Shown here in pieces: positions 1 through 48,163 of a stretch of DNA of 48,163 nt. The number at the start of each line of letters is the position of its first letter. Position 1 is the first letter of the stretch. Both the position numbers and the translations under genes were made by a program. The notes beneath the pieces are model-generated. The model had not been told where the DNA came from and made no database searches. It saw only the letters and a list, made by a program, of their open reading frames with translations. The stretch comes from Deltaproteobacteria bacterium (GTDB lineage: Bacteria > Desulfobacterota > Binatia > UBA12015): contig VGTG01000023.1 in the NCBI GenBank assembly GCA_016874795.1, forward strand, positions 1 through 48,163, read 5' to 3'.

Positions 1-263
1 AGATGTCGGGGGTCGGGGGAAGTGACGAAGCCCGCGGGTCCGACGACCAGCGTCGCCCAGGGGCGTCCGTACGCGTCCCGGGCGCCCACGACCAAGAAGG
101 GGAGCGCGGCATGGAACGCACGATGCTGTTCGGGGAGATGGTCACGCACGACCTTTCGCGCCCAGCCCTCGATGTCGCGCACGCCGAGGCGCTCCTGCAC
201 GCGCCGCTCGCCGGCATGGAACGGCGAGGCCGAAGCGACGGCAGGGATGCTCGGGTCGGTCAT
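1..263 (-). CDS. PNPOx-like flavin oxidoreductase, N-terminal part (runs off window)
   Basis: Only the first ~87 codons are in the window, read leftward from an ATG at 263. The peptide starts MTDPSIPAVASASPFHAG and contains GERRVQERLGV, LPEQHRAFHAALPFLVVG and DAYGRPWATLVVG. This is the N-terminal pattern of pyridoxamine-5-phosphate-oxidase-fold proteins that are often fused to a ferredoxin-reductase and 2Fe-2S module. Such proteins bind FMN in the cytoplasm and are commonly transcribed divergently from a LysR regulator, as here. The fused reductase half cannot be seen because the gene continues past base 1. The family call is good; the substrate is unknown. Confidence 0.75.
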   Translation of the reverse strand, partial: MTDPSIPAVASASPFHAGERRVQERLGVRDIEGWARKVVRDHLPEQHRAFHAALPFLVVGARDAYGRPWATLVVGPAGFVTSPDPRH

Positions 264-320
264 GGTGCGACCATGCGCCTCGGTTCCTCTCGCAACAATA
301 CTCGTTGTCGACAGGAGACT

Positions 321-337
321 ATTGCTATATCAGCAAT
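321..337. promoter_or_regulatory. Probable LysR operator in the divergent promoter
   Basis: The 17 bases ATTGCTATATCAGCAAT form a perfect 6-bp inverted repeat around 5 bases and fit the T-N11-A layout of LysR boxes. The site lies 8 bp before the LysR start and 58 bp before the divergent flavoprotein start, in an AT-richer stretch. Autoregulation plus control of the flavoprotein gene is the usual arrangement for this pairing. That role is inferred. Confidence 0.65.
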
Positions 338-345
338 AAACCTCG

Positions 346-1245
346 ATGGACCGCCTCGACGCCATGGCCGCCTTCGTCGCAGTCGCGGAGCTGCGGAGCT
401 TCACCGGAGCCGCGCGACGGCTCAGGGTCTCCCCTCCGGTCGTGACGCGTCTGATCGCCGGGCTCGAGGAGCGCCTCGGGGTCCGCTTGCTGCAACGCAC
501 CACGCGCTCGGTTCGGCTCACCGACGGCGGAGCCCGCTACATCGAACGCGCACGCCGCATCCTCGCGGACGTTGCCGAGGCCGAGGGCGCCGCGCAGTCG
601 GAGGACTCGGAGCCGATGGGCCGCTTCGCCCTCACGGCATCGAACCTCTTCGGACGTCTCCATGTCACGCCGGTGCTGTCGAGGTTCCTGGACCGGCACC
701 CGAAGGTCGTGGCCGAGTTGATCCTCTCCGACCGCAACCTCAGCCTCGTGGACGAGGGGATCGACCTGGCAGTTCGCATCGGCTCCCTCGAAGACTCCAC
801 CCTCGTCACCCGCCGTGTCGGCGGGACTCGACGCGTCGTGGTGGCCGCGCCGGCGTACCTCGCTGGCCGGCGCCGACTGCGCACGCCCGCTGACATCGCC
901 GCACACCAAGTCGTACAGTTCACCGGGATCACGCCGCGGCCCGAATGGCGCTTCTTCGGCTCCGCGTCCGATACCCCCGTGCCGTTCACTCCGGCGTTCG
1001 TGACCAATAGCATCGACGCCGCCATCCACGAGACCGAGCGCGGCCGTGGTCTCTCCATGCTGCTCGCGTACCAGGTCGCGCCTGCCGTGCGGCGCGGGCG
1101 CCTCCGCGTCGTACTCGCGAAATTCGAGCCGCCACCGCTCCCGATTCACCTCGCCTATCCGAGCAAGCAGCTCCTTTCTGCGAAGGTTCGCGCCTTCGTC
1201 GATCTGGTCGCGACCACGTGCGACTGGCAGTTCGTCACACCGTGA
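346..1245 (+). CDS. LysR-family transcriptional regulator
   Basis: The 299-aa protein has normal length for the family. Residues 1-60 form the winged HTH (MDRLDAMAAFVAVAELRSF, then AARRLRVSPPVVTRLIAGLE and RTTRSVRLTDGG). Residues ~90-290 are the periplasmic-binding-protein-like effector domain (GRFALTASNLFGRLHV, LSDRNLSLVDEGIDLAVRIG). An in-frame TAA at 337-339 forces the start at or after ATG 346. No good ribosome binding site precedes it (AGGAG at 313-317 is too far), so translation may be leaderless or weak. It is divergent from the flavoprotein at 1-263 and probably controls it through the dyad at 321-337. The effector is unknown. Confidence 0.93.
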   Translation: MDRLDAMAAFVAVAELRSFTGAARRLRVSPPVVTRLIAGLEERLGVRLLQRTTRSVRLTDGGARYIERARRILADVAEAEGAAQSEDSEPMGRFALTASNLFGRLHVTPVLSRFLDRHPKVVAELILSDRNLSLVDEGIDLAVRIGSLEDSTLVTRRVGGTRRVVVAAPAYLAGRRRLRTPADIAAHQVVQFTGITPRPEWRFFGSASDTPVPFTPAFVTNSIDAAIHETERGRGLSMLLAYQVAPAVRRGRLRVVLAKFEPPPLPIHLAYPSKQLLSAKVRAFVDLVATTCDWQFVTP

Positions 1246-1709
1246 GGTCGCGGCGCCCTCGGGTTCGCTTCACCTGATCACGCCCTGTGGTAGGTCCGCC
1301 CTGGTGACGGTGAAGCGCGCGCGATGGACGGCACGCGTGCCCAGGTTCGCGGTCGCGTCCGGCGCGCTGCTCACGTGGAGCTCGCTACGTGGAGCGCGTC
1401 GTGTTGATCGACACACCGAACGCAGGCTCGGCCGAAGCACTCTTCGATCTCGTCCAGGGAGAGCGCATGGGCCCGCTGCTACCCTCGTATCCTCCTGCGG
1501 TGATCGGCAGCTTCCCTCCGTGTACCAACTCCTACCCCGTTCGCGGCACAGTGCCGTTAGGCCTAGCCTGCCGGCTCGACTCGCCAATTGCGCGCTCGCG
1601 AGCGCTGTGAGACAAGGAGGGGGCACGAAAGGAACCTGTCCCCGCCCGCCTGCCCCGATCCCCTCGCAGGGGAGCGCGGACTCGACCCGCAGGCGCTGGG
1701 AGCTCGCCG
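1246..1709. other. Intergenic stretch without a convincing gene
   Basis: The stretch lies between the LysR gene and the esterase. Short open frames exist on both strands, but none has a recognisable domain. A minus-strand frame ending near 1270 gives a protein-like tail (residues TRAVHRARFTVTRADL) that might be the relic of a lost gene, but I cannot assign it. A CTTCACC/GGTGAAG dyad flanks 1269-1315. The esterase promoter should lie in the last ~150 bases. Confidence 0.4.
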
Positions 1710-3290
1710 ATGCGACTGGGGAAACGAGGCATCGCAGTCACGGGCCTCCTCGTCTGGATGTGCCTCTTCGGGCCAGCCGCATCGGCCCGGGCCGGAACCT
1801 GGGTCCAGAACGTCACCCTCTCGCACGACGGCATCACCCGATACTTCGATTACTACGTGCCCGACGGTCTGCCGGCGACGCCCGTCCCGCTCCTCTTCGT
1901 GCTGCATGGGGGCAAGCAGAGCAACAAGCTCCTTCCGTTCTCGGCCTACGTCGAGATGCAGGACATCGCAGACGATGAGGCGATGATCCTCGTGCAGCCG
2001 AACGGCACCGATCCGACGACGGGCCTCTCCGGCCCGAACGGCAATTTCAACTGGAACGACTGCCGCGCCGACGCTGGAGGCTCGACGACGACCGCCGATG
2101 ACGTGGGCTTCATCGGCGCGCTGATCGACTGGGCCGCCGGCGCCTTCGCGATCGACCTCGACCGCGTGTACGCAACCGGACCTTCGAACGGCGGATTGAT
2201 GTCCTACCGACTGGCCTTCGATCTCTCCGACCGAATCGCGGCGATCGCGGCGGTGATCGCAAACCTGCCCGCGGACAGCGAATGCGCTGCGGCACCGTCG
2301 CAGCCGCGGAGCGTGCTGATCATGAACGGTACGCTGGATGCGTTCATGCCTTTCAACGGTGGTACGGTTCTCCCGGGACAAGGCCTGGTCCAATCGACCG
2401 CAGCCACACACGACTTCTGGCGCAGCTTCCTCGGCACGAATCCGGTGCCGGTGTCCGTCAAGCTGCCCGACATCAGAGTGGGCGACGAGAGCACCGTCTC
2501 CTCGCAAGCCCATTGCGGCGGAGCGGAGGGTACGGACGTACGGCTCTACACCGTCAAGGGTGGCGGCCATACGATCCCGAGCATCGCCCACCCGGTCCCG
2601 CCGAGCGCGAGCTTTCTCGGGCCGCAGAACCGCGACGTCGAAGGTCCTGTGGAGATCTGGCGTTTCTTGAAGCAGCACAGCCGCACGGCCTGCGGCCTCT
2701 GCGAGGCGTGGGATGGGGCAACGGCGAGCTGCGTGGCCGCACCACGCTCGGACTGCCGCCGATCGACCCGACCGGCCTCTTCCCTCCTCAGCGTCACCGA
2801 CAAGAGCGACGATTCGCGCGACAAGATCTCGTGGAAGTGGTCGCACGGCGAAGCGACGGGGCTCGCAGACCTGAGCGACCCCTTCAGCACGAGCGACTAC
2901 GCGCTCTGCTTGTATGACGAGTCCGGTATGAACCCGGCCCTCCTCTTCCGTGCCGTCGCTTCCGGCGAGCAGGCCGTGTGTGGCGCCCCCTGGCACTGGG
3001 CCGCTCTCGCCGGCGGCAAGGGATACAAGTACCTCGACCAGAACGAAATCCCGGAGGGTGTCTTCCAGCTCGACCTGCGAACCGGCGACGCAGGCAAGGC
3101 CCGCGTCGCGATCAAGGGAGCGGGCGAGAATCTCTCGGGGAGGAGCTACGGAATGCCCACGCCGCCGCTTTCGTTCCCACTTCGGGTGCAGCTCCAGATC
3201 GAAGGCGGCGCATGCTTCGAGGCGTCGTATTCGGGAGCCGGCGCATTGCGGAACGAGCCCGGACGTTTCAAGGCGCGCGCCGACGGCTGA
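1710..3290 (+). CDS. Secreted CE1/PHB-depolymerase-type esterase with a lineage-specific C-terminal domain
   Basis: The 526-aa protein has a signal peptide (residues 1-~28, hydrophobic TGLLVWMCLFG, cut near ASARAG). An alpha/beta-hydrolase of the PHB depolymerase/feruloyl esterase (LpqC) family spans ~30-330. The visible triad is Ser159 in GPSNGG, Asp210 in NGTLDAFMPF and His287 in GGGHT; LLFVLHGG supplies the oxyanion strand. It should hydrolyse ester bonds outside the cytoplasm; the substrate (polyester, feruloyl or acetyl ester) is not determined. A Cys-rich linker (CGLCEAWDG) follows, then residues ~358-526 form a domain with YALCLYDESG, LDLRTGDAGKARV and GGACFEASY. This domain recurs in the lysyl-oxidase-like protein at 31185-32981. 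The next gene, the xylanase, is convergent. Confidence 0.88.
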   Translation: MRLGKRGIAVTGLLVWMCLFGPAASARAGTWVQNVTLSHDGITRYFDYYVPDGLPATPVPLLFVLHGGKQSNKLLPFSAYVEMQDIADDEAMILVQPNGTDPTTGLSGPNGNFNWNDCRADAGGSTTTADDVGFIGALIDWAAGAFAIDLDRVYATGPSNGGLMSYRLAFDLSDRIAAIAAVIANLPADSECAAAPSQPRSVLIMNGTLDAFMPFNGGTVLPGQGLVQSTAATHDFWRSFLGTNPVPVSVKLPDIRVGDESTVSSQAHCGGAEGTDVRLYTVKGGGHTIPSIAHPVPPSASFLGPQNRDVEGPVEIWRFLKQHSRTACGLCEAWDGATASCVAAPRSDCRRSTRPASSLLSVTDKSDDSRDKISWKWSHGEATGLADLSDPFSTSDYALCLYDESGMNPALLFRAVASGEQAVCGAPWHWAALAGGKGYKYLDQNEIPEGVFQLDLRTGDAGKARVAIKGAGENLSGRSYGMPTPPLSFPLRVQLQIEGGACFEASYSGAGALRNEPGRFKARADG

Positions 3291-3305
3291 CGCAGTGGGG
3301 CGGGC

Positions 3306-4898
3306 TCATCCTGCCTTGCGCAGCGCGGCGGCCGCGAGTGCCGCGCGCATTCCGAAGTACGCCGGCTTGCGTTGCCAGGCGTCGTCGAACGGCAGCGGAC
3401 GGTCGTTGGGGAAAAACGATCGGAGCCAGGAATAGCGGTCGGACAAGCCCCAGAGCGTGACGCCGGTACACGCGGGCACCCGCGTGCAGGCCTCGACCAC
3501 GTTTCGGTACTCTTCGCCCTGGAACTCGAGTCGGCTCGGCACGGTGCCGGCGCGGAAAGCCAGCGTCACGTCGAGCTCGGTGAGCTCCACTTCGAGGCCG
3601 AGATCGGCGAAGCGTCTCAGCGACGCCTCGATGGTCGCAGATTCGGGATACAGGCCGATCGGAATCAGGCCGACATGCGACTGGAAGCCCACACCGTCGA
3701 GCGGGGCGCCGCTCGAGAGCAGCTCCTGCACGAGCGCGAAGAAGCGATCCTGGCGCGGCCCTGGGATCTCGACCCCGTTCTCGTTCACGTACAACCTCGC
3801 GCCCGGGTCGGCGGCGCGCGCCAGATGGAGGGCCTCGGCAATGTAACCGGGCCCGAGCAGGCGACGGAACACGTTGTCGTCGAGGCCGTCGGACGTCGGC
3901 GGCTCGTGTACGGCGGCAAGAGGCTCGTTCACGACATCCCATTGCGCGATCCGCCCACCCCAACGACCGATCGTGGTCGCCACGTGGTCCAACAGGTAGC
4001 CACGCAGCTCGTCGGTAGAGGCCGCGCTCTGCACGTATGCAGGGAGCTGCAACGCACCCCATACGAGCGTGTGTCCCCTCAGGCGGTGCGGGCCGGCGTC
4101 GGCGAGAGCCACGACGGCGTCTGCGGCGGCGAAGTCGTAGGCTCCAGGTTGCGGGTGGACGGGGCCCCACTTCATCGCGTTCTCGGCAGTGAGCGATGCG
4201 ACATCGTGCGCAAGCACGAGCGGATAGCTCGGGTCGGCTGCGACCTCGTGTGGTTCGACCGCCGCACCGATCACGATCCCCGCCTCGTGTCCGAGTGCGC
4301 GCAGCCCGCGGATGGTTGCGTCGCCGATGGCGATCCCGGCGAGGCGGAACAGCGCGTCGACGGTGCCTTCCGGAATCGGAGCGCCGGCACAAGCGGCTGG
4401 AGGCTCCGCCTCGAGCCGATCGCGAAGGGAGGAAACGGCGCGAGCACGCTCGCTCGCCGCGCGGTCGCGATCTCGCAGAAAAGCGCCCTCGCTCCGAATG
4501 GCCCGTCGGCAGTGCGAGGCGAGGGCGGAGACCAACCCGGCGCGGCAAGCAACGCTGCCGGGCAGCGCGGCCGCCGTCGTTGCAACCGCCTCGCTGAGCC
4601 GGCTTCCGGCGACATCGCCGGCAGCGCTCCGCGAGGCGCACATGCCGCTCGCGTCGGCGACCTCCGCCTTGTCCCACGCGGTGTCGAGACGCGCCAAGGT
4701 GCGGGCGACGCGGGTGTCACGCCGCGGGGCGTCGCCGTCGGAAAGATAACGCGCCTCGACGCGAAGCAGCTCCCCGCACGCGCTGGCAATCGTGGCGACC
4801 TTCCGCACGCCGCAGGCGGTGGCCGGAAGGTCGGTCGCGCCCGCCGCGGTGAAAGCGAAAGCGACCGTTAGGAGAACAAAAGGCGAGAGACGCTTCAT
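3306..4898 (-). CDS. Secreted GH10 endo-1,4-beta-xylanase with Cys-containing N-terminal helical domain
   Basis: The 530-aa protein begins MKRLSPFVLLTVAFAFTAAG, a signal peptide. Residues ~25-160 are an Ala/Arg-rich helical region with spaced cysteines (ATACGVRK, SGMCASRSAAGD, SVACRAG) resembling the Cys/Lys modules of other secreted proteins of this kind. Residues ~165-525 are a GH10 TIM barrel. Visible motifs are ENAMKWGPVHPQPGAYDF, RGHTLVWG, the acid/base Glu325 in WDVVNEPL and the nucleophile Glu441 in TELDV, with GVTLWGLSDRYSW near the end. It cleaves xylan backbone bonds outside the cell. An alternative ATG at 4916 adds six residues and would overlap the upstream 87-aa frame. It lies convergent to the esterase, consistent with plant-polymer degradation. 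Confidence 0.93.
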   Translation of the reverse strand: MKRLSPFVLLTVAFAFTAAGATDLPATACGVRKVATIASACGELLRVEARYLSDGDAPRRDTRVARTLARLDTAWDKAEVADASGMCASRSAAGDVAGSRLSEAVATTAAALPGSVACRAGLVSALASHCRRAIRSEGAFLRDRDRAASERARAVSSLRDRLEAEPPAACAGAPIPEGTVDALFRLAGIAIGDATIRGLRALGHEAGIVIGAAVEPHEVAADPSYPLVLAHDVASLTAENAMKWGPVHPQPGAYDFAAADAVVALADAGPHRLRGHTLVWGALQLPAYVQSAASTDELRGYLLDHVATTIGRWGGRIAQWDVVNEPLAAVHEPPTSDGLDDNVFRRLLGPGYIAEALHLARAADPGARLYVNENGVEIPGPRQDRFFALVQELLSSGAPLDGVGFQSHVGLIPIGLYPESATIEASLRRFADLGLEVELTELDVTLAFRAGTVPSRLEFQGEEYRNVVEACTRVPACTGVTLWGLSDRYSWLRSFFPNDRPLPFDDAWQRKPAYFGMRAALAAAALRKAG

Positions 4899-4909
4899 CG
4901 CACCGAGAC

Positions 4910-5173
4910 TCACCATACGATCCCGACGTAAGCAACCATCGGCACCGATGTCTCCATGCAGGCCGGGAGCGCCGATCCACCTGGCGCAGCCTCGGGAACG
5001 CCCGCACCGAATGCACCGGCAGCGAAACACATCAAGCCCACCTGCACCGTCCGCGCTGACGTCGCCGTGCGGCGCAACAGCCGGAGACCGGCGAGCTGCG
5101 CCGCGAGCACGACCAGCTTCAACGCCGCGAGCCGCCCCAATACCGGTGGGTTGAGCCGCGGGTCGAAGAGCAT
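4910..5173 (-). CDS. Small hydrophobic protein, unknown or relic
   Basis: The 87-aa frame has two hydrophobic stretches (AALKLVVLAAQLAGLRLL and VQVGLMCFAAGAFGAG) suggesting a small membrane protein. Its stop lies 11 bp before the xylanase start, so the two could be co-translated. The frame is open only a few codons upstream of the chosen ATG, where an in-frame TGA sits next to a stem-loop, so this could also be the tail of a truncated gene. I recognise no family. Confidence 0.35.
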   Translation of the reverse strand: MLFDPRLNPPVLGRLAALKLVVLAAQLAGLRLLRRTATSARTVQVGLMCFAAGAFGAGVPEAAPGGSALPACMETSVPMVAYVGIVW

Positions 5174-5196
5174 GAGCCGATGGGCGGCCCGAAACC

Positions 5197-5213
5197 AGCC
5201 GCTTTGAGCGGCT
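5197..5213. terminator. Stem-loop, second of a tandem pair
   Basis: AGCCGCT-TTG-AGCGGCT is a perfect 7-bp stem with a 3-base loop. On the minus strand it lies downstream of the YVTN/di-heme gene and of the hairpin at 5227-5245, so it may back up termination. It has no long T run. Confidence 0.4.
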
Positions 5214-5226
5214 CACACAAAGAATG

Positions 5227-5245
5227 CCCCCGGCTTTGCCGGGGG
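5227..5245 (-). terminator. Probable transcription terminator of the YVTN/di-heme gene
   Basis: CCCCCGGC-TTT-GCCGGGGG is a perfect 8-bp GC stem. Read on the minus strand it is followed by CATTCTTTGTGTG, a weakly T-rich tail. It lies past the stop of the large minus-strand gene and directly beyond the 188-bp palindromic element. It looks like a rho-independent terminator with an imperfect U-tract. Confidence 0.5.
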
Positions 5246-5248
5246 ATC

Positions 5249-5436
5249 GCTAGCCTGCATTTCTCACCAGATCACGTCGCGAGGCGGTCGAGAGTGCGGA
5301 AGATTCGCGAGCCTCGGACCGGAGGGCGACGCAGGCGTACTTGAACAGTACGTCGAGGAGCCCGGAGGGAGAAGCTCGCGAAGATTCGGTGCTATCGGCC
5401 GCCGCAGTAGGTATCTGGTGAGAAATGCAGGCTAGC
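5249..5436. repeat. Palindromic repeat element, copy 1
   Basis: A 188-bp element with 24-bp inverted ends (5249-5272 and 5413-5436, beginning GCTAGCCTGCATTTCTCACC). Inside there is a 9-bp mid-stem (5304-5312 with 5374-5382) and a 6-bp apical stem (5336-5341 with 5347-5352, loop TGAAC). All three stems are centred on ~5343, so one strand can fold into a single long imperfect hairpin. Over 186 bp it differs from copy 2 at two positions only (5298 and 5412). The left TIR is preceded by a GC hairpin and the right TIR contains the TAG stop of the YVTN/di-heme gene. It encodes nothing recognisable. It could be a MITE-like or REP/ERIC-like element or a mobile terminator. Confidence 0.93.
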
Positions 5437-8400
5437 TGCAGCTCGCGTTCGCGGTCGCGTCGTCGAACAAGTCGCAGTCGCGGCCGAGGTCGTCCGCGAG
5501 ATTCAGAGCCAGGCAGAGGCGGCAGTCGACGTGCGTCAGGATCGCGGCGTGCGTCGCCTCGAGGTTGCCGGCGACACCGCTGCCCGGCAGCGCCGCCGCG
5601 AAGTCGACGCCCTGGTCCGCGCACTGCGTGTCGAGGCCCTTGCGGATCTTGTCGGGCTTCGCGGTGTCGTCACACGCCTTCGCGATCTTGCCGGTCGGAT
5701 CCGCGTCCATGCAGGACTCGAGCTCCGTCGCGCTCTGGATCGAAAGGTCGGCGAGGCCCGCCTTCTTGCACTTGTTGAACTCCTTGAGCTTGGTCTCCTG
5801 GCACTTCAGCACGGACTTCGTGACGGCTTGCTGACAGCGGCTTCGCGCGAAGCTCGCCAATTCCGTCGCGAGGGCGCCGTCGAGGTTCGCGCCGAACAGG
5901 TCGTGCGCCAAGTCGGTCTCCTTCTGAATCGCGGCGGTCGTCAGGTCCACGGCGCCGCCGAATGCAAAGTCGGGCAGGACGGTGCACTTGTTGGCCTCGT
6001 CGCTGGCGGTCTTGTCGACGGCCTTCTGCACCTTCCCCTGCGCATCGGCGGCGATGCAGGTCTCGGCGGAGACCGAGAGGTTCTTCGCGAAGCTCCTGAT
6101 GCATCCCTCGACGAGCTTGGACTCCGCTTTCGCGACCTTGGCGAAGTTCTTGTTCATCGTGTTGATGCAGAGCTGCTGCGCCGCGTTCTGCGGCGTGCCC
6201 GGCGGAGGCGAATCCGGATCGCACGCGTCGCCGATTCCGTCGTCGTCGCCGTCTTCCTGCGTCGGATTGTCCGCGGCCGGGCAGTTGTCGTCGCCGTCGA
6301 GAACGCCGTCGAGGTCGCGGTCGATGCCGATACGCGTGCCCGAGCCCGGCGGAACGCAGGTATAGGTGAGCTCCTGTCCGGGCGTCGCCGCCAGCGCGCG
6401 GAGGCTCGCGTCGCTGATGTTCGGCGAAGCGGCACGGTCGGGATCGAACTGGTTCGATCCGAGGTAGAGCCAGCCGCGCGCCTCGCCCGCGATGTTGCCC
6501 TTGACGACGAGGTTGCACTCCGTGGCACCGGGCTGCCCGAAGATCGCGAACGCGGTCGTCGCGCGCTCCTTGAAGAGGTCGATGCGCGGGCCCACGGTCG
6601 CGGCATTGGTCGGCGTCAGCGTGATCTGCTGGCCGACGATCGGCGCCAGGTCCGTGTCGAACTGCAGCATGAAGTTCTCGACGTCGCGGATCGTCTGCGT
6701 GTTCGGGAAGTTGAACACGTTCGCGCTGTGGAAGCGGAAGAGCGTGTCGATCGCGCCGTCGTGCAGGAAGCCGTAGCCGCGGACCTGCGGGCCCTTGTGC
6801 CCGTTGTCCCCCGGCGTGATCGCGCCGTTTCGCGGCTGCCCGAAGCGTCCGACCTTGGTGTACATGTTGCGCAGGTGCGCGACCTTGAACTCCTGGGTCT
6901 CGCCCTCGAACGTCGAAGTGCCGCCGCTTCCGAAGAAGCCCTGCGCCGGATTGGTCGTGTGGCAGCCGTTGCAGTCGGCGAGGACGTCGCTCGTCGGTCC
7001 GAAGAAGAAGGTCTGTCCGGCGAGGGCACTGCCAACCAGGGTGTTGTCGAGCGGTCGCACCGGGTTCGGCGGCGGCGAAACCTCGAGGATGAAGTCGGTG
7101 AACGCCTGCATGTCCGCGGTCGGGAGCTCGCCCTCGTCGCGTCCGAGGAGACCGGGGAAGGCGACGTTGAACGAGTTGAACGCCGGCACCGGGTCGAGGT
7201 CTCCGCCCGTGCGGTCGCCGCGCCAGTGCATCGGGCCGTGCGTCGCGAGGCCGCGCAGGGTCTGCGTCGTCATGGGGCCCTTCATCGGATGGAAAGGCGT
7301 GTTGCAGGGGACGAAGCCGCAGAAGAGGAACGGATTCGGGTTCGCGGTGACGTCGCCGTCGGGATCGCCGAGGTCCCAGGCGAGGCTGTCGAAGTCGCCG
7401 AAGACGTGGCACGAGGAGCACGACGCCTCGCCGTTGCTCGAGGTGAACTGCGCGTCGTAGAGAACCGCGCGCCCGTCGACGACCTCTGCCGGCTCCGGAT
7501 TGTGCAGCGGCAGATGGTCGATCTCCGTCCCGACCGGGCTGCCGGAGACGTCGACGACCGAGATCGAGTTGTCGAAGCGCGTCAGCACGTAGAGGAGGTC
7601 GTTCGCCTCGTCGAGGACGAGCCCGGACGGGCCGCCGCCGCTCACGAGGATGTGATCGGCGGCATCCGGCACGAAGCCGTCGTTCTCGATCTCGGCGGTC
7701 GAGAAGACGCCGACCTCGCTCGAGCCGAACGCGGCGACGTAGAGCGTCGCGCCGTCGCTCGACACGACCATGTCCGTCGGCGTCGCGAGGCTCCGGCCCT
7801 TGACGTCCAAAGGCTGCGGGACCGCATCGTAGTCGATGTGCTTGTTCAAGTGGCGCGGGAGGACGTTCGCGCCGTCGAGGACCGTGATCCGCGCCTCGTG
7901 CAGGTGGCCGCGCACCGTCGTGCTGATCGAGCCGGGGCCCTCGAAGCGCACCTCGTTCCCCGCTTCGGTGTTGCTGACGTAGACCTTTCCGTTTTGTGGA
8001 TTGATGGCCATGTTGAAGAGGATCGTGCCGACGTGCGCGAAGTCGTCCGTCTCGACGGGCGTCGCCGCGTCCGCGTCGATCGCGAAGACGTCGAGATCGG
8101 GGAGGTCGAAGCGGACGCCGTTCGTCCAGTTGCGGCCGAGCTCGTCCTCCCAGGTGTTCGTCGTCGGGTCGAGCTTGACGATCAGCCCGACTTCCGGGCC
8201 GAGCACGTTCGCATGGTTGCGGTTCGGAGTGGGCAAACCGCCGGGGACCTGGCTCCCGGGGAGGCCGTTCGACACGTGGATGTTGTCGGGCAGGTTGCAC
8301 GGGGCCGCACCGAAGCCGCCGTTGCACACGATCGACTCGTCGAGGCTCGTCGTCTGGTTGCCGGAGTGGAAGACCGCCGCATAGACGGTCGAGCCGTCGG

Positions 8401-9004
8401 CGGTCGCGGCGAGCGCGCGCGGCGTGTCGCCGAAGAGCGTGACGATCGCGAGCTCGTCGCCCGTCAGGCTCGTCCCGAGGTTCAGCGCATTGAACACCCA
8501 CACGTCGGCGCGGCCGACGCCCTCGGTCGTGAACTGCGGATCGACGGGGCTGTTCTGTCCGCGGTGCGCGGTCGTGATGAAGGCGCGCGTGAAGGGCGTG
8601 CCCGGTCCGCCCTCGCGCGGTCCCGCGAAGACGATGTCTCGCGGCTCGTCGCCGACGAGGAGCGACCGCGTCACGCGCGGCGGGCTCGAAGCGACGTCGA
8701 CGACCGAGGCGCTGTCGGAGAGGTGATTGACGACCCAGACCTCGCCGTCGCTTCGTGCCGCGACGGAGCAGGGCTCGAGGCCGACCGGAACGGAGCCTGC
8801 ATGCGTGAGCCCGCTCGCGGAGACGTCGAAGATCTCGAGCTGGTTGTCCGGCGTGTTCACCGCGAAGAGCCGCGTGCCGTCGGGCGAGAGCGCGAGCGGG
8901 CGGACGTGGCCGGTCTCGAACGACCAGAAGGGACCCTTGGCGCGAGCTCCGGCAGGCGAGAGAACCAGCAGAGCCGTGACGGCGATGCCTGTGAAGATTC
9001 GCAT
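5432..9004 (-). CDS. Secreted YVTN-propeller, di-heme cytochrome protein with Cys-rich C-terminal module
   Basis: A ~1190-aa exported protein starting MRIFTGIAVTALLVLSPAGA (signal peptide). Residues ~25-480 contain YVTN/SMP-30-like beta-propeller repeats (LALSPDGTRLFAVNTPDNQL, DGEVWVVNHLSDSASVVDV, MVVSSDGATLYVAAFGSSE). Two c-type haem sites follow, CSSCH at 529-533 and CNGCH at 678-682, in a region resembling MauG/cytochrome-c-peroxidase proteins. At ~895-930 there are calcium-binding thrombospondin-type-3 repeats (DRDLDGVLDGDDNCP, DDDGIGDACDPD). The last ~250 residues are a Cys/Lys/Ala-rich helical region with two related units (CIAADAQGKVQKAV; CMDADPTGKIAKAC). A periplasmic or surface redox role is likely. 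The TAG stop lies within the palindromic element. Confidence 0.88.
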   Translation of the reverse strand: MRIFTGIAVTALLVLSPAGARAKGPFWSFETGHVRPLALSPDGTRLFAVNTPDNQLEIFDVSASGLTHAGSVPVGLEPCSVAARSDGEVWVVNHLSDSASVVDVASSPPRVTRSLLVGDEPRDIVFAGPREGGPGTPFTRAFITTAHRGQNSPVDPQFTTEGVGRADVWVFNALNLGTSLTGDELAIVTLFGDTPRALAATADGSTVYAAVFHSGNQTTSLDESIVCNGGFGAAPCNLPDNIHVSNGLPGSQVPGGLPTPNRNHANVLGPEVGLIVKLDPTTNTWEDELGRNWTNGVRFDLPDLDVFAIDADAATPVETDDFAHVGTILFNMAINPQNGKVYVSNTEAGNEVRFEGPGSISTTVRGHLHEARITVLDGANVLPRHLNKHIDYDAVPQPLDVKGRSLATPTDMVVSSDGATLYVAAFGSSEVGVFSTAEIENDGFVPDAADHILVSGGGPSGLVLDEANDLLYVLTRFDNSISVVDVSGSPVGTEIDHLPLHNPEPAEVVDGRAVLYDAQFTSSNGEASCSSCHVFGDFDSLAWDLGDPDGDVTANPNPFLFCGFVPCNTPFHPMKGPMTTQTLRGLATHGPMHWRGDRTGGDLDPVPAFNSFNVAFPGLLGRDEGELPTADMQAFTDFILEVSPPPNPVRPLDNTLVGSALAGQTFFFGPTSDVLADCNGCHTTNPAQGFFGSGGTSTFEGETQEFKVAHLRNMYTKVGRFGQPRNGAITPGDNGHKGPQVRGYGFLHDGAIDTLFRFHSANVFNFPNTQTIRDVENFMLQFDTDLAPIVGQQITLTPTNAATVGPRIDLFKERATTAFAIFGQPGATECNLVVKGNIAGEARGWLYLGSNQFDPDRAASPNISDASLRALAATPGQELTYTCVPPGSGTRIGIDRDLDGVLDGDDNCPAADNPTQEDGDDDGIGDACDPDSPPPGTPQNAAQQLCINTMNKNFAKVAKAESKLVEGCIRSFAKNLSVSAETCIAADAQGKVQKAVDKTASDEANKCTVLPDFAFGGAVDLTTAAIQKETDLAHDLFGANLDGALATELASFARSRCQQAVTKSVLKCQETKLKEFNKCKKAGLADLSIQSATELESCMDADPTGKIAKACDDTAKPDKIRKGLDTQCADQGVDFAAALPGSGVAGNLEATHAAILTHVDCRLCLALNLADDLGRDCDLFDDATANASCS

Positions 9005-9136
9005 CCGAAGAAGCCCCCCCGCTCTCCGTCGACCCCGACCAGCCGCTGGCCGGCGCGAGGCGCATCCTACCCAAAAGGCCGTCCGGCGTGCCAGCGAGAA
9101 AGGCGCTCCGTTTCCCGAGACGCCGAGCGCAGATTC

Positions 9137-9235
9137 ATGAGCTTCGACCGGAAGGCGATGCGTACGCATGACACTGTGACCGTTGACGAACTGGTCACCG
9201 CCGTGAACAACGCCCTCGACGGCTGCCCGCGGTAG
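9137..9235 (+). pseudogene. Fragment of an EF-hand/dockerin-like repeat tail
   Basis: The plus-strand frame ends TVTVDELVTAVNNALDGCPR before TAG at 9233-9235. This is the calcium-binding 'VTVDELVTxVNxALxGC' unit usually present in tandem at the C-terminus of secreted proteins. Only a single, partial unit remains (from ~9173), with no protein before it. It therefore looks like the last scrap of a deleted gene. It sits in the divergent gap between the YVTN/di-heme gene and the minus-strand operon at 9.2-12.7 kb. Confidence 0.6.
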
Positions 9236-9254
9236 CCGCCGAGAGACGCCGGGT

Positions 9255-9530
9255 TCACGCGCCGCAGTCGACGCGACGTTCGAAGACGAACTCGTTGGTG
9301 AGATGGCCGGTTTCGTACTCGCGGCCGCGCTGGACCGCGACCGGTGGCGGCGATTGCAGCAGGAACCATCCCGCCTCGAGGGCAGCGGTTCCCGTCGCGT
9401 AGGGGGGTTCTCCGTCCGGGAGCGCCGGGCCCCGGCCCGCGGCTCCATCGTGAAAGGCCCAGCCCACCACCGCCGTGGCGAGGTCACCTTCTGCCAGCCA
9501 GAGGTAGAGGATCTGTTGCCGCGTGGTCAT
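9255..9530 (-). CDS. Small conserved-looking protein coupled to a PhyH dioxygenase
   Basis: The 91-aa protein starts MTTRQQILYLWLAEGDLATA. Its ATG overlaps the stop of the dioxygenase gene by 4 bp (ATGA), so it is almost certainly translated as part of the same operon. It has no signal peptide or membrane segment. Notable residues are VVGWAFHDGA and EAGWFLLQSPPP. I do not recognise a domain; it may be an accessory or regulatory partner of the dioxygenase. Confidence 0.6.
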   Translation of the reverse strand: MTTRQQILYLWLAEGDLATAVVGWAFHDGAAGRGPALPDGEPPYATGTAALEAGWFLLQSPPPVAVQRGREYETGHLTNEFVFERRVDCGA

Positions 9531-10459
9531 GACTGCGCGCGCGGCGTCGACGACTCCGCCAGCGTCGCGCGCTGCTCTAGTCGCGTCAGGTAGTAGTCCG
9601 CATCGAAGCGATCGTCACCACTGAGGTAGCGCCACAACCGCACACGCTGCACGAGGTCGTAGCGAACCTCGTGGCCGAGCTGCCACTTCTGTTCCTTGCG
9701 CAGCACTTGCGCCACGCTGTCGAAGCGCATGGTGGCGAAGCGATGATCGGCGGCGTCGTTGTGATGCGCGGTGAAATCGTCGGTGTTCCACAGCCGCACC
9801 TGCGGCACCCGCGGGTTGAGGCGGATCTTGTACATCCAGCGCGTCTTGTCGCTGGGGTTGGCCTCGCCCGCGTGCCACATGCCGTGATGGAAGATCAGGA
9901 TGGTGCCCGCCGGTCCGACGAAGCGTTCGTCGCCGAGCACATGCCGGTAGCGCGAGACATCCTCGGCGCGCACGCGGCGCAAGTGCGTACCGGGGACGAA
10001 CCGGGTGCCGCCCTCTCCCGCGCCCACCGCGTCCGGAAAATAGAAGAGCTGAATATCAAAGGTCGGATCGGGCGTGTCGAGGATCGCGTCGACGTGCAGA
10101 TGCTGCCAGTGCGGCATCCGCGGTGGCAGCATGTGGACAAAGTCGTGATCAAAGAGCGGGTCGGCGCCGACCAGCGACTCGATGATGCCGCGAACCGCAG
10201 GCAGGCGCAGCACCTCGCCGAGCGCGGACGGGGCCGGGTAGCATTGCGACAATGGGGTCAGGCTCGGCGGACGGGCGACGGCATCCTCCGACGGCGGCAG
10301 CCCGATCGCTTGCGGCAGCTTCGTCGTGGCCAATTGCGCCAGCTCCGGCAGGACGCGCCGGTTGAGGGCGTCCGGCACCAGCGCATCGAATCGCAGGTAG
10401 CCATCCACCACGAAGCGGGCGACTTCCAGAGTGGTCAGTCGATGATCGGCGGCAGGCAT
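9527..10459 (-). CDS. Phytanoyl-CoA dioxygenase (PhyH) family protein
   Basis: The 310-aa cytoplasmic non-haem Fe(II)/2-oxoglutarate oxygenase starts MPAADHRLTTLEVARFVVDG. GAGGAG lies 7 bases ahead of this ATG, so it is preferred over a start at 10492. The iron facial triad is visible as HVD in HLHVDAILDTPD and the distal His in FHHGMWHAGE, with a 2OG-binding Arg probably in DKTRWMYKIRLNP. It hydroxylates an unactivated carbon; the substrate is unknown. It follows the GT2 gene after 124 bp and overlaps the small downstream gene by 4 bp. Given the neighbouring ATP-grasp and glycosyltransferase genes, it may modify a cell-surface or secondary metabolite. Confidence 0.87.
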   Translation of the reverse strand: MPAADHRLTTLEVARFVVDGYLRFDALVPDALNRRVLPELAQLATTKLPQAIGLPPSEDAVARPPSLTPLSQCYPAPSALGEVLRLPAVRGIIESLVGADPLFDHDFVHMLPPRMPHWQHLHVDAILDTPDPTFDIQLFYFPDAVGAGEGGTRFVPGTHLRRVRAEDVSRYRHVLGDERFVGPAGTILIFHHGMWHAGEANPSDKTRWMYKIRLNPRVPQVRLWNTDDFTAHHNDAADHRFATMRFDSVAQVLRKEQKWQLGHEVRYDLVQRVRLWRYLSGDDRFDADYYLTRLEQRATLAESSTPRAQS

Positions 10460-10583
10460 GGTCAACTCCTCACGCGCCGCCAACGTGCCCAAAGCCCGGG
10501 AGTTTGTCGAGGTGCCGCACGACAGGAGACCGCCGGAGGCCGAAGCGTTCTGCGTGGCTCATCCGCTCCTCGAGTGCGCGAGG

Positions 10584-11471
10584 CTAGCGTCTCCCGAGAG
10601 CAGCGCGCAAAACGAGCGGCGTGATGCGCCTCAGGGCATGGCGCGGCTCGCACCGCACCGCCTGCGCCAGGCCTACCAAGGCTCCGCGAACGTCGCCAAA
10701 GGCGTACAGGGCACGCGCTTGCCGCAGAGCGACCGCGGCGAACAGCTTCGGATGCGCGTCGAGCAGGTTTCGGTGCCTGGTTACCAGGCGATCGTAGTCC
10801 GAGCGACGGCGCGACCGATCGCGCGACAGCCTCGCTCCTGCGTGCACGAGCTGTCGATAGGTGACGACGGGCAAGCCGAGGATCGTGCACACCTGGTTTA
10901 GCCTGAGAAAGAGCTCCGTATAGGGAAGCGCGGCGAGCGACTCGTCGAAGCCGCCGACCTGCCGCAGCAGCTCGCGCTCGACCACCAGCGTCTGCTTGGA
11001 GAAGAACGACAGCCGGGGCTCGATGTCGGCGAAGCCGAAGAACGAGCCGCGCGAGAGAGTCGGCGGAAAGTGCGTCTCGATGACGTCGCCATGCTGGTTC
11101 ACTTCCTCGAGGCCAGAGATCACTGCGACCGGCCGCGGCTCCCTCGTCCTCAACAGCGCATCGATCGAGACCTCCGCGAAACACGGTAACAGCTCGTCGT
11201 CGTCGTCGAGATGAGTGATCCAGCGTCCGCGCGCGCCCGCGGCACCCGCGTTGCGCGCGGCCGCAAGACCGCGGTTCACCGGTAGCCGGAGAACAGTGAG
11301 CTTCGGGTGCGTCGGGAGGTCGACCGGCTTCGTCGAGCCGTCGTCGACCACGAGCACCTCGATGTCCTCGACGGTTTGCGAGAGCGCGCTGCGCACGGCG
11401 CGCGGCAGGAGCTGCGGCCGGTTGTAGGTCGTGATGATGATCGTGAGCGGGCAACTGCTCTTGGTGCTCAC
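10584..11471 (-). CDS. Family 2 glycosyltransferase
   Basis: The 295-aa protein starts at a GTG (VSTKSSCPLTIIITTYNRPQ). The GTG overlaps the TGA of the upstream ATP-grasp gene (GTGA), a strong sign of translational coupling. The GT-A fold shows TIIITTYNRPQLL, VLVVDDGS, GLAAARNAGAAGARG and the metal-binding LDDDDELLP motif at ~residue 95. No membrane anchor is visible. It should transfer a sugar from a nucleotide-sugar donor to a polysaccharide, lipid or small molecule. The gene ends in CGCTAGCCT, which matches the first nine bases seen at the end of the gene flanked by palindromic element copy 2. Confidence 0.9.
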   Translation of the reverse strand: MSTKSSCPLTIIITTYNRPQLLPRAVRSALSQTVEDIEVLVVDDGSTKPVDLPTHPKLTVLRLPVNRGLAAARNAGAAGARGRWITHLDDDDELLPCFAEVSIDALLRTREPRPVAVISGLEEVNQHGDVIETHFPPTLSRGSFFGFADIEPRLSFFSKQTLVVERELLRQVGGFDESLAALPYTELFLRLNQVCTILGLPVVTYRQLVHAGARLSRDRSRRRSDYDRLVTRHRNLLDAHPKLFAAVALRQARALYAFGDVRGALVGLAQAVRCEPRHALRRITPLVLRAALGRR

Positions 11472-12712
11472 GGCCGTGAGTGACCGTTTCCCGCGGGCAT
11501 GCCCTGGACGTGGCTGCGGAGCGCCGCTCTGATCTCGCCGTCGAGCGACGCCGCCGCCGCGTGACGGAGAGCGTGGTAGCCCTGCATCAAGAATGGTTTC
11601 GGATCGTCCGCCGACCAGACCGCGAAGATCTTCGGCCGCCCGTAGGGCGTGAGATACTGCCGGACGCTCGCTCCCTCGACCGCGCGATGGAACAGCCCGT
11701 AGTAGAGGTCGTCGAGAAGGTGGATCCAGACTCCCCCCCAGCCGTTGAACGCGGCGGAGACGTTCTCTCCGAGCACCGATTCGCGCCAGGCGAGCAGCGG
11801 GTAGTTCACGCCCGCTCGCTGGGCGAGCCCCTGGATCAGGAACGAGCGGCCGTTGATCTCCATCAGACGATGGCGCCCGTCGCGGGGATCGAGCTTGTAC
11901 TCGACGCTCGCCATCCCACGCCACCCGATCCGGCGCAGGAGAGCGAGGGTCGGCTCGCGCAGCTCGCTTCGGCTCGCCACCTCGGCGACCCGCGCCACGC
12001 CGAAGAAGGGCGGGCTCTTGCGCAGCTTCCTCGTGCAAAGCTCCGCGGCCGGGTCGCCGTATCTGTCGATGTAAACCGTGTAGCTGTAGAACAGGTCGTC
12101 GGGGCCCGGCACGAGATCGATGATCTCCGCGCGCAGCGCGGCGGCGAGCACGTCTTCGACGCGGCGCCGGAGCTCATCTCGATCGTGGGCGACGAACAGC
12201 TTTACGCCGAAGCGCACCACGAACGGGCGGCTCTCGACGGGCTTGACGACGACCGGGAATACGACGTCGTCGAGTGCGGCGGTCTCCAGCGAGGCTTCGC
12301 CGTACGAGCGCGGAGCATCGACGCCGACCTCTCGCGCTGCGGCGTAGGTCAGGTCCTTCTGCATCACGTGCCGGATCGTGTCCCAGGGAGGCGTCACGAT
12401 GCGATACCAGCGCTCGAGACGCTCGCGGTGCCGCGCGAGAAGGATTGCGACTTCGTCGAGATTGGTCAGGACGACCCGTCCCCGCCATCGCCGCGCTTGC
12501 CGCTCGAGCAGGTCGAGGACCGACTCGGGATCGGCCTGGACGTCATCGAGTCGATGCGTTTCGCTCGCCCAGCGCGAGTAGGGCGCGACGTCGCGTCGGT
12601 CCGTCGCGACGACCGCGACCGGAATGCCGTGCGACGCGAACGCACGCAGCGAGCTGAGCCCCGTGATCGAGCCGCCCACCACGATGGCGCCGCATTCCGA
12701 GCGAGCGCTCAC
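11468..12712 (-). CDS. ATP-grasp carboxylate-amine ligase-like protein
   Basis: The 414-aa protein starts at a GTG. An N-terminal pre-ATP-grasp domain (GAIVVGGSITGLSSLRAF; VLTNLDEVAILLARH) precedes the ATP-grasp core, with PVVVKPVESRPF (ATP-binding Lys), DLVPGPDDLFYSY and the metal-binding RHRLMEINGRSFLIQG. Such enzymes form an acyl-phosphate and then an amide or similar bond, and are frequent in surface polysaccharide clusters. It is the first intact gene of the minus-strand operon ligase-GT2-PhyH-small protein. A GTGA overlap with a short upstream frame suggests a lost upstream partner. Confidence 0.85.
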   Translation of the reverse strand: MSARSECGAIVVGGSITGLSSLRAFASHGIPVAVVATDRRDVAPYSRWASETHRLDDVQADPESVLDLLERQARRWRGRVVLTNLDEVAILLARHRERLERWYRIVTPPWDTIRHVMQKDLTYAAAREVGVDAPRSYGEASLETAALDDVVFPVVVKPVESRPFVVRFGVKLFVAHDRDELRRRVEDVLAAALRAEIIDLVPGPDDLFYSYTVYIDRYGDPAAELCTRKLRKSPPFFGVARVAEVASRSELREPTLALLRRIGWRGMASVEYKLDPRDGRHRLMEINGRSFLIQGLAQRAGVNYPLLAWRESVLGENVSAAFNGWGGVWIHLLDDLYYGLFHRAVEGASVRQYLTPYGRPKIFAVWSADDPKPFLMQGYHALRHAAAASLDGEIRAALRSHVQGMPAGNGHSRP

Positions 12713-12780
12713 GGAGCGGACCAGCCTTCACGCAGCGACCCGTAGCAGAAGCGCACCGCGGCCTCGACGCGGCGGCTCGG
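12709..12780 (-). pseudogene. Possible C-terminal scrap of a lost operon gene
   Basis: A minus-strand frame ends RRVEAAVRFCYGSLREGWSAP and its TGA overlaps the ATP-grasp GTG start as GTGA, the same coupling used between the next two genes. There is no recognisable protein upstream of ~12780. It may be the tail of a deleted upstream gene; chance cannot be excluded. Confidence 0.25.
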
Positions 12781-12940
12781 CCGGGGCGTAGATCGTCGTC
12801 GTGGCTGCGTCCGTCAGCGCAGCGCCCTCGTCTCACTCGGCTCGGACTCTCGCACGGGCCGCGTGCTCTTCGGGCCGCCGCGCGGGGGGCTCGCGCGGGC
12901 CGGGTCGAGTCGCATCTGATGATGCGCGAGCTTCACCGCT

Positions 12941-13138
12941 TCACCTCGCCGGAGCAGAGCCGCCGCGTTCTTCCATGAGCCGATGCACCTCGTCGAGGAC
13001 CGCCGGGACACGCTGCACTTCGTCGACGACGACCCACCGAGGCGGGGTCGGCAGGGCGTCGAGACGCTCCGTGAGCTCGCCTGGGTTGCGGGTGAACGCC
13101 GGGAACTCGCCGCGCTTCAGGAGGTCGATCCACCAAAC
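12941..13138 (-). pseudogene. Internal fragment of an AAA/DUF4143-type ATPase
   Basis: In a frame different from the overlapping carotenoid oxygenase, the minus strand reads VWWIDLLKRGEFPAFTRNPG, then RWVVVDEVQRVPAVLDEVHR and a stop. This is the Walker-B region of the common 'ATP-binding protein, DUF4143' family, in which VVIDEVQKVP precedes the sensor TGSS motif. The Walker A loop before it and the sensor and DUF4143 parts after it are missing. The fragment starts exactly where the oxygenase gene ends, so it marks a deletion or recombination junction. Confidence 0.75.
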
Positions 13139-14589
13139 GGGCTGGCCCGCGGGAACCAGTTCGCGTGGAAGCCGAACGGCACGCGCTGGGGGAGCTGTAC
13201 GCGAGCGACAGGCCCAGAGGTGATGTCGCGAGCGTCGCAGATCAGCACCTCGCTCCGGTTCCTTCCGGAGTCGTGGGACAGGCTCAGGATCCAGCCGTCG
13301 TCCTCTGCCCTCCCGGCGGGGTCGGGGGCGAAGACGGCTTCCCCGAGGTGGCCCTCGTCGCCTGCGTACCAGGTCTCCCGTGAGCCGGTTCCGAGATTGT
13401 ACTTGACGAACGTGTCGAAGTCTCCGGCGATCGCTCCGGCGCGGGTGAACGCCGGCATGTAGAGGCACTCGGTACGCAGCCCGGTGAGGTCGTCGTTGAT
13501 GCGGCCGAACTCGCCCAGCATGTCGTCGAGGGGCTCCCAGCCGGCGGTGCCCCTGGAGAGATCGATCCAGTACCGTGCCGGCCGCGCGCCGATCGTCACG
13601 ACGCCCGTCTCCGCGTCGGCGTCCTCGGCCTGCAGGCCGAAGTCCACCTTCTCGTAGCGGCAGCCGGCGAGCTCGATCCGGCCTCCGTCGGCCCAGGCGT
13701 TCCAGAAGTGCTGGACGTGGCTCGGCTCGACCTCGAACCAGCGGACCTCGTCGGGTCTGCCGCGGCGAGGAAGAACACCCAGCCGGGTCCCATTCTCGGG
13801 GCGCCACGTGACCATCGGCTCGCCGGTGCCCAGCGCCTCGATGTCGAACACCACCGGGCTGTCCATGAAGACGGCGTGATGCTCGGTGATGACGAAGTCG
13901 TGCATCATCACCGGCGCGGGCATGTCGAGGTCGACGCGATGCACGAGCGCGCCGGTGGCGTCGGCGACGTAGTAGGTCAGGTACGGCGGAAACAGGTTGT
14001 AGGAGAAGAAGCACAGCTCTCCGGTCCGCGGATCGATCCGCGGGTGTGCCGTCATCGCGCCTGCGAGCTTGCCCCCGAAGTCCCACTGACCGACGGTGTC
14101 GAGATCGGTCGTGACCTCGGTGGGCAGGCCTTGCTCCCACAGCGCGAGGAGCTTTCCGGCGTGCCGGATGATGTGTGTGTTTGCCCTGTTCTTGACCGGC
14201 CCGGCGCCGTGGACCAGCGCCGGGTCCGGGAAGTTCATGACGTCGCTCAGCCCCGGGTAGACGGCGCGCCCGAGCGCGATCTCCGCCATGAGACCACGGG
14301 ACCGCACCCAGCGATTCCGGTAGATGACGCGGTCCGCAAGGAACTCGATGCCATGCAGCATCCCGTCCCCGTCGAAGGTGTGGTACTTCCCGACGGGCTC
14401 GAACATCTGGTTCGGGCCGTTGCGCACGAACCATCCCCGGAGCCTCGCGGGAACCCTGCCCTCGATCTCGCACTCGGTCGGACCGATCTCCCGGTCGACC
14501 GGGAACATCTCTCCCCTGAGGTCGAGATGGTTCCCGACGTTCGCCACGTGGCCGCGGAGCAGCTCGGTCGTCACGTCGAATCCTTTCAC
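13117..14589 (-). CDS. Carotenoid oxygenase (carotenoid/stilbene cleavage dioxygenase family) 1
   Basis: The 490-aa protein starts at a GTG that overlaps the upstream DUF1993 stop (GTGA). It is a seven-bladed propeller Fe(II) enzyme of the RPE65/lignostilbene dioxygenase family. The four iron ligands are visible: His182 (MTAHPRID), His230 (MMHDF), His294 (VQHFWNAW) and His475 (FGFHANWFP). FVRNGPNQMF and TFDGDGMLHG are also family hallmarks. It splits a conjugated double bond with O2 to give two carbonyl products; the substrate is unknown. The natural end should be just after NWFP, as in the second copy at 21233. Here ~8 extra residues (ASPFGGSTS) are read out of frame into the ATPase fragment. 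All catalytic residues are kept, so it is probably functional. Confidence 0.92.
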   Translation of the reverse strand: MKGFDVTTELLRGHVANVGNHLDLRGEMFPVDREIGPTECEIEGRVPARLRGWFVRNGPNQMFEPVGKYHTFDGDGMLHGIEFLADRVIYRNRWVRSRGLMAEIALGRAVYPGLSDVMNFPDPALVHGAGPVKNRANTHIIRHAGKLLALWEQGLPTEVTTDLDTVGQWDFGGKLAGAMTAHPRIDPRTGELCFFSYNLFPPYLTYYVADATGALVHRVDLDMPAPVMMHDFVITEHHAVFMDSPVVFDIEALGTGEPMVTWRPENGTRLGVLPRRGRPDEVRWFEVEPSHVQHFWNAWADGGRIELAGCRYEKVDFGLQAEDADAETGVVTIGARPARYWIDLSRGTAGWEPLDDMLGEFGRINDDLTGLRTECLYMPAFTRAGAIAGDFDTFVKYNLGTGSRETWYAGDEGHLGEAVFAPDPAGRAEDDGWILSLSHDSGRNRSEVLICDARDITSGPVARVQLPQRVPFGFHANWFPRASPFGGSTS

Positions 14590-15134
14590 CCGGCCTTGGG
14601 CGCGGCGGCGCCGGCCGGGAGTGTCCGCGCCTGACCCAGGAAGTCGCCCTTACCGAGCGGCACGCCTTGCATGCGGAGCACGTCGTAGGCGGTCGTGACG
14701 TGGAAGTAGAAGTGCGGCACGGCGAAGGAGAGGAAGAAGTCTTCCGTCGTGAACGGCAGCGTCACGTCGCCCGCCCGAAAGGTCACCCGGCCTCCCGACA
14801 GGGCGTTCACTTCGCCCGCGCCGAGTGCCTCGATCTCGTCCCGCGCGGCCCGCGCGTAGCGCTGCAGGCCTGTGTAGTCGAACTTCAGCGTCAGATCGGG
14901 AGCGCCGAAGCTGCCCTCACGCGCGGCCGCGATGGCGACCGATGACATGTGGACCAGCGTGACGATCTGGAAGTGCAGCGGGAGCATGTCCGGATGGATC
15001 CGGCAGTCGACGAGCTCGTCGACGTTCCGCCCGGTCGACGCACAGTGCTCGCGGCCCTTCTCGAGGCATCGCTCGACGCCGGGAAGGATCTGCGCGAACG
15101 GGCGCACGACCGCGTCATAAAGGGACAGGCTCAT
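14586..15134 (-). CDS. DUF1993 family protein
   Basis: The 182-aa protein starts MSLSLYDAVVRPFAQILPGV, a typical DUF1993 opening (small cytosolic four-helix proteins related to the DinB fold). DFFLSFAVPHFYFHVTTAYD near the end is the conserved C-terminal helix with its PHFYFH motif. Its biochemical role is not known. Its stop overlaps the GTG of carotenoid oxygenase 1, so the two are co-expressed. An AT-rich promoter-like stretch lies ~75-100 bp upstream. Confidence 0.88.
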   Translation of the reverse strand: MSLSLYDAVVRPFAQILPGVERCLEKGREHCASTGRNVDELVDCRIHPDMLPLHFQIVTLVHMSSVAIAAAREGSFGAPDLTLKFDYTGLQRYARAARDEIEALGAGEVNALSGGRVTFRAGDVTLPFTTEDFFLSFAVPHFYFHVTTAYDVLRMQGVPLGKGDFLGQARTLPAGAAAPKAG

Positions 15135-15206
15135 CGATGTCCTCCATGGAAGGGTTCGTCTTCGCCGGATCTGCCAGTTGGGGTCGCTCGTCGAGCTCGT
15201 TTGGCG

Positions 15207-15232
15207 GAATAAACTACCTTGAGTATATTTTC
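15207..15232. promoter_or_regulatory. AT-rich island, likely promoter/operator region
   Basis: GAATAAACTACCTTGAGTAT and the following ATTTTCG form a conspicuously AT-rich patch in GC-rich surroundings. It lies in the divergent gap between the DUF1993/carotenoid-oxygenase operon (minus) and the acyl-CoA dehydrogenase (plus). No clean -35/-10 pair can be assigned. Confidence 0.3.
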
Positions 15233-15324
15233 GCCCGATCGTGTCGCACAGTGCTGCCGAAGATTCAATCGGGGATCCGCACCGGGCGCGGTGCTGCGCC
15301 GGAGCGTCGGCGGGCGAGGCGCCC

Positions 15325-15465
15325 TCAACCCGCCTGGGCCGTCCGCGTCTCCACGAGCTCGAGGACGGTTCCGTCGGGATCGCGGAGACAGACGAAGCGT
15401 GCGTCCACGCCGCTGTCCGGCGGCATTTGGTCGACCATACCCGATCGTGGCGCGAAGCCACGCAT
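15325..15465 (-). pseudogene. C-terminal fragment of a glyoxalase/VOC-fold protein
   Basis: The minus strand reads VDARFVCLRDPDGTVLELVE followed by TRTAQAG and a stop. The FxxDPDGTxLELVE motif is the metal-ligand-bearing last strand of vicinal-oxygen-chelate proteins. Only ~45 residues remain, whereas a full protein is 120-150 aa. It lies in the leader region of the acyl-CoA dehydrogenase gene on the opposite strand, so it is a relic. Confidence 0.65.
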
Positions 15466-15536
15466 GGCCCGTCTCCCGGCGCGCGGCGCGGCGATCCGGA
15501 GTCTCCGCAGAGCTCGCGCTGGAGGAGTGCACGCAG

Positions 15537-16850
15537 ATGGCCTGGGACTTCGAGACTGACCCCGAGTTCCAGCGCAGGCTCGACTGGATCGAGCGGTTCG
15601 TGCGCGAGGAGGTCGAGCCGCTCGATCTCGTCTTCCGCGGACCGTCGGATCCTTTCGATCCCGCGCGTCACGGACCCGCGCACGCGATGGCGCCGCTCAA
15701 GCGGATCGTGCAGGCCGAAGGTTTGTGGGCCTGCCATCTGGGCGAGGACCTCGGCGGCAAGGGCTTGGGACAGGTGAAGCTCGGGCTCATGAACGAGGTC
15801 CTCGGACGGAGCCGCTTCGCGCCGACGGTCTTCGGCTGCCAGGCTCCCGACACCGGCAACGCCGAGATCCTGGCGCGCTTCGGCACGCCCGCGCAGAAAA
15901 AGCGCTACCTCGAGCCGCTTCTCGCCGGCGAGATCGCCTCCTGCTACTCGATGACCGAGCCGCAGGCCGGCTCCGACCCCGCCGAGTTCACCTGCCGCGC
16001 CGAGCTCGTTGGCGACCACTGGGTGATCAGCGGCGAGAAGTGGTTCGCGTCGCACGCGGACTTCGCTCGATTCCTGCTCGTCGTCGTCGTGACCGATCCG
16101 TCCGTCCCGATTCACCAGGGTGCGTCGATCCTGCTCGTCGACCGCGACACGCCCGGTCTCGAGATCGTGCGCAACGTGGCGTCGGGGCTGCGTGAGGAGA
16201 TCGGACGCGGGGTGCACGGCTACCTGCGCTTCACCGACTGTCGTGTGCCGAAGGAGAACATCCTGGGCCGTCCCGGGCAGGGCTTCGAGGTGGCGCAATC
16301 ACGACTCGGCGGCGGACGGATCCACCACGCGATGCGCACCGTCGGGCAGCTCAAGCGCGCCCTCGACATGATGTGCGAGCGCGCGCTCAGCCGCCGGACC
16401 AAGGGCGAGCCGCTGGCGGCGAAACAGCTCACGCAAGAGAAGATCGCCGACTCATGGATCCAGATCACGCAGTTCCGGCTGCACGTGCTCTACACGGCCT
16501 GGCTCATCGACAAGCACCAGGCCTACACACGCGAGGTGCGGCGCGAGATTGCCGCCGTGAAGGCCGCGATGCCCGCGGTGCTGCGCGACGTGGTCTACCG
16601 TGCCCTGCATCTGCACGGCTCGCTCGGCATGTCCAACGAGACGCCGCTGATGGCGCTCTGGCAGCTCGTGCCGGAGATGGGGATCGTGGATGGACCGACC
16701 GAGGTCCACAAGTTCACCGTCGCGAAGGAGGTGCTCCGCGAGCGCGAGGCAGCGCCGGGGCTGTGGCCGACCTACCACCTGCCGGAGCGCATCGCCGCGG
16801 CCGAGCGCAGACTCGCCGCCTCGCTCGAGCTCGAGGTCGGGAACCTCTAG
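15537..16850 (+). CDS. Acyl-CoA dehydrogenase (ACAD10/11-like)
   Basis: The 437-aa FAD enzyme starts at ATG 15537, with GGAGGAG 9 bases upstream; the frame is open further upstream but lacks homology. The N-terminal helical domain (DFETDPEFQRRLDWIERFV) is followed by the flavin/substrate region CYSMTEPQAGSDPAEFTCRA and ISGEKWFASHAD. The C-terminal helical domain has HLHGSLGMSNETPL and EVHKFTVAKEVL. It oxidises an acyl-CoA to the 2-enoyl-CoA in the cytoplasm; chain specificity is unknown. It heads a plus-strand group with the DDN-type protein, cupin and nitronate monooxygenase, facing away from the carotenoid oxygenase operon. The TAG stop lies within a 12-bp palindrome, CTAGTGCACTAG. Confidence 0.93.
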   Translation: MAWDFETDPEFQRRLDWIERFVREEVEPLDLVFRGPSDPFDPARHGPAHAMAPLKRIVQAEGLWACHLGEDLGGKGLGQVKLGLMNEVLGRSRFAPTVFGCQAPDTGNAEILARFGTPAQKKRYLEPLLAGEIASCYSMTEPQAGSDPAEFTCRAELVGDHWVISGEKWFASHADFARFLLVVVVTDPSVPIHQGASILLVDRDTPGLEIVRNVASGLREEIGRGVHGYLRFTDCRVPKENILGRPGQGFEVAQSRLGGGRIHHAMRTVGQLKRALDMMCERALSRRTKGEPLAAKQLTQEKIADSWIQITQFRLHVLYTAWLIDKHQAYTREVRREIAAVKAAMPAVLRDVVYRALHLHGSLGMSNETPLMALWQLVPEMGIVDGPTEVHKFTVAKEVLREREAAPGLWPTYHLPERIAAAERRLAASLELEVGNL

Positions 16851-17050
16851 TGCACTAGGCCACGAGTGGCGCCTGGGAGGGCGATCTACGATCGGCACGG
16901 TGTACCATTGGCTGGTCGACGCCGATGCGCTGGACTTCGACGCCTTGTTCCGCGACTACGAGCGCAACGCCGAGCGCGCGCTCGCGAGGAGCCGGAGGAC
17001 CCGACGGGCGACGTGCACGGGGCGAGCGGACCGACGATCGGGAGGCGACG

Positions 17051-17494
17051 ATGGGGGCGGTACGACGGACGAGGCTCAACGAGTTCATCTGGCGCAACCA
17101 CGTGCGCCTCTACAGGGCCACCCGTGGCAGGATCGGCGGATCGATCGGCGGCAACCCGGTGCTCCTGCTGACGACGACCGGCCGCAAGACCGGCCAGCCG
17201 CGCACCGTTGCGCTCGCCCACCTCGCGGACAGCGCGACGTGGGTCGTCATCGCGTCGTTCGCCGGTCAGCCCCGGCACCCGGGCTGGTGGCTGAACCTGC
17301 TCGAGAACCCGATCGGACGCGTCCAGAAGGGATCGACGATCGTCGACGTGCGGGCGCGCGAAGCCGAGGGCGAGGAGCGCGGTCGGCTCTGGGCCGCCAT
17401 CTGCAAGCAGGAGCAGGGCTTCGCCGACTATCAGACGTGGACGGAGCGGCGCATCCCGGTCGTCGTGCTCGAGCCGCTCGCGCGCGGGGGCTGA
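17051..17494 (+). CDS. DDN-type deazaflavin (F420)-dependent nitroreductase family protein
   Basis: The 147-aa protein starts at ATG 17051 after GGAGG with 5-base spacing. The family signature LLLTTTGRKTGQPRTV binds the F420 phosphate region; GQPRHPGWWLNLLENP follows. This split-barrel family uses reduced F420 or related deazaflavin to reduce quinones and nitro compounds. The presence of LLM-class enzymes nearby supports an F420-using host, although no F420 biosynthesis gene is in the window. It probably belongs to the plus-strand transcription unit after the acyl-CoA dehydrogenase, separated by a 200-bp gap that contains a short protein-like stretch (GTVYHWLVDADALDFDALF) that I cannot assign. 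Confidence 0.88.
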   Translation: MGAVRRTRLNEFIWRNHVRLYRATRGRIGGSIGGNPVLLLTTTGRKTGQPRTVALAHLADSATWVVIASFAGQPRHPGWWLNLLENPIGRVQKGSTIVDVRAREAEGEERGRLWAAICKQEQGFADYQTWTERRIPVVVLEPLARGG

Positions 17495-17525
17495 GGAAGC
17501 GAGTCACGCAGAGGAGGTGCGATCG

Positions 17526-17981
17526 ATGGACCGTGTACCGAGAGAGAGCCACGACCCGGGTATCCGGGGCGCGATGCTCGTCGACGTCAGCCGGATCGAG
17601 TGGCGGGAGCTCGGGCCCGGCGTCAAGTTCAAGCTCCTGCGGTACTGTGACGTCACCGGCGACTGGGTGCTCTACGTGCAGCTCCAGCCCGGGGTGAAGT
17701 TCGGACGGCACCAGCACATCACCCCGGCCGAGTTCTTCATCTTGAAGGGCGAGCTGCTGTTCGAGCGCGGCTCCGCCAAGGCCGGAGTCTACGGCTACGA
17801 GGAGATCGGCGAGATCCACGAGGAGGCCGCCGGCGGCAGCGAGACCGAGTTTCTCTACTTTGGGCACGGCCCGGTGTCGTTCATCGATGCGGACGACAAG
17901 GTGCAGTTCATCGCCGGCCTCGAGTTCTACAAGCGGGCCTGGCAGGGCGACGTGCCGGAGAGCATCGTCGAGCCGAGGTGA
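17526..17981 (+). CDS. Cupin-domain protein (ChrR/acetylacetone-cleaving-enzyme type)
   Basis: The 151-aa protein starts at ATG 17526 following GGAGG 8 bases ahead. It is a single beta-barrel cupin: the first motif FGRHQHITPAEFFILKGELL carries two His and one Glu metal ligands, and the later strands (TEFLYFGHGPVSFIDAD) carry the third His. Proteins of this type are small metal-dependent dioxygenases or sensors in the cytoplasm. It is 31 bp after the DDN-type gene and probably in its operon. Whether it is catalytic is unclear. Confidence 0.82.
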   Translation: MDRVPRESHDPGIRGAMLVDVSRIEWRELGPGVKFKLLRYCDVTGDWVLYVQLQPGVKFGRHQHITPAEFFILKGELLFERGSAKAGVYGYEEIGEIHEEAAGGSETEFLYFGHGPVSFIDADDKVQFIAGLEFYKRAWQGDVPESIVEPR

Positions 17982-18071
17982 CATGCTGCCGGAGCGAGAA
18001 GAACGCCATCTCGAGCAGACGCGACTGCGAGGGTCATTTCGGTCCGAGAAGATCGCGACGCGAGGTCTCCG

Positions 18072-19205
18072 ATGCGCACACGAGTGACCGAGATGCTGGG
18101 GATCGAGTTTCCGATCCTCGCCTTCACGCATTGCCGCGACGTGGCGGCGGCGGTGAGCAACGCAGGGGGCATGGGAGTGCTCGGCGCGGTGGGCCACACG
18201 CCCGAGCAGCTCGCGGTCGACCTCGCCTGGATCCGCGAGCGCACCGGGAATCGTCCCTTCGGTGTCGACCTCCTGATGCCGCGCAAATACTTCGGCTCGG
18301 ACGAGGGCGGACTGGATGCCGCCGCGCTGGCGTCGAGCCTCCCCGCCGAGCACCTGGCGTGGATCGACGATCTGCTCGAGCGCTACGGCGTGGCGGCGAC
18401 GGCCGAGAGCGACGCCTCCGGCGCGTCCAGCGACCGGGTGATGGCCATCGATCCGGGCTCGTTCGAGCCGCTGATCGACGTGGCCTTCGAGCACGGCGTG
18501 CGCCTGCTCGCGTCGGCGCTCGGGAGCCCGCCCGCTTGGTTGATGGAGCGGGCACGGCGCGAACGCGTGCCCGTGGCCGCGCTCGCGGGTCGGCTCGAGC
18601 ACGCGATTGCGCACCGCGACGCCGGCGTGGACCTGATCATTGCCCAGGGGAGCGAGGGCGGCGGACACACCGGCGAGATCGGCACGATGGTCCTCGTGCC
18701 GCAGGTCGTCGACGCGGTGGCGCCGATTCCGGTCCTCGCGGCGGGCGGGATCGCGTCGGGACGCCAGGTCGCCGCCGGGCTCGCGCTCGGAGCCGAGGGA
18801 GTGTGGTGCGGTTCGGTCTGGCTCACCACGCACGAAGCCGAGACCGGACCCGAGATGAGGAAAAAGTTCCTCGCCGCGTCATCGAACGACACGCGCCGCT
18901 CGCGCTCACTCACCGGCAAGCCGGCGCGCATGCTGCGCAGCGCGTGGACGGACGCATGGGAGGCGCCCGATGCTCCGGCCACGCTGCCCATGCCGCTCCA
19001 GGGCATGCTGGTCGCCGCCGCGCAGCGACGTATCCATCGCCTCGCTGGCCAGCCCGGGTCGGGGGCGCACCAGCTCGTCACCTACTTCGTGGGTCAGGTG
19101 GTGGGGCAGATGAACGTGGCCAAGCCCACGCGTGCCGTGGTCGCCGAGATGGTGGAGGAGTTCGTCGACACGGCCGAGCGGATCGGCGCGCTGCTCTCCG
19201 AGTAG
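18072..19205 (+). CDS. Nitronate monooxygenase / 2-nitropropane dioxygenase family flavoprotein
   Basis: A 377-aa FMN-dependent TIM-barrel protein. Motifs are GIEFPILAFTHCRDVAAAVS, NAGGMGVLG, IIAQGSEGGGHTGEIG (FMN phosphate and active site) and IPVLAAGGIASGRQVAAGL. It oxidises alkyl nitronates or reduces quinones/enoyl groups; many family members are misnamed, so the substrate is open. It ends 73 bp from the convergent LLM gene. Family members commonly accompany acyl-CoA dehydrogenase and LLM enzymes in catabolic clusters. Confidence 0.9.
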   Translation: MRTRVTEMLGIEFPILAFTHCRDVAAAVSNAGGMGVLGAVGHTPEQLAVDLAWIRERTGNRPFGVDLLMPRKYFGSDEGGLDAAALASSLPAEHLAWIDDLLERYGVAATAESDASGASSDRVMAIDPGSFEPLIDVAFEHGVRLLASALGSPPAWLMERARRERVPVAALAGRLEHAIAHRDAGVDLIIAQGSEGGGHTGEIGTMVLVPQVVDAVAPIPVLAAGGIASGRQVAAGLALGAEGVWCGSVWLTTHEAETGPEMRKKFLAASSNDTRRSRSLTGKPARMLRSAWTDAWEAPDAPATLPMPLQGMLVAAAQRRIHRLAGQPGSGAHQLVTYFVGQVVGQMNVAKPTRAVVAEMVEEFVDTAERIGALLSE

Positions 19206-19278
19206 GACGTCGAGCGAGCCGGGGGACGATCCTCTCACTCGGGCCCGGGGCCGCGCCGCGAGGAGCGACGGCGCGATC

Positions 19279-20160
19279 TCACGCGCGCGGGGCCAGGGCT
19301 TCGAGCACCGGCCAGAAGACGGCCGGGCCGCGGGGAACGGGGTTGTAGGGCAGCACCACGACGTGGTCGGCGCCCGCCGCCAGGTGCTCGGCGATGCGTG
19401 CGCGGATCGCGGCGGCATCACCGTGGGCGACCAGCGCGTCGATGAGGCGGTCGCTGCCGCCGCTCTGGAAGTCCGCGTCGGCGAAGCCGAGCTTCCGCCA
19501 CTGTGCGGGGTAGGCGTCGATCGTCAGGTAAGGAGCGAGAGTTTTGCGCGCCGTCTTGCGGGCCTGAGCGGGGTCCTCGCACAGGCAGCAAGGGAGGAAG
19601 ACGCTCAACACCCGCTCGGGACCGAGGATCGATCGTGCCTCGGCCGTGCGCGCGGGCGGCATCAGATACGTGTTGGCGCCGTCCGCGTGCGACGCCGCGA
19701 GCCCGAGCATCTTCGGGCCATGAGCGGCGATGTGCACCGGTGCCCGGTGTCGTGCCGGCGGCGATCTCGCCTCGAGCTCGCGCATCGTGTCGAGGTAGGC
19801 GCGCATCCTGGCGAGCGGCGGCGTCCACGCCTGCCCGCGGAGCGCGGCACCCATCGGGTTGCTGATGCCGAGGCCGAGGAGGAACCGTCCGTCGTAGAGC
19901 TCGGACAAGGTGCGCGCGTGGTGCAGCATCGCCATCGGGTCGCGGCCGTAGATGCCGGCGATGCCCGTGCCGACGCGGAGCCGCGCGGTGTGTCCGAGGA
20001 CGTAGCCCGCGAGGACGAAGAGGTCGCGTCCGAAGAGGTCGGGCAGGAGCATGGTCTCGTACCCGAGATCCTCGAGGCGGCGCGCGTACGCGACGATCGC
20101 GTCGCGCTCGAGGTGGTCGGTGAAGGCGAGAACGCCGTTGACGCGATCCTGAGTCGACAC
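19279..20160 (-). CDS. LLM-class flavin/F420-dependent oxidoreductase 1
   Basis: The 293-aa luciferase-like monooxygenase-fold protein begins at GTG 20160 (VSTQDRVNGVLAFTDH), 10 bp after the preceding gene, with GAGGTGA as ribosome site; GTG 20169 is an alternative. Visible features are RRLEDLGYETMLLPDLFGRD, the cofactor-phosphate stretch RLRVGTGIAGIYGRDP, and LSELYDGRFLLGLGISNP. It is one of three LLM proteins in the window and the last gene of the minus-strand MDR-to-LLM unit. Hydride transfer from F420H2 or FMNH2 is expected; the substrate is unknown. Confidence 0.9.
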   Translation of the reverse strand: MSTQDRVNGVLAFTDHLERDAIVAYARRLEDLGYETMLLPDLFGRDLFVLAGYVLGHTARLRVGTGIAGIYGRDPMAMLHHARTLSELYDGRFLLGLGISNPMGAALRGQAWTPPLARMRAYLDTMRELEARSPPARHRAPVHIAAHGPKMLGLAASHADGANTYLMPPARTAEARSILGPERVLSVFLPCCLCEDPAQARKTARKTLAPYLTIDAYPAQWRKLGFADADFQSGGSDRLIDALVAHGDAAAIRARIAEHLAAGADHVVVLPYNPVPRGPAVFWPVLEALAPRA

Positions 20161-20170
20161 GGCGCTCACC

Positions 20171-21007
20171 TCAGCCGACGCGCGGGAAGAGTCTGCTGAA
20201 GGCTTCGGTGCAGCGGAGCCAGGCGTCTCGGTCGCGCTGCGCGGGCTCGACGACCAAGTGCTGGAACCCGGCCGCGCGATAGCCGTCGAGCGCCCGCAGG
20301 ACCGCGTCCTCGCCGTCGCGTAGGACATCGAGGCCGGTGCGCATGGAGAGGGTGAAAGACTCCTCCGGTCGATCGCGCCGCAGCCGCTGGACCACCGCCG
20401 CGGCCTGCTCGGGTGGCGTGAACGCGCCGTGCCAGCCGTCGCCGCGCGCGATCGCGCGCCGGTACGCGGCTTCGCTGCGCCCGCCGACCCAGATCGGGAT
20501 CGAACGACCCGGCTGCGGCTTGGCGCGCATGTCGACGATCTTCGCGCCGGTCGCGGCTCCCGTGAAGTCGATGGGATCGTCCTGCCAGCAGCGGCGCAGG
20601 ATGTCGATGGTCTCGTCGGTGCAGGCGCCGCGGCGCCGAAACGGCGCGCCGAGGGCGTCGAACTCGCGCTCGAGCCAGCCGCTCCCCGCTCCGACGACGA
20701 GCCTCCCGCCGCTCATCAGGTCGAGAGAACCGAGCATCTTCGCGAGCAGGACGGGTGGGCGGAGCGGCAGCACGAGCACCGTCGTGCCGAGCCGGATGCG
20801 CGCGGTGGCCGCGGCCGCCCAGGTGAGCGCGACGATCGGCTCGAGGAGGTACGGCGAGGGCGGGTACTCGGCCTGGCGTGGGATGACGATGTGGTCGCTC
20901 ACCCACACGTCGGCGTAGCCGAGCTCCTCGGCGTGCTTCGCGACCGCGGCGATGGCGGGCGCCGAGGCGGCCCGGCCGCCCTGCGGAAGGTGGATGCCGT
21001 ACTGCAC
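20171..21007 (-). CDS. LLM-class flavin/F420-dependent oxidoreductase 2
   Basis: The 278-aa protein starts MQYGIHLPQGGRAASAPAIA. It shows the classic LLM signatures: AEELGYADVWVSDHIV, ARIRLGTTVLVLPLRPPVLL, LDLMSGGRLVVGAGSGWLER and IPIWVGGRSEAAYRRA. It is 10 bp upstream of LLM 1 and downstream of the acyl-CoA dehydrogenase scrap. The two LLM proteins differ enough to be separate enzymes rather than a recent duplication. Confidence 0.92.
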   Translation of the reverse strand: MQYGIHLPQGGRAASAPAIAAVAKHAEELGYADVWVSDHIVIPRQAEYPPSPYLLEPIVALTWAAAATARIRLGTTVLVLPLRPPVLLAKMLGSLDLMSGGRLVVGAGSGWLEREFDALGAPFRRRGACTDETIDILRRCWQDDPIDFTGAATGAKIVDMRAKPQPGRSIPIWVGGRSEAAYRRAIARGDGWHGAFTPPEQAAAVVQRLRRDRPEESFTLSMRTGLDVLRDGEDAVLRALDGYRAAGFQHLVVEPAQRDRDAWLRCTEAFSRLFPRVG

Positions 21008-21019
21008 GATCTCGTCTCC

Positions 21020-21205
21020 TCAGTGGGGCAGGCCGACCAGCTTGCGCGCGATGATGATGCGCTGGATCTGTCCCGTGCCCTCGACGATGTCCATCGCCTT
21101 CACGTCGCGGTAGAGCTTCTCGACCACGTGGTCGCCGCGGCAGCCGATCACGCCGAGGAGCTCCATGCCGAGGCTGGTCGCGTCGAGCGCGACCTCGTCA
21201 AGGGC
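21020..21205 (-). pseudogene. C-terminal fragment of an acyl-CoA dehydrogenase
   Basis: The minus strand reads LDATSLGMELLGVIGCRGDH, then LYRDVKAMDIVEGTGQIQR and IIIARKLVGLPH before TGA at 21020-21022. This is the final ~60 residues of an acyl-CoA dehydrogenase (the RDxKxxxIxEGTxQIQ motif is diagnostic). The first ~85% of the gene is missing, and the fragment begins at the 3' end of carotenoid oxygenase 2. It is a relic of a deletion inside the operon. Confidence 0.85.
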
Positions 21206-21232
21206 CGGGTGCGGGGCGAGGCGCCCGCCGAG

Positions 21233-22627
21233 TCATTCCGCCGGGAACCAGTTCGCGTGAAAGCCGAGCGGGACGCGACGCGGCATCTCGACCCGCGCGA
21301 CCGGTCCGGCGCTCGGCTCGCGCGCGTCGAGGACGACGAGAGCGGACTTCTCCGTGGCTCGGTCGGTCACCATGGTGAGCAGCCAGCCGTCGTCCTCGTC
21401 TCGGCCCTCCGGGTTCGGGACGAAGATGTGCTCGCCGCTCACCGCGGTGTCGCCATGGACGAACTGCTGTGAGCGGCCGTTCTCGATGTCGTACTTGACG
21501 ACGCCATGAAAGTCGAAGTTGAAGTCCCAGCCGCGGGCGATCGAGTTGTACAGGTAGCGCTGCTGCCGGCCGGCGCACCGGTCGTCGATGCGAGGGAACT
21601 CGCCCGATCGATCGTCGAACTGCTCGCTCGCGACGTGTCCGGTTTCGAGGTCGAGCGACCATCGCCAAGGCTTCGGCTCTTCCGTCTGCTCCATGCGACT
21701 CATCGAGAGTCCGCCGGGCATGGTGTCGAAGGCGGGCGCGAAGATCTCGATGGTGCGGCCGGTCTCCCATGCATTGAAGAAATGCACGACGTAGCAGTTC
21801 GGGATCTCGAACCAGCGGATCTCCTCGCCGCGGCCGCGGCGCGGTAGCACGCCGATGCGGGTGCCGTGCTCGGGCTCCCAGCGCACCCCTGGCTCGCCGC
21901 GCATCATCGCCGCGACGTCGAACACGGCAGGGGAGAGGAAGAAGATCGCGTAGCTCTCGGTGATCGCGAAGTCGTGGGTCAACATCGAGAAGGGGAGGTC
22001 GATCGGCACGCTGTGTACCAGCGCCCCCGATGCGTCGGCGACGTGATACTGCAGGAACGGCGGGAAGGGGGAGTATCCGAAGAAGAGCATCTCTCCGGTG
22101 ACCGGGTCGAGCTTGGGATGGGCGGTCATCGGGCCCTCCAGCTTGCCCCCGAAGTCGTACTCGCCGAGCGTCGCGAGGTCGCGCGAGAACTCGGTCGGCG
22201 GCGCGGCCTCCATGAGCGCGAGGTAGCGTCCGGCGTGGTACACCGTGTGCGTGTTCGCGTTGTTCTTGAGCAGTCCGACCTCCGCCACGACCTGCTGGTC
22301 TGGCTGGGTGAATCCGGCGACGCTGCCGAAGCAGGCGTGGCCGCGCTTGCGCTCGGCGAGCAGGCCTCGGGACTCGATCCAGCGGTTCCGGTACCGGGCG
22401 CGACCGTCCTCGAAGTAGACGGCGTGCAGCATGCCGTCGCCGTCGAAGGGGTGATAGGCCGCGAGCGGCGGGAATTGCGGATTCGGCCCGTTCCGCAGAA
22501 ACATGCCGCGCAGCCCGCGCGGCAGCTCGCCGCTCACCTTCAGGTCGCGGTCGTCGCGCTCGTCGAGGACCGGGGCCATGATCCCTTGTAGGAACGGGCT
22601 CTCGAACGGCTTCGCGGCTGCGGTCAT
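21233..22627 (-). CDS. Carotenoid oxygenase 2
   Basis: A 464-aa Fe(II) propeller enzyme of the carotenoid/stilbene cleavage family. The iron ligands are His170 (MTAHPKLD), His218 (LTHDF), His282 (VVHFFNAW) and His457 (GFHANWFP). FLRNGPNPQFPP and PFDGDGMLHAVYF are family hallmarks. It ends normally two residues after NWFP. It is clearly related to, but diverged from, the copy at 13117-14589, so the pair reflects an older duplication or two specificities. It lies 10 bp after the PNPOx-fold gene in a tight minus-strand operon. Cytoplasmic O2-dependent alkene cleavage is expected. Confidence 0.93.
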   Translation of the reverse strand: MTAAAKPFESPFLQGIMAPVLDERDDRDLKVSGELPRGLRGMFLRNGPNPQFPPLAAYHPFDGDGMLHAVYFEDGRARYRNRWIESRGLLAERKRGHACFGSVAGFTQPDQQVVAEVGLLKNNANTHTVYHAGRYLALMEAAPPTEFSRDLATLGEYDFGGKLEGPMTAHPKLDPVTGEMLFFGYSPFPPFLQYHVADASGALVHSVPIDLPFSMLTHDFAITESYAIFFLSPAVFDVAAMMRGEPGVRWEPEHGTRIGVLPRRGRGEEIRWFEIPNCYVVHFFNAWETGRTIEIFAPAFDTMPGGLSMSRMEQTEEPKPWRWSLDLETGHVASEQFDDRSGEFPRIDDRCAGRQQRYLYNSIARGWDFNFDFHGVVKYDIENGRSQQFVHGDTAVSGEHIFVPNPEGRDEDDGWLLTMVTDRATEKSALVVLDAREPSAGPVARVEMPRRVPLGFHANWFPAE

Positions 22628-22637
22628 GTCTCTCTCC

Positions 22638-23132
22638 TCAGGTCTTCGGAAACAGGGAGTCCTGCATCATCTTGATCGCGTCGAAGGTGAACCACTCGAC
22701 CGGCTCGACCTCGAAGATCACGCGGTTGGGCGAATCGAGCATCGCGCCGAAGGCTCTCTGACCGGCCGCGTCGCCGGGTACGACCGCGGCGGACAGCGCG
22801 GGATAGAACCAATCCTTCGTCGGCCGGTCGTCGCGGATCGCGCAGCGGCCCTTGACGGTGATGCCGCGCGCGGGGCCGAGGCTCGTGCCGACGCTCGACA
22901 CGGAGAGGGCGACCCGGTCGTCGCGCTCGAGGGCCTTGATGCGCTTGCGCTGTCGTGCGGCGGTGAGCCAGAAGCGGCCGTCGCGCCAGACGTAGCTCAT
23001 GATCATGCCGATCGGCCAGTGGTCGCGCGTGGCCCAGCAGAACACGCACTCGTTCTGCTCGCGCAGGATCTGCTCGAGCACGGGCGGGTCGATCGGATAG
23101 ACGTCGACCTTCTCGTAGTGGGTGACCGGCAT
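22638..23132 (-). CDS. Pyridoxamine-5'-phosphate oxidase-fold flavoprotein
   Basis: The 164-aa split-barrel protein starts MPVTHYEKVDVYPIDPPVLE. CVFCWATRDHWPIGMIMSYV, RFWLTAARQRKRIKALERDD and RVALSVSSVGT are the FMN/F420-binding strands of general PPOx-class oxidoreductases. The final VIFEVEPVEWFTFDAIKMMQ is typical for the class. It is 1 bp after the SnoaL-like relic and 10 bp before carotenoid oxygenase 2. The substrate is unknown; F420 use is possible. Confidence 0.87.
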   Translation of the reverse strand: MPVTHYEKVDVYPIDPPVLEQILREQNECVFCWATRDHWPIGMIMSYVWRDGRFWLTAARQRKRIKALERDDRVALSVSSVGTSLGPARGITVKGRCAIRDDRPTKDWFYPALSAAVVPGDAAGQRAFGAMLDSPNRVIFEVEPVEWFTFDAIKMMQDSLFPKT

Positions 23133-23133
23133 C

Positions 23134-23319
23134 TCAGCCTCCGAGAACCCGCGGGTTCCCTTCCTGCCACGTGATGCGCAGGTCGCGCTCGCGAATCCGC
23201 CAGCCGTGCGCGGTCCTCACCATTTCGTCGAGGTAGGTTCCGCCGATCGCGGTCGCGTAGCGATGCAGGAGCTCGATGATCTCCATGCGATCGATGAGCG
23301 ACTCCAGCGTACGCGCCAC
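23134..23319 (-). pseudogene. SnoaL-like (NTF2-fold) gene with an in-frame internal deletion
   Basis: The 61-aa frame joins a SnoaL N-terminus (LIDRMEIIELLHRYATAI) directly to its C-terminal strands (GGTYLDEMVRTAHGWRIRER, DLRITWQEGNP). The central ~80 residues that normally carry the pocket are absent, so the cone cannot form. Start, stop and operon spacing (3 bp from the MDR gene, 1 bp to the PNPOx gene) are preserved. It looks like a clean in-frame deletion that kept translational coupling. Confidence 0.72.
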
Positions 23320-23322
23320 GCG

Positions 23323-24360
23323 TCAGACTCGAGAGGGCTCGCCGACGCGGACGACGAGCTTGCCGCGGTTGCCCCCGGCGAACATGCGACAGAACGCCGG
23401 CCCGGTCTGCTCGATGCCCTCGACGACTTCCTCGGCGCCGCGCAGACGCCCCTGCTTGAGCCAGCCTGCCAGCTCGTCGATCGCGGCGGGGTACTCGGCG
23501 ACGTAATCGGTCACCATGAAGCCCTGCAGGAGCGCGCGCTGGGTGATGATCTTGAACATGTTGAACGGTCCTGGCAGCGGCTTCGTGTCGTTGTAACCGG
23601 CCAGGGCACCGCACATGACCACGCGCGCCCCGATGCGCAGGTGCGCGAGGGCCGCGTCGAGCGTCGCACCGCCGACGTTGTCGAAGTAGACGTCGATGCC
23701 GTCGCCGCAGAGACGGGCGAGGCCCGCCTCGATCCCTTCGCCCGAGCGATAGTTGATCGCGCCGTCGAGCCCCATGTCGTCGACGAGCCAGCGGCACTTG
23801 TCGTCGCTGCTGGTCAGCCCGATCACCCGGCTGCCGTGGATTCGCGCGATCTGCGCCGCGACCGAGCCCACCGCGCCCGCCGCGGTGCTGACGAGGACCG
23901 TTTCGCCGGGCTTCGGCCGGCCGATGTCGCGCATCCCGAAGTAGGCCGTGAGGCCGGTCGGCCCGAGCACGCCGAGGTAGTGCGAGATCGGCACGGCGGG
24001 GTCGGGTGCGAGCTTCGTCATGTAGTCGTTGCCGTCCGCCAGCGAGAAGCTCTCCCAGCGGGTCCGCCCCATGACCAGGTCTCCGGGGGAATAGTCGGGG
24101 TGCTGCGACTCCACGACCTCGCCGAGGACGAGGCCCATCACCGGCTGGTTCAGCTCCATGGCGGGGAGGTAGCCATCGCCCGCTCCCTCGTTCATCCACT
24201 GGCGGAAGCCGGCGTCGAGCGAGAGATAGAGGTTGCGGATCAGGAATTGGCCGTCCGCGGGGCGCGGAACGGTCGTCTGCACGCACGCGAAATCCCCCTC
24301 CCTGGGGGGACCCTCAGGATGTGCGCGGAGAACCACCTGTGTGTTGACGCGCGAGCTCAT
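23323..24360 (-). CDS. Zinc-independent MDR NADP-dependent oxidoreductase (CurA/PTGR type)
   Basis: The 345-aa protein starts MSSRVNTQVVLRAHPEGPPR. It belongs to the medium-chain reductases that saturate alpha,beta-unsaturated carbonyls with NADPH. Visible are an N-terminal GroES-like region (PVMGLVLGEVVESQHPDYSP), YLGVLGPTGLTAYFGMRDIG, the nucleotide loop VSTAAGAVGSVAAQIA, and GIDVYFDNVGGATLDAAL. It is the first gene of the minus-strand unit that contains carotenoid oxygenase 2, where it could reduce enone or enal cleavage products. A similar gene enters the window at 47749-48163. Confidence 0.93.
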   Translation of the reverse strand: MSSRVNTQVVLRAHPEGPPREGDFACVQTTVPRPADGQFLIRNLYLSLDAGFRQWMNEGAGDGYLPAMELNQPVMGLVLGEVVESQHPDYSPGDLVMGRTRWESFSLADGNDYMTKLAPDPAVPISHYLGVLGPTGLTAYFGMRDIGRPKPGETVLVSTAAGAVGSVAAQIARIHGSRVIGLTSSDDKCRWLVDDMGLDGAINYRSGEGIEAGLARLCGDGIDVYFDNVGGATLDAALAHLRIGARVVMCGALAGYNDTKPLPGPFNMFKIITQRALLQGFMVTDYVAEYPAAIDELAGWLKQGRLRGAEEVVEGIEQTGPAFCRMFAGGNRGKLVVRVGEPSRV

Positions 24361-24523
24361 CTCCTGATCGGAACCTCCATCGATCCACCGGCGTCTCGGC
24401 AAGCCAGCCATTGGCCACGCGCTGCATCGTCGTGGCTGCGGCCTAGGCACGCGTGCGGATGCTCTTGCGATGCACCGGAACATCGGTGCCGATGCGCACG
24501 CGTATCGAGGATTGGGCGGGGTA

Positions 24524-24970
24524 TCAACGGGGTGCCTCGGCGTCGGGCGCGAGATGCTCGAGATCGAAGGTCCCGAGCGCGCAGGCACCACCGGAGGGCC
24601 GCAGGACGTGGATGACGTCGAGCTCGCAGAGCTGATCCGTCGAGGTCCGGAAGGCGAAGCCGCCCTGCATCTTCAAGCCGAAGCAGGGGGAGGGCAGGCG
24701 GCTCCGGATGATGGTGCCGTCGGTCAAGTGCAAGCGGATGGTCTGGTTGTCGACGATCTCGCTGCGCTCGATGCGGGCGATCGACACGCACGGACGAGCC
24801 GCAGGCAGCGCGCCCCCGGGGGGCACCGAGTGTGCGGAACGGGGCTGGTGGTCGGTCGCGCCACACGCACAGAGCGCGAGCGCGACCGCGAGGCCGCGCG
24901 CCGGGCGCAGACCGCACCGGCGCGCGGCCGAGCACCGGCTCGGGCGCGACCGGGGCGGCTGGATCGGCAT
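24524..24970 (-). CDS. DUF6491-like secreted lipoprotein
   Basis: The 148-aa protein has an Arg-rich start, a hydrophobic stretch and a lipobox-like LALCACG, suggesting a lipoprotein. The mature part CVSIARIERSEIVDNQTIRL, HLTDGTIIRSRLPSPCFGL and FAFRTSTDQLCELDVIHVL has the paired-Cys, short beta-strand pattern of DUF6491, a periplasmic family of unknown role. It starts 5 bp after the NAD(P)-binding gene, so the two are probably co-transcribed. Confidence 0.7.
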   Translation of the reverse strand: MPIQPPRSRPSRCSAARRCGLRPARGLAVALALCACGATDHQPRSAHSVPPGGALPAARPCVSIARIERSEIVDNQTIRLHLTDGTIIRSRLPSPCFGLKMQGGFAFRTSTDQLCELDVIHVLRPSGGACALGTFDLEHLAPDAEAPR

Positions 24971-24975
24971 GGGTC

Positions 24976-25851
24976 TCAACCCCTCCGCGCGAGCTCGGCG
25001 AAGTAGTCGCGCAGCGTCATCGTGCCGGCTCGTGGCGCGACGCCATCCACCTCGCCCGCGGTGACCAGGAACTCCGCGAGGTCGCCGAACTGGCGGTTCA
25101 GGAGGCCGATCACACGTGCGACGCCGCGCAGCAGCGGGACCGGAAGGTGCAAGAGCTTCGGTGGTTTGCCGAGCACCTCGAAGGCGAGCTCGGCCGCCTG
25201 CTGCTGCGTCAGGACGTCGGGACCGCCGGCTCCGAGCTCCGCGGCCGGCGACTCGATGGCGTCGACGCAGACTCGCGCCACGTCGGCGCCGTGGATCGGA
25301 TTCATCCGGTTGGTTCCGCTGCCGACGATGAACGCACGGCCGCGCTTCGCCATGTCGACCAGCACGCCCATGTCCGAGAAGTATCCCGACGGGCGCACGA
25401 TGCAGTGCGCGACACCCGAGGCGCGCAGCAGCGCGACGACCTGCTCGTGCGCGCGCACGATCGCCAGGTGCGCGAGCGCATCCGGATCCCACAGCGACAC
25501 GTAGACGAGCTTCCGCGCGCCCGCCGCACGCGCCGCCTCGAACACGTTGCGGTTGGCCGCGAAGTCGACCTGCTCGAAGGACAGCCCGTCGCGCTGGCGC
25601 GAGATGCCGAGCGACGAGAACGCGACGTCGATGCCGTCGAACAGCCCGTGCAACGTCTCCGGACGCGTCGCCTCGCCGACGAAGACCTCGTCGCACTGCT
25701 CGCGAACCGCGGGTGCTGCGAACGGCCCCGGCTCCGCCAGCCGCTGCGCGTCACGGGTCAGCGCGCGCACGAAGTACCCGCGATGCTTCAGCTCGCGGAC
25801 CACGTACCTGCCCACGTACCCACTCGACCCGGCCACGACGACGCGACGCAT
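24976..25851 (-). CDS. NAD(P)-binding atypical SDR (NmrA-like) protein
   Basis: The 291-aa protein starts MRRVVVAGSSGYVGRYVVRE; an ATG at 25866 would add five residues. The GxxGxxG dinucleotide loop is at residues 8-14. DGIDVAFSSLGISRQRDGLS, GARKLVYVSLWDP and HCIVRPSGYFSDMG are typical of extended or atypical SDRs that lack the canonical Tyr-Lys pair. Family members reduce quinones, act in complex assembly or sense NAD(P) state. It leads a two-gene unit with the DUF6491-like gene. Confidence 0.88.
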   Translation of the reverse strand: MRRVVVAGSSGYVGRYVVRELKHRGYFVRALTRDAQRLAEPGPFAAPAVREQCDEVFVGEATRPETLHGLFDGIDVAFSSLGISRQRDGLSFEQVDFAANRNVFEAARAAGARKLVYVSLWDPDALAHLAIVRAHEQVVALLRASGVAHCIVRPSGYFSDMGVLVDMAKRGRAFIVGSGTNRMNPIHGADVARVCVDAIESPAAELGAGGPDVLTQQQAAELAFEVLGKPPKLLHLPVPLLRGVARVIGLLNRQFGDLAEFLVTAGEVDGVAPRAGTMTLRDYFAELARRG

Positions 25852-25974
25852 GGCGGAGGATGGCACGCGAGGGCGGTGCCGTGCGAGCGCGTCGCGCGCG
25901 CGGCGTCCGTGGTCGGGCGAGATCTCGTCGAGCGCGCGTCCGCTGGTCTCCCGGAAACATGCACAGGACGACGT

Positions 25975-26114
25975 CGGTACGCGGTCGGGAAGAGCTCGAT
26001 GCTGAACAGGGAGAGCAGCACGCTGCCGCGCCCGAAGAACAGCATGGCGACCCGGAGGACGGGCAGCAGGATGGCTGGCGCGTTGTAGAAGGACACGATC
26101 GCGCCCGGCGTCAT
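25975..26114 (-). pseudogene. MFS transporter fragment
   Basis: A minus-strand frame reads IVSFYNAPAILLPVLRVAML and RGSVLLSLFSIELFPTAYR. The last part matches the IELFPTxxR loop before a late transmembrane helix of sugar/aromatic-acid MFS transporters. Only about 45 residues are recognisable, and the frame is lost beyond FPTAYRR. It lies next to an SDR scrap on the other strand. Confidence 0.55.
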
Positions 26115-26120
26115 CGAGAC

Positions 26121-26303
26121 GCCGGTACGAGCCCGCTCATCGCGCAGGGTGGGCCCGGGGACCCGAAGGAAGTGGTTCCGCTCGGCGGGCGCTGGGGCAA
26201 GCCCGAGGAGGTCGCCGATGTGGCGCCCTTCCTCGCCGCACTGGTTTCGGCCTATATCACCGGCGAGGCGATCGTCGTCGACGCCGGATTCCTGCTTCAG
26301 TGA
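26121..26303 (+). pseudogene. C-terminal fragment of a short-chain dehydrogenase
   Basis: The plus strand reads VVPLGGRWGKPEEVADVAPF, LAALVSAYITGEAIVVDAG and FLLQ before TGA 26301-26303. This is the end of a classical SDR (GRxGxPEEVA...YITGxxxxVDGG). The Rossmann fold and the catalytic Tyr-Lys are missing. It is 28 bp before an intact NTF2-fold gene and was probably part of that operon. Confidence 0.85.
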
Positions 26304-26331
26304 CGACGCGAACGAGCGAGGGAGGAACGTC

Positions 26332-26760
26332 ATGAACGCTGGTGTGCTGGACATCGAACGCTTCGAGGTCCCCGGGCGGAGCGCGCGCGAGCAGCGCAAC
26401 GCGGCGCGGGCGAGAGAGATCTTCCTCGCCTTCTCGCGCAGCGACTTCGGCTACCTGTTCGCGAACCTGGCGCCTGGCGGGCAGGTCGAGGTGGTCGGGC
26501 TCTCACCCGAGCGCATGGGGCGCCACGCGCAGAACCCGAACCTCATCCCCGAGCTGTTCCCGCAGGGCATGTGCTTCCGGATCGTCGAAACGATCGCCGA
26601 GGGCGACGCCGTCTGTGTGCGCTGGGAGGACGAGGCCGCGACGAGCACGGGCAAGACCTATCGCAACAAAGGCGTCACCATCTTTCGCTTCGACGACGAG
26701 GGGCGAGTCGCTGGTTCGGTCGAGTATCTCGACCCCAATCAGTTCCTGGAGGTTCTCTGA
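26332..26760 (+). CDS. SnoaL/NTF2-fold protein
   Basis: The 142-aa protein starts MNAGVLDIERFEVPGRSARE after GGAGG. Its length is normal for NTF2-like isomerases and hydratases. Recognisable parts are AREIFLAFSRSDFGYLFANL, AEGDAVCVRWEDEAATSTG and YRNKGVTIFRFDDEGRVAG. The fold forms a small cone-shaped pocket; the substrate is unknown. It follows the SDR fragment, its likely former partner. Confidence 0.82.
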   Translation: MNAGVLDIERFEVPGRSAREQRNAARAREIFLAFSRSDFGYLFANLAPGGQVEVVGLSPERMGRHAQNPNLIPELFPQGMCFRIVETIAEGDAVCVRWEDEAATSTGKTYRNKGVTIFRFDDEGRVAGSVEYLDPNQFLEVL

Positions 26761-26913
26761 GCCATGGGCGCCCACGCCATCACACCGCTGCCGGACCGAG
26801 GGCGGACCGGAGAAAGCTCCCCGGCGTGACGAGGTGATGGGCCGGGGATCGCGGCCGGGTCGCCGTCGATGCTCACATTCGGCGGCGCGACGACTCGAGC
26901 ACCCGCAGCGCGC

Positions 26914-27951
26914 TCACGACCGGCTCGATGTGTCGAGGGTGTCGGCGGCGAGCTCGTCGACGAGGGAGCTGAGCTGTGCGATCGATGGAAACGTGACCTC
27001 GCGAGGCGCGTCGCGGGAGCCCGGCACGACGCGCACGAAGTCGATCCCCAGATCGCGGATCTCGAGGAATCGGGCACGCGCTTCGTCGAGCGGGCCGGCG
27101 ATCCCGAAACGGTGGATGAACTCGGGCTCCAGCGACTGGGCGTGCGAGCCGGCGGCTGCACCGTGGTGAGTCATGTCGTAGTCGGTGCGCATCGTCGCCG
27201 CTGCTTTGCGAACCGCCTCCGGCAGGTCGTCGATCCGCATGCCTGGGAATCCCGAGAAGTGGGCAAAGCTGGCGACTCCGCCGCGCACGGCTTCGCGCGC
27301 GACCGCCGGGTCGTCGTGGACGACGCAGTTGATGTAGGCGCCGAGGCGGATTTCGCCGGGGTCACGGCCGGCTGCTTCCGCGCCCCGCCGGGCTCGGGCG
27401 ATGCAGTCCTCGAGTCGTTCGACATCGGCGCCGACCGCGAAGCAGATGCGATCGGCGAGGCGGGCAGACAGCTCGATCACCTTGGGGCCGGTCGCCGACA
27501 CCTCGATGGGCACGCGCGGGATCTCGATCTCGTCGAGCCACTCGATGCGGCTCGGCGTGCCGTCGCGATCCACCGACTTGCCGTCGAGGTAGTCCCGAAG
27601 GCGCCGGAGGTAGAGCTCGAACTCCGCGAGAGTTGCGGGACGCCGTCCGATCTTGGCCATCGAGGAGTCGCCGCGACCGATGCCGATCACGAGTCGTCCG
27701 CCGCTCGCCACCTGGACGCCGAGCGCAGCCGAGGCGGTGACCGCCGGGTCACGGCTCACCGGGTTCGTCACACCGGTGCCGAGCTCGATGCGAGTCGTTG
27801 CGGTCGCGGCGAGGATCATCTGGCTCCACGTCTCCGGCGTGAGGTTCTGGGTGTCCGCGAACACGATGCTGCGAAAGCCGAGCTCCTCGATTCGTCGTGC
27901 GATGTCGGCGGTGTTGGTCGGATGAGGGAAGAACAGCAAGCCCAGGTCCAT
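26914..27951 (-). CDS. LLM-class flavin/F420-dependent oxidoreductase 3
   Basis: A 345-aa protein beginning MDLGLLFFPHPTNTADIARR. LLM signatures include IEELGFRSIVFADTQNL, TRIELGTGVTNPVSRDP and VASGGRLVIGIGRGDSSMAK; IPRVPIEVSATGPKVIELSA is also typical. It is longer than the two LLM proteins near 20 kb and belongs to a different subfamily close to F420-dependent methylene-H4MPT-reductase-like proteins. A TetR remnant lies 70 bp upstream on the same strand and may once have regulated it. Confidence 0.92.
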   Translation of the reverse strand: MDLGLLFFPHPTNTADIARRIEELGFRSIVFADTQNLTPETWSQMILAATATTRIELGTGVTNPVSRDPAVTASAALGVQVASGGRLVIGIGRGDSSMAKIGRRPATLAEFELYLRRLRDYLDGKSVDRDGTPSRIEWLDEIEIPRVPIEVSATGPKVIELSARLADRICFAVGADVERLEDCIARARRGAEAAGRDPGEIRLGAYINCVVHDDPAVAREAVRGGVASFAHFSGFPGMRIDDLPEAVRKAAATMRTDYDMTHHGAAAGSHAQSLEPEFIHRFGIAGPLDEARARFLEIRDLGIDFVRVVPGSRDAPREVTFPSIAQLSSLVDELAADTLDTSSRS

Positions 27952-28021
27952 CGTCAGGTTCCTCCTGTGTGATCGCTTCCGTGGTCTCGGTCGAGTTCGG
28001 TGTACGTGGCTCGCGGGCCCG

Positions 28022-28580
28022 CTATGCCGCCAACCAGCTCCGCGAGGCTCGCCGGAAGGCGTCGTCGAGTCGGCGGCGGCCGTCGGCGGTCAAGCAGGGG
28101 TCGAGCACGGCGCGGTGGTGCTCGATGCCGCGAGCATGGTGCGACCACTCGGTCTCCCCCACGTGCTCGAACTCGTCGAGGTGGTCGAGCCAGTAGCGGC
28201 TGACGACCCACAGTGACCGGGCGAATACGCGGAGATCGACGTCGAGGGAACGGCGGAGTAGCCCGTCGTCGCGGAATCGCTCGATGAGTCGCTCGAGTCG
28301 GGCCAGGTCGGCAGCCAGCTCGGGCGGGGCACTCCGAGGAAGGTCGGTATCGACGAGCTGGGCGCGGTCGCGGAGGAGGAACCGATACCGCCACACCAGC
28401 TCCATCGAGGAGGTGACGTGGTGGACGTAGTCGGTGCACACGTCGTCGGTGGGACCGAGCGCCTCGCGACGGCTCAGCACGGCGCGGGCCTCGTCGCGCA
28501 GCGCCTTCACGAGGTCGAGCTTCGCCGGGAAGTGGTAGGTGAGGTTGCCCTGGCGGATGCCGGCAGCCGCACCGGAAGCC
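28022..28580 (-). pseudogene. TetR-family regulator lacking most of its DNA-binding domain
   Basis: The recognisable protein starts inside the HTH (GIRQGNLTYHFPAKLDLVKA, the turn and recognition-helix end) and continues through an intact-looking ligand domain to RRASRSWLAA. The first ~35-40 residues (helices 1-2) are missing and replaced by unrelated sequence (GRSHDRRAASG). A GTG at 28606 keeps the frame open, but the product could not bind DNA normally. The break coincides with the 5' break of the DUF4336 gene on the other strand at ~28.58 kb. Confidence 0.8.
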
Positions 28581-29091
28581 GCACGACGGTCATGCGATCG
28601 CCCCACCGAGCAAGGTGCATCACTTCTTCGTCGGCGCGTACGGGAAGGCCTATCCGGAGGCGAAGCTCCACGCGGCTCCCGGCCTCGCCGAGAAGAAGAA
28701 GGACGTCCGGTTCGACGGCGAACTGGACGACGCGCCGGCGCCCGAGTGGAGAGCCGTCCTCGATCAGGTCGTCGTCCGTGGTGCGCCGCTCATGAACGAG
28801 GTCGTCTTCTTCCACCGGCCGAGCCGGACGCTGATCTTGACGGACCTCGCCTTCCACATGCCGACGGCACCGGCGGGACGGGCGCGGATCTTCTGCTGGC
28901 TCGTCGGCGCGACCGGGTTCTTCGGGCCGCACCGGATCGTGCGCTTCGGGATCCGCGACCGCGAGGCGGCGCGCGGCTCGCTCCGGCGCATCCTCGAGTG
29001 GGACTTCGACCGCGTCCTCGTCACGCACGGCGAGGTCCTCGAGAGGGACGGGAAGCGGCGCTTCGCCGAGGGCTTCGCCGCGTTCCTCTGA
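28578..29091 (+). pseudogene. 5'-truncated DUF4336 (metallo-beta-lactamase-like) gene
   Basis: The plus strand reads SKVHHFFVGAYGKAYPEAKL, HAAPGLAEKKKDVRFDGEL, VVFFHRPSRTLILTDLAFHM and WDFDRVLVTHGEVLERDG, ending GFAAFL. This is DUF4336, an MBL-fold-like family. The family is normally ~230 aa; the first ~70 residues are lost. The ATG at 28615 could still yield a ~158-aa product, but the N-terminal strand and part of the metal site would be missing. Confidence 0.75.
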
Positions 29092-29129
29092 GCGCCGGGC
29101 TCGGCTACCTGGGTGCGCGGCTTCGCGCC

Positions 29130-29336
29130 GCCGAGCGGGTGAGCCGGCTCGATCTTCCACTGATCGAGCAGGAAGCGCTGCGCGTGCCAGGTGTTCCAGT
29201 GCTCCGTCAAGTACGCGACGCGTTCTGCGTCGTCGAAGCGGAACACGAAGCAGTAGACGTTCGCGTAGTCGCGTCCTCCGTGCGTCTTCGCGCGCATCGT
29301 GTGCTGGCGGACGACGAAGGAGCCGTCAGCGAGCAC
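29130..29336 (-). pseudogene. SnoaL-like fragment
   Basis: The minus strand reads LADGSFVVRQHTMRAKTHGG, RDYANVYCFVFRFDDAERVA and YLTEHWNTWHAQRFLLDQW, the C-terminal half of an NTF2/SnoaL-fold protein. An in-frame TAG just upstream (near 29354) and loss of homology show 5' truncation. The frame then runs on through the antisense of the DUF4336 relic with no natural stop, so the 3' end is also disturbed. Confidence 0.7.
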
Positions 29337-29382
29337 GACGACGTCGTCCTACTGCACCGTCGTGAGATCGTACGCGTCGACG

Positions 29383-29631
29383 CTCCTGAAGGAGCAGGCC
29401 GATCTCTCGATCTTCGTCGTCGGGCACACGGACTCGACGGGCGAGCTCGCGCACAACCTGAGGCTCTCCGAGGCGCGCGCCGCCGCCGTCGTGAAGGCGT
29501 TGACCAGCCGGTACGGCATCGCGGGCGCACGGCTCGACCCGCACGGCGCCGGACCGCTCGCGCCGGTCGCTCCGAACGCGAGCGAGGAGGGACGCCAGCA
29601 GAATCGTCGCGTGGAGCTCGTGAATCGGTAG
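29383..29631 (+). pseudogene. C-terminal OmpA-like peptidoglycan-binding fragment
   Basis: The plus strand reads LLKEQADLSIFVVGHTDSTG, HNLRLSEARAAAVVKALTSR and SEEGRQQNRRVELVNR before TAG. VxGHTDxxG, LSxxRAxxVxxxL and NRRVEL are the OmpA/MotB C-terminal signature. The outer-membrane or lipoprotein N-terminus is missing; the break is at ~29.38 kb, a few bases from the break of the SnoaL fragment on the other strand. Confidence 0.8.
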
Positions 29632-29655
29632 GCGAAGCAATGGTAGGGAGCCGGG

Positions 29656-30810
29656 ATGCCCGAGAACGACCCGAGACCCCTCGCCGGCGTGACGATCGTC
29701 GATCTCACGCGCGTCCTCGCCGGTCCGTACTGCACGCTCGTCCTTTCGAACCTCGGCGCGCGCGTGATCAAGGTCGAGCGCCCCGTCCGAGGAGACGACG
29801 TCCGCGACGTCGGGCCGTTCCGCGGCGGCTTCAGCCTCTACTTCGCGGCGCTCAACTACGACAAGGAGTCGATCGAGGTCGACCTCAAGTCGGAGGCGGG
29901 GCGCTCGGTCTTCGAGCGCCTGCTCGACCGCGCCGACGTGCTCGTCGAGAACTTCCGTCCCGGGACGCTGGAGAAGCTCGGCTACGGCTGGGAGGCGCTG
30001 CACGCGCGCTGGCCGCGTCTCATCTACGGCGCCGCTTCGGGATTCGGGCACACGGGGCCGATGAGCCGTCGTCCGGCGTACGACCTCGTCGCGCAGGCGA
30101 TGAGCGGGATGATGAGCTTGACAGGATATCCCGATCAGCCGCCGGCACGCGTCGGCGTCTCGATCGGCGACATGGCGGCGGCTCTCTTCCTATCCGTCGG
30201 CCTCTGCGCGGCGCTCTACAAGCGGCGCGAGACGGGTCAGGGGGTGATGGTCGACGTCGCGATGCTCGACGCGCAGATCGCGATCCTCGAGAACGCGCTG
30301 ACGCGCCATCTCGTGACGGGCGACCTGCCGCAGCGGACGGGGACGCGGCATCCGAACATCTCGCCGTTCCAGGCGTTCGAGACGAGCGACGGGCGGCTCG
30401 TCGTCTGCGCCGGGCACGACGAGCTGTACCATGTCTTCTGCGACAAGATCGGGCGTCCCGAGATGAAGTCGGATCCGCGCTTCGTCACCGCCGACGACCG
30501 CCGCGTGAACGTTGCGGCGATGCAGGAGGAGGTCGAGAGCGTACTCCGCACGCGCCCGACCGCGCACTGGCTCGAGGTCTTCGAGGCCGCGGGAACGCCG
30601 TGCGCACCGGTGAACACGGTCGCGGACGCGGTCCGGCTGCCGCAGGTCGAGGCGCGCGAGATGCTCCGCGCGATCCCGGATCCGCGGATCGGGACTCTCT
30701 GGGTCGCGGGCAACCCGATCAAGATCTCCGGCGTCGCCGAGCCGGCGACGCACCGGCCCCCGCCGGACGTCGGTGCAGACGGAGCGAGGATCCTCGCAGA
30801 GCTCGATTAG
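29656..30810 (+). CDS. CaiB/BaiF family (class III) CoA-transferase
   Basis: A 384-aa protein starting MPENDPRPLAGVTIVDLTRV. Family marks are LAGPYCTLVLSNLGARVIKV, LVENFRPGTLEKLGYGW, GFGHTGPMSRRPAYDLVAQA and the catalytic Asp172 in SIGDMAAAL. The C-terminal PNISPFQAFETSDGRLVVCA and GTPCAPVNTVADA are also standard. It moves CoA between carboxylic acids in the cytoplasm and would activate an acid for the acyl-CoA chemistry suggested by the dehydrogenase and thiolase genes in the window. It starts 25 bp after the OmpA relic. Confidence 0.95.
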   Translation: MPENDPRPLAGVTIVDLTRVLAGPYCTLVLSNLGARVIKVERPVRGDDVRDVGPFRGGFSLYFAALNYDKESIEVDLKSEAGRSVFERLLDRADVLVENFRPGTLEKLGYGWEALHARWPRLIYGAASGFGHTGPMSRRPAYDLVAQAMSGMMSLTGYPDQPPARVGVSIGDMAAALFLSVGLCAALYKRRETGQGVMVDVAMLDAQIAILENALTRHLVTGDLPQRTGTRHPNISPFQAFETSDGRLVVCAGHDELYHVFCDKIGRPEMKSDPRFVTADDRRVNVAAMQEEVESVLRTRPTAHWLEVFEAAGTPCAPVNTVADAVRLPQVEAREMLRAIPDPRIGTLWVAGNPIKISGVAEPATHRPPPDVGADGARILAELD

Positions 30811-31184
30811 CTCACGGAGGACAGAGATCTCCCCGGTATCTCGCCAGACACACGAGTGTGCTGCCGAGGCGCATGACCTGACTCGGCAGCAGATCCTCGT
30901 TGCGGCTCGGTCAGAACGTGGAGGACATCGCCAGGATCCCTCCCGGAGCACGGGCCAAGGTCCAGACCGCGTTGATGAAGAGAAGCTCCACCTGTCGCCG
31001 GCGCAGCTCGGCCAGGTCGAGGAGATCAACGCCGACAAGATGTAGGGCGTGCTGACCGGCTCGAGCGGCTTCCCCATGAAGATACACAGCGCACGATAGA
31101 AGAAGCTCCAGGAGACGAACGCTGCGGAGTAGGAAGAAAGGCTCTCGTCTCGGGGCACCGAGATTTGATAGGACTCGTCTGCGC
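30811..31184. other. Intergenic stretch with a possible gene remnant
   Basis: No complete gene is seen. A plus-strand frame ending at 31045 has a short protein-like tail (EEKLHLSPAQLGQVEEINA) reminiscent of the LTPEQ helix of Spy/CpxP-type or Lys/Glu-rich small periplasmic proteins, but it is too short to assign. The lysyl-oxidase promoter should lie near 31100-31180. Confidence 0.35.
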
Positions 31185-32981
31185 GTGCCCCGCCATCTCC
31201 TGCTGCTTCTCACCCTGCTCGGTCTGCCGGGCCTGGTGGGGCGAGCGGAGGCTTTGCCGGACCTCGTGCCGGAGATCGCCTCGCTCAGCGTCGACTCGGA
31301 TGCGACGGTCGACCCGGGCGACGTCGCGGAAGGCTGCGCCGGCGCCGAGACCGGCCGCTTCCTGATCAAGTACGGCCTGCGCACGCGCAACGAGGGCGCC
31401 GACGACCTCGTCATGGGCGACCCAGGATGTCCGGACTGCCCGACCAATCCCGGCGCCGCGTGCGGCAACCCGTTCTACGAGTGCAGCACCGCGCACGGGC
31501 ACGCGCACTTCGAGAACTACGTTCGCGCCGATCTCCTCGACGACCAGGGCGCGGTCATCGCGGTCGGCGACAAGCAGGGTTTCTGTCTCCTCGACCTCGA
31601 GTGCGACCAGCCCCAGTACACCTGCGGATTTCAGGGGATCAGCGCGGGTTGCTCGGACGTGTACATCGAGGGCCTGCCGTGTCAGTACATCGACGTCACC
31701 GACGCAGGGCTCGCGCCGGGCTCCTACACCCTGCGCGTCATCGTCGATCCGCTCGATCGGATCCCCGAGGCGAACGAGACCAACAACGTGACCAGCACGC
31801 CGGTCACGATCGGTGCGCCGCCGCCGGCGTGCCCGGTCTACACGGCCTCCGATGTGCCGCTCGCAATCGACGATTTGTCGACGGTGACCTCGACGATCAC
31901 CGCTCCCGCGGTGAACGTGGATCGCGTTCGCGTCGTCAGCCTCCACGGCAGCCACACGTTCATGCAGGACCTCGAGTTCCGCTTGCGGAGCCCTTCCGGA
32001 ACCGAGGTGCTGGCAATCGACCGTGTGTGCGGCAGCGATCCCGGCTTCTCGCTCGATCTCTCGGACGCGGCGGGTCAGACGATCCCGTGTCCGCCGACGG
32101 ACGGCAATCTCTACCTGCCGAGCAACCCGCTCTCCGCCTTCGTCGGCGAGCCGGCGTCGGGAACCTGGTCTCTCGAGATCCGTGACACCGCGGGCGGCGA
32201 CGAAGGTTGGCTCGACGGCTGGGGTCTCGAGATCTGCCCGCAGTGCGGCAACGGCACGCTCGACCCGGGCGAGATCTGCGACGACGGGAACGAGCTCGAC
32301 GGCGACTGCTGCTCCGCGGCGTGTGACGAGGCGGCGACGGACGGCACGCCGTGCGACGGCTCGCCGCAGTGCCTCGTGGATGCGACGTGCGAGAGCGGCG
32401 CTTGCCAGGCGGGGACGATCTCGTGCGATCCGTGCCTCGTATGCGACCCGCCGAACGGCTGCGTTCCGCCGAGCGGCGTCCTCTGCGACTCGATGCCGGC
32501 GCGAAGCTCGAAGGTGACGATCCGGAAGCACCCGTTCGATCCGTCGCGGGACTCGCTGTCGTGGACCTGGGTGGCGGGGACGCCCGTCTCGCCGGTCGAC
32601 TTCGGCTCGCCGCTCTCGGTCACCGACCTCACACTGTGCGTCTACGACCAGGGGGGGCTGAAGCTCTCGGCGACGGCTCCCGCGGCCGGAACCTGCGCGG
32701 GCAAGCCGTGCTGGCAGTCGACGAACAAGGGACTCCACTACGAGGATCGCGACCGCACGCCGGACGGGATCGGCCAGCTCACGCTTCAGCCGGGAGATGC
32801 GGGCAAGGCGAGGATCAAGGCGAGCGGGCAGGGAGCGGCGCTCGGCGTGCCGGATCTGAGCTTCGTAGGCGAGGTGACGGTTCGCTTACGTCGCGGTGAC
32901 GGAACGCCGTGCTGGCAAGCGAGGTATCCGACGCCGACGCATAGTGATGCGCGTCGATATAAGGCATCGATCGCCCACTGA
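31185..32981 (+). CDS. Secreted lysyl-oxidase-like protein with P-domain, DUF4215 and shared C-terminal domain
   Basis: The 598-aa protein starts at a GTG (VPRHLLLLLTLLGLPGLVG, signal peptide). Residues ~25-210 are a bacterial lysyl oxidase domain: the copper site is H104-x-H106-x-H108 (STAHGHAHFENY), the probable cofactor Lys is K130 (VGDKQGFCLLD), and PCQYIDVTDAGLAPGSYTLR follows. Residues ~218-350 are a proprotein-convertase P-domain (SHTFMQDLEFRLRSPSGTEV, TWSLEIRDTAGGDEGWLDGW). A Cys-rich DUF4215-type repeat (CGNGTLDPGEICDDGNELDG) follows to ~430. Residues ~441-598 are the domain shared with the esterase at 1710 (DLTLCVYDQGG, LQPGDAGKARI). Copper-dependent oxidation of lysyl amines outside the cell is expected. 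Confidence 0.88.
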   Translation: MPRHLLLLLTLLGLPGLVGRAEALPDLVPEIASLSVDSDATVDPGDVAEGCAGAETGRFLIKYGLRTRNEGADDLVMGDPGCPDCPTNPGAACGNPFYECSTAHGHAHFENYVRADLLDDQGAVIAVGDKQGFCLLDLECDQPQYTCGFQGISAGCSDVYIEGLPCQYIDVTDAGLAPGSYTLRVIVDPLDRIPEANETNNVTSTPVTIGAPPPACPVYTASDVPLAIDDLSTVTSTITAPAVNVDRVRVVSLHGSHTFMQDLEFRLRSPSGTEVLAIDRVCGSDPGFSLDLSDAAGQTIPCPPTDGNLYLPSNPLSAFVGEPASGTWSLEIRDTAGGDEGWLDGWGLEICPQCGNGTLDPGEICDDGNELDGDCCSAACDEAATDGTPCDGSPQCLVDATCESGACQAGTISCDPCLVCDPPNGCVPPSGVLCDSMPARSSKVTIRKHPFDPSRDSLSWTWVAGTPVSPVDFGSPLSVTDLTLCVYDQGGLKLSATAPAAGTCAGKPCWQSTNKGLHYEDRDRTPDGIGQLTLQPGDAGKARIKASGQGAALGVPDLSFVGEVTVRLRRGDGTPCWQARYPTPTHSDARRYKASIAH

Positions 32982-33064
32982 ACCGAGTCGTTCCGTAGGT
33001 GCTCCGCCGAGCGAACGCCGTCCAACCCTCTGCCGATTCACCGAATGGAGGTGTCGGCGGTGCA

Positions 33065-34612
33065 CTAGGGAACGCCGGCGATCGGCTGCATCGCGACGTC
33101 GCACACGCCGCCGACCGCGACCGTCTCGGGAACGCCTTCGCCCGCGCACGTCTCGCCGCTCGCGCGCACGCGGCACGTCGCCTCGAACGGCTCGCCGGCG
33201 GAGAGCCAGCTCGGCGTCTTCCGGTGACGGCCGACCGTCGGGAACCGGCAGCCGCGCGGCGTGCCGTAGGGTGAGCACATCGAAGGACGCGCGAGCGCGA
33301 TCTTCCTCCCGTCGATGACGAAGCCGGGATAGGTGTCGGTGATCTCGACGACGTCGTTCGTCGCCTCGTCGCGCACCGTCGCCTCGCGGAAGAGGTAACC
33401 CGAGCCCTGCGGCGCGTCGACGTGGATCCGCTCGTTCGCGATCAGCGCGAGCTGATCGCCGCGCCGCGCGACCGCGCCGCTGATGTACTCGAGCCGCGGC
33501 TGGTCCGGGAAGCACTTCCCCATCGCGGGCGGGTGGTAGTAGTGGCGGAGCCGACCGAGGCCGCTCGGCGACTCGCCGGGGAACACGGTCGCGAGAGCCG
33601 CTTCGTCGCCGAAGAGGATCCGCTCCACGTCGCCGGCGTTCTGCGCGTACATCCGCTGCAGCTTCGCGTAGCGCTCGTGGCTCGCGAGGTCCGGGCGAAG
33701 GAAGCAGCCCGTCAAGCCCGAAGTCTGGGTCAGGAGCTCGTCCCAGATGTTGTACTGCGAGACCGACGAGGCGACGCCCTCGTAGTCCCCCGTCGAGCGG
33801 CAGCCCTGGCCGCGCGAGCAGCTCCGGCCGCGGTTCCGGATCGAGAGTGCGATCACGTTCCGCTCGCAGGCGCCGTACGCGCTGCAGCCGCGATCGAGGT
33901 GGCCCTCGTAGAGCGCGGTCCGCATCACGTAGTCGAGCTGCCGCGCCCGTGCGAGCGATCCCGCGGGCCAGCGGCCACGGCTCGCGGCCGCGTACGCGTC
34001 CCACGCGCGCTGCAGTGCGGCGCGCCGTCCGATCAGGCGCTCGTTCGACGCCTCGCACTGCGGCGAGGCATGGAAGTCGCGCACGATCGCGTCGACCTCG
34101 CTGCCCGCGAGTGAGGCGTTCGCGGCGAGCTGCGCCGGACGCGGCGGGTCGAAGCGCGGCGGCTTGTCCATCGCATACAGGTTCCGGACGTCGAGCACGT
34201 GCGAGACGCCGGGCGGACAGACGTGGCTCTCGACCTTCCTCGCCTCCCGCTCCTTCGAGACCTCCTCGAACCGCGCGGTGGAGGCGGGCGTCGCACGCCG
34301 CGCGTCGACGACGAGCTCGAACCCGACGTACGGCGTGCCACCGGCATCGGTGAGCGGCCGCCCGTCGCGCACGACGAGGCACGGCACGACGGAGCTGCCC
34401 TGTGCCAGCGTGCCCGCAGGCGCGGTCGAGCCACTCTGCGCGAAGCGAGCCGCGTCGTAGTACGGGATCTCGAGCGGGCCGTTGAAGCGGTAGACGGTCA
34501 TCACGGGCGTCGCCGGGATCGCAGCGGCGCCGAACGACAGCGACGGCACGGCGACGGCGCAGAGAGTCGCCGTCGCCGCCAGCGCGAGCGAGAGCGCGAA
34601 GCGCGGCTGCAC
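33065..34612 (-). CDS. Secreted protein of unknown function (515 aa)
   Basis: The protein starts MQPRFALSLALAATATLCAV and has a signal peptide cut near SFGAAA. The rest is soluble, with several cysteines (CPPGVSHVLDV, DRGCSAYGACERN, GRSCSRGQGC, TGCFLRPDL). Aromatic motifs stand out (TVYRFNGPLEIPYYDAARF; VSQYNIWDELLTQTSGLTGC; LRHYYHPPAMGKCFPDQP). It begins by treating 'pretty' substrate-like strands but shows no catalytic motif I can name. It is 1 bp upstream of the convergent-strand PNPOx-fold gene stop, that is, just downstream of it in the same transcript. It is convergent with the lysyl-oxidase-like gene. I do not recognise a family. Confidence 0.7.
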   Translation of the reverse strand: MQPRFALSLALAATATLCAVAVPSLSFGAAAIPATPVMTVYRFNGPLEIPYYDAARFAQSGSTAPAGTLAQGSSVVPCLVVRDGRPLTDAGGTPYVGFELVVDARRATPASTARFEEVSKEREARKVESHVCPPGVSHVLDVRNLYAMDKPPRFDPPRPAQLAANASLAGSEVDAIVRDFHASPQCEASNERLIGRRAALQRAWDAYAAASRGRWPAGSLARARQLDYVMRTALYEGHLDRGCSAYGACERNVIALSIRNRGRSCSRGQGCRSTGDYEGVASSVSQYNIWDELLTQTSGLTGCFLRPDLASHERYAKLQRMYAQNAGDVERILFGDEAALATVFPGESPSGLGRLRHYYHPPAMGKCFPDQPRLEYISGAVARRGDQLALIANERIHVDAPQGSGYLFREATVRDEATNDVVEITDTYPGFVIDGRKIALARPSMCSPYGTPRGCRFPTVGRHRKTPSWLSAGEPFEATCRVRASGETCAGEGVPETVAVGGVCDVAMQPIAGVP

Positions 34613-34613
34613 G

Positions 34614-34991
34614 TCAGCCGTCCAGGGTGATCGCGAGGATGACGCGCTTCTCGAGGCCGCCGAAGATCCGCCGGAAGAACGTTCCGATGCGCATCTGCCA
34701 GCCGTACTTCGCGTCGAGCGCCTCGTACGCGCGCTTCTCGTACGCGGGATCGTCCACGACGACGCCCGTCCCGTCCTCCCACGGCCCGAGGACCTTGCCC
34801 GTCAGGTTGCAGCGCGCGACGCGGACCTTCGGATTCCGCCGGAGGCGCTTCACCTTGAACGAGTCGCGCAGGGTGAAGACGACGAGCTTGCCGTCGAGCG
34901 GTGCCGCCCACACGGCAGTTTCGACGCCGGTTCCGTCGCGCTTGTACGTGACCAGGCTGACGTACGGTTCGCGGTCGAGCGAAGTCCCCAT
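34614..34991 (-). CDS. PPOx-class F420-dependent oxidoreductase family protein
   Basis: The 125-aa split-barrel protein starts MGTSLDREPYVSLVTYKRDG after a G-rich ribosome site. GTGVETAVWAAPLDGKLVVF, SFKVKRLRRNPKVRVARCN and GKVLGPWEDGTGVVVDDPAY are typical of TIGR03666-like PPOx F420 proteins. It is divergent from plsB and 1 bp before the 515-aa secreted protein gene on the same strand. The substrate is unknown. Confidence 0.88.
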   Translation of the reverse strand: MGTSLDREPYVSLVTYKRDGTGVETAVWAAPLDGKLVVFTLRDSFKVKRLRRNPKVRVARCNLTGKVLGPWEDGTGVVVDDPAYEKRAYEALDAKYGWQMRIGTFFRRIFGGLEKRVILAITLDG

Positions 34992-35124
34992 CGTGCCCCT
35001 CTGCCTCCCGAGCCCGAGACTACCCGCCGGCGCGCCGACGAGCGAGCGACGGAGCAAGTGACGCGGAGCGACCGTCGACGATCGGCCTCTGGACGAAGGG
35101 GACGGCTTCCTTCAAGACGGGAGG

Positions 35125-37545
35125 ATGAGCACGACCGGCGTCGCTTCTCCGGAGCCGGCACGTCCCCGGACGACCGCCCAGGTCGACGGCGACGTGTGGC
35201 CGGGTCGCCCGGGAGAGCACGTCGTCTTTCTGCTCGACGCTTCGAGCCGGCTCGAGGAGCGCATCCTGCGCGACTGGATCGCGGAGCACCGGCCGTCGAA
35301 CGGATCCTCGGCGCCGGTCGACGTCCTCTCCCTGCCTCCCTCGCGGCGGCGCCCGCGGAAGCCGAGCCGGGACGCCTCGCTCGAAACGCTCCTCGCCGGC
35401 GGCGAGGACATGCTCCTCGCGCCCCTCCGCGTCGCTTGGGAGCGAGGCACGGCGGACGGCGTCCGCGAGAACCCGCTGAAGGAGCTCTTGACCGTCGGCG
35501 ACCCGCGCGATCCCGGCCGCCTGCGCCAGTCGTGGATCCTGCGCCGCCATCCGCAGAGATGCCACGTCGTCGTCGCCGCGCCGGCGCGCACGTCCGAGCT
35601 GCGCGAGCGCTGGCGGGAGCAGGGTGGTGCGGACTTCACACAGACCTCCGGGCTGCCCGAGTTCGTCGAGCGTCAAGCCATGCTCGCGCTCGAGCGCGCC
35701 GAGAGGCGCTTGCGCGGCCAGCGGTACAAGGTGCCGAAGCTCGTGCGCGAGGACATCCTCGCGCGTGCCACGTTCCGCGCCGGCGTCGCGAAGCTCGCGC
35801 GCTCGCTCGATCTGCCGGAGAAGAGCGTCGCGGAGCGCGCCGGGCGCTACCTCCGCGAGATCGCGGCGACCCACAGTCCGTACGTGATCGATCTCTCGGC
35901 GCACCTGATCCATCTCCTCTACACGCAGGGGTACTCCGAGGCGCTGCACTACGATCGCCAGCGCCTGGAGGAGATCTACGGGCTGGGGCAGCGGCATCCG
36001 CTCGTCTTCCTGCCGTCGCACAAGTCGAACCTCGACCATCTCGTGCTGCAATACGCGCTGCACGAGAACGGGCATCCGCCGAACCACACGGCCGGCGGCA
36101 TCAACATGAACTTCTTCCCGGTCGGCCCGCTCGTGCGGCGAAGCGGCGTCTTCTTCATCCGCCGGACGTTCAAGGACAACGAGGTCTACAAGTTCGTCCT
36201 GCGGCAGTACGTCGACTACCTGATCGAGAAGCGCTTCTCCCTCGAGTGGTACATCGAAGGCGGCCGCTCCCGCTCCGGGAAGCTCCTGCCGCCGCGTCTC
36301 GGGCTCCTCGCCTACGTCGCGGACGCGTACAAGCGCGGCAAGGCGGAGGACGTCTTCCTGATCCCAGTCTCGATCGCGTACGACCAGATCCAGGACGTCG
36401 GCGACTACGTCGCCGAGCAGAGAGGCGCCAAGAAGCAGAAGGAGTCCTTCGGCTGGATGGTGCACATGATCCGCTCGCTGCGGCGTCGCTACGGGCAGAT
36501 CTACATCAGCTTCGGCGAGCCCGTCTCGCTGCGCGCGGCTCTCGGCGAGCACGACGACGCCTCCGAGATCGATCCGGACGAGCAGGACCTCGCGATCCAG
36601 AAGCTCGCCTTCGAGGTCGCGGTGCGGATCGACCGCGTGACGCCGATCACCTCGACGTCGCTCGTGACGCTCGCCCTTCTCGGCGTCGGCGACCGCGCTC
36701 TCTCGCTCGCGGAGACGCGCGCGACGCTCGACACGCTCCTCGAGTACGTCACGCGGCGCCAGCTTCCGGTGACCGACGAGTTCGAGCTCGGCTCCGACGA
36801 GGGCCTGCAGCGCGCGCTCGACGCTCTCGTCGACTCCGGCGTGCTGTCCTGCTTCTCGGAGGGTCCCGACTGCGTCTACCGGATCGCCGACGAGAAGCAC
36901 CTGACGGCCGCGTACTACCGGAACACGATCATCCACTTCTTCCTCGCCGGAGCGATCGCCGAGCTGGCGCTGCTGCGCGCCGCGGAGCCCGAGGTCGGCG
37001 ACGCCGCGGCGGAGTTCGAGGCGGAAGCGCTCCGTTTGCGCGACCTGCTCAAGTTCGAGTTCTTCTTCGCGGAGAAGGAAGCGTTCCGCGACGAGCTCGT
37101 GGCGGACCTCGACGTGCGCGCGAGCGGCTGGCGCGACGCGCTGGCTCTCGGCGCGGACGAGATCCACGGGGTCGCGCGACGCATGCGGCCGCTCCTCGCG
37201 CACCGCGTGCTGCGGCCGTTCCTCGAGGGGTATCAGGTCGTCGCGGACGGTCTCGAGATCGCACCCGCGGACAAGAAGCTCGACGAGGCCGCGTTCCTCT
37301 CGACCTGCACCGGCCTCGGGAAGCAGTACGTGCTGCAGAGACGGATCCGGAGCCCCGAGTCGGTCTCGCGCGTCGTCTTCCAGACGGCGCTGCAGCTCGC
37401 GCGGAACCGCGGGCTCGTCGATCCGGGCGGCGAGGACCTCGCGGCGCGGCGATCGACTTTCGCCGAGGAAGTGCAGGGTGCGGTGCGGCGCATCGACGCG
37501 ATCGATTCGATCGCCGCGGGCCGGCGCGCGGGGCTGATCCCCTGA
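35125..37545 (+). CDS. plsB: Glycerol-3-phosphate 1-O-acyltransferase
   Basis: The 806-aa protein has the length of PlsB. The acyltransferase core carries block I HKSNLD within PSHKSNLDHLVLQYAL (catalytic His299, Asp304), then INMNFFPVGPLVRRSGVFFI (block II), EWYIEGGRSRSGKLLPPRLG (block III) and IPVSIAYDQI (block IV). The N-terminal helical and C-terminal regions (YYRNTIIHFFLAGAIAELAL) match the membrane-associated enzyme. It makes lysophosphatidic acid from acyl-ACP/CoA and G3P, the first step of phospholipid synthesis. It leads a plus-strand unit with the PBP4-like and 2-hydroxyacid dehydrogenase genes. Confidence 0.96.
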   Translation: MSTTGVASPEPARPRTTAQVDGDVWPGRPGEHVVFLLDASSRLEERILRDWIAEHRPSNGSSAPVDVLSLPPSRRRPRKPSRDASLETLLAGGEDMLLAPLRVAWERGTADGVRENPLKELLTVGDPRDPGRLRQSWILRRHPQRCHVVVAAPARTSELRERWREQGGADFTQTSGLPEFVERQAMLALERAERRLRGQRYKVPKLVREDILARATFRAGVAKLARSLDLPEKSVAERAGRYLREIAATHSPYVIDLSAHLIHLLYTQGYSEALHYDRQRLEEIYGLGQRHPLVFLPSHKSNLDHLVLQYALHENGHPPNHTAGGINMNFFPVGPLVRRSGVFFIRRTFKDNEVYKFVLRQYVDYLIEKRFSLEWYIEGGRSRSGKLLPPRLGLLAYVADAYKRGKAEDVFLIPVSIAYDQIQDVGDYVAEQRGAKKQKESFGWMVHMIRSLRRRYGQIYISFGEPVSLRAALGEHDDASEIDPDEQDLAIQKLAFEVAVRIDRVTPITSTSLVTLALLGVGDRALSLAETRATLDTLLEYVTRRQLPVTDEFELGSDEGLQRALDALVDSGVLSCFSEGPDCVYRIADEKHLTAAYYRNTIIHFFLAGAIAELALLRAAEPEVGDAAAEFEAEALRLRDLLKFEFFFAEKEAFRDELVADLDVRASGWRDALALGADEIHGVARRMRPLLAHRVLRPFLEGYQVVADGLEIAPADKKLDEAAFLSTCTGLGKQYVLQRRIRSPESVSRVVFQTALQLARNRGLVDPGGEDLAARRSTFAEEVQGAVRRIDAIDSIAAGRRAGLIP

Positions 37546-37580
37546 GCGCGCGTGGCGGAAGATTCTCGGAGCGGCTTTTC

Positions 37581-38807
37581 GTGCGCGCTCTTCTCGCTAT
37601 CGTATGGGCGACGTGCGCTGCGGCCGTGTCGCACGCGTCTCTCGTGCTCGCGGTCGAGCCGCCGTATCAGGCCCTCGCCCGCCGCACCGTCGGCGTCGGC
37701 CAGGGTGTGTACGCCGTCGCAGCGGACGGGACCGTCCTCGCCTCGGAGGCGGCCGATCGCCCCGTGCATCCGGCTTCGGTCAGCAAGATCCCGACGACGA
37801 CGGCGCTTCTGCACGAGCTCGGACCGAACTACCGCTTCGCGACGACGCTCCGTGGGATCGGCGGCGTGCGCGAGGGCGCGGTGTGGGGCGATCTCGTCGT
37901 CGACGGCTCGGGCGATCCGTTCCTCGTCGCGGAGAGCGCCGCTCTGATCCTCGCGGAGCTCTCGCAGGCGGGCGTCGATCGCGTCGGGGGGAGCCTGCGC
38001 GTGCACGGCGATCTCTTCTTCAACTGGAAGCCCGATCCCGGCGGACGGGCGTTCGAGCTCGCCCTCAGCGGACGGATCGATCCCGCGACGTGGCGCGCCG
38101 CGGCTGCTCGGCTCGGTGCGCGCGTGAACGGAGCTCCGACGGGACTCGCCTTCGAGAACGCGCGGCCGATGCCCGCTTCCGTCGCGCCGGGTCCCGCGGA
38201 TCCCCTCCTCCTCGTGCACCTCTCGCCGAGCCTGCAGCGTATCCTGAAGGAGCTGAACGGCTATTCGAACAACGTCTTCCACCCGCTCTCGGAGAGGATC
38301 GGAGGGCCCGCGGCCGTCGAGCGGCTCGCGCGCGCGAGCGTGCCGTCCGAGCTCGCCGACGAGATCGTGATCACGAACGCGGCGGGAGCGGGGACGGCGA
38401 ACCGCATCAGCCCGCGCGCCTCCGTCGCGCTCGTGCGCGCTCTCGATCGCGAGGTCGCGCGCCACGGGCTGACGCTCGCAGACGTGCTCCCCGTCGCGGG
38501 CGTCGATCGGGGAACGCTCGACGGGCGCTTCGACGAGCCGGATCTCCGCGGCACCGTCGTCGGCAAGACGGGCACCTACGGCTCACTCGGCGCTTCCGCT
38601 CTCGCGGGGGTCGCGCGCACGCGGCGATGGGGCGACGTGACGTTCGCGATCCTGAACCGCGACGTGCCGGTCGACGAGGCGCGCCGGCGGCAGAACGCGT
38701 TCGTCACGGCCCTCTTGCACGACGCGGGCCCGGTACCGCTCGACGTCGTGCCCGTCGACTCGCCGATCCTCGTCGACGAGCGCATCGAGACGAGGAGCGG
38801 CGGTTGA
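37581..38807 (+). CDS. dacB: PBP4-type D-alanyl-D-alanine carboxypeptidase/endopeptidase
   Basis: The 408-aa protein starts at GTG 37581 (VRALLAIVWATCAAAVSHAS, signal peptide). The serine peptidase S13 motifs are complete: SxxK at Ser66-Lys69 (ASVSKIPTTTALL), SxN at 229-231 (GYSNNVF) and KTG at 329-331 (VVGKTGTYGSLGAS). It trims or cleaves peptidoglycan cross-links in the periplasm. It is slightly short for DacB, with a reduced insertion between SxxK and SxN. It is 35 bp after plsB and overlaps the next start by 4 bp. Confidence 0.92.
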   Translation: MRALLAIVWATCAAAVSHASLVLAVEPPYQALARRTVGVGQGVYAVAADGTVLASEAADRPVHPASVSKIPTTTALLHELGPNYRFATTLRGIGGVREGAVWGDLVVDGSGDPFLVAESAALILAELSQAGVDRVGGSLRVHGDLFFNWKPDPGGRAFELALSGRIDPATWRAAAARLGARVNGAPTGLAFENARPMPASVAPGPADPLLLVHLSPSLQRILKELNGYSNNVFHPLSERIGGPAAVERLARASVPSELADEIVITNAAGAGTANRISPRASVALVRALDREVARHGLTLADVLPVAGVDRGTLDGRFDEPDLRGTVVGKTGTYGSLGASALAGVARTRRWGDVTFAILNRDVPVDEARRRQNAFVTALLHDAGPVPLDVVPVDSPILVDERIETRSGG

Positions 38808-39826
38808 GCCGCGCGCGCGAGGGCCGTCCGCGCATCGTCGTCCTCGACGGGTACACGCTCAATCCGGGCGACAACCCCTGGACGGAGCTCGGCGCGCTCG
38901 GCGAGATCGAGGTCTTCGACCGCTCGAGCCCGGGCGAGGTCGTCTCGCGCGCAAGCGGAGCGGAGATCGTCGTCACGAACAAGGCCGTGCTCACGGCGGA
39001 GGCGATCGCGGAGCTCCCGCACCTCCGCTTCGTCGCGGTCACCGCGACCGGCTACGACGTCGTCGACGGGAAGGCGGCGCGCGCACGCGGCATCCCCGTG
39101 TCGAACGTGCCCGAGTACGGCACCGATTCGGTCGCGCAGCACACGATCGCGCTCCTCCTCGAGCTGACGAACGCCGTCGGCGAGCACGACCGCGCCGTGC
39201 ACGAGGGTGAGTGGGCGCGGTCGCCGGACTTCTGCCTCTGGCACCGCTCGCCGCTCGAGCTCACCGGTCTCGCGTTCGGCGTCGTCGGCTTCGGTACGAT
39301 CGGCCGTCGCGTCGGGCGGCTCGCGAGCGCGCTCGGGATGCGCGTGATCGCCACCGGGCGTCCGGGCGGCTCGGCCTCGTCGACCGTCTCGCGTTCCGAG
39401 CCGGACTTCGCTCCGCCCGCGTGGCGGTCTCTCGACGAGCTCTTTGCCGAGGCGGACGTCGTGAGCCTGCACTGTCCGCTCACCGCGGAGAACGAGCGCT
39501 TCGTCGACGCGGCACGGCTCGCGCGCATGAAGCCGACGGCGCTCTTCCTCAACACGGCACGCGGCGGTCTCGTCGACGAGGCTGCGCTCGCGGAGGCCCT
39601 CCGCCGCGGCGTGATCGCGGGAGCGGCGGTCGACGTCGTCTCGCGGGAGCCGATCGATCCGGGGAATCCGCTCTCGACGGCGCCTCGATGTCTCGTCACC
39701 CCGCACCTCGCCTGGGCGAGCCTCGCCGCGCGGCGGCGTCTGATGGCGACCACCGTCGAGAACGTCCGGGCGTTCCTCGAAGGGTCGCCGATCCACGTGG
39801 TGAACCCCGGCTCCGGAGTCGATTGA
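38804..39826 (+). CDS. D-2-hydroxyacid dehydrogenase (glycerate/hydroxypyruvate reductase-like)
   Basis: The 340-aa protein uses a TTG start overlapping the dacB stop (TTGA); no better in-frame start precedes the homology (GRPRIVVLDGYTLNPGDNPW). The NAD-binding loop is FGVVGFGTIGRRVGRLASAL. The catalytic residues lie in LFLNTARGGLVDEAAL (Arg), SREPIDPGNPL (Glu) and LVTPHLAWAS (His). It reduces a 2-keto acid, as in hprA-like glycerate dehydrogenases, in the cytoplasm. The overlap suggests obligatory co-translation with dacB. Confidence 0.94.
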   Translation: MSRAREGRPRIVVLDGYTLNPGDNPWTELGALGEIEVFDRSSPGEVVSRASGAEIVVTNKAVLTAEAIAELPHLRFVAVTATGYDVVDGKAARARGIPVSNVPEYGTDSVAQHTIALLLELTNAVGEHDRAVHEGEWARSPDFCLWHRSPLELTGLAFGVVGFGTIGRRVGRLASALGMRVIATGRPGGSASSTVSRSEPDFAPPAWRSLDELFAEADVVSLHCPLTAENERFVDAARLARMKPTALFLNTARGGLVDEAALAEALRRGVIAGAAVDVVSREPIDPGNPLSTAPRCLVTPHLAWASLAARRRLMATTVENVRAFLEGSPIHVVNPGSGVD

Positions 39827-39884
39827 CCGGTAGAAGCCGGGCGTGGTTAGACGGAACGTTCCCGAGGTACACCGGAGGCCGTCG

Positions 39885-40916
39885 ATGACTAAACGATTCT
39901 TTCCCCTGGCCGCGGCCGTCGCGGCCGTCTCTCTGCTGGCGCTTCCCGCCGACGGTCTCGCCGGTCCCGAGCTCCATCTCGACGTCGGACGAATCGAGGA
40001 CTCCGTCGTCTTCGACATCGACACGTTCCATCCGCCGAAGGGCCGCGTGCGTCTCGATCCGATCGCACCGGTCTCCGGCAATTGCGTGCTCGATCCGAGC
40101 GAGGCGTGCGTCGGCGGGCCCGGGATCCGGAAGCTCCTGCGCTTCGACGTGCTCGTTCACAATCGCGGCGACGAGGACCTCGTCGTCGGCGATCCGAAGA
40201 CCCTTCCCGACCTGTTCATCTTCAGCGAGTGCCACGGCCACCATCACTTCGCGCAGGCGTCGACCTACGAGCTGCTCGACGAGACGGGGAACCTCGTCGC
40301 GATCGGCCGGAAGCAGGGCTTCTGCCTCGAGGACACGGTGCCCTCCGGCCCGCAGACGCAGGTAGGCCGGCGCTACGACTGCTCGTATCAGGGGCTGCAG
40401 GTCGGGTACGCGGACCTCTATCCGGCCGAGCTCGACTGCCAGTGGATCGACGTGACGGACCTTCCCGCCGGGGACTACACGCTCCACGTCGTCTTCAATC
40501 CGGCGCACCTCCTCGAGGACGACGACTTGACGAACAACGAGGCGTTCGTGCCCGTGGACATCGACGAAGCGACGAGCGCCGCGCCGGTCGTCTCGCGCAT
40601 CCGCCGTCCGAGCCACGACGCCGTCGTGACGGCGGGCAGCCCGCTGAGGGTCGCCTGGTCCGCTTCGGACGACGAAGCGATCGCGACGCAGGAGATATGG
40701 TTCTCCGCCGACGACGGCGAGACGTGGGAGCAGATCGTCGGCGACCTGCCGGGTGGGGAGCGGTCGTATGCCTGGACGATTCCGGCGGGCGTCGTCACCG
40801 GCGAAGCCCGGATCCAGGTGGTCGCACGCGACGAGGAGGTGCAGCGCGGCGCGCTCGTCTCCGACGCGTTCCACGTGCGCGGCGCGACGCGCGGTCGCCG
40901 CCTCGCGGTGCGCTAG
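39885..40916 (+). CDS. Secreted lysyl-oxidase homologue 2
   Basis: The 343-aa protein starts MTKRFFPLAAAVAAVSLLAL after GGAGG (6-base spacing), with a signal peptide ending near GLAGP. The lysyl oxidase domain spans ~25-225: the copper His cluster is at 117/119/121 (SECHGHHHFAQASTY), the probable cofactor Lys is K143 (IGRKQGFCLED), and CSYQGLQVGYADLYPAELDC and QWIDVTDLPAGDYTLHVVFN follow. Residues ~235-335 form a BNR/Ig-like strand domain (PLRVAWSASDDEAIATQEIW). It is a simpler homologue of the 598-aa protein at 31185. Its TAG stop (40914-40916) lies inside the palindromic element. Confidence 0.9.
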   Translation: MTKRFFPLAAAVAAVSLLALPADGLAGPELHLDVGRIEDSVVFDIDTFHPPKGRVRLDPIAPVSGNCVLDPSEACVGGPGIRKLLRFDVLVHNRGDEDLVVGDPKTLPDLFIFSECHGHHHFAQASTYELLDETGNLVAIGRKQGFCLEDTVPSGPQTQVGRRYDCSYQGLQVGYADLYPAELDCQWIDVTDLPAGDYTLHVVFNPAHLLEDDDLTNNEAFVPVDIDEATSAAPVVSRIRRPSHDAVVTAGSPLRVAWSASDDEAIATQEIWFSADDGETWEQIVGDLPGGERSYAWTIPAGVVTGEARIQVVARDEEVQRGALVSDAFHVRGATRGRRLAVR

Positions 40917-41098
40917 CCTGCATTTCTCACCAGATCACGTCGCGAGGCGGTCGAGAGTGCCGAAGATTCGCGAGCCTCGGACCGGAGGGCGACGCAGGCG
41001 TACTTGAACAGTACGTCGAGGAGCCCGGAGGGAGAAGCTCGCGAAGATTCGGTGCTATCGGCCGCCGCAGTAGGGATCTGGTGAGAAATGCAGGCTAG
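40913..41098. repeat. Palindromic repeat element, copy 2
   Basis: A 186-bp element with perfect 24-bp terminal inverted repeats (40913-40936 and 41075-41098). It matches 5250-5435 at all but two positions, in the same orientation, 35.7 kb away. The left TIR contains the stop of lysyl-oxidase homologue 2; the right TIR faces the STN-domain gene 28 bp beyond. The interior keeps the mid-stem and the apical CGTACT/AGTACG stem, so it folds as one long hairpin. No coding potential is credible. Confidence 0.93.
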
Positions 41099-41125
41099 GC
41101 GGGCGTTCGACCGCCGGCGAGCGGT

Positions 41126-41923
41126 CTATTGCTCGGGCGGCGGGATCTCGCCCTCGTAGGCGTACCCGCTTGCTCGCAGCCGCTCCCGGAGGTCGGGAGG
41201 AATCTCGGGCTGCGCGCCCGGCTCGCCCGTGACCTCCGCGGATCCGACGCCGAGCTGATCTAGAGCTTGACGCTCCATCTCGGCGAGCATCGCGTCGCTG
41301 TACGTCGTCGTGCCCGGCGAGCCCGGAGCGGCGCCTGGAGGAAACGCGGTCTGCGGATCGGGAAGCGGCGGCGGCACGCCCGGAGGCGGGGTGCCGTCTG
41401 CCCCCATTCCTCCCGGAGGAACGAACTGCGGCGGAGGCTGGTTCGGCGGCGGCTGCATCTGGGGAGCGTTGCGCGGCGGCGCCTGCGTTCCGGGAGGTCC
41501 CGCGAGAGAGGACGTCGCCGCGCCGGGCTGCTGCGGCGGCGCCTGACGCCGCTCGACGGGGCTCAGCAGCACGATGCGCTCGATCGAGCCCTCGGCGATC
41601 TCCCGCTGGTTGGACTTGCCGCGATAGACGATCAGGTGGTTCGTGCTGACGAGGAGACGCCGCAGCATCGACTCGAGGGTCGCATCGTTCGCCTCGAAGA
41701 ACGGAATCGGCGGGCGCACGGCGCCGCTGTCCTGCACCGAGAAGCCTGCCTGCTCGCCCAGCGCGGAGAGAACCTGCGGAAGCGTCGTGTTCTCCGCCTC
41801 GACCGTGTAGCCGTCGGCGGTCTTCTTCACCTCGAGGAACGGATTCGCGCCAGCGAGCACGGGCGATAGCGCGCCGCCGACGATTCCGCCGACGAGGGCG
41901 AGAGCGACGAGTTGCCTTCGCAC
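41126..41923 (-). CDS. Secreted STN-domain, Pro-rich protein
   Basis: The 265-aa protein has a signal peptide (MRRQLVALALVGGIVGGALS). Residues ~27-115 resemble the secretin/TonB short N-terminal domain (YTVEAENTTLPQVLSALGEQ, LESMLRRLLVSTNHLIVYRG). A long Pro/Gly/Gln-rich linker (~130-205) and a short acidic tail (DLRERLRASGYAYEGEIPPP) follow. It lacks a secretin barrel, so it may be a periplasmic partner of a secretion or pilus system. It is convergent with lysyl-oxidase homologue 2 across the palindromic element. Confidence 0.72.
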   Translation of the reverse strand: MRRQLVALALVGGIVGGALSPVLAGANPFLEVKKTADGYTVEAENTTLPQVLSALGEQAGFSVQDSGAVRPPIPFFEANDATLESMLRRLLVSTNHLIVYRGKSNQREIAEGSIERIVLLSPVERRQAPPQQPGAATSSLAGPPGTQAPPRNAPQMQPPPNQPPPQFVPPGGMGADGTPPPGVPPPLPDPQTAFPPGAAPGSPGTTTYSDAMLAEMERQALDQLGVGSAEVTGEPGAQPEIPPDLRERLRASGYAYEGEIPPPEQ

Positions 41924-41984
41924 GGAAGCTCGATCGTAGCAGGATCGGGCGGGCCCGTGAAAGACGGCACGGGCGCGAGCGGGC

Positions 41985-42626
41985 CTACGATTCGCGCGGA
42001 GACGAAGCGAGGCTCGAAGCGGAAAGATGGCGGTCGATCCAGCGCCGGTACATCGCGAGCGGGAGGGCGCCGGTGATGAAGGCCTCGTTTCCTTCGAAGC
42101 GGGCCGCCGGCACGCCGGTCATCCCGAGCGTCTGCGCCTCGACGTGGTCCGAGAGGACTTCGTCGCGCAGCGCCGGGTCTTCCGTCCGGGCGAACTCCAC
42201 GGCGGGCAGGCGCTGCTCGCGCCAGATCTCTTCGAGCGTCGCCGCCGCGCTGATGTCGCGGTTCTCGGCGAAGTACGCGTACAGGAGCGCGTCGTGCATG
42301 CGGTGGAACTCGTCCCGGCCGAGCGTCGCCGCGGCCTTCGCGGCGACGTGCGCGGGCACGCTGTGCGAGGGCGGGGCGGCGTCGGTCGCCCAGGGGCGGA
42401 AGGTGCCGCTGTCTTCCTCTTCGGCCGGTCGCAGCCAGGACTGCGTGTACGCGCGGAAGCGCTCCGCGTCGCGCTCGCCTTTCGGCGCGGGACGGAGGAG
42501 ATAGCTGCGCCAGGTGATCACGAGATCGGAGCCGAGCTCTTCCTCGAGCCGCCGCAAGCGAACGCTCGCGTTGTAGCACCACGGGCAGAGGTAGTCGGAG
42601 TAGACGATGAGCCGGACCGGTCGCAC
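41985..42626 (-). CDS. DsbA-family (FrnE/2-hydroxychromene-2-carboxylate isomerase-like) protein
   Basis: The 213-aa reading starts at GTG 42626 ([20 protein letters not shown]); starts at 42662 (GTG) or 42695 would add N-terminal residues without homology. The thioredoxin-fold CPWC motif is at residues ~14-17, and the cis-Pro loop is [18 protein letters not shown]. The helical insertion lies between. Family members are cytosolic disulfide/glutathione-dependent isomerases or reductases. It is divergent from the thiolase, with a shared ~90-bp promoter. Confidence 0.87.
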
Positions 42627-42718
42627 GATTCGATTGCGACCCTTGCCGCTTTCTGTTGACACTTGCAAGGCTCGGCCACCCGCTGCCGAGCCCACCGATA
42701 CGAGAAGGAGCCAGAGCG

Positions 42719-43915
42719 ATGGGCCGCAAGGTGTACGTCGTCGGGGTCGGCATGACCAAGTTCGAGAAGCCCGGCAGCAAGAGCTGGGACTATCCCGACA
42801 TGGCCCGCGAAGCGGGCGAGAAGGCGCTCGCGGACGCGGGCATCCCGTACGACGCCGTCGAGCAGGCCGCCGTCGGCTACTGCTACGGCGACTCGACCTG
42901 CGGTCAGCGCGCGATCTACAGCCTCGGGCTCACCGGCATTCCCGTCTACAACGTCAATAACAACTGCTCGACGGGATCGACGGCGCTCTTCATGGCGAAG
43001 CAGTTCGTCGAGGGTGGTCTCGCCGACTGCGCGATGGCGCTCGGCTTCGAGAAGATGGAGAAGGGCTCACTCGGCGTCAAGTACACCGACCGTGCGAACC
43101 CGATGGAGCAGCAGTTCAACCTGATGGTCCAGCTCCGCGGCTTCGAGAACGGACCGCCCGCGGCGCAGATCTTCGGCAACGCCGGCCGCGAGCACATGGA
43201 TCGCTACGGCACGAAGCCGGAGCACTTCGCGAAGATCGGCTGGAAGAACCACAAGCACTCGGTGAACAACCCCTACTCGCAGTTCCAGGACGAGTACTCG
43301 CTGGACGACATCCAGAACGCGCCGATGGTGCATTCGCCGCTGACGAAGCTGCAGTGCTGCCCGACCTCCGACGGCGCCGCGGCGGCGATCGTCGCGAGCG
43401 AGGACTTCGTCCGGAAGCACGGGCTCGGCGGAAAGGCGGTCGAGATCCTCGCGATGGCGCTGACGACCGACCTGCCGAGCACGTTCGACGACAAGAGCTG
43501 CATCAAGCTCGTCGGCTTCGACATGACGAAGAAGGCCGCGCAGAAGGTCTACGAGAAGTCCGGCTTCGGTCCCGAGAACGTCGACGTCGTCGAGCTGCAC
43601 GACTGCTTCTCCGCGAACGAGCTCATCACCTACGAGGCGCTCGGGCTCTGTCCCGAGGGCAAGGCGGGTGAGTTCATCGACGCGGGCGCGAACACGTACG
43701 GCGGCAAGGTCGTCGTGAATCCGTCCGGCGGCCTGATCTCGAAGGGCCACCCGCTCGGCGCGACGGGGCTCGCGCAGTGCTCGGAGCTCTGCTGGCAGTT
43801 GCGCGGCGAAGCGGAGAAGCGCCAGGTCTCGGGAGCGAAGATCGCCCTGCAGCACAACCTCGGTCTCGGCGGCGCCGCGGTCGTCTCGATGTATCGGAAG
43901 GCTTCGCTCGCCTGA
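42719..43915 (+). CDS. SCP2-type thiolase (lipid-transfer/acetyl-CoA acyltransferase-like)
   Basis: The 398-aa protein starts [20 protein letters not shown] after AAGGAG with 8-base spacing. The nucleophilic Cys83 lies in [16 protein letters not shown]. The C-terminal [40 protein letters not shown] (His344) and [14 protein letters not shown] match non-decarboxylating thiolases of the SCPx class. It cleaves 3-oxoacyl-CoA or condenses acyl-CoA in the cytoplasm. It fits with the acyl-CoA dehydrogenase and CaiB genes as branched-chain, sterol-like or aromatic acid degradation. Confidence 0.95.
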
Positions 43916-43965
43916 GCGCGTTCGCGGCGACGACGGTTGCGCCGTTTCGGGGGAGGGAACGGGCC

Positions 43966-44871
43966 ATGACGACGGTGAAGCGGTTTCTGACGGTCGGGAT
44001 CGTGGCTCTCCTGCTGAGCGTCGCGGGCTGCGGCAGCGACGACGGCGGCGGCGGCGGGCCGACGCAGCTCGGTCTCGTGGCTGCCGAAGGTCTCTTCGTC
44101 GCGGTCGGAGACGGCGGCGGCATCTACGTCTCCGCGACCGGCGCGAACTGGGGCGCGCAGCCCTCCGGCGTCGGGAGCGCGCTTCGCGCCGTCACGGCCG
44201 GAAACGGTCTTTTCGTCGCGGTCGGAGACGGCGGCGTGATCCTTCGCTCGGACGATGCGACGGCGTGGTCGAGCGCTGCTTCCCCGACGACGACGTCCCT
44301 TCGGGGCGTCGCCTTCGGCGGAGGACGATTCGTCGCCGTCGGCGACTTCGGCGAGATCGTGACGTCGGTCGACGCACTCGCGTGGGCGCCGATCGCGAGC
44401 GGCACGTCCTCCGATCTCATCGCGGCGACGTACGGCAACGGTCTCTTCGTCGCGGTCGGGAACGGCGGCGTCGTGGTGAGCTCGCCGGACGGCACGACGT
44501 GGTCGGTCGGGACGTCCGCCGTCACGGCCGATCTGCTCGCGATCACCCACGGCAACGGCGTCTACCTCGCGGTCGGCATCAACGGCGCCGCGATGCGCTC
44601 GACCGACGGCGCGACGTGGCAGGACGTCTCGATCCTGTCCGTCCCCGACATCATCGGCATCACGAACGCGCAGGGGATCTTCCTCCTCGTCGGCAACGGC
44701 GGCTCGATCTACACCTCGCCCGACGGCCTCCAGTTCTTCGAGGGATTCTCGAACACGACGAACGGCCTCTTCGCGGCGGCGTACGAGCCGAACGTCTTCG
44801 TCATCGTCGGCGCGAACGGCCAGGTGCTGCAGTCGTTCGACGCCGCGACTTGGATCGGCAGCGGGATTTGA
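43966..44871 (+). CDS. Lipoprotein with seven propeller repeats
   Basis: The 301-aa protein starts MTTVKRFLTVGIVALLLSVA with a lipobox LSVAGCG, then a Gly linker. It then consists of seven ~41-residue repeats of the form GNGLFVAVGDGGxIxxSxDGxTW (examples NGLFVAVGDGGVILRSDD; NGLFVAVGNGGVVVSSPDG; QGIFLLVGNGGSIYTSPDG). Seven units predict a complete beta-propeller anchored to the outer membrane or periplasmic face. Similar WD/BNR-like repeats serve as scaffolds or ligand binders; no catalytic residue is evident. It follows the thiolase by 50 bp and is convergent with the kinase, with a 7-bp gap. Confidence 0.85.
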   Translation: MTTVKRFLTVGIVALLLSVAGCGSDDGGGGGPTQLGLVAAEGLFVAVGDGGGIYVSATGANWGAQPSGVGSALRAVTAGNGLFVAVGDGGVILRSDDATAWSSAASPTTTSLRGVAFGGGRFVAVGDFGEIVTSVDALAWAPIASGTSSDLIAATYGNGLFVAVGNGGVVVSSPDGTTWSVGTSAVTADLLAITHGNGVYLAVGINGAAMRSTDGATWQDVSILSVPDIIGITNAQGIFLLVGNGGSIYTSPDGLQFFEGFSNTTNGLFAAAYEPNVFVIVGANGQVLQSFDAATWIGSGI

Positions 44872-44878
44872 GCGCTTC

Positions 44879-47284
44879 CTACGCGGCGCGGCCGACCAGG
44901 TGGACGGGTGCAGGCGCCGTCGTCGCGTCGCTCGCGAGCGGCACACGTAAGGTGAACGTCGAGCCGCGTCCCACCTCGCTTTCGACGGAGACGGTCCCCC
45001 CGAGCTGCTCCGCGAAGCGACGCACGATGTAGAGACCGAGCCCGGTCCCTCCGAAGGAGCGCGAGTCGGACCCGTCCGCCTGCGAGAACATCTCCAAGAT
45101 CTTGCCCTGATCTTGCTGTGGAATGCCGATCCCCGAGTCGGCGACCCGGAAGACGGCGTGTCGACCCTCGACGCAGACTTCGCAGCGCACGAAACCTTGC
45201 ATGGTGAACTTGAGGGCGTTGCCGACGAGGTTGCGCATCACCACCTGGAGCTTTCGGCGATCGGTGCGGAAGAGGACCTCGGGAGGCTCGGCCGTCCAAT
45301 GGACCCGCACTCCGGCGTGGCACGGGAAGCCGGCGGCAGCGGCGCGGATCTCGCGCCAGAGCGCCGGGAGGCCGATCTCCTCGAGGGTCACCTCGGAGCG
45401 ATCCGCGTTGACGCGCCCGACTTCGAGCGTGTCCTCGATCATGTTGAGAAGCTGGCGGCTCGCTCCCTCGACGCGGTGGATCAGCTCGCTTCGCTCCCTC
45501 GCGTCGGTGGAGGGATCGGCGGCCATCTCCGTGAAGCCGAGGATCAGGTTCAGCGGCGTGCGCAGCTCGTGCGAGAGCGTCGCGAGGAACTCGTCCTTGG
45601 CGCGGCTCGCCGACTCGGCCTCGGCGCGAGCGCGGCGCTCGGCATCGTAGAGCCGCGCGTTGTCCATGGCGATCGCCGTTTGCGCGGCCAGGCCGACGAC
45701 GATCCGCTCGGCGCGCTCGGTGAATACTCCGGCGCGGTGGTGCCCGAAGAACAGGCCGCCGACCACCTCGCCCGAGCGAGACTTGACCGGCGCGGACAGA
45801 TAGCTCGTCACCGGTAGGTGGCCCGGCGGCATTCCGTGATGAGGCGCGCTCTTGCCGAAGCGCGGATCCTTGCGAACGTCGTCGATGCGGATCGCCCCCT
45901 CGCCGCGGAACGTCGGACCGAAGAGCGCCGTTGCCCGAGGCATCGGGAACTTCGCGAAGGCTTCGGCCGGAGCACCCGACAACGTGTACAGCGAATAGGA
46001 TTGATCGTTCGGATCCGCCGCCTGATAGAAGAACGCTCCGAACTCCGCGCCGGAGAGCTGTGTTCCTGCATCCGTCACGCCCTGGACCAACCTCTTCAGG
46101 TCGAGCTCGGCCGACAGCATCGCGCCGATCCGGTGTACGATCTCCAGAGTTTCTCCCTCTTCGCGAAGCTCCGCGTGGAGCTGCGCCGCCTTCAAGGCGG
46201 TGAACGCCTGGTCGGCGACACCCTCGGCGGCGAGCCGATGGTCCTTCGTGAACGGCTCGTCCGCGAAGCGCGTCCACACCAGAAAACCGGCCGGGTCGGG
46301 TCGGGAGCCGATCGTCGCGAGCAAAGCGCGCCGGCTCGCTTCTTGCGGCTGGACGGGAAGGACGCGACGAAGCGCCTCCGCGTCCCACTCCTGGATGGCG
46401 GCGAGCGCGGCGTGCTCGCCGAACCTCCGGACCTCGGCCCGTGTCCACTGCTGGTCGCGGAGCCGCTCGACGACTCGGGGGTCGCTCGCCGCCACGACGG
46501 TGTACGCACCGCGTCCCGCATCGTAGAGGAAGAGGATCGCGTCGCTCGCCAGCAGCCGGCGGGCATACGCGACCACGAGTTGGCACAGGTCGTCGACCGA
46601 GAGCGAGGCACGGAGCTCGTGCCCGAGGTCGATCAGCCGCCGCCTCTGCAGCGCAAGGGCGCGTACGACACGCCGTTCGGCAAACGAGCTGCGACGAGAC
46701 CCCTCCAGAACGGCGGCGCAGATCAGCGACACGGCAGCAGCAATCGCGACCGCCCACACGAGGTTTACGGCGCGCATCCCATCGGCAGGGAGGTGCGGAA
46801 CGATGAATGCGACGAAGCCGGAGACCGTTACGACGGAGACGACCGACTGCGCCGCGGCGCCCCACGGGAAAATCACCGCCGAGCCGATCAGGAGAGAGAT
46901 GACGGGTGCCGACAAGACGTCGACGTCACCGGGCGAGAGCGTCAGCGCGTAGAACAACGTCGCGCTCAGCGCGACGACGAGCCCGATCGCCAGCGACGTG
47001 GCGTGCCGCGCCGCGCCCGGAACGCTCGCCGCCAGGAGCACGGCGAGCCCGATCGCGCCTTGCAGCGAAAGCCCGAGGATCCGCTCGGGAACACGGTCGG
47101 GCGCGAAGGCGAGGTTGACCGCGAAGCCCACGAGCACGAAGGCGCACGTCAAGCCGCCGGCGAGGCGAACGCGCGCCCGCATGCGTCGCTCGCGAGCCCG
47201 CCGGTACGCCGGTAACGCACGAGCGTCAATTCCGCGACGTTTTGCACGAAGCCCGTCGAAGAGAGCTCGTGGAATGTGCGCCAT
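44879..47284 (-). CDS. Membrane-bound GAF-GAF sensor histidine kinase
   Basis: The 801-aa protein is read from ATG 47284; a TTG at 47302 is an alternative. Residues ~40-205 hold about six membrane segments (LAGGLTCAFVLVGFAVNLAF; SLAIGLVVALSATLFYALTL; VNLVWAVAIAAAVSLICAAV). Two GAF-like domains follow (~230-360 and ~375-535). The dimerisation/phosphoacceptor helix has DEFLATLSHELRTPLN with His572. The HATPase_c domain shows NLVGNALKFTMQG (N), FRVADSGIGIP (G1), EMFSQADGSD (F) and SFGGTGLGLYIV (G2). No receiver domain or response regulator gene is adjacent, so it is an orphan kinase in this window. The signal is unknown. Confidence 0.94.
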   Translation of the reverse strand: MAHIPRALFDGLRAKRRGIDARALPAYRRARERRMRARVRLAGGLTCAFVLVGFAVNLAFAPDRVPERILGLSLQGAIGLAVLLAASVPGAARHATSLAIGLVVALSATLFYALTLSPGDVDVLSAPVISLLIGSAVIFPWGAAAQSVVSVVTVSGFVAFIVPHLPADGMRAVNLVWAVAIAAAVSLICAAVLEGSRRSSFAERRVVRALALQRRRLIDLGHELRASLSVDDLCQLVVAYARRLLASDAILFLYDAGRGAYTVVAASDPRVVERLRDQQWTRAEVRRFGEHAALAAIQEWDAEALRRVLPVQPQEASRRALLATIGSRPDPAGFLVWTRFADEPFTKDHRLAAEGVADQAFTALKAAQLHAELREEGETLEIVHRIGAMLSAELDLKRLVQGVTDAGTQLSGAEFGAFFYQAADPNDQSYSLYTLSGAPAEAFAKFPMPRATALFGPTFRGEGAIRIDDVRKDPRFGKSAPHHGMPPGHLPVTSYLSAPVKSRSGEVVGGLFFGHHRAGVFTERAERIVVGLAAQTAIAMDNARLYDAERRARAEAESASRAKDEFLATLSHELRTPLNLILGFTEMAADPSTDARERSELIHRVEGASRQLLNMIEDTLEVGRVNADRSEVTLEEIGLPALWREIRAAAAGFPCHAGVRVHWTAEPPEVLFRTDRRKLQVVMRNLVGNALKFTMQGFVRCEVCVEGRHAVFRVADSGIGIPQQDQGKILEMFSQADGSDSRSFGGTGLGLYIVRRFAEQLGGTVSVESEVGRGSTFTLRVPLASDATTAPAPVHLVGRAA

Positions 47285-47748
47285 GGCACAGAGACCTCGC
47301 AAGAGCGGGGCCAGTCGTGGATCGCCTGGCGGTGCTTGCGCGAGCGGACGCGCTATCGCTCCGCTTCGTCGTCCCCCGCCTTCCCGTGGTCACGTCGCTC
47401 TCGAACGAGCCGAGTCCGCACGTGCCTCGGGTCGGGGGCAGAACGTGAATGCATTCCCATCTACGACCAGATGATCGCCGTCGAGGTCATGCAGCCGATC
47501 GTCGCGGCCAAGCACGATCGCGCCGCGGTGACGGGCGTACAGCTCGCCGACGTGGATCTCGTTCACAACTCGGCTTGCGGAACGGATGGCCGAGGAAGGG
47601 AACTACGACGCCGCGCGAGCGAATCGCGCCCTGGCAGAGGGCCGGTCGGTCGTCGTCGCGGGGCCGTGGCCGCACGGCCCCGCGGCTTCCGTTCGCTGGC
47701 GGTCGTTCGGCGTTCCTCGACGAGTGACGGCTCCCGCGATCGCGGGTT
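47285..47748. other. Intergenic stretch without a clear gene
   Basis: It lies between the kinase start and the partial MDR gene. A minus-strand frame around 47450-47570 reads NEIHVGELYARHRGAIVLGR, then LHDLDGDHLVVDGNAFTF, which is protein-like but not assignable and has no convincing start. The rest shows nothing recognisable. The kinase promoter should be within the first ~150 bases. Confidence 0.35.

Positions 47749-48163
<415 letters not shown>

Follow-up and report, generated by a model that had tools for sequence, protein, structure and literature searches.

Two copies of a 178-bp palindromic element lie in the 48,163-nucleotide stretch of DNA analysed here (hereafter the window; contig VGTG01000023.1 of a Deltaproteobacteria bacterium, assembly GCA_016874795.1, GTDB lineage Desulfobacterota; Binatia; UBA12015). 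We interpret the element as probably an IS1380-type MITE that is mobilised in trans, and whose hairpin is kept because the folded plus strand, likely as RNA, aids its persistence. Its copies, its ends, its target-site duplication (TSD, with empty sites found in a sister family only), its family-wide covariation and its strand asymmetry are direct observations. Beyond the original prediction, which was made from the letters of the window alone, there is a family that extends across phyla, a link to IS1380 and a conservation of the fold that is specific to one strand.

Bracketed by CTAG, the two copies differ at 2 of 186 positions (CTAG, 178 bp and CTAG; Table 1), just as that prediction had read them (184 of 186 identical). 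With flanks included, the palindrome extends over 5249-5436 in copy 1 and about 40912-41098 in copy 2. The 24-bp inverted ends described earlier are exact in copy 1, where they consist of the 19-bp TIR, the self-complementary CTAG duplication and one chance base. Neither copy holds a gene or a transposase within its 178 bp, also as claimed. No promoter-like site was found in or near copy 1, and expression data are absent. Adjoining copy 1, at 5227-5245 on the minus strand, is an intrinsic-terminator-like structure, an 8-bp GC stem-loop with a T-rich tail.

Table 1. Features of the two element copies in window coordinates (+, the better-folding strand)
Feature	Position	Strand	Basis or remark
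CTAG, left target-site duplication, copy 1	5250..5253	.	CTAG on both sides in 48/51 copies; sister-family empty sites; IS1380 flanks
Copy 1, 178-bp element	5254..5431	+	
Left TIR, 19 bp	5254..5272	+	First 15 bases IS1380-like
Conserved outer internal loop, left side and closing pairs, CGTCGCGAG	5275..5283	+	Alignment columns 23-31
Apical stem-loop, 8-bp stem, 5-nt loop	5334..5354	+	Fold; alignment columns 82-102
Conserved outer internal loop, right side and closing pairs, CGCAGTAG	5403..5410	+	Alignment columns 153-160
Right TIR, 19 bp	5413..5431	-	Exact inverted-repeat match
CTAG, right target-site duplication, copy 1	5432..5435	.	Gives stop codon to minus-strand ORF 5432-9487
CTAG, left target-site duplication, copy 2	40913..40916	.	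Gives TAG stop to ORF 39843-40916 (+)
Copy 2, 178-bp element	40917..41094	+	
CTAG, right target-site duplication, copy 2	41095..41098	.	

The element is not confined to the two window sites. A paired exact end-pattern search yields 65 complete exact-end copies in the source genome, and BLAST yields at least 40 matches, each 99-100% identical on its better strand; the end pattern with up to two mismatches is met 123 times forward and 124 times in reverse, with 0 matches to a reversed-pattern control. All 51 complete copies that were compared are 178 bp long and 37 of them equal the consensus, a copy number and near-identity that point to a recent burst of the family. CTAG stands on both sides of 48 of the 51, the remaining three having CCAG/CTAG, CTAG/CCGG and CTAG/CTAA. 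With unrelated flanks and this many copies, a simple segmental duplication is rejected, and the non-autonomous, mobile, structured repeat that had been proposed is borne out by the copies, the TIRs, the CTAG duplications and the lack of a transposase. Assembly breaks seem to have divided further copies, perhaps about 58, an inference from unpaired ends: among the ends listed, 12 unpaired reverse ends lie within the first 176 bases of a contig, and 5 of 5 unpaired forward ends on contigs of known size lie 110-123 bases before the contig end. A complete IS behind the unpaired ends was considered and rejected, as the two interior cases among the ends listed (contigs C29 and C34) are ordinary copies with a mutated end. 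About 58 ends per strand fall outside the exact-end complete copies, and the palindrome appears likely to lie behind a sizeable share of the breaks in this 360-contig assembly. The same genome also contains a second whole-length palindromic repeat of ~164 bp (L006:1684-1847 and L022:1080-1243) with the ends TAGTGCACCGCCG[CT]CGAGATAGCGTCAA; the 178-bp element abuts its end at CTAG in both loci, and it is possibly another MITE family.

Heuristic gene calls for 49 copies with neighbours on both sides place 27 between convergent genes, 18 in tandem and 4 in divergent settings. Of the 100 gene ends that flank copies, 74 are 3' ends, and 44 of these lie no more than 20 bp away; the counts are approximate, because genes were called by a custom codon score on flanks truncated at the element, where any frame reaching the cut was taken as a gene end. 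At both window copies the flanking ORF stops inside CTAG (Table 1), and the position of copies near gene 3' ends follows in part from the fact that CTAG forms at a TAG stop codon. A tally of long open frames closed by the flanking TAG (36 of 50 on the left, 28 of 49 on the right) lacks a control and is excluded as evidence.

The ends of the element, CCTGCATTTCTCACC, are identical in 13, 13 and 12 of their first 15 bases to the ends of three IS1380 copies. Of 148 class genomes searched with the TIR pattern, 14 had a match, the source genome included. In genome G119, a 1742-bp element with the ends CCCGCATTTCTCACA and CTAG on both sides carries a 485-aa ORF with hits to PF13701 (E 9.8e-154) and to NF033539, the IS1380 equivalog (E 9.5e-116); an IS1380 of genome G102 has the ends CCTGGATTTCTCAAA, and in genome G010 one end, CCCGGATTTCTCACC, was seen beside an IS1380 ORF broken by 2 internal stops. 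In genome G057, three copies of an IS1380 with the ends CCCGGATTATTCAC have the flanks CTAA/CTAA (twice) and CTAG/CTAG (once), and since these flanks vary among copies, the four bases are duplicated target and lie outside the element. Where both ends of an IS1380 copy were seen, the 4-bp flanks are equal in 7 of 9 cases (CTAG or CTAA) and read CTAG/TTAG and CTAG/CTAA in the other two. IS1247, another member of the family, is given a duplication of 5 bp in the accessible part of its source (PMC3281130). A piggyBac paper that uses IS1380 as outgroup describes, in the text available, 4-bp TTAA-type duplications (PMC10813416), which makes a fitting mechanistic parallel to the IS1380-type CTAG duplication. 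Two matches to the element's interior, L244 (G430) and L236 (G189), are flanked not by CTAG but by TTAA/TTAA and TAAA/TTAA, respectively, which recalls the piggyBac target. Minimal elements of 46-51 bp with little beyond two facing ends (L090:3361-3412 in G037:C16, L146, L150 and L191) are apparently deletion derivatives.

Empty sites come from a sister family in genus g92, which has the ends CCCGCATTATTCATGA and in one of whose genomes an IS1380 has the ends CCCGGATGATTCATGA. The search applied six joined-flank models to two genomes of that genus. Two gave clean empty sites in the other species, each with a single CTAG and flanks 97-98% identical; of the other four, one was 86% identical and showed no clean CTAG, another had flanks lying on separate contigs, and the last two returned only self, half-site or repeat matches. 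A same-genus empty site for window copy 2 was tried and set aside, the G001 ortholog being 71% identical, ending in TGA, lacking CTAG and too diverged to judge. Empty-site evidence is therefore limited to the sister family and does not extend to the 178-bp family itself. Sister-family elements in G167 and G362 (L297, L300, L307, L308 and L309) repeatedly adjoin CTAGCCTTCCAGCTTTCCAGC-like runs, another repeat of the genus.

We regard the mobility of the element as well supported, and infer that the mobiliser of the 178-bp family is an IS1380-type transposase acting in trans. IS1380 transposases, fragments counted, occur in 20 of 145 genomes of the class, and only 4 of 18 genomes that carry the element or its interior have one. 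The transposase with matching TIRs that the original prediction had in mind has been located only in part: IS1380 ends similar to those of the element exist in other genomes, but no IS1380 transposase was found in the source genome at E<=1e-10 (10 candidates scored, in a draft 96.7% complete), where the mobiliser may have been lost, left unassembled or only transient.

Computed folding reproduces the predicted long hairpin: as RNA, copy 1 reaches -124.8 kcal/mol, where dinucleotide shuffles average -69.67 (sd 4.13), a z score of -13.35. From 33 distinct sequences of 168-190 bp, 21 were aligned with MAFFT on sequence only; the 12 omitted are own-genome variants (L001, L007, L023, L068 and L076), near-identical copies from G030 (L043, L045 and L046), and L080, L162, L181 and L183, the interior of the last of which does not align. 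RNAalifold assigns the 21 elements one imperfect hairpin of 61 pairs, and the compensatory changes anticipated across copies are abundant, with double changes in 43 of the 61 pairs. Paired cells make up 93.7% of 1275 versus 72.4% after shuffling, and double-change cells number 260 versus 94.1; slid registers reach 33-42%, a comparison that favours the structure, as it was derived from the very alignment tested. A second set of 27 elements in a separate sequence alignment has double changes, counted wherever two standard pair types of any kind differ at both positions, in 45 of 51 pairs (no shuffle control). This set was found and oriented with R1, a covariance model of the interior alone with the ends removed, and combines 8 of the 33 R1 matches in the window's phylum with 19 of 32 matches from other genomes. 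Alignments forced onto a structure create false covariation, according to the accessible part of PMC11234323; both sets here were aligned without structure. Unpaired residues in the 21 elements are likewise conserved, on the left side of the outer loop (G24 and A30 in 21 of 21, T25 and G29 in 20 of 21) as on the right (C155 in 21 of 21, A156 and A159 in 20 of 21), and across right-loop columns 153-160 every residue except that of column 158 (C/T) recurs in at least 20 of 21. We do not claim a second copy of the internal-loop motif within the hairpin, since no more than 1 of 21 elements in the first set and 4 of 27 in the second have it. The same folded shape in several phyla suggests that the fold itself, besides the ends, is kept by selection.

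Double changes need not, on their own, imply selection on a fold. Quasi-palindrome correction is an established mechanism that makes them in palindromes, and the element might be an ordinary IS1380 MITE whose arms stay complementary through a DNA process such as template switching or gene conversion, with no selection of the folded strand. Its palindrome would be a substrate for such correction, and its IS1380-type ends and TSD would suffice for mobility. Correction of this kind would erase mismatches, yet the unpaired loop residues are near-invariant. At the fold-paired positions 45/135, moreover, the 51 copies of the source genome read C-G in 41, G.G in 9 and G-C in 1 (L271, the most diverged), and the persistence of the G.G intermediate in 9 copies implies stepwise change. 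Nor would arm correction predict a preference for one strand, which is what we observe. With 21 elements oriented by conserved motifs, the plus strand is the more stable in 21 of 21, and G.U cells outnumber A.C cells by 127 to 29 in the union of both strands' predicted pairs and by 38 to 15 in the intersection. All 26 model-oriented interior matches that were folded, taken from the 33 R1 matches in the window's phylum, likewise have the more stable plus strand, with RNA and DNA parameters alike; a motif-only orientation score agrees in 25 of these and ties in 1. In the second set of 27 the outcome is 27 of 27, with union counts of 153 G.U against 56 A.C and an excess of G.U in 23 of 27 sequences. 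Altogether 67 distinct loci were compared (7 are common to the last two sets, and several come from one genome), and plus is favoured in 67 of 67. A symmetric DNA-level process does not predict this asymmetry, strand-biased mutation not having been modelled, and we consider arm correction without selection unlikely.

The strand data cannot, however, separate RNA from single-stranded DNA, which is not excluded since DNA parameters favour the plus strand as well (26 of 26). A folded strand recognised as single-stranded DNA in replication or transposition, in the manner of attC sites or IS200/IS605 ends, would also account for a strand-specific fold with conserved unpaired bases. It would be compatible, too, with the lack of any orientation bias relative to genes (7 same and 11 opposite at tandem sites), owing to which no host regulatory role of one strand is visible. 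At a convergent site, though, one read-through transcript would always carry the plus strand, from which we infer that unbiased orientation does not exclude a role as RNA. The inverted ends, the 4-bp TSD and the DDE-type IS1380 partner point instead to double-strand transposition (no search for HUH enzymes or integrases was made), and we hold recognition as single-stranded DNA to be quite unlikely. Selection at the level of RNA remains our inference from covariation, loop conservation and strand asymmetry; a biochemical role of the fold has not been shown.

Relatives of the element reach well outside the source genome. BLAST matches occur in 8 of 58 related genomes, the source genome included, with full-length matches of 71-76% identity in four genomes of other families (G030, G037, G043 and G051). 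An exact end-pattern scan of a species-genome collection gave at least 106 stretches, and two length classes with paired ends are met repeatedly among the 80 loci analysed, one of 176-178 bp (11 loci) and one of 240-241 bp (6 loci), besides other lengths. The 176-178 bp class can be aligned end to end across phyla, under record titles naming Gammaproteobacteria (including Thiohalobacter), Gemmatimonadetes, Holophagae, Thermoanaerobaculales, Bryobacterales and Actinomycetota; in 5 of its 11 loci the two 4-bp flanks are the same (CTAG/CTAG four times, TTAG/TTAG once), and in the other 6 they differ by one base. Equal-length relatives overall are found in records titled Gammaproteobacteria, Acidobacteria, Gemmatimonadetes, Actinomycetota and Eisenbacteria. 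All cross-phylum records are metagenome-assembled genomes, so contamination of single records is possible. R1 matches at E<=0.001 are present in 45 of 297 genomes of the window's phylum (best 10 places at most per genome). They are also present in 15 of 15 genomes behind 17 chosen TIR loci, at 2 to at least 150 places each (87 in Thiohalobacter, 37 in a Gemmatimonadetes MAG and 27 in an Eisenbacteria MAG); these genomes were preselected for a matching locus and thus demonstrate multiplicity, not prevalence. Inspection of 27 loci from these 15 genomes, which lie outside the window's group, shows the asymmetric loop order again; the loci were taken from 32 matches, and CTAG brackets 9 of them and adjoins at least one end of 19. 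We read the unequal flanks outside the source genome as decay of older copies. A plasmid, phage or viral origin was rejected on negative searches: blastn found no match to the window element in plasmids and none to the distant interior L255 in plasmids or phages, and the exact end and tip patterns had no match in viral contigs.

Ends and interior are not strictly coupled. Termini were inspected for 32 of the 33 R1 matches (30 loci), and 18 have no visible ends; the 14 with recognisable inverted ends include the types CCCGCATTTCTCACC, CCCGGATTTCTCACA, CCCGCATTATTCATGA, CCCGGATATTTCATGA and CCCGCATATTGCACGA, as well as a GGCC... type and one flanked by TTAA; CTAG brackets 6 of the 14 and adjoins at least one end of 9. 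The same ends flank other interiors too, as 57 of the 80 exact-end loci have no R1 match at E<=1e-3; 10 of the 23 loci with a match had served to build R1. The 240-241 bp class (L137, L140, L174, L175, L188 and L195) has IS1380-type ends and no R1 match at its own TIR pair. Interior matches with different ends (14 of 32) or without visible ends (18 of 32) are what one would see if the interior were a structured repeat in its own right (a host or parasitic RNA) that IS1380-type ends had enclosed on several occasions, and the Geobacter 'predicted short RNA elements', as far as the accessible text of PMC2700814 goes, have a similar central palindrome. End-less matches nevertheless score lower overall, although the ranges overlap (E 5e-8 to 5e-21 against 5e-11 to 1e-38), and they could be ancient copies that have decayed; inverted ends are found on at least one side in all 27 loci inspected from the 15 genomes outside the window's group. 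Repeated capture is therefore, in our judgement, doubtful. We give just short of an even chance to the element being an unclassified structured RNA of ~150 nt, with conserved loops and selection on one strand, that has spread across phyla between interchangeable IS1380-type ends; it would then be the bacterial counterpart of a SINE derived from an RNA gene, except that it moves as DNA.

The class had originally been left open between MITE, REPIN and ERIC, of which MITE stands, with IS1380-type ends and a 4-bp TSD, and the other two fit poorly. A MITE should be short, non-coding and without transposase (178 bp here), with inverted ends (exact 19-bp TIRs) and a target duplication (CTAG in 48 of 51), all of which is met; of the marks of an IS1380-type element, the ends and the 4-5 bp duplication are met and an autonomous partner in the same genome is not. 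The element is like the IS1380 family (PF13701, NF033539) in 12-13 of the first 15 end bases and in its 4-bp CTAG/CTAA duplication, but it is 178 bp long and without transposase, whereas the IS1380 loci searched lack the hairpin interior (1 marginal match, E 0.0032, in 33 loci). Correia/NEMIS, RUP, Nezha and QMITE are described, in the accessible parts of PMC10969869, PMC3733652 and PMC5896051, by size, ends, TSD, copy number, intergenic location and hairpin transcript; our element resembles them in each respect, its hairpin transcript being predicted, and differs from MITEs in general by an interior that is homologous across several phyla and covaries strand-specifically. The term IS1380 is absent from the available text of the MITE review (PMC10969869), which also describes the Chunjie MITE of Geobacter uraniireducens as 178-235 bp long with TIRs, direct repeats and partial copies without TIRs. 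Size, TIRs and direct repeats agree with those of our element (no sequence comparison was made), and if Chunjie is homologous, the family already has one named member. The Geobacter short RNA elements number 24 copies with the central palindrome GRCGTAGCGCTGCTACGCC, whose tip resembles that of loci L238 and L241 (GGCGTAGCGGCAGCTACGTC); in contrast to our element, no TIR, TSD or transposase link is mentioned in the part of PMC2700814 available. Geobacter and Pelobacter repeat families are among the nearest published ones, judging from partial texts (PMC2996986, PMC3543383).

REP and REPIN sequences are built on a GTAG- or CGTC-tagged palindrome of 20-40 bp, and REPs are intergenic, many of them at gene 3' ends, according to the accessible part of PMC3733652. 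The element shares with ERIC and REP/REPIN a palindromic nature and an intergenic location, often at gene 3' ends, but REP/REPIN is a poor fit for an element of 178 bp without a GTAG-tagged 20-40 bp unit and with DDE-type inverted ends and a CTAG TSD. ERIC is a poor fit as well, as the element has no blastn match in an E. coli genome collection (it was not aligned directly to the ERIC consensus). Rfam 15 gives 0 matches above the gathering score in the window and 0 in the loci of 20 relatives; at low threshold, four matches on copy 1 (best E 0.7) stay far below gathering scores. No published account of an IS1380 MITE whose fold is conserved across phyla came up in the literature, of which subscription papers were largely beyond reach.

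Returning to the IS1380-type MITE with a selected hairpin, we envision that an IS1380-family transposase supplied in trans would recognise the ends (an inference in the absence of a transposition assay) and insert the element at CTAG with a 4-bp duplication. As CTAG often lies around a TAG stop codon, copies would collect at gene 3' ends and between convergent genes. There, read-through transcription may copy one defined strand of the interior, a conserved though imperfect hairpin of ~150 nt whose internal loops hardly vary, into RNA, and lineages that fold correctly would keep spreading. The fold might aid the persistence of the element by binding a protein or by forming a tolerable 3'-end structure, a benefit that is likewise inferred.

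Bacterial MITEs are usually regarded as transposase-less IS derivatives with incidental hairpins. The MITE interior described here has homologues in several phyla, retains its fold despite many double changes, favours one strand and is present in multiple copies, without matching an Rfam family. In practical terms, assemblies seem to break at the palindrome, and it can be confused with terminators or small RNAs. For the biology of the family, these properties make the question of whether a non-autonomous transposon needs its RNA fold directly testable.
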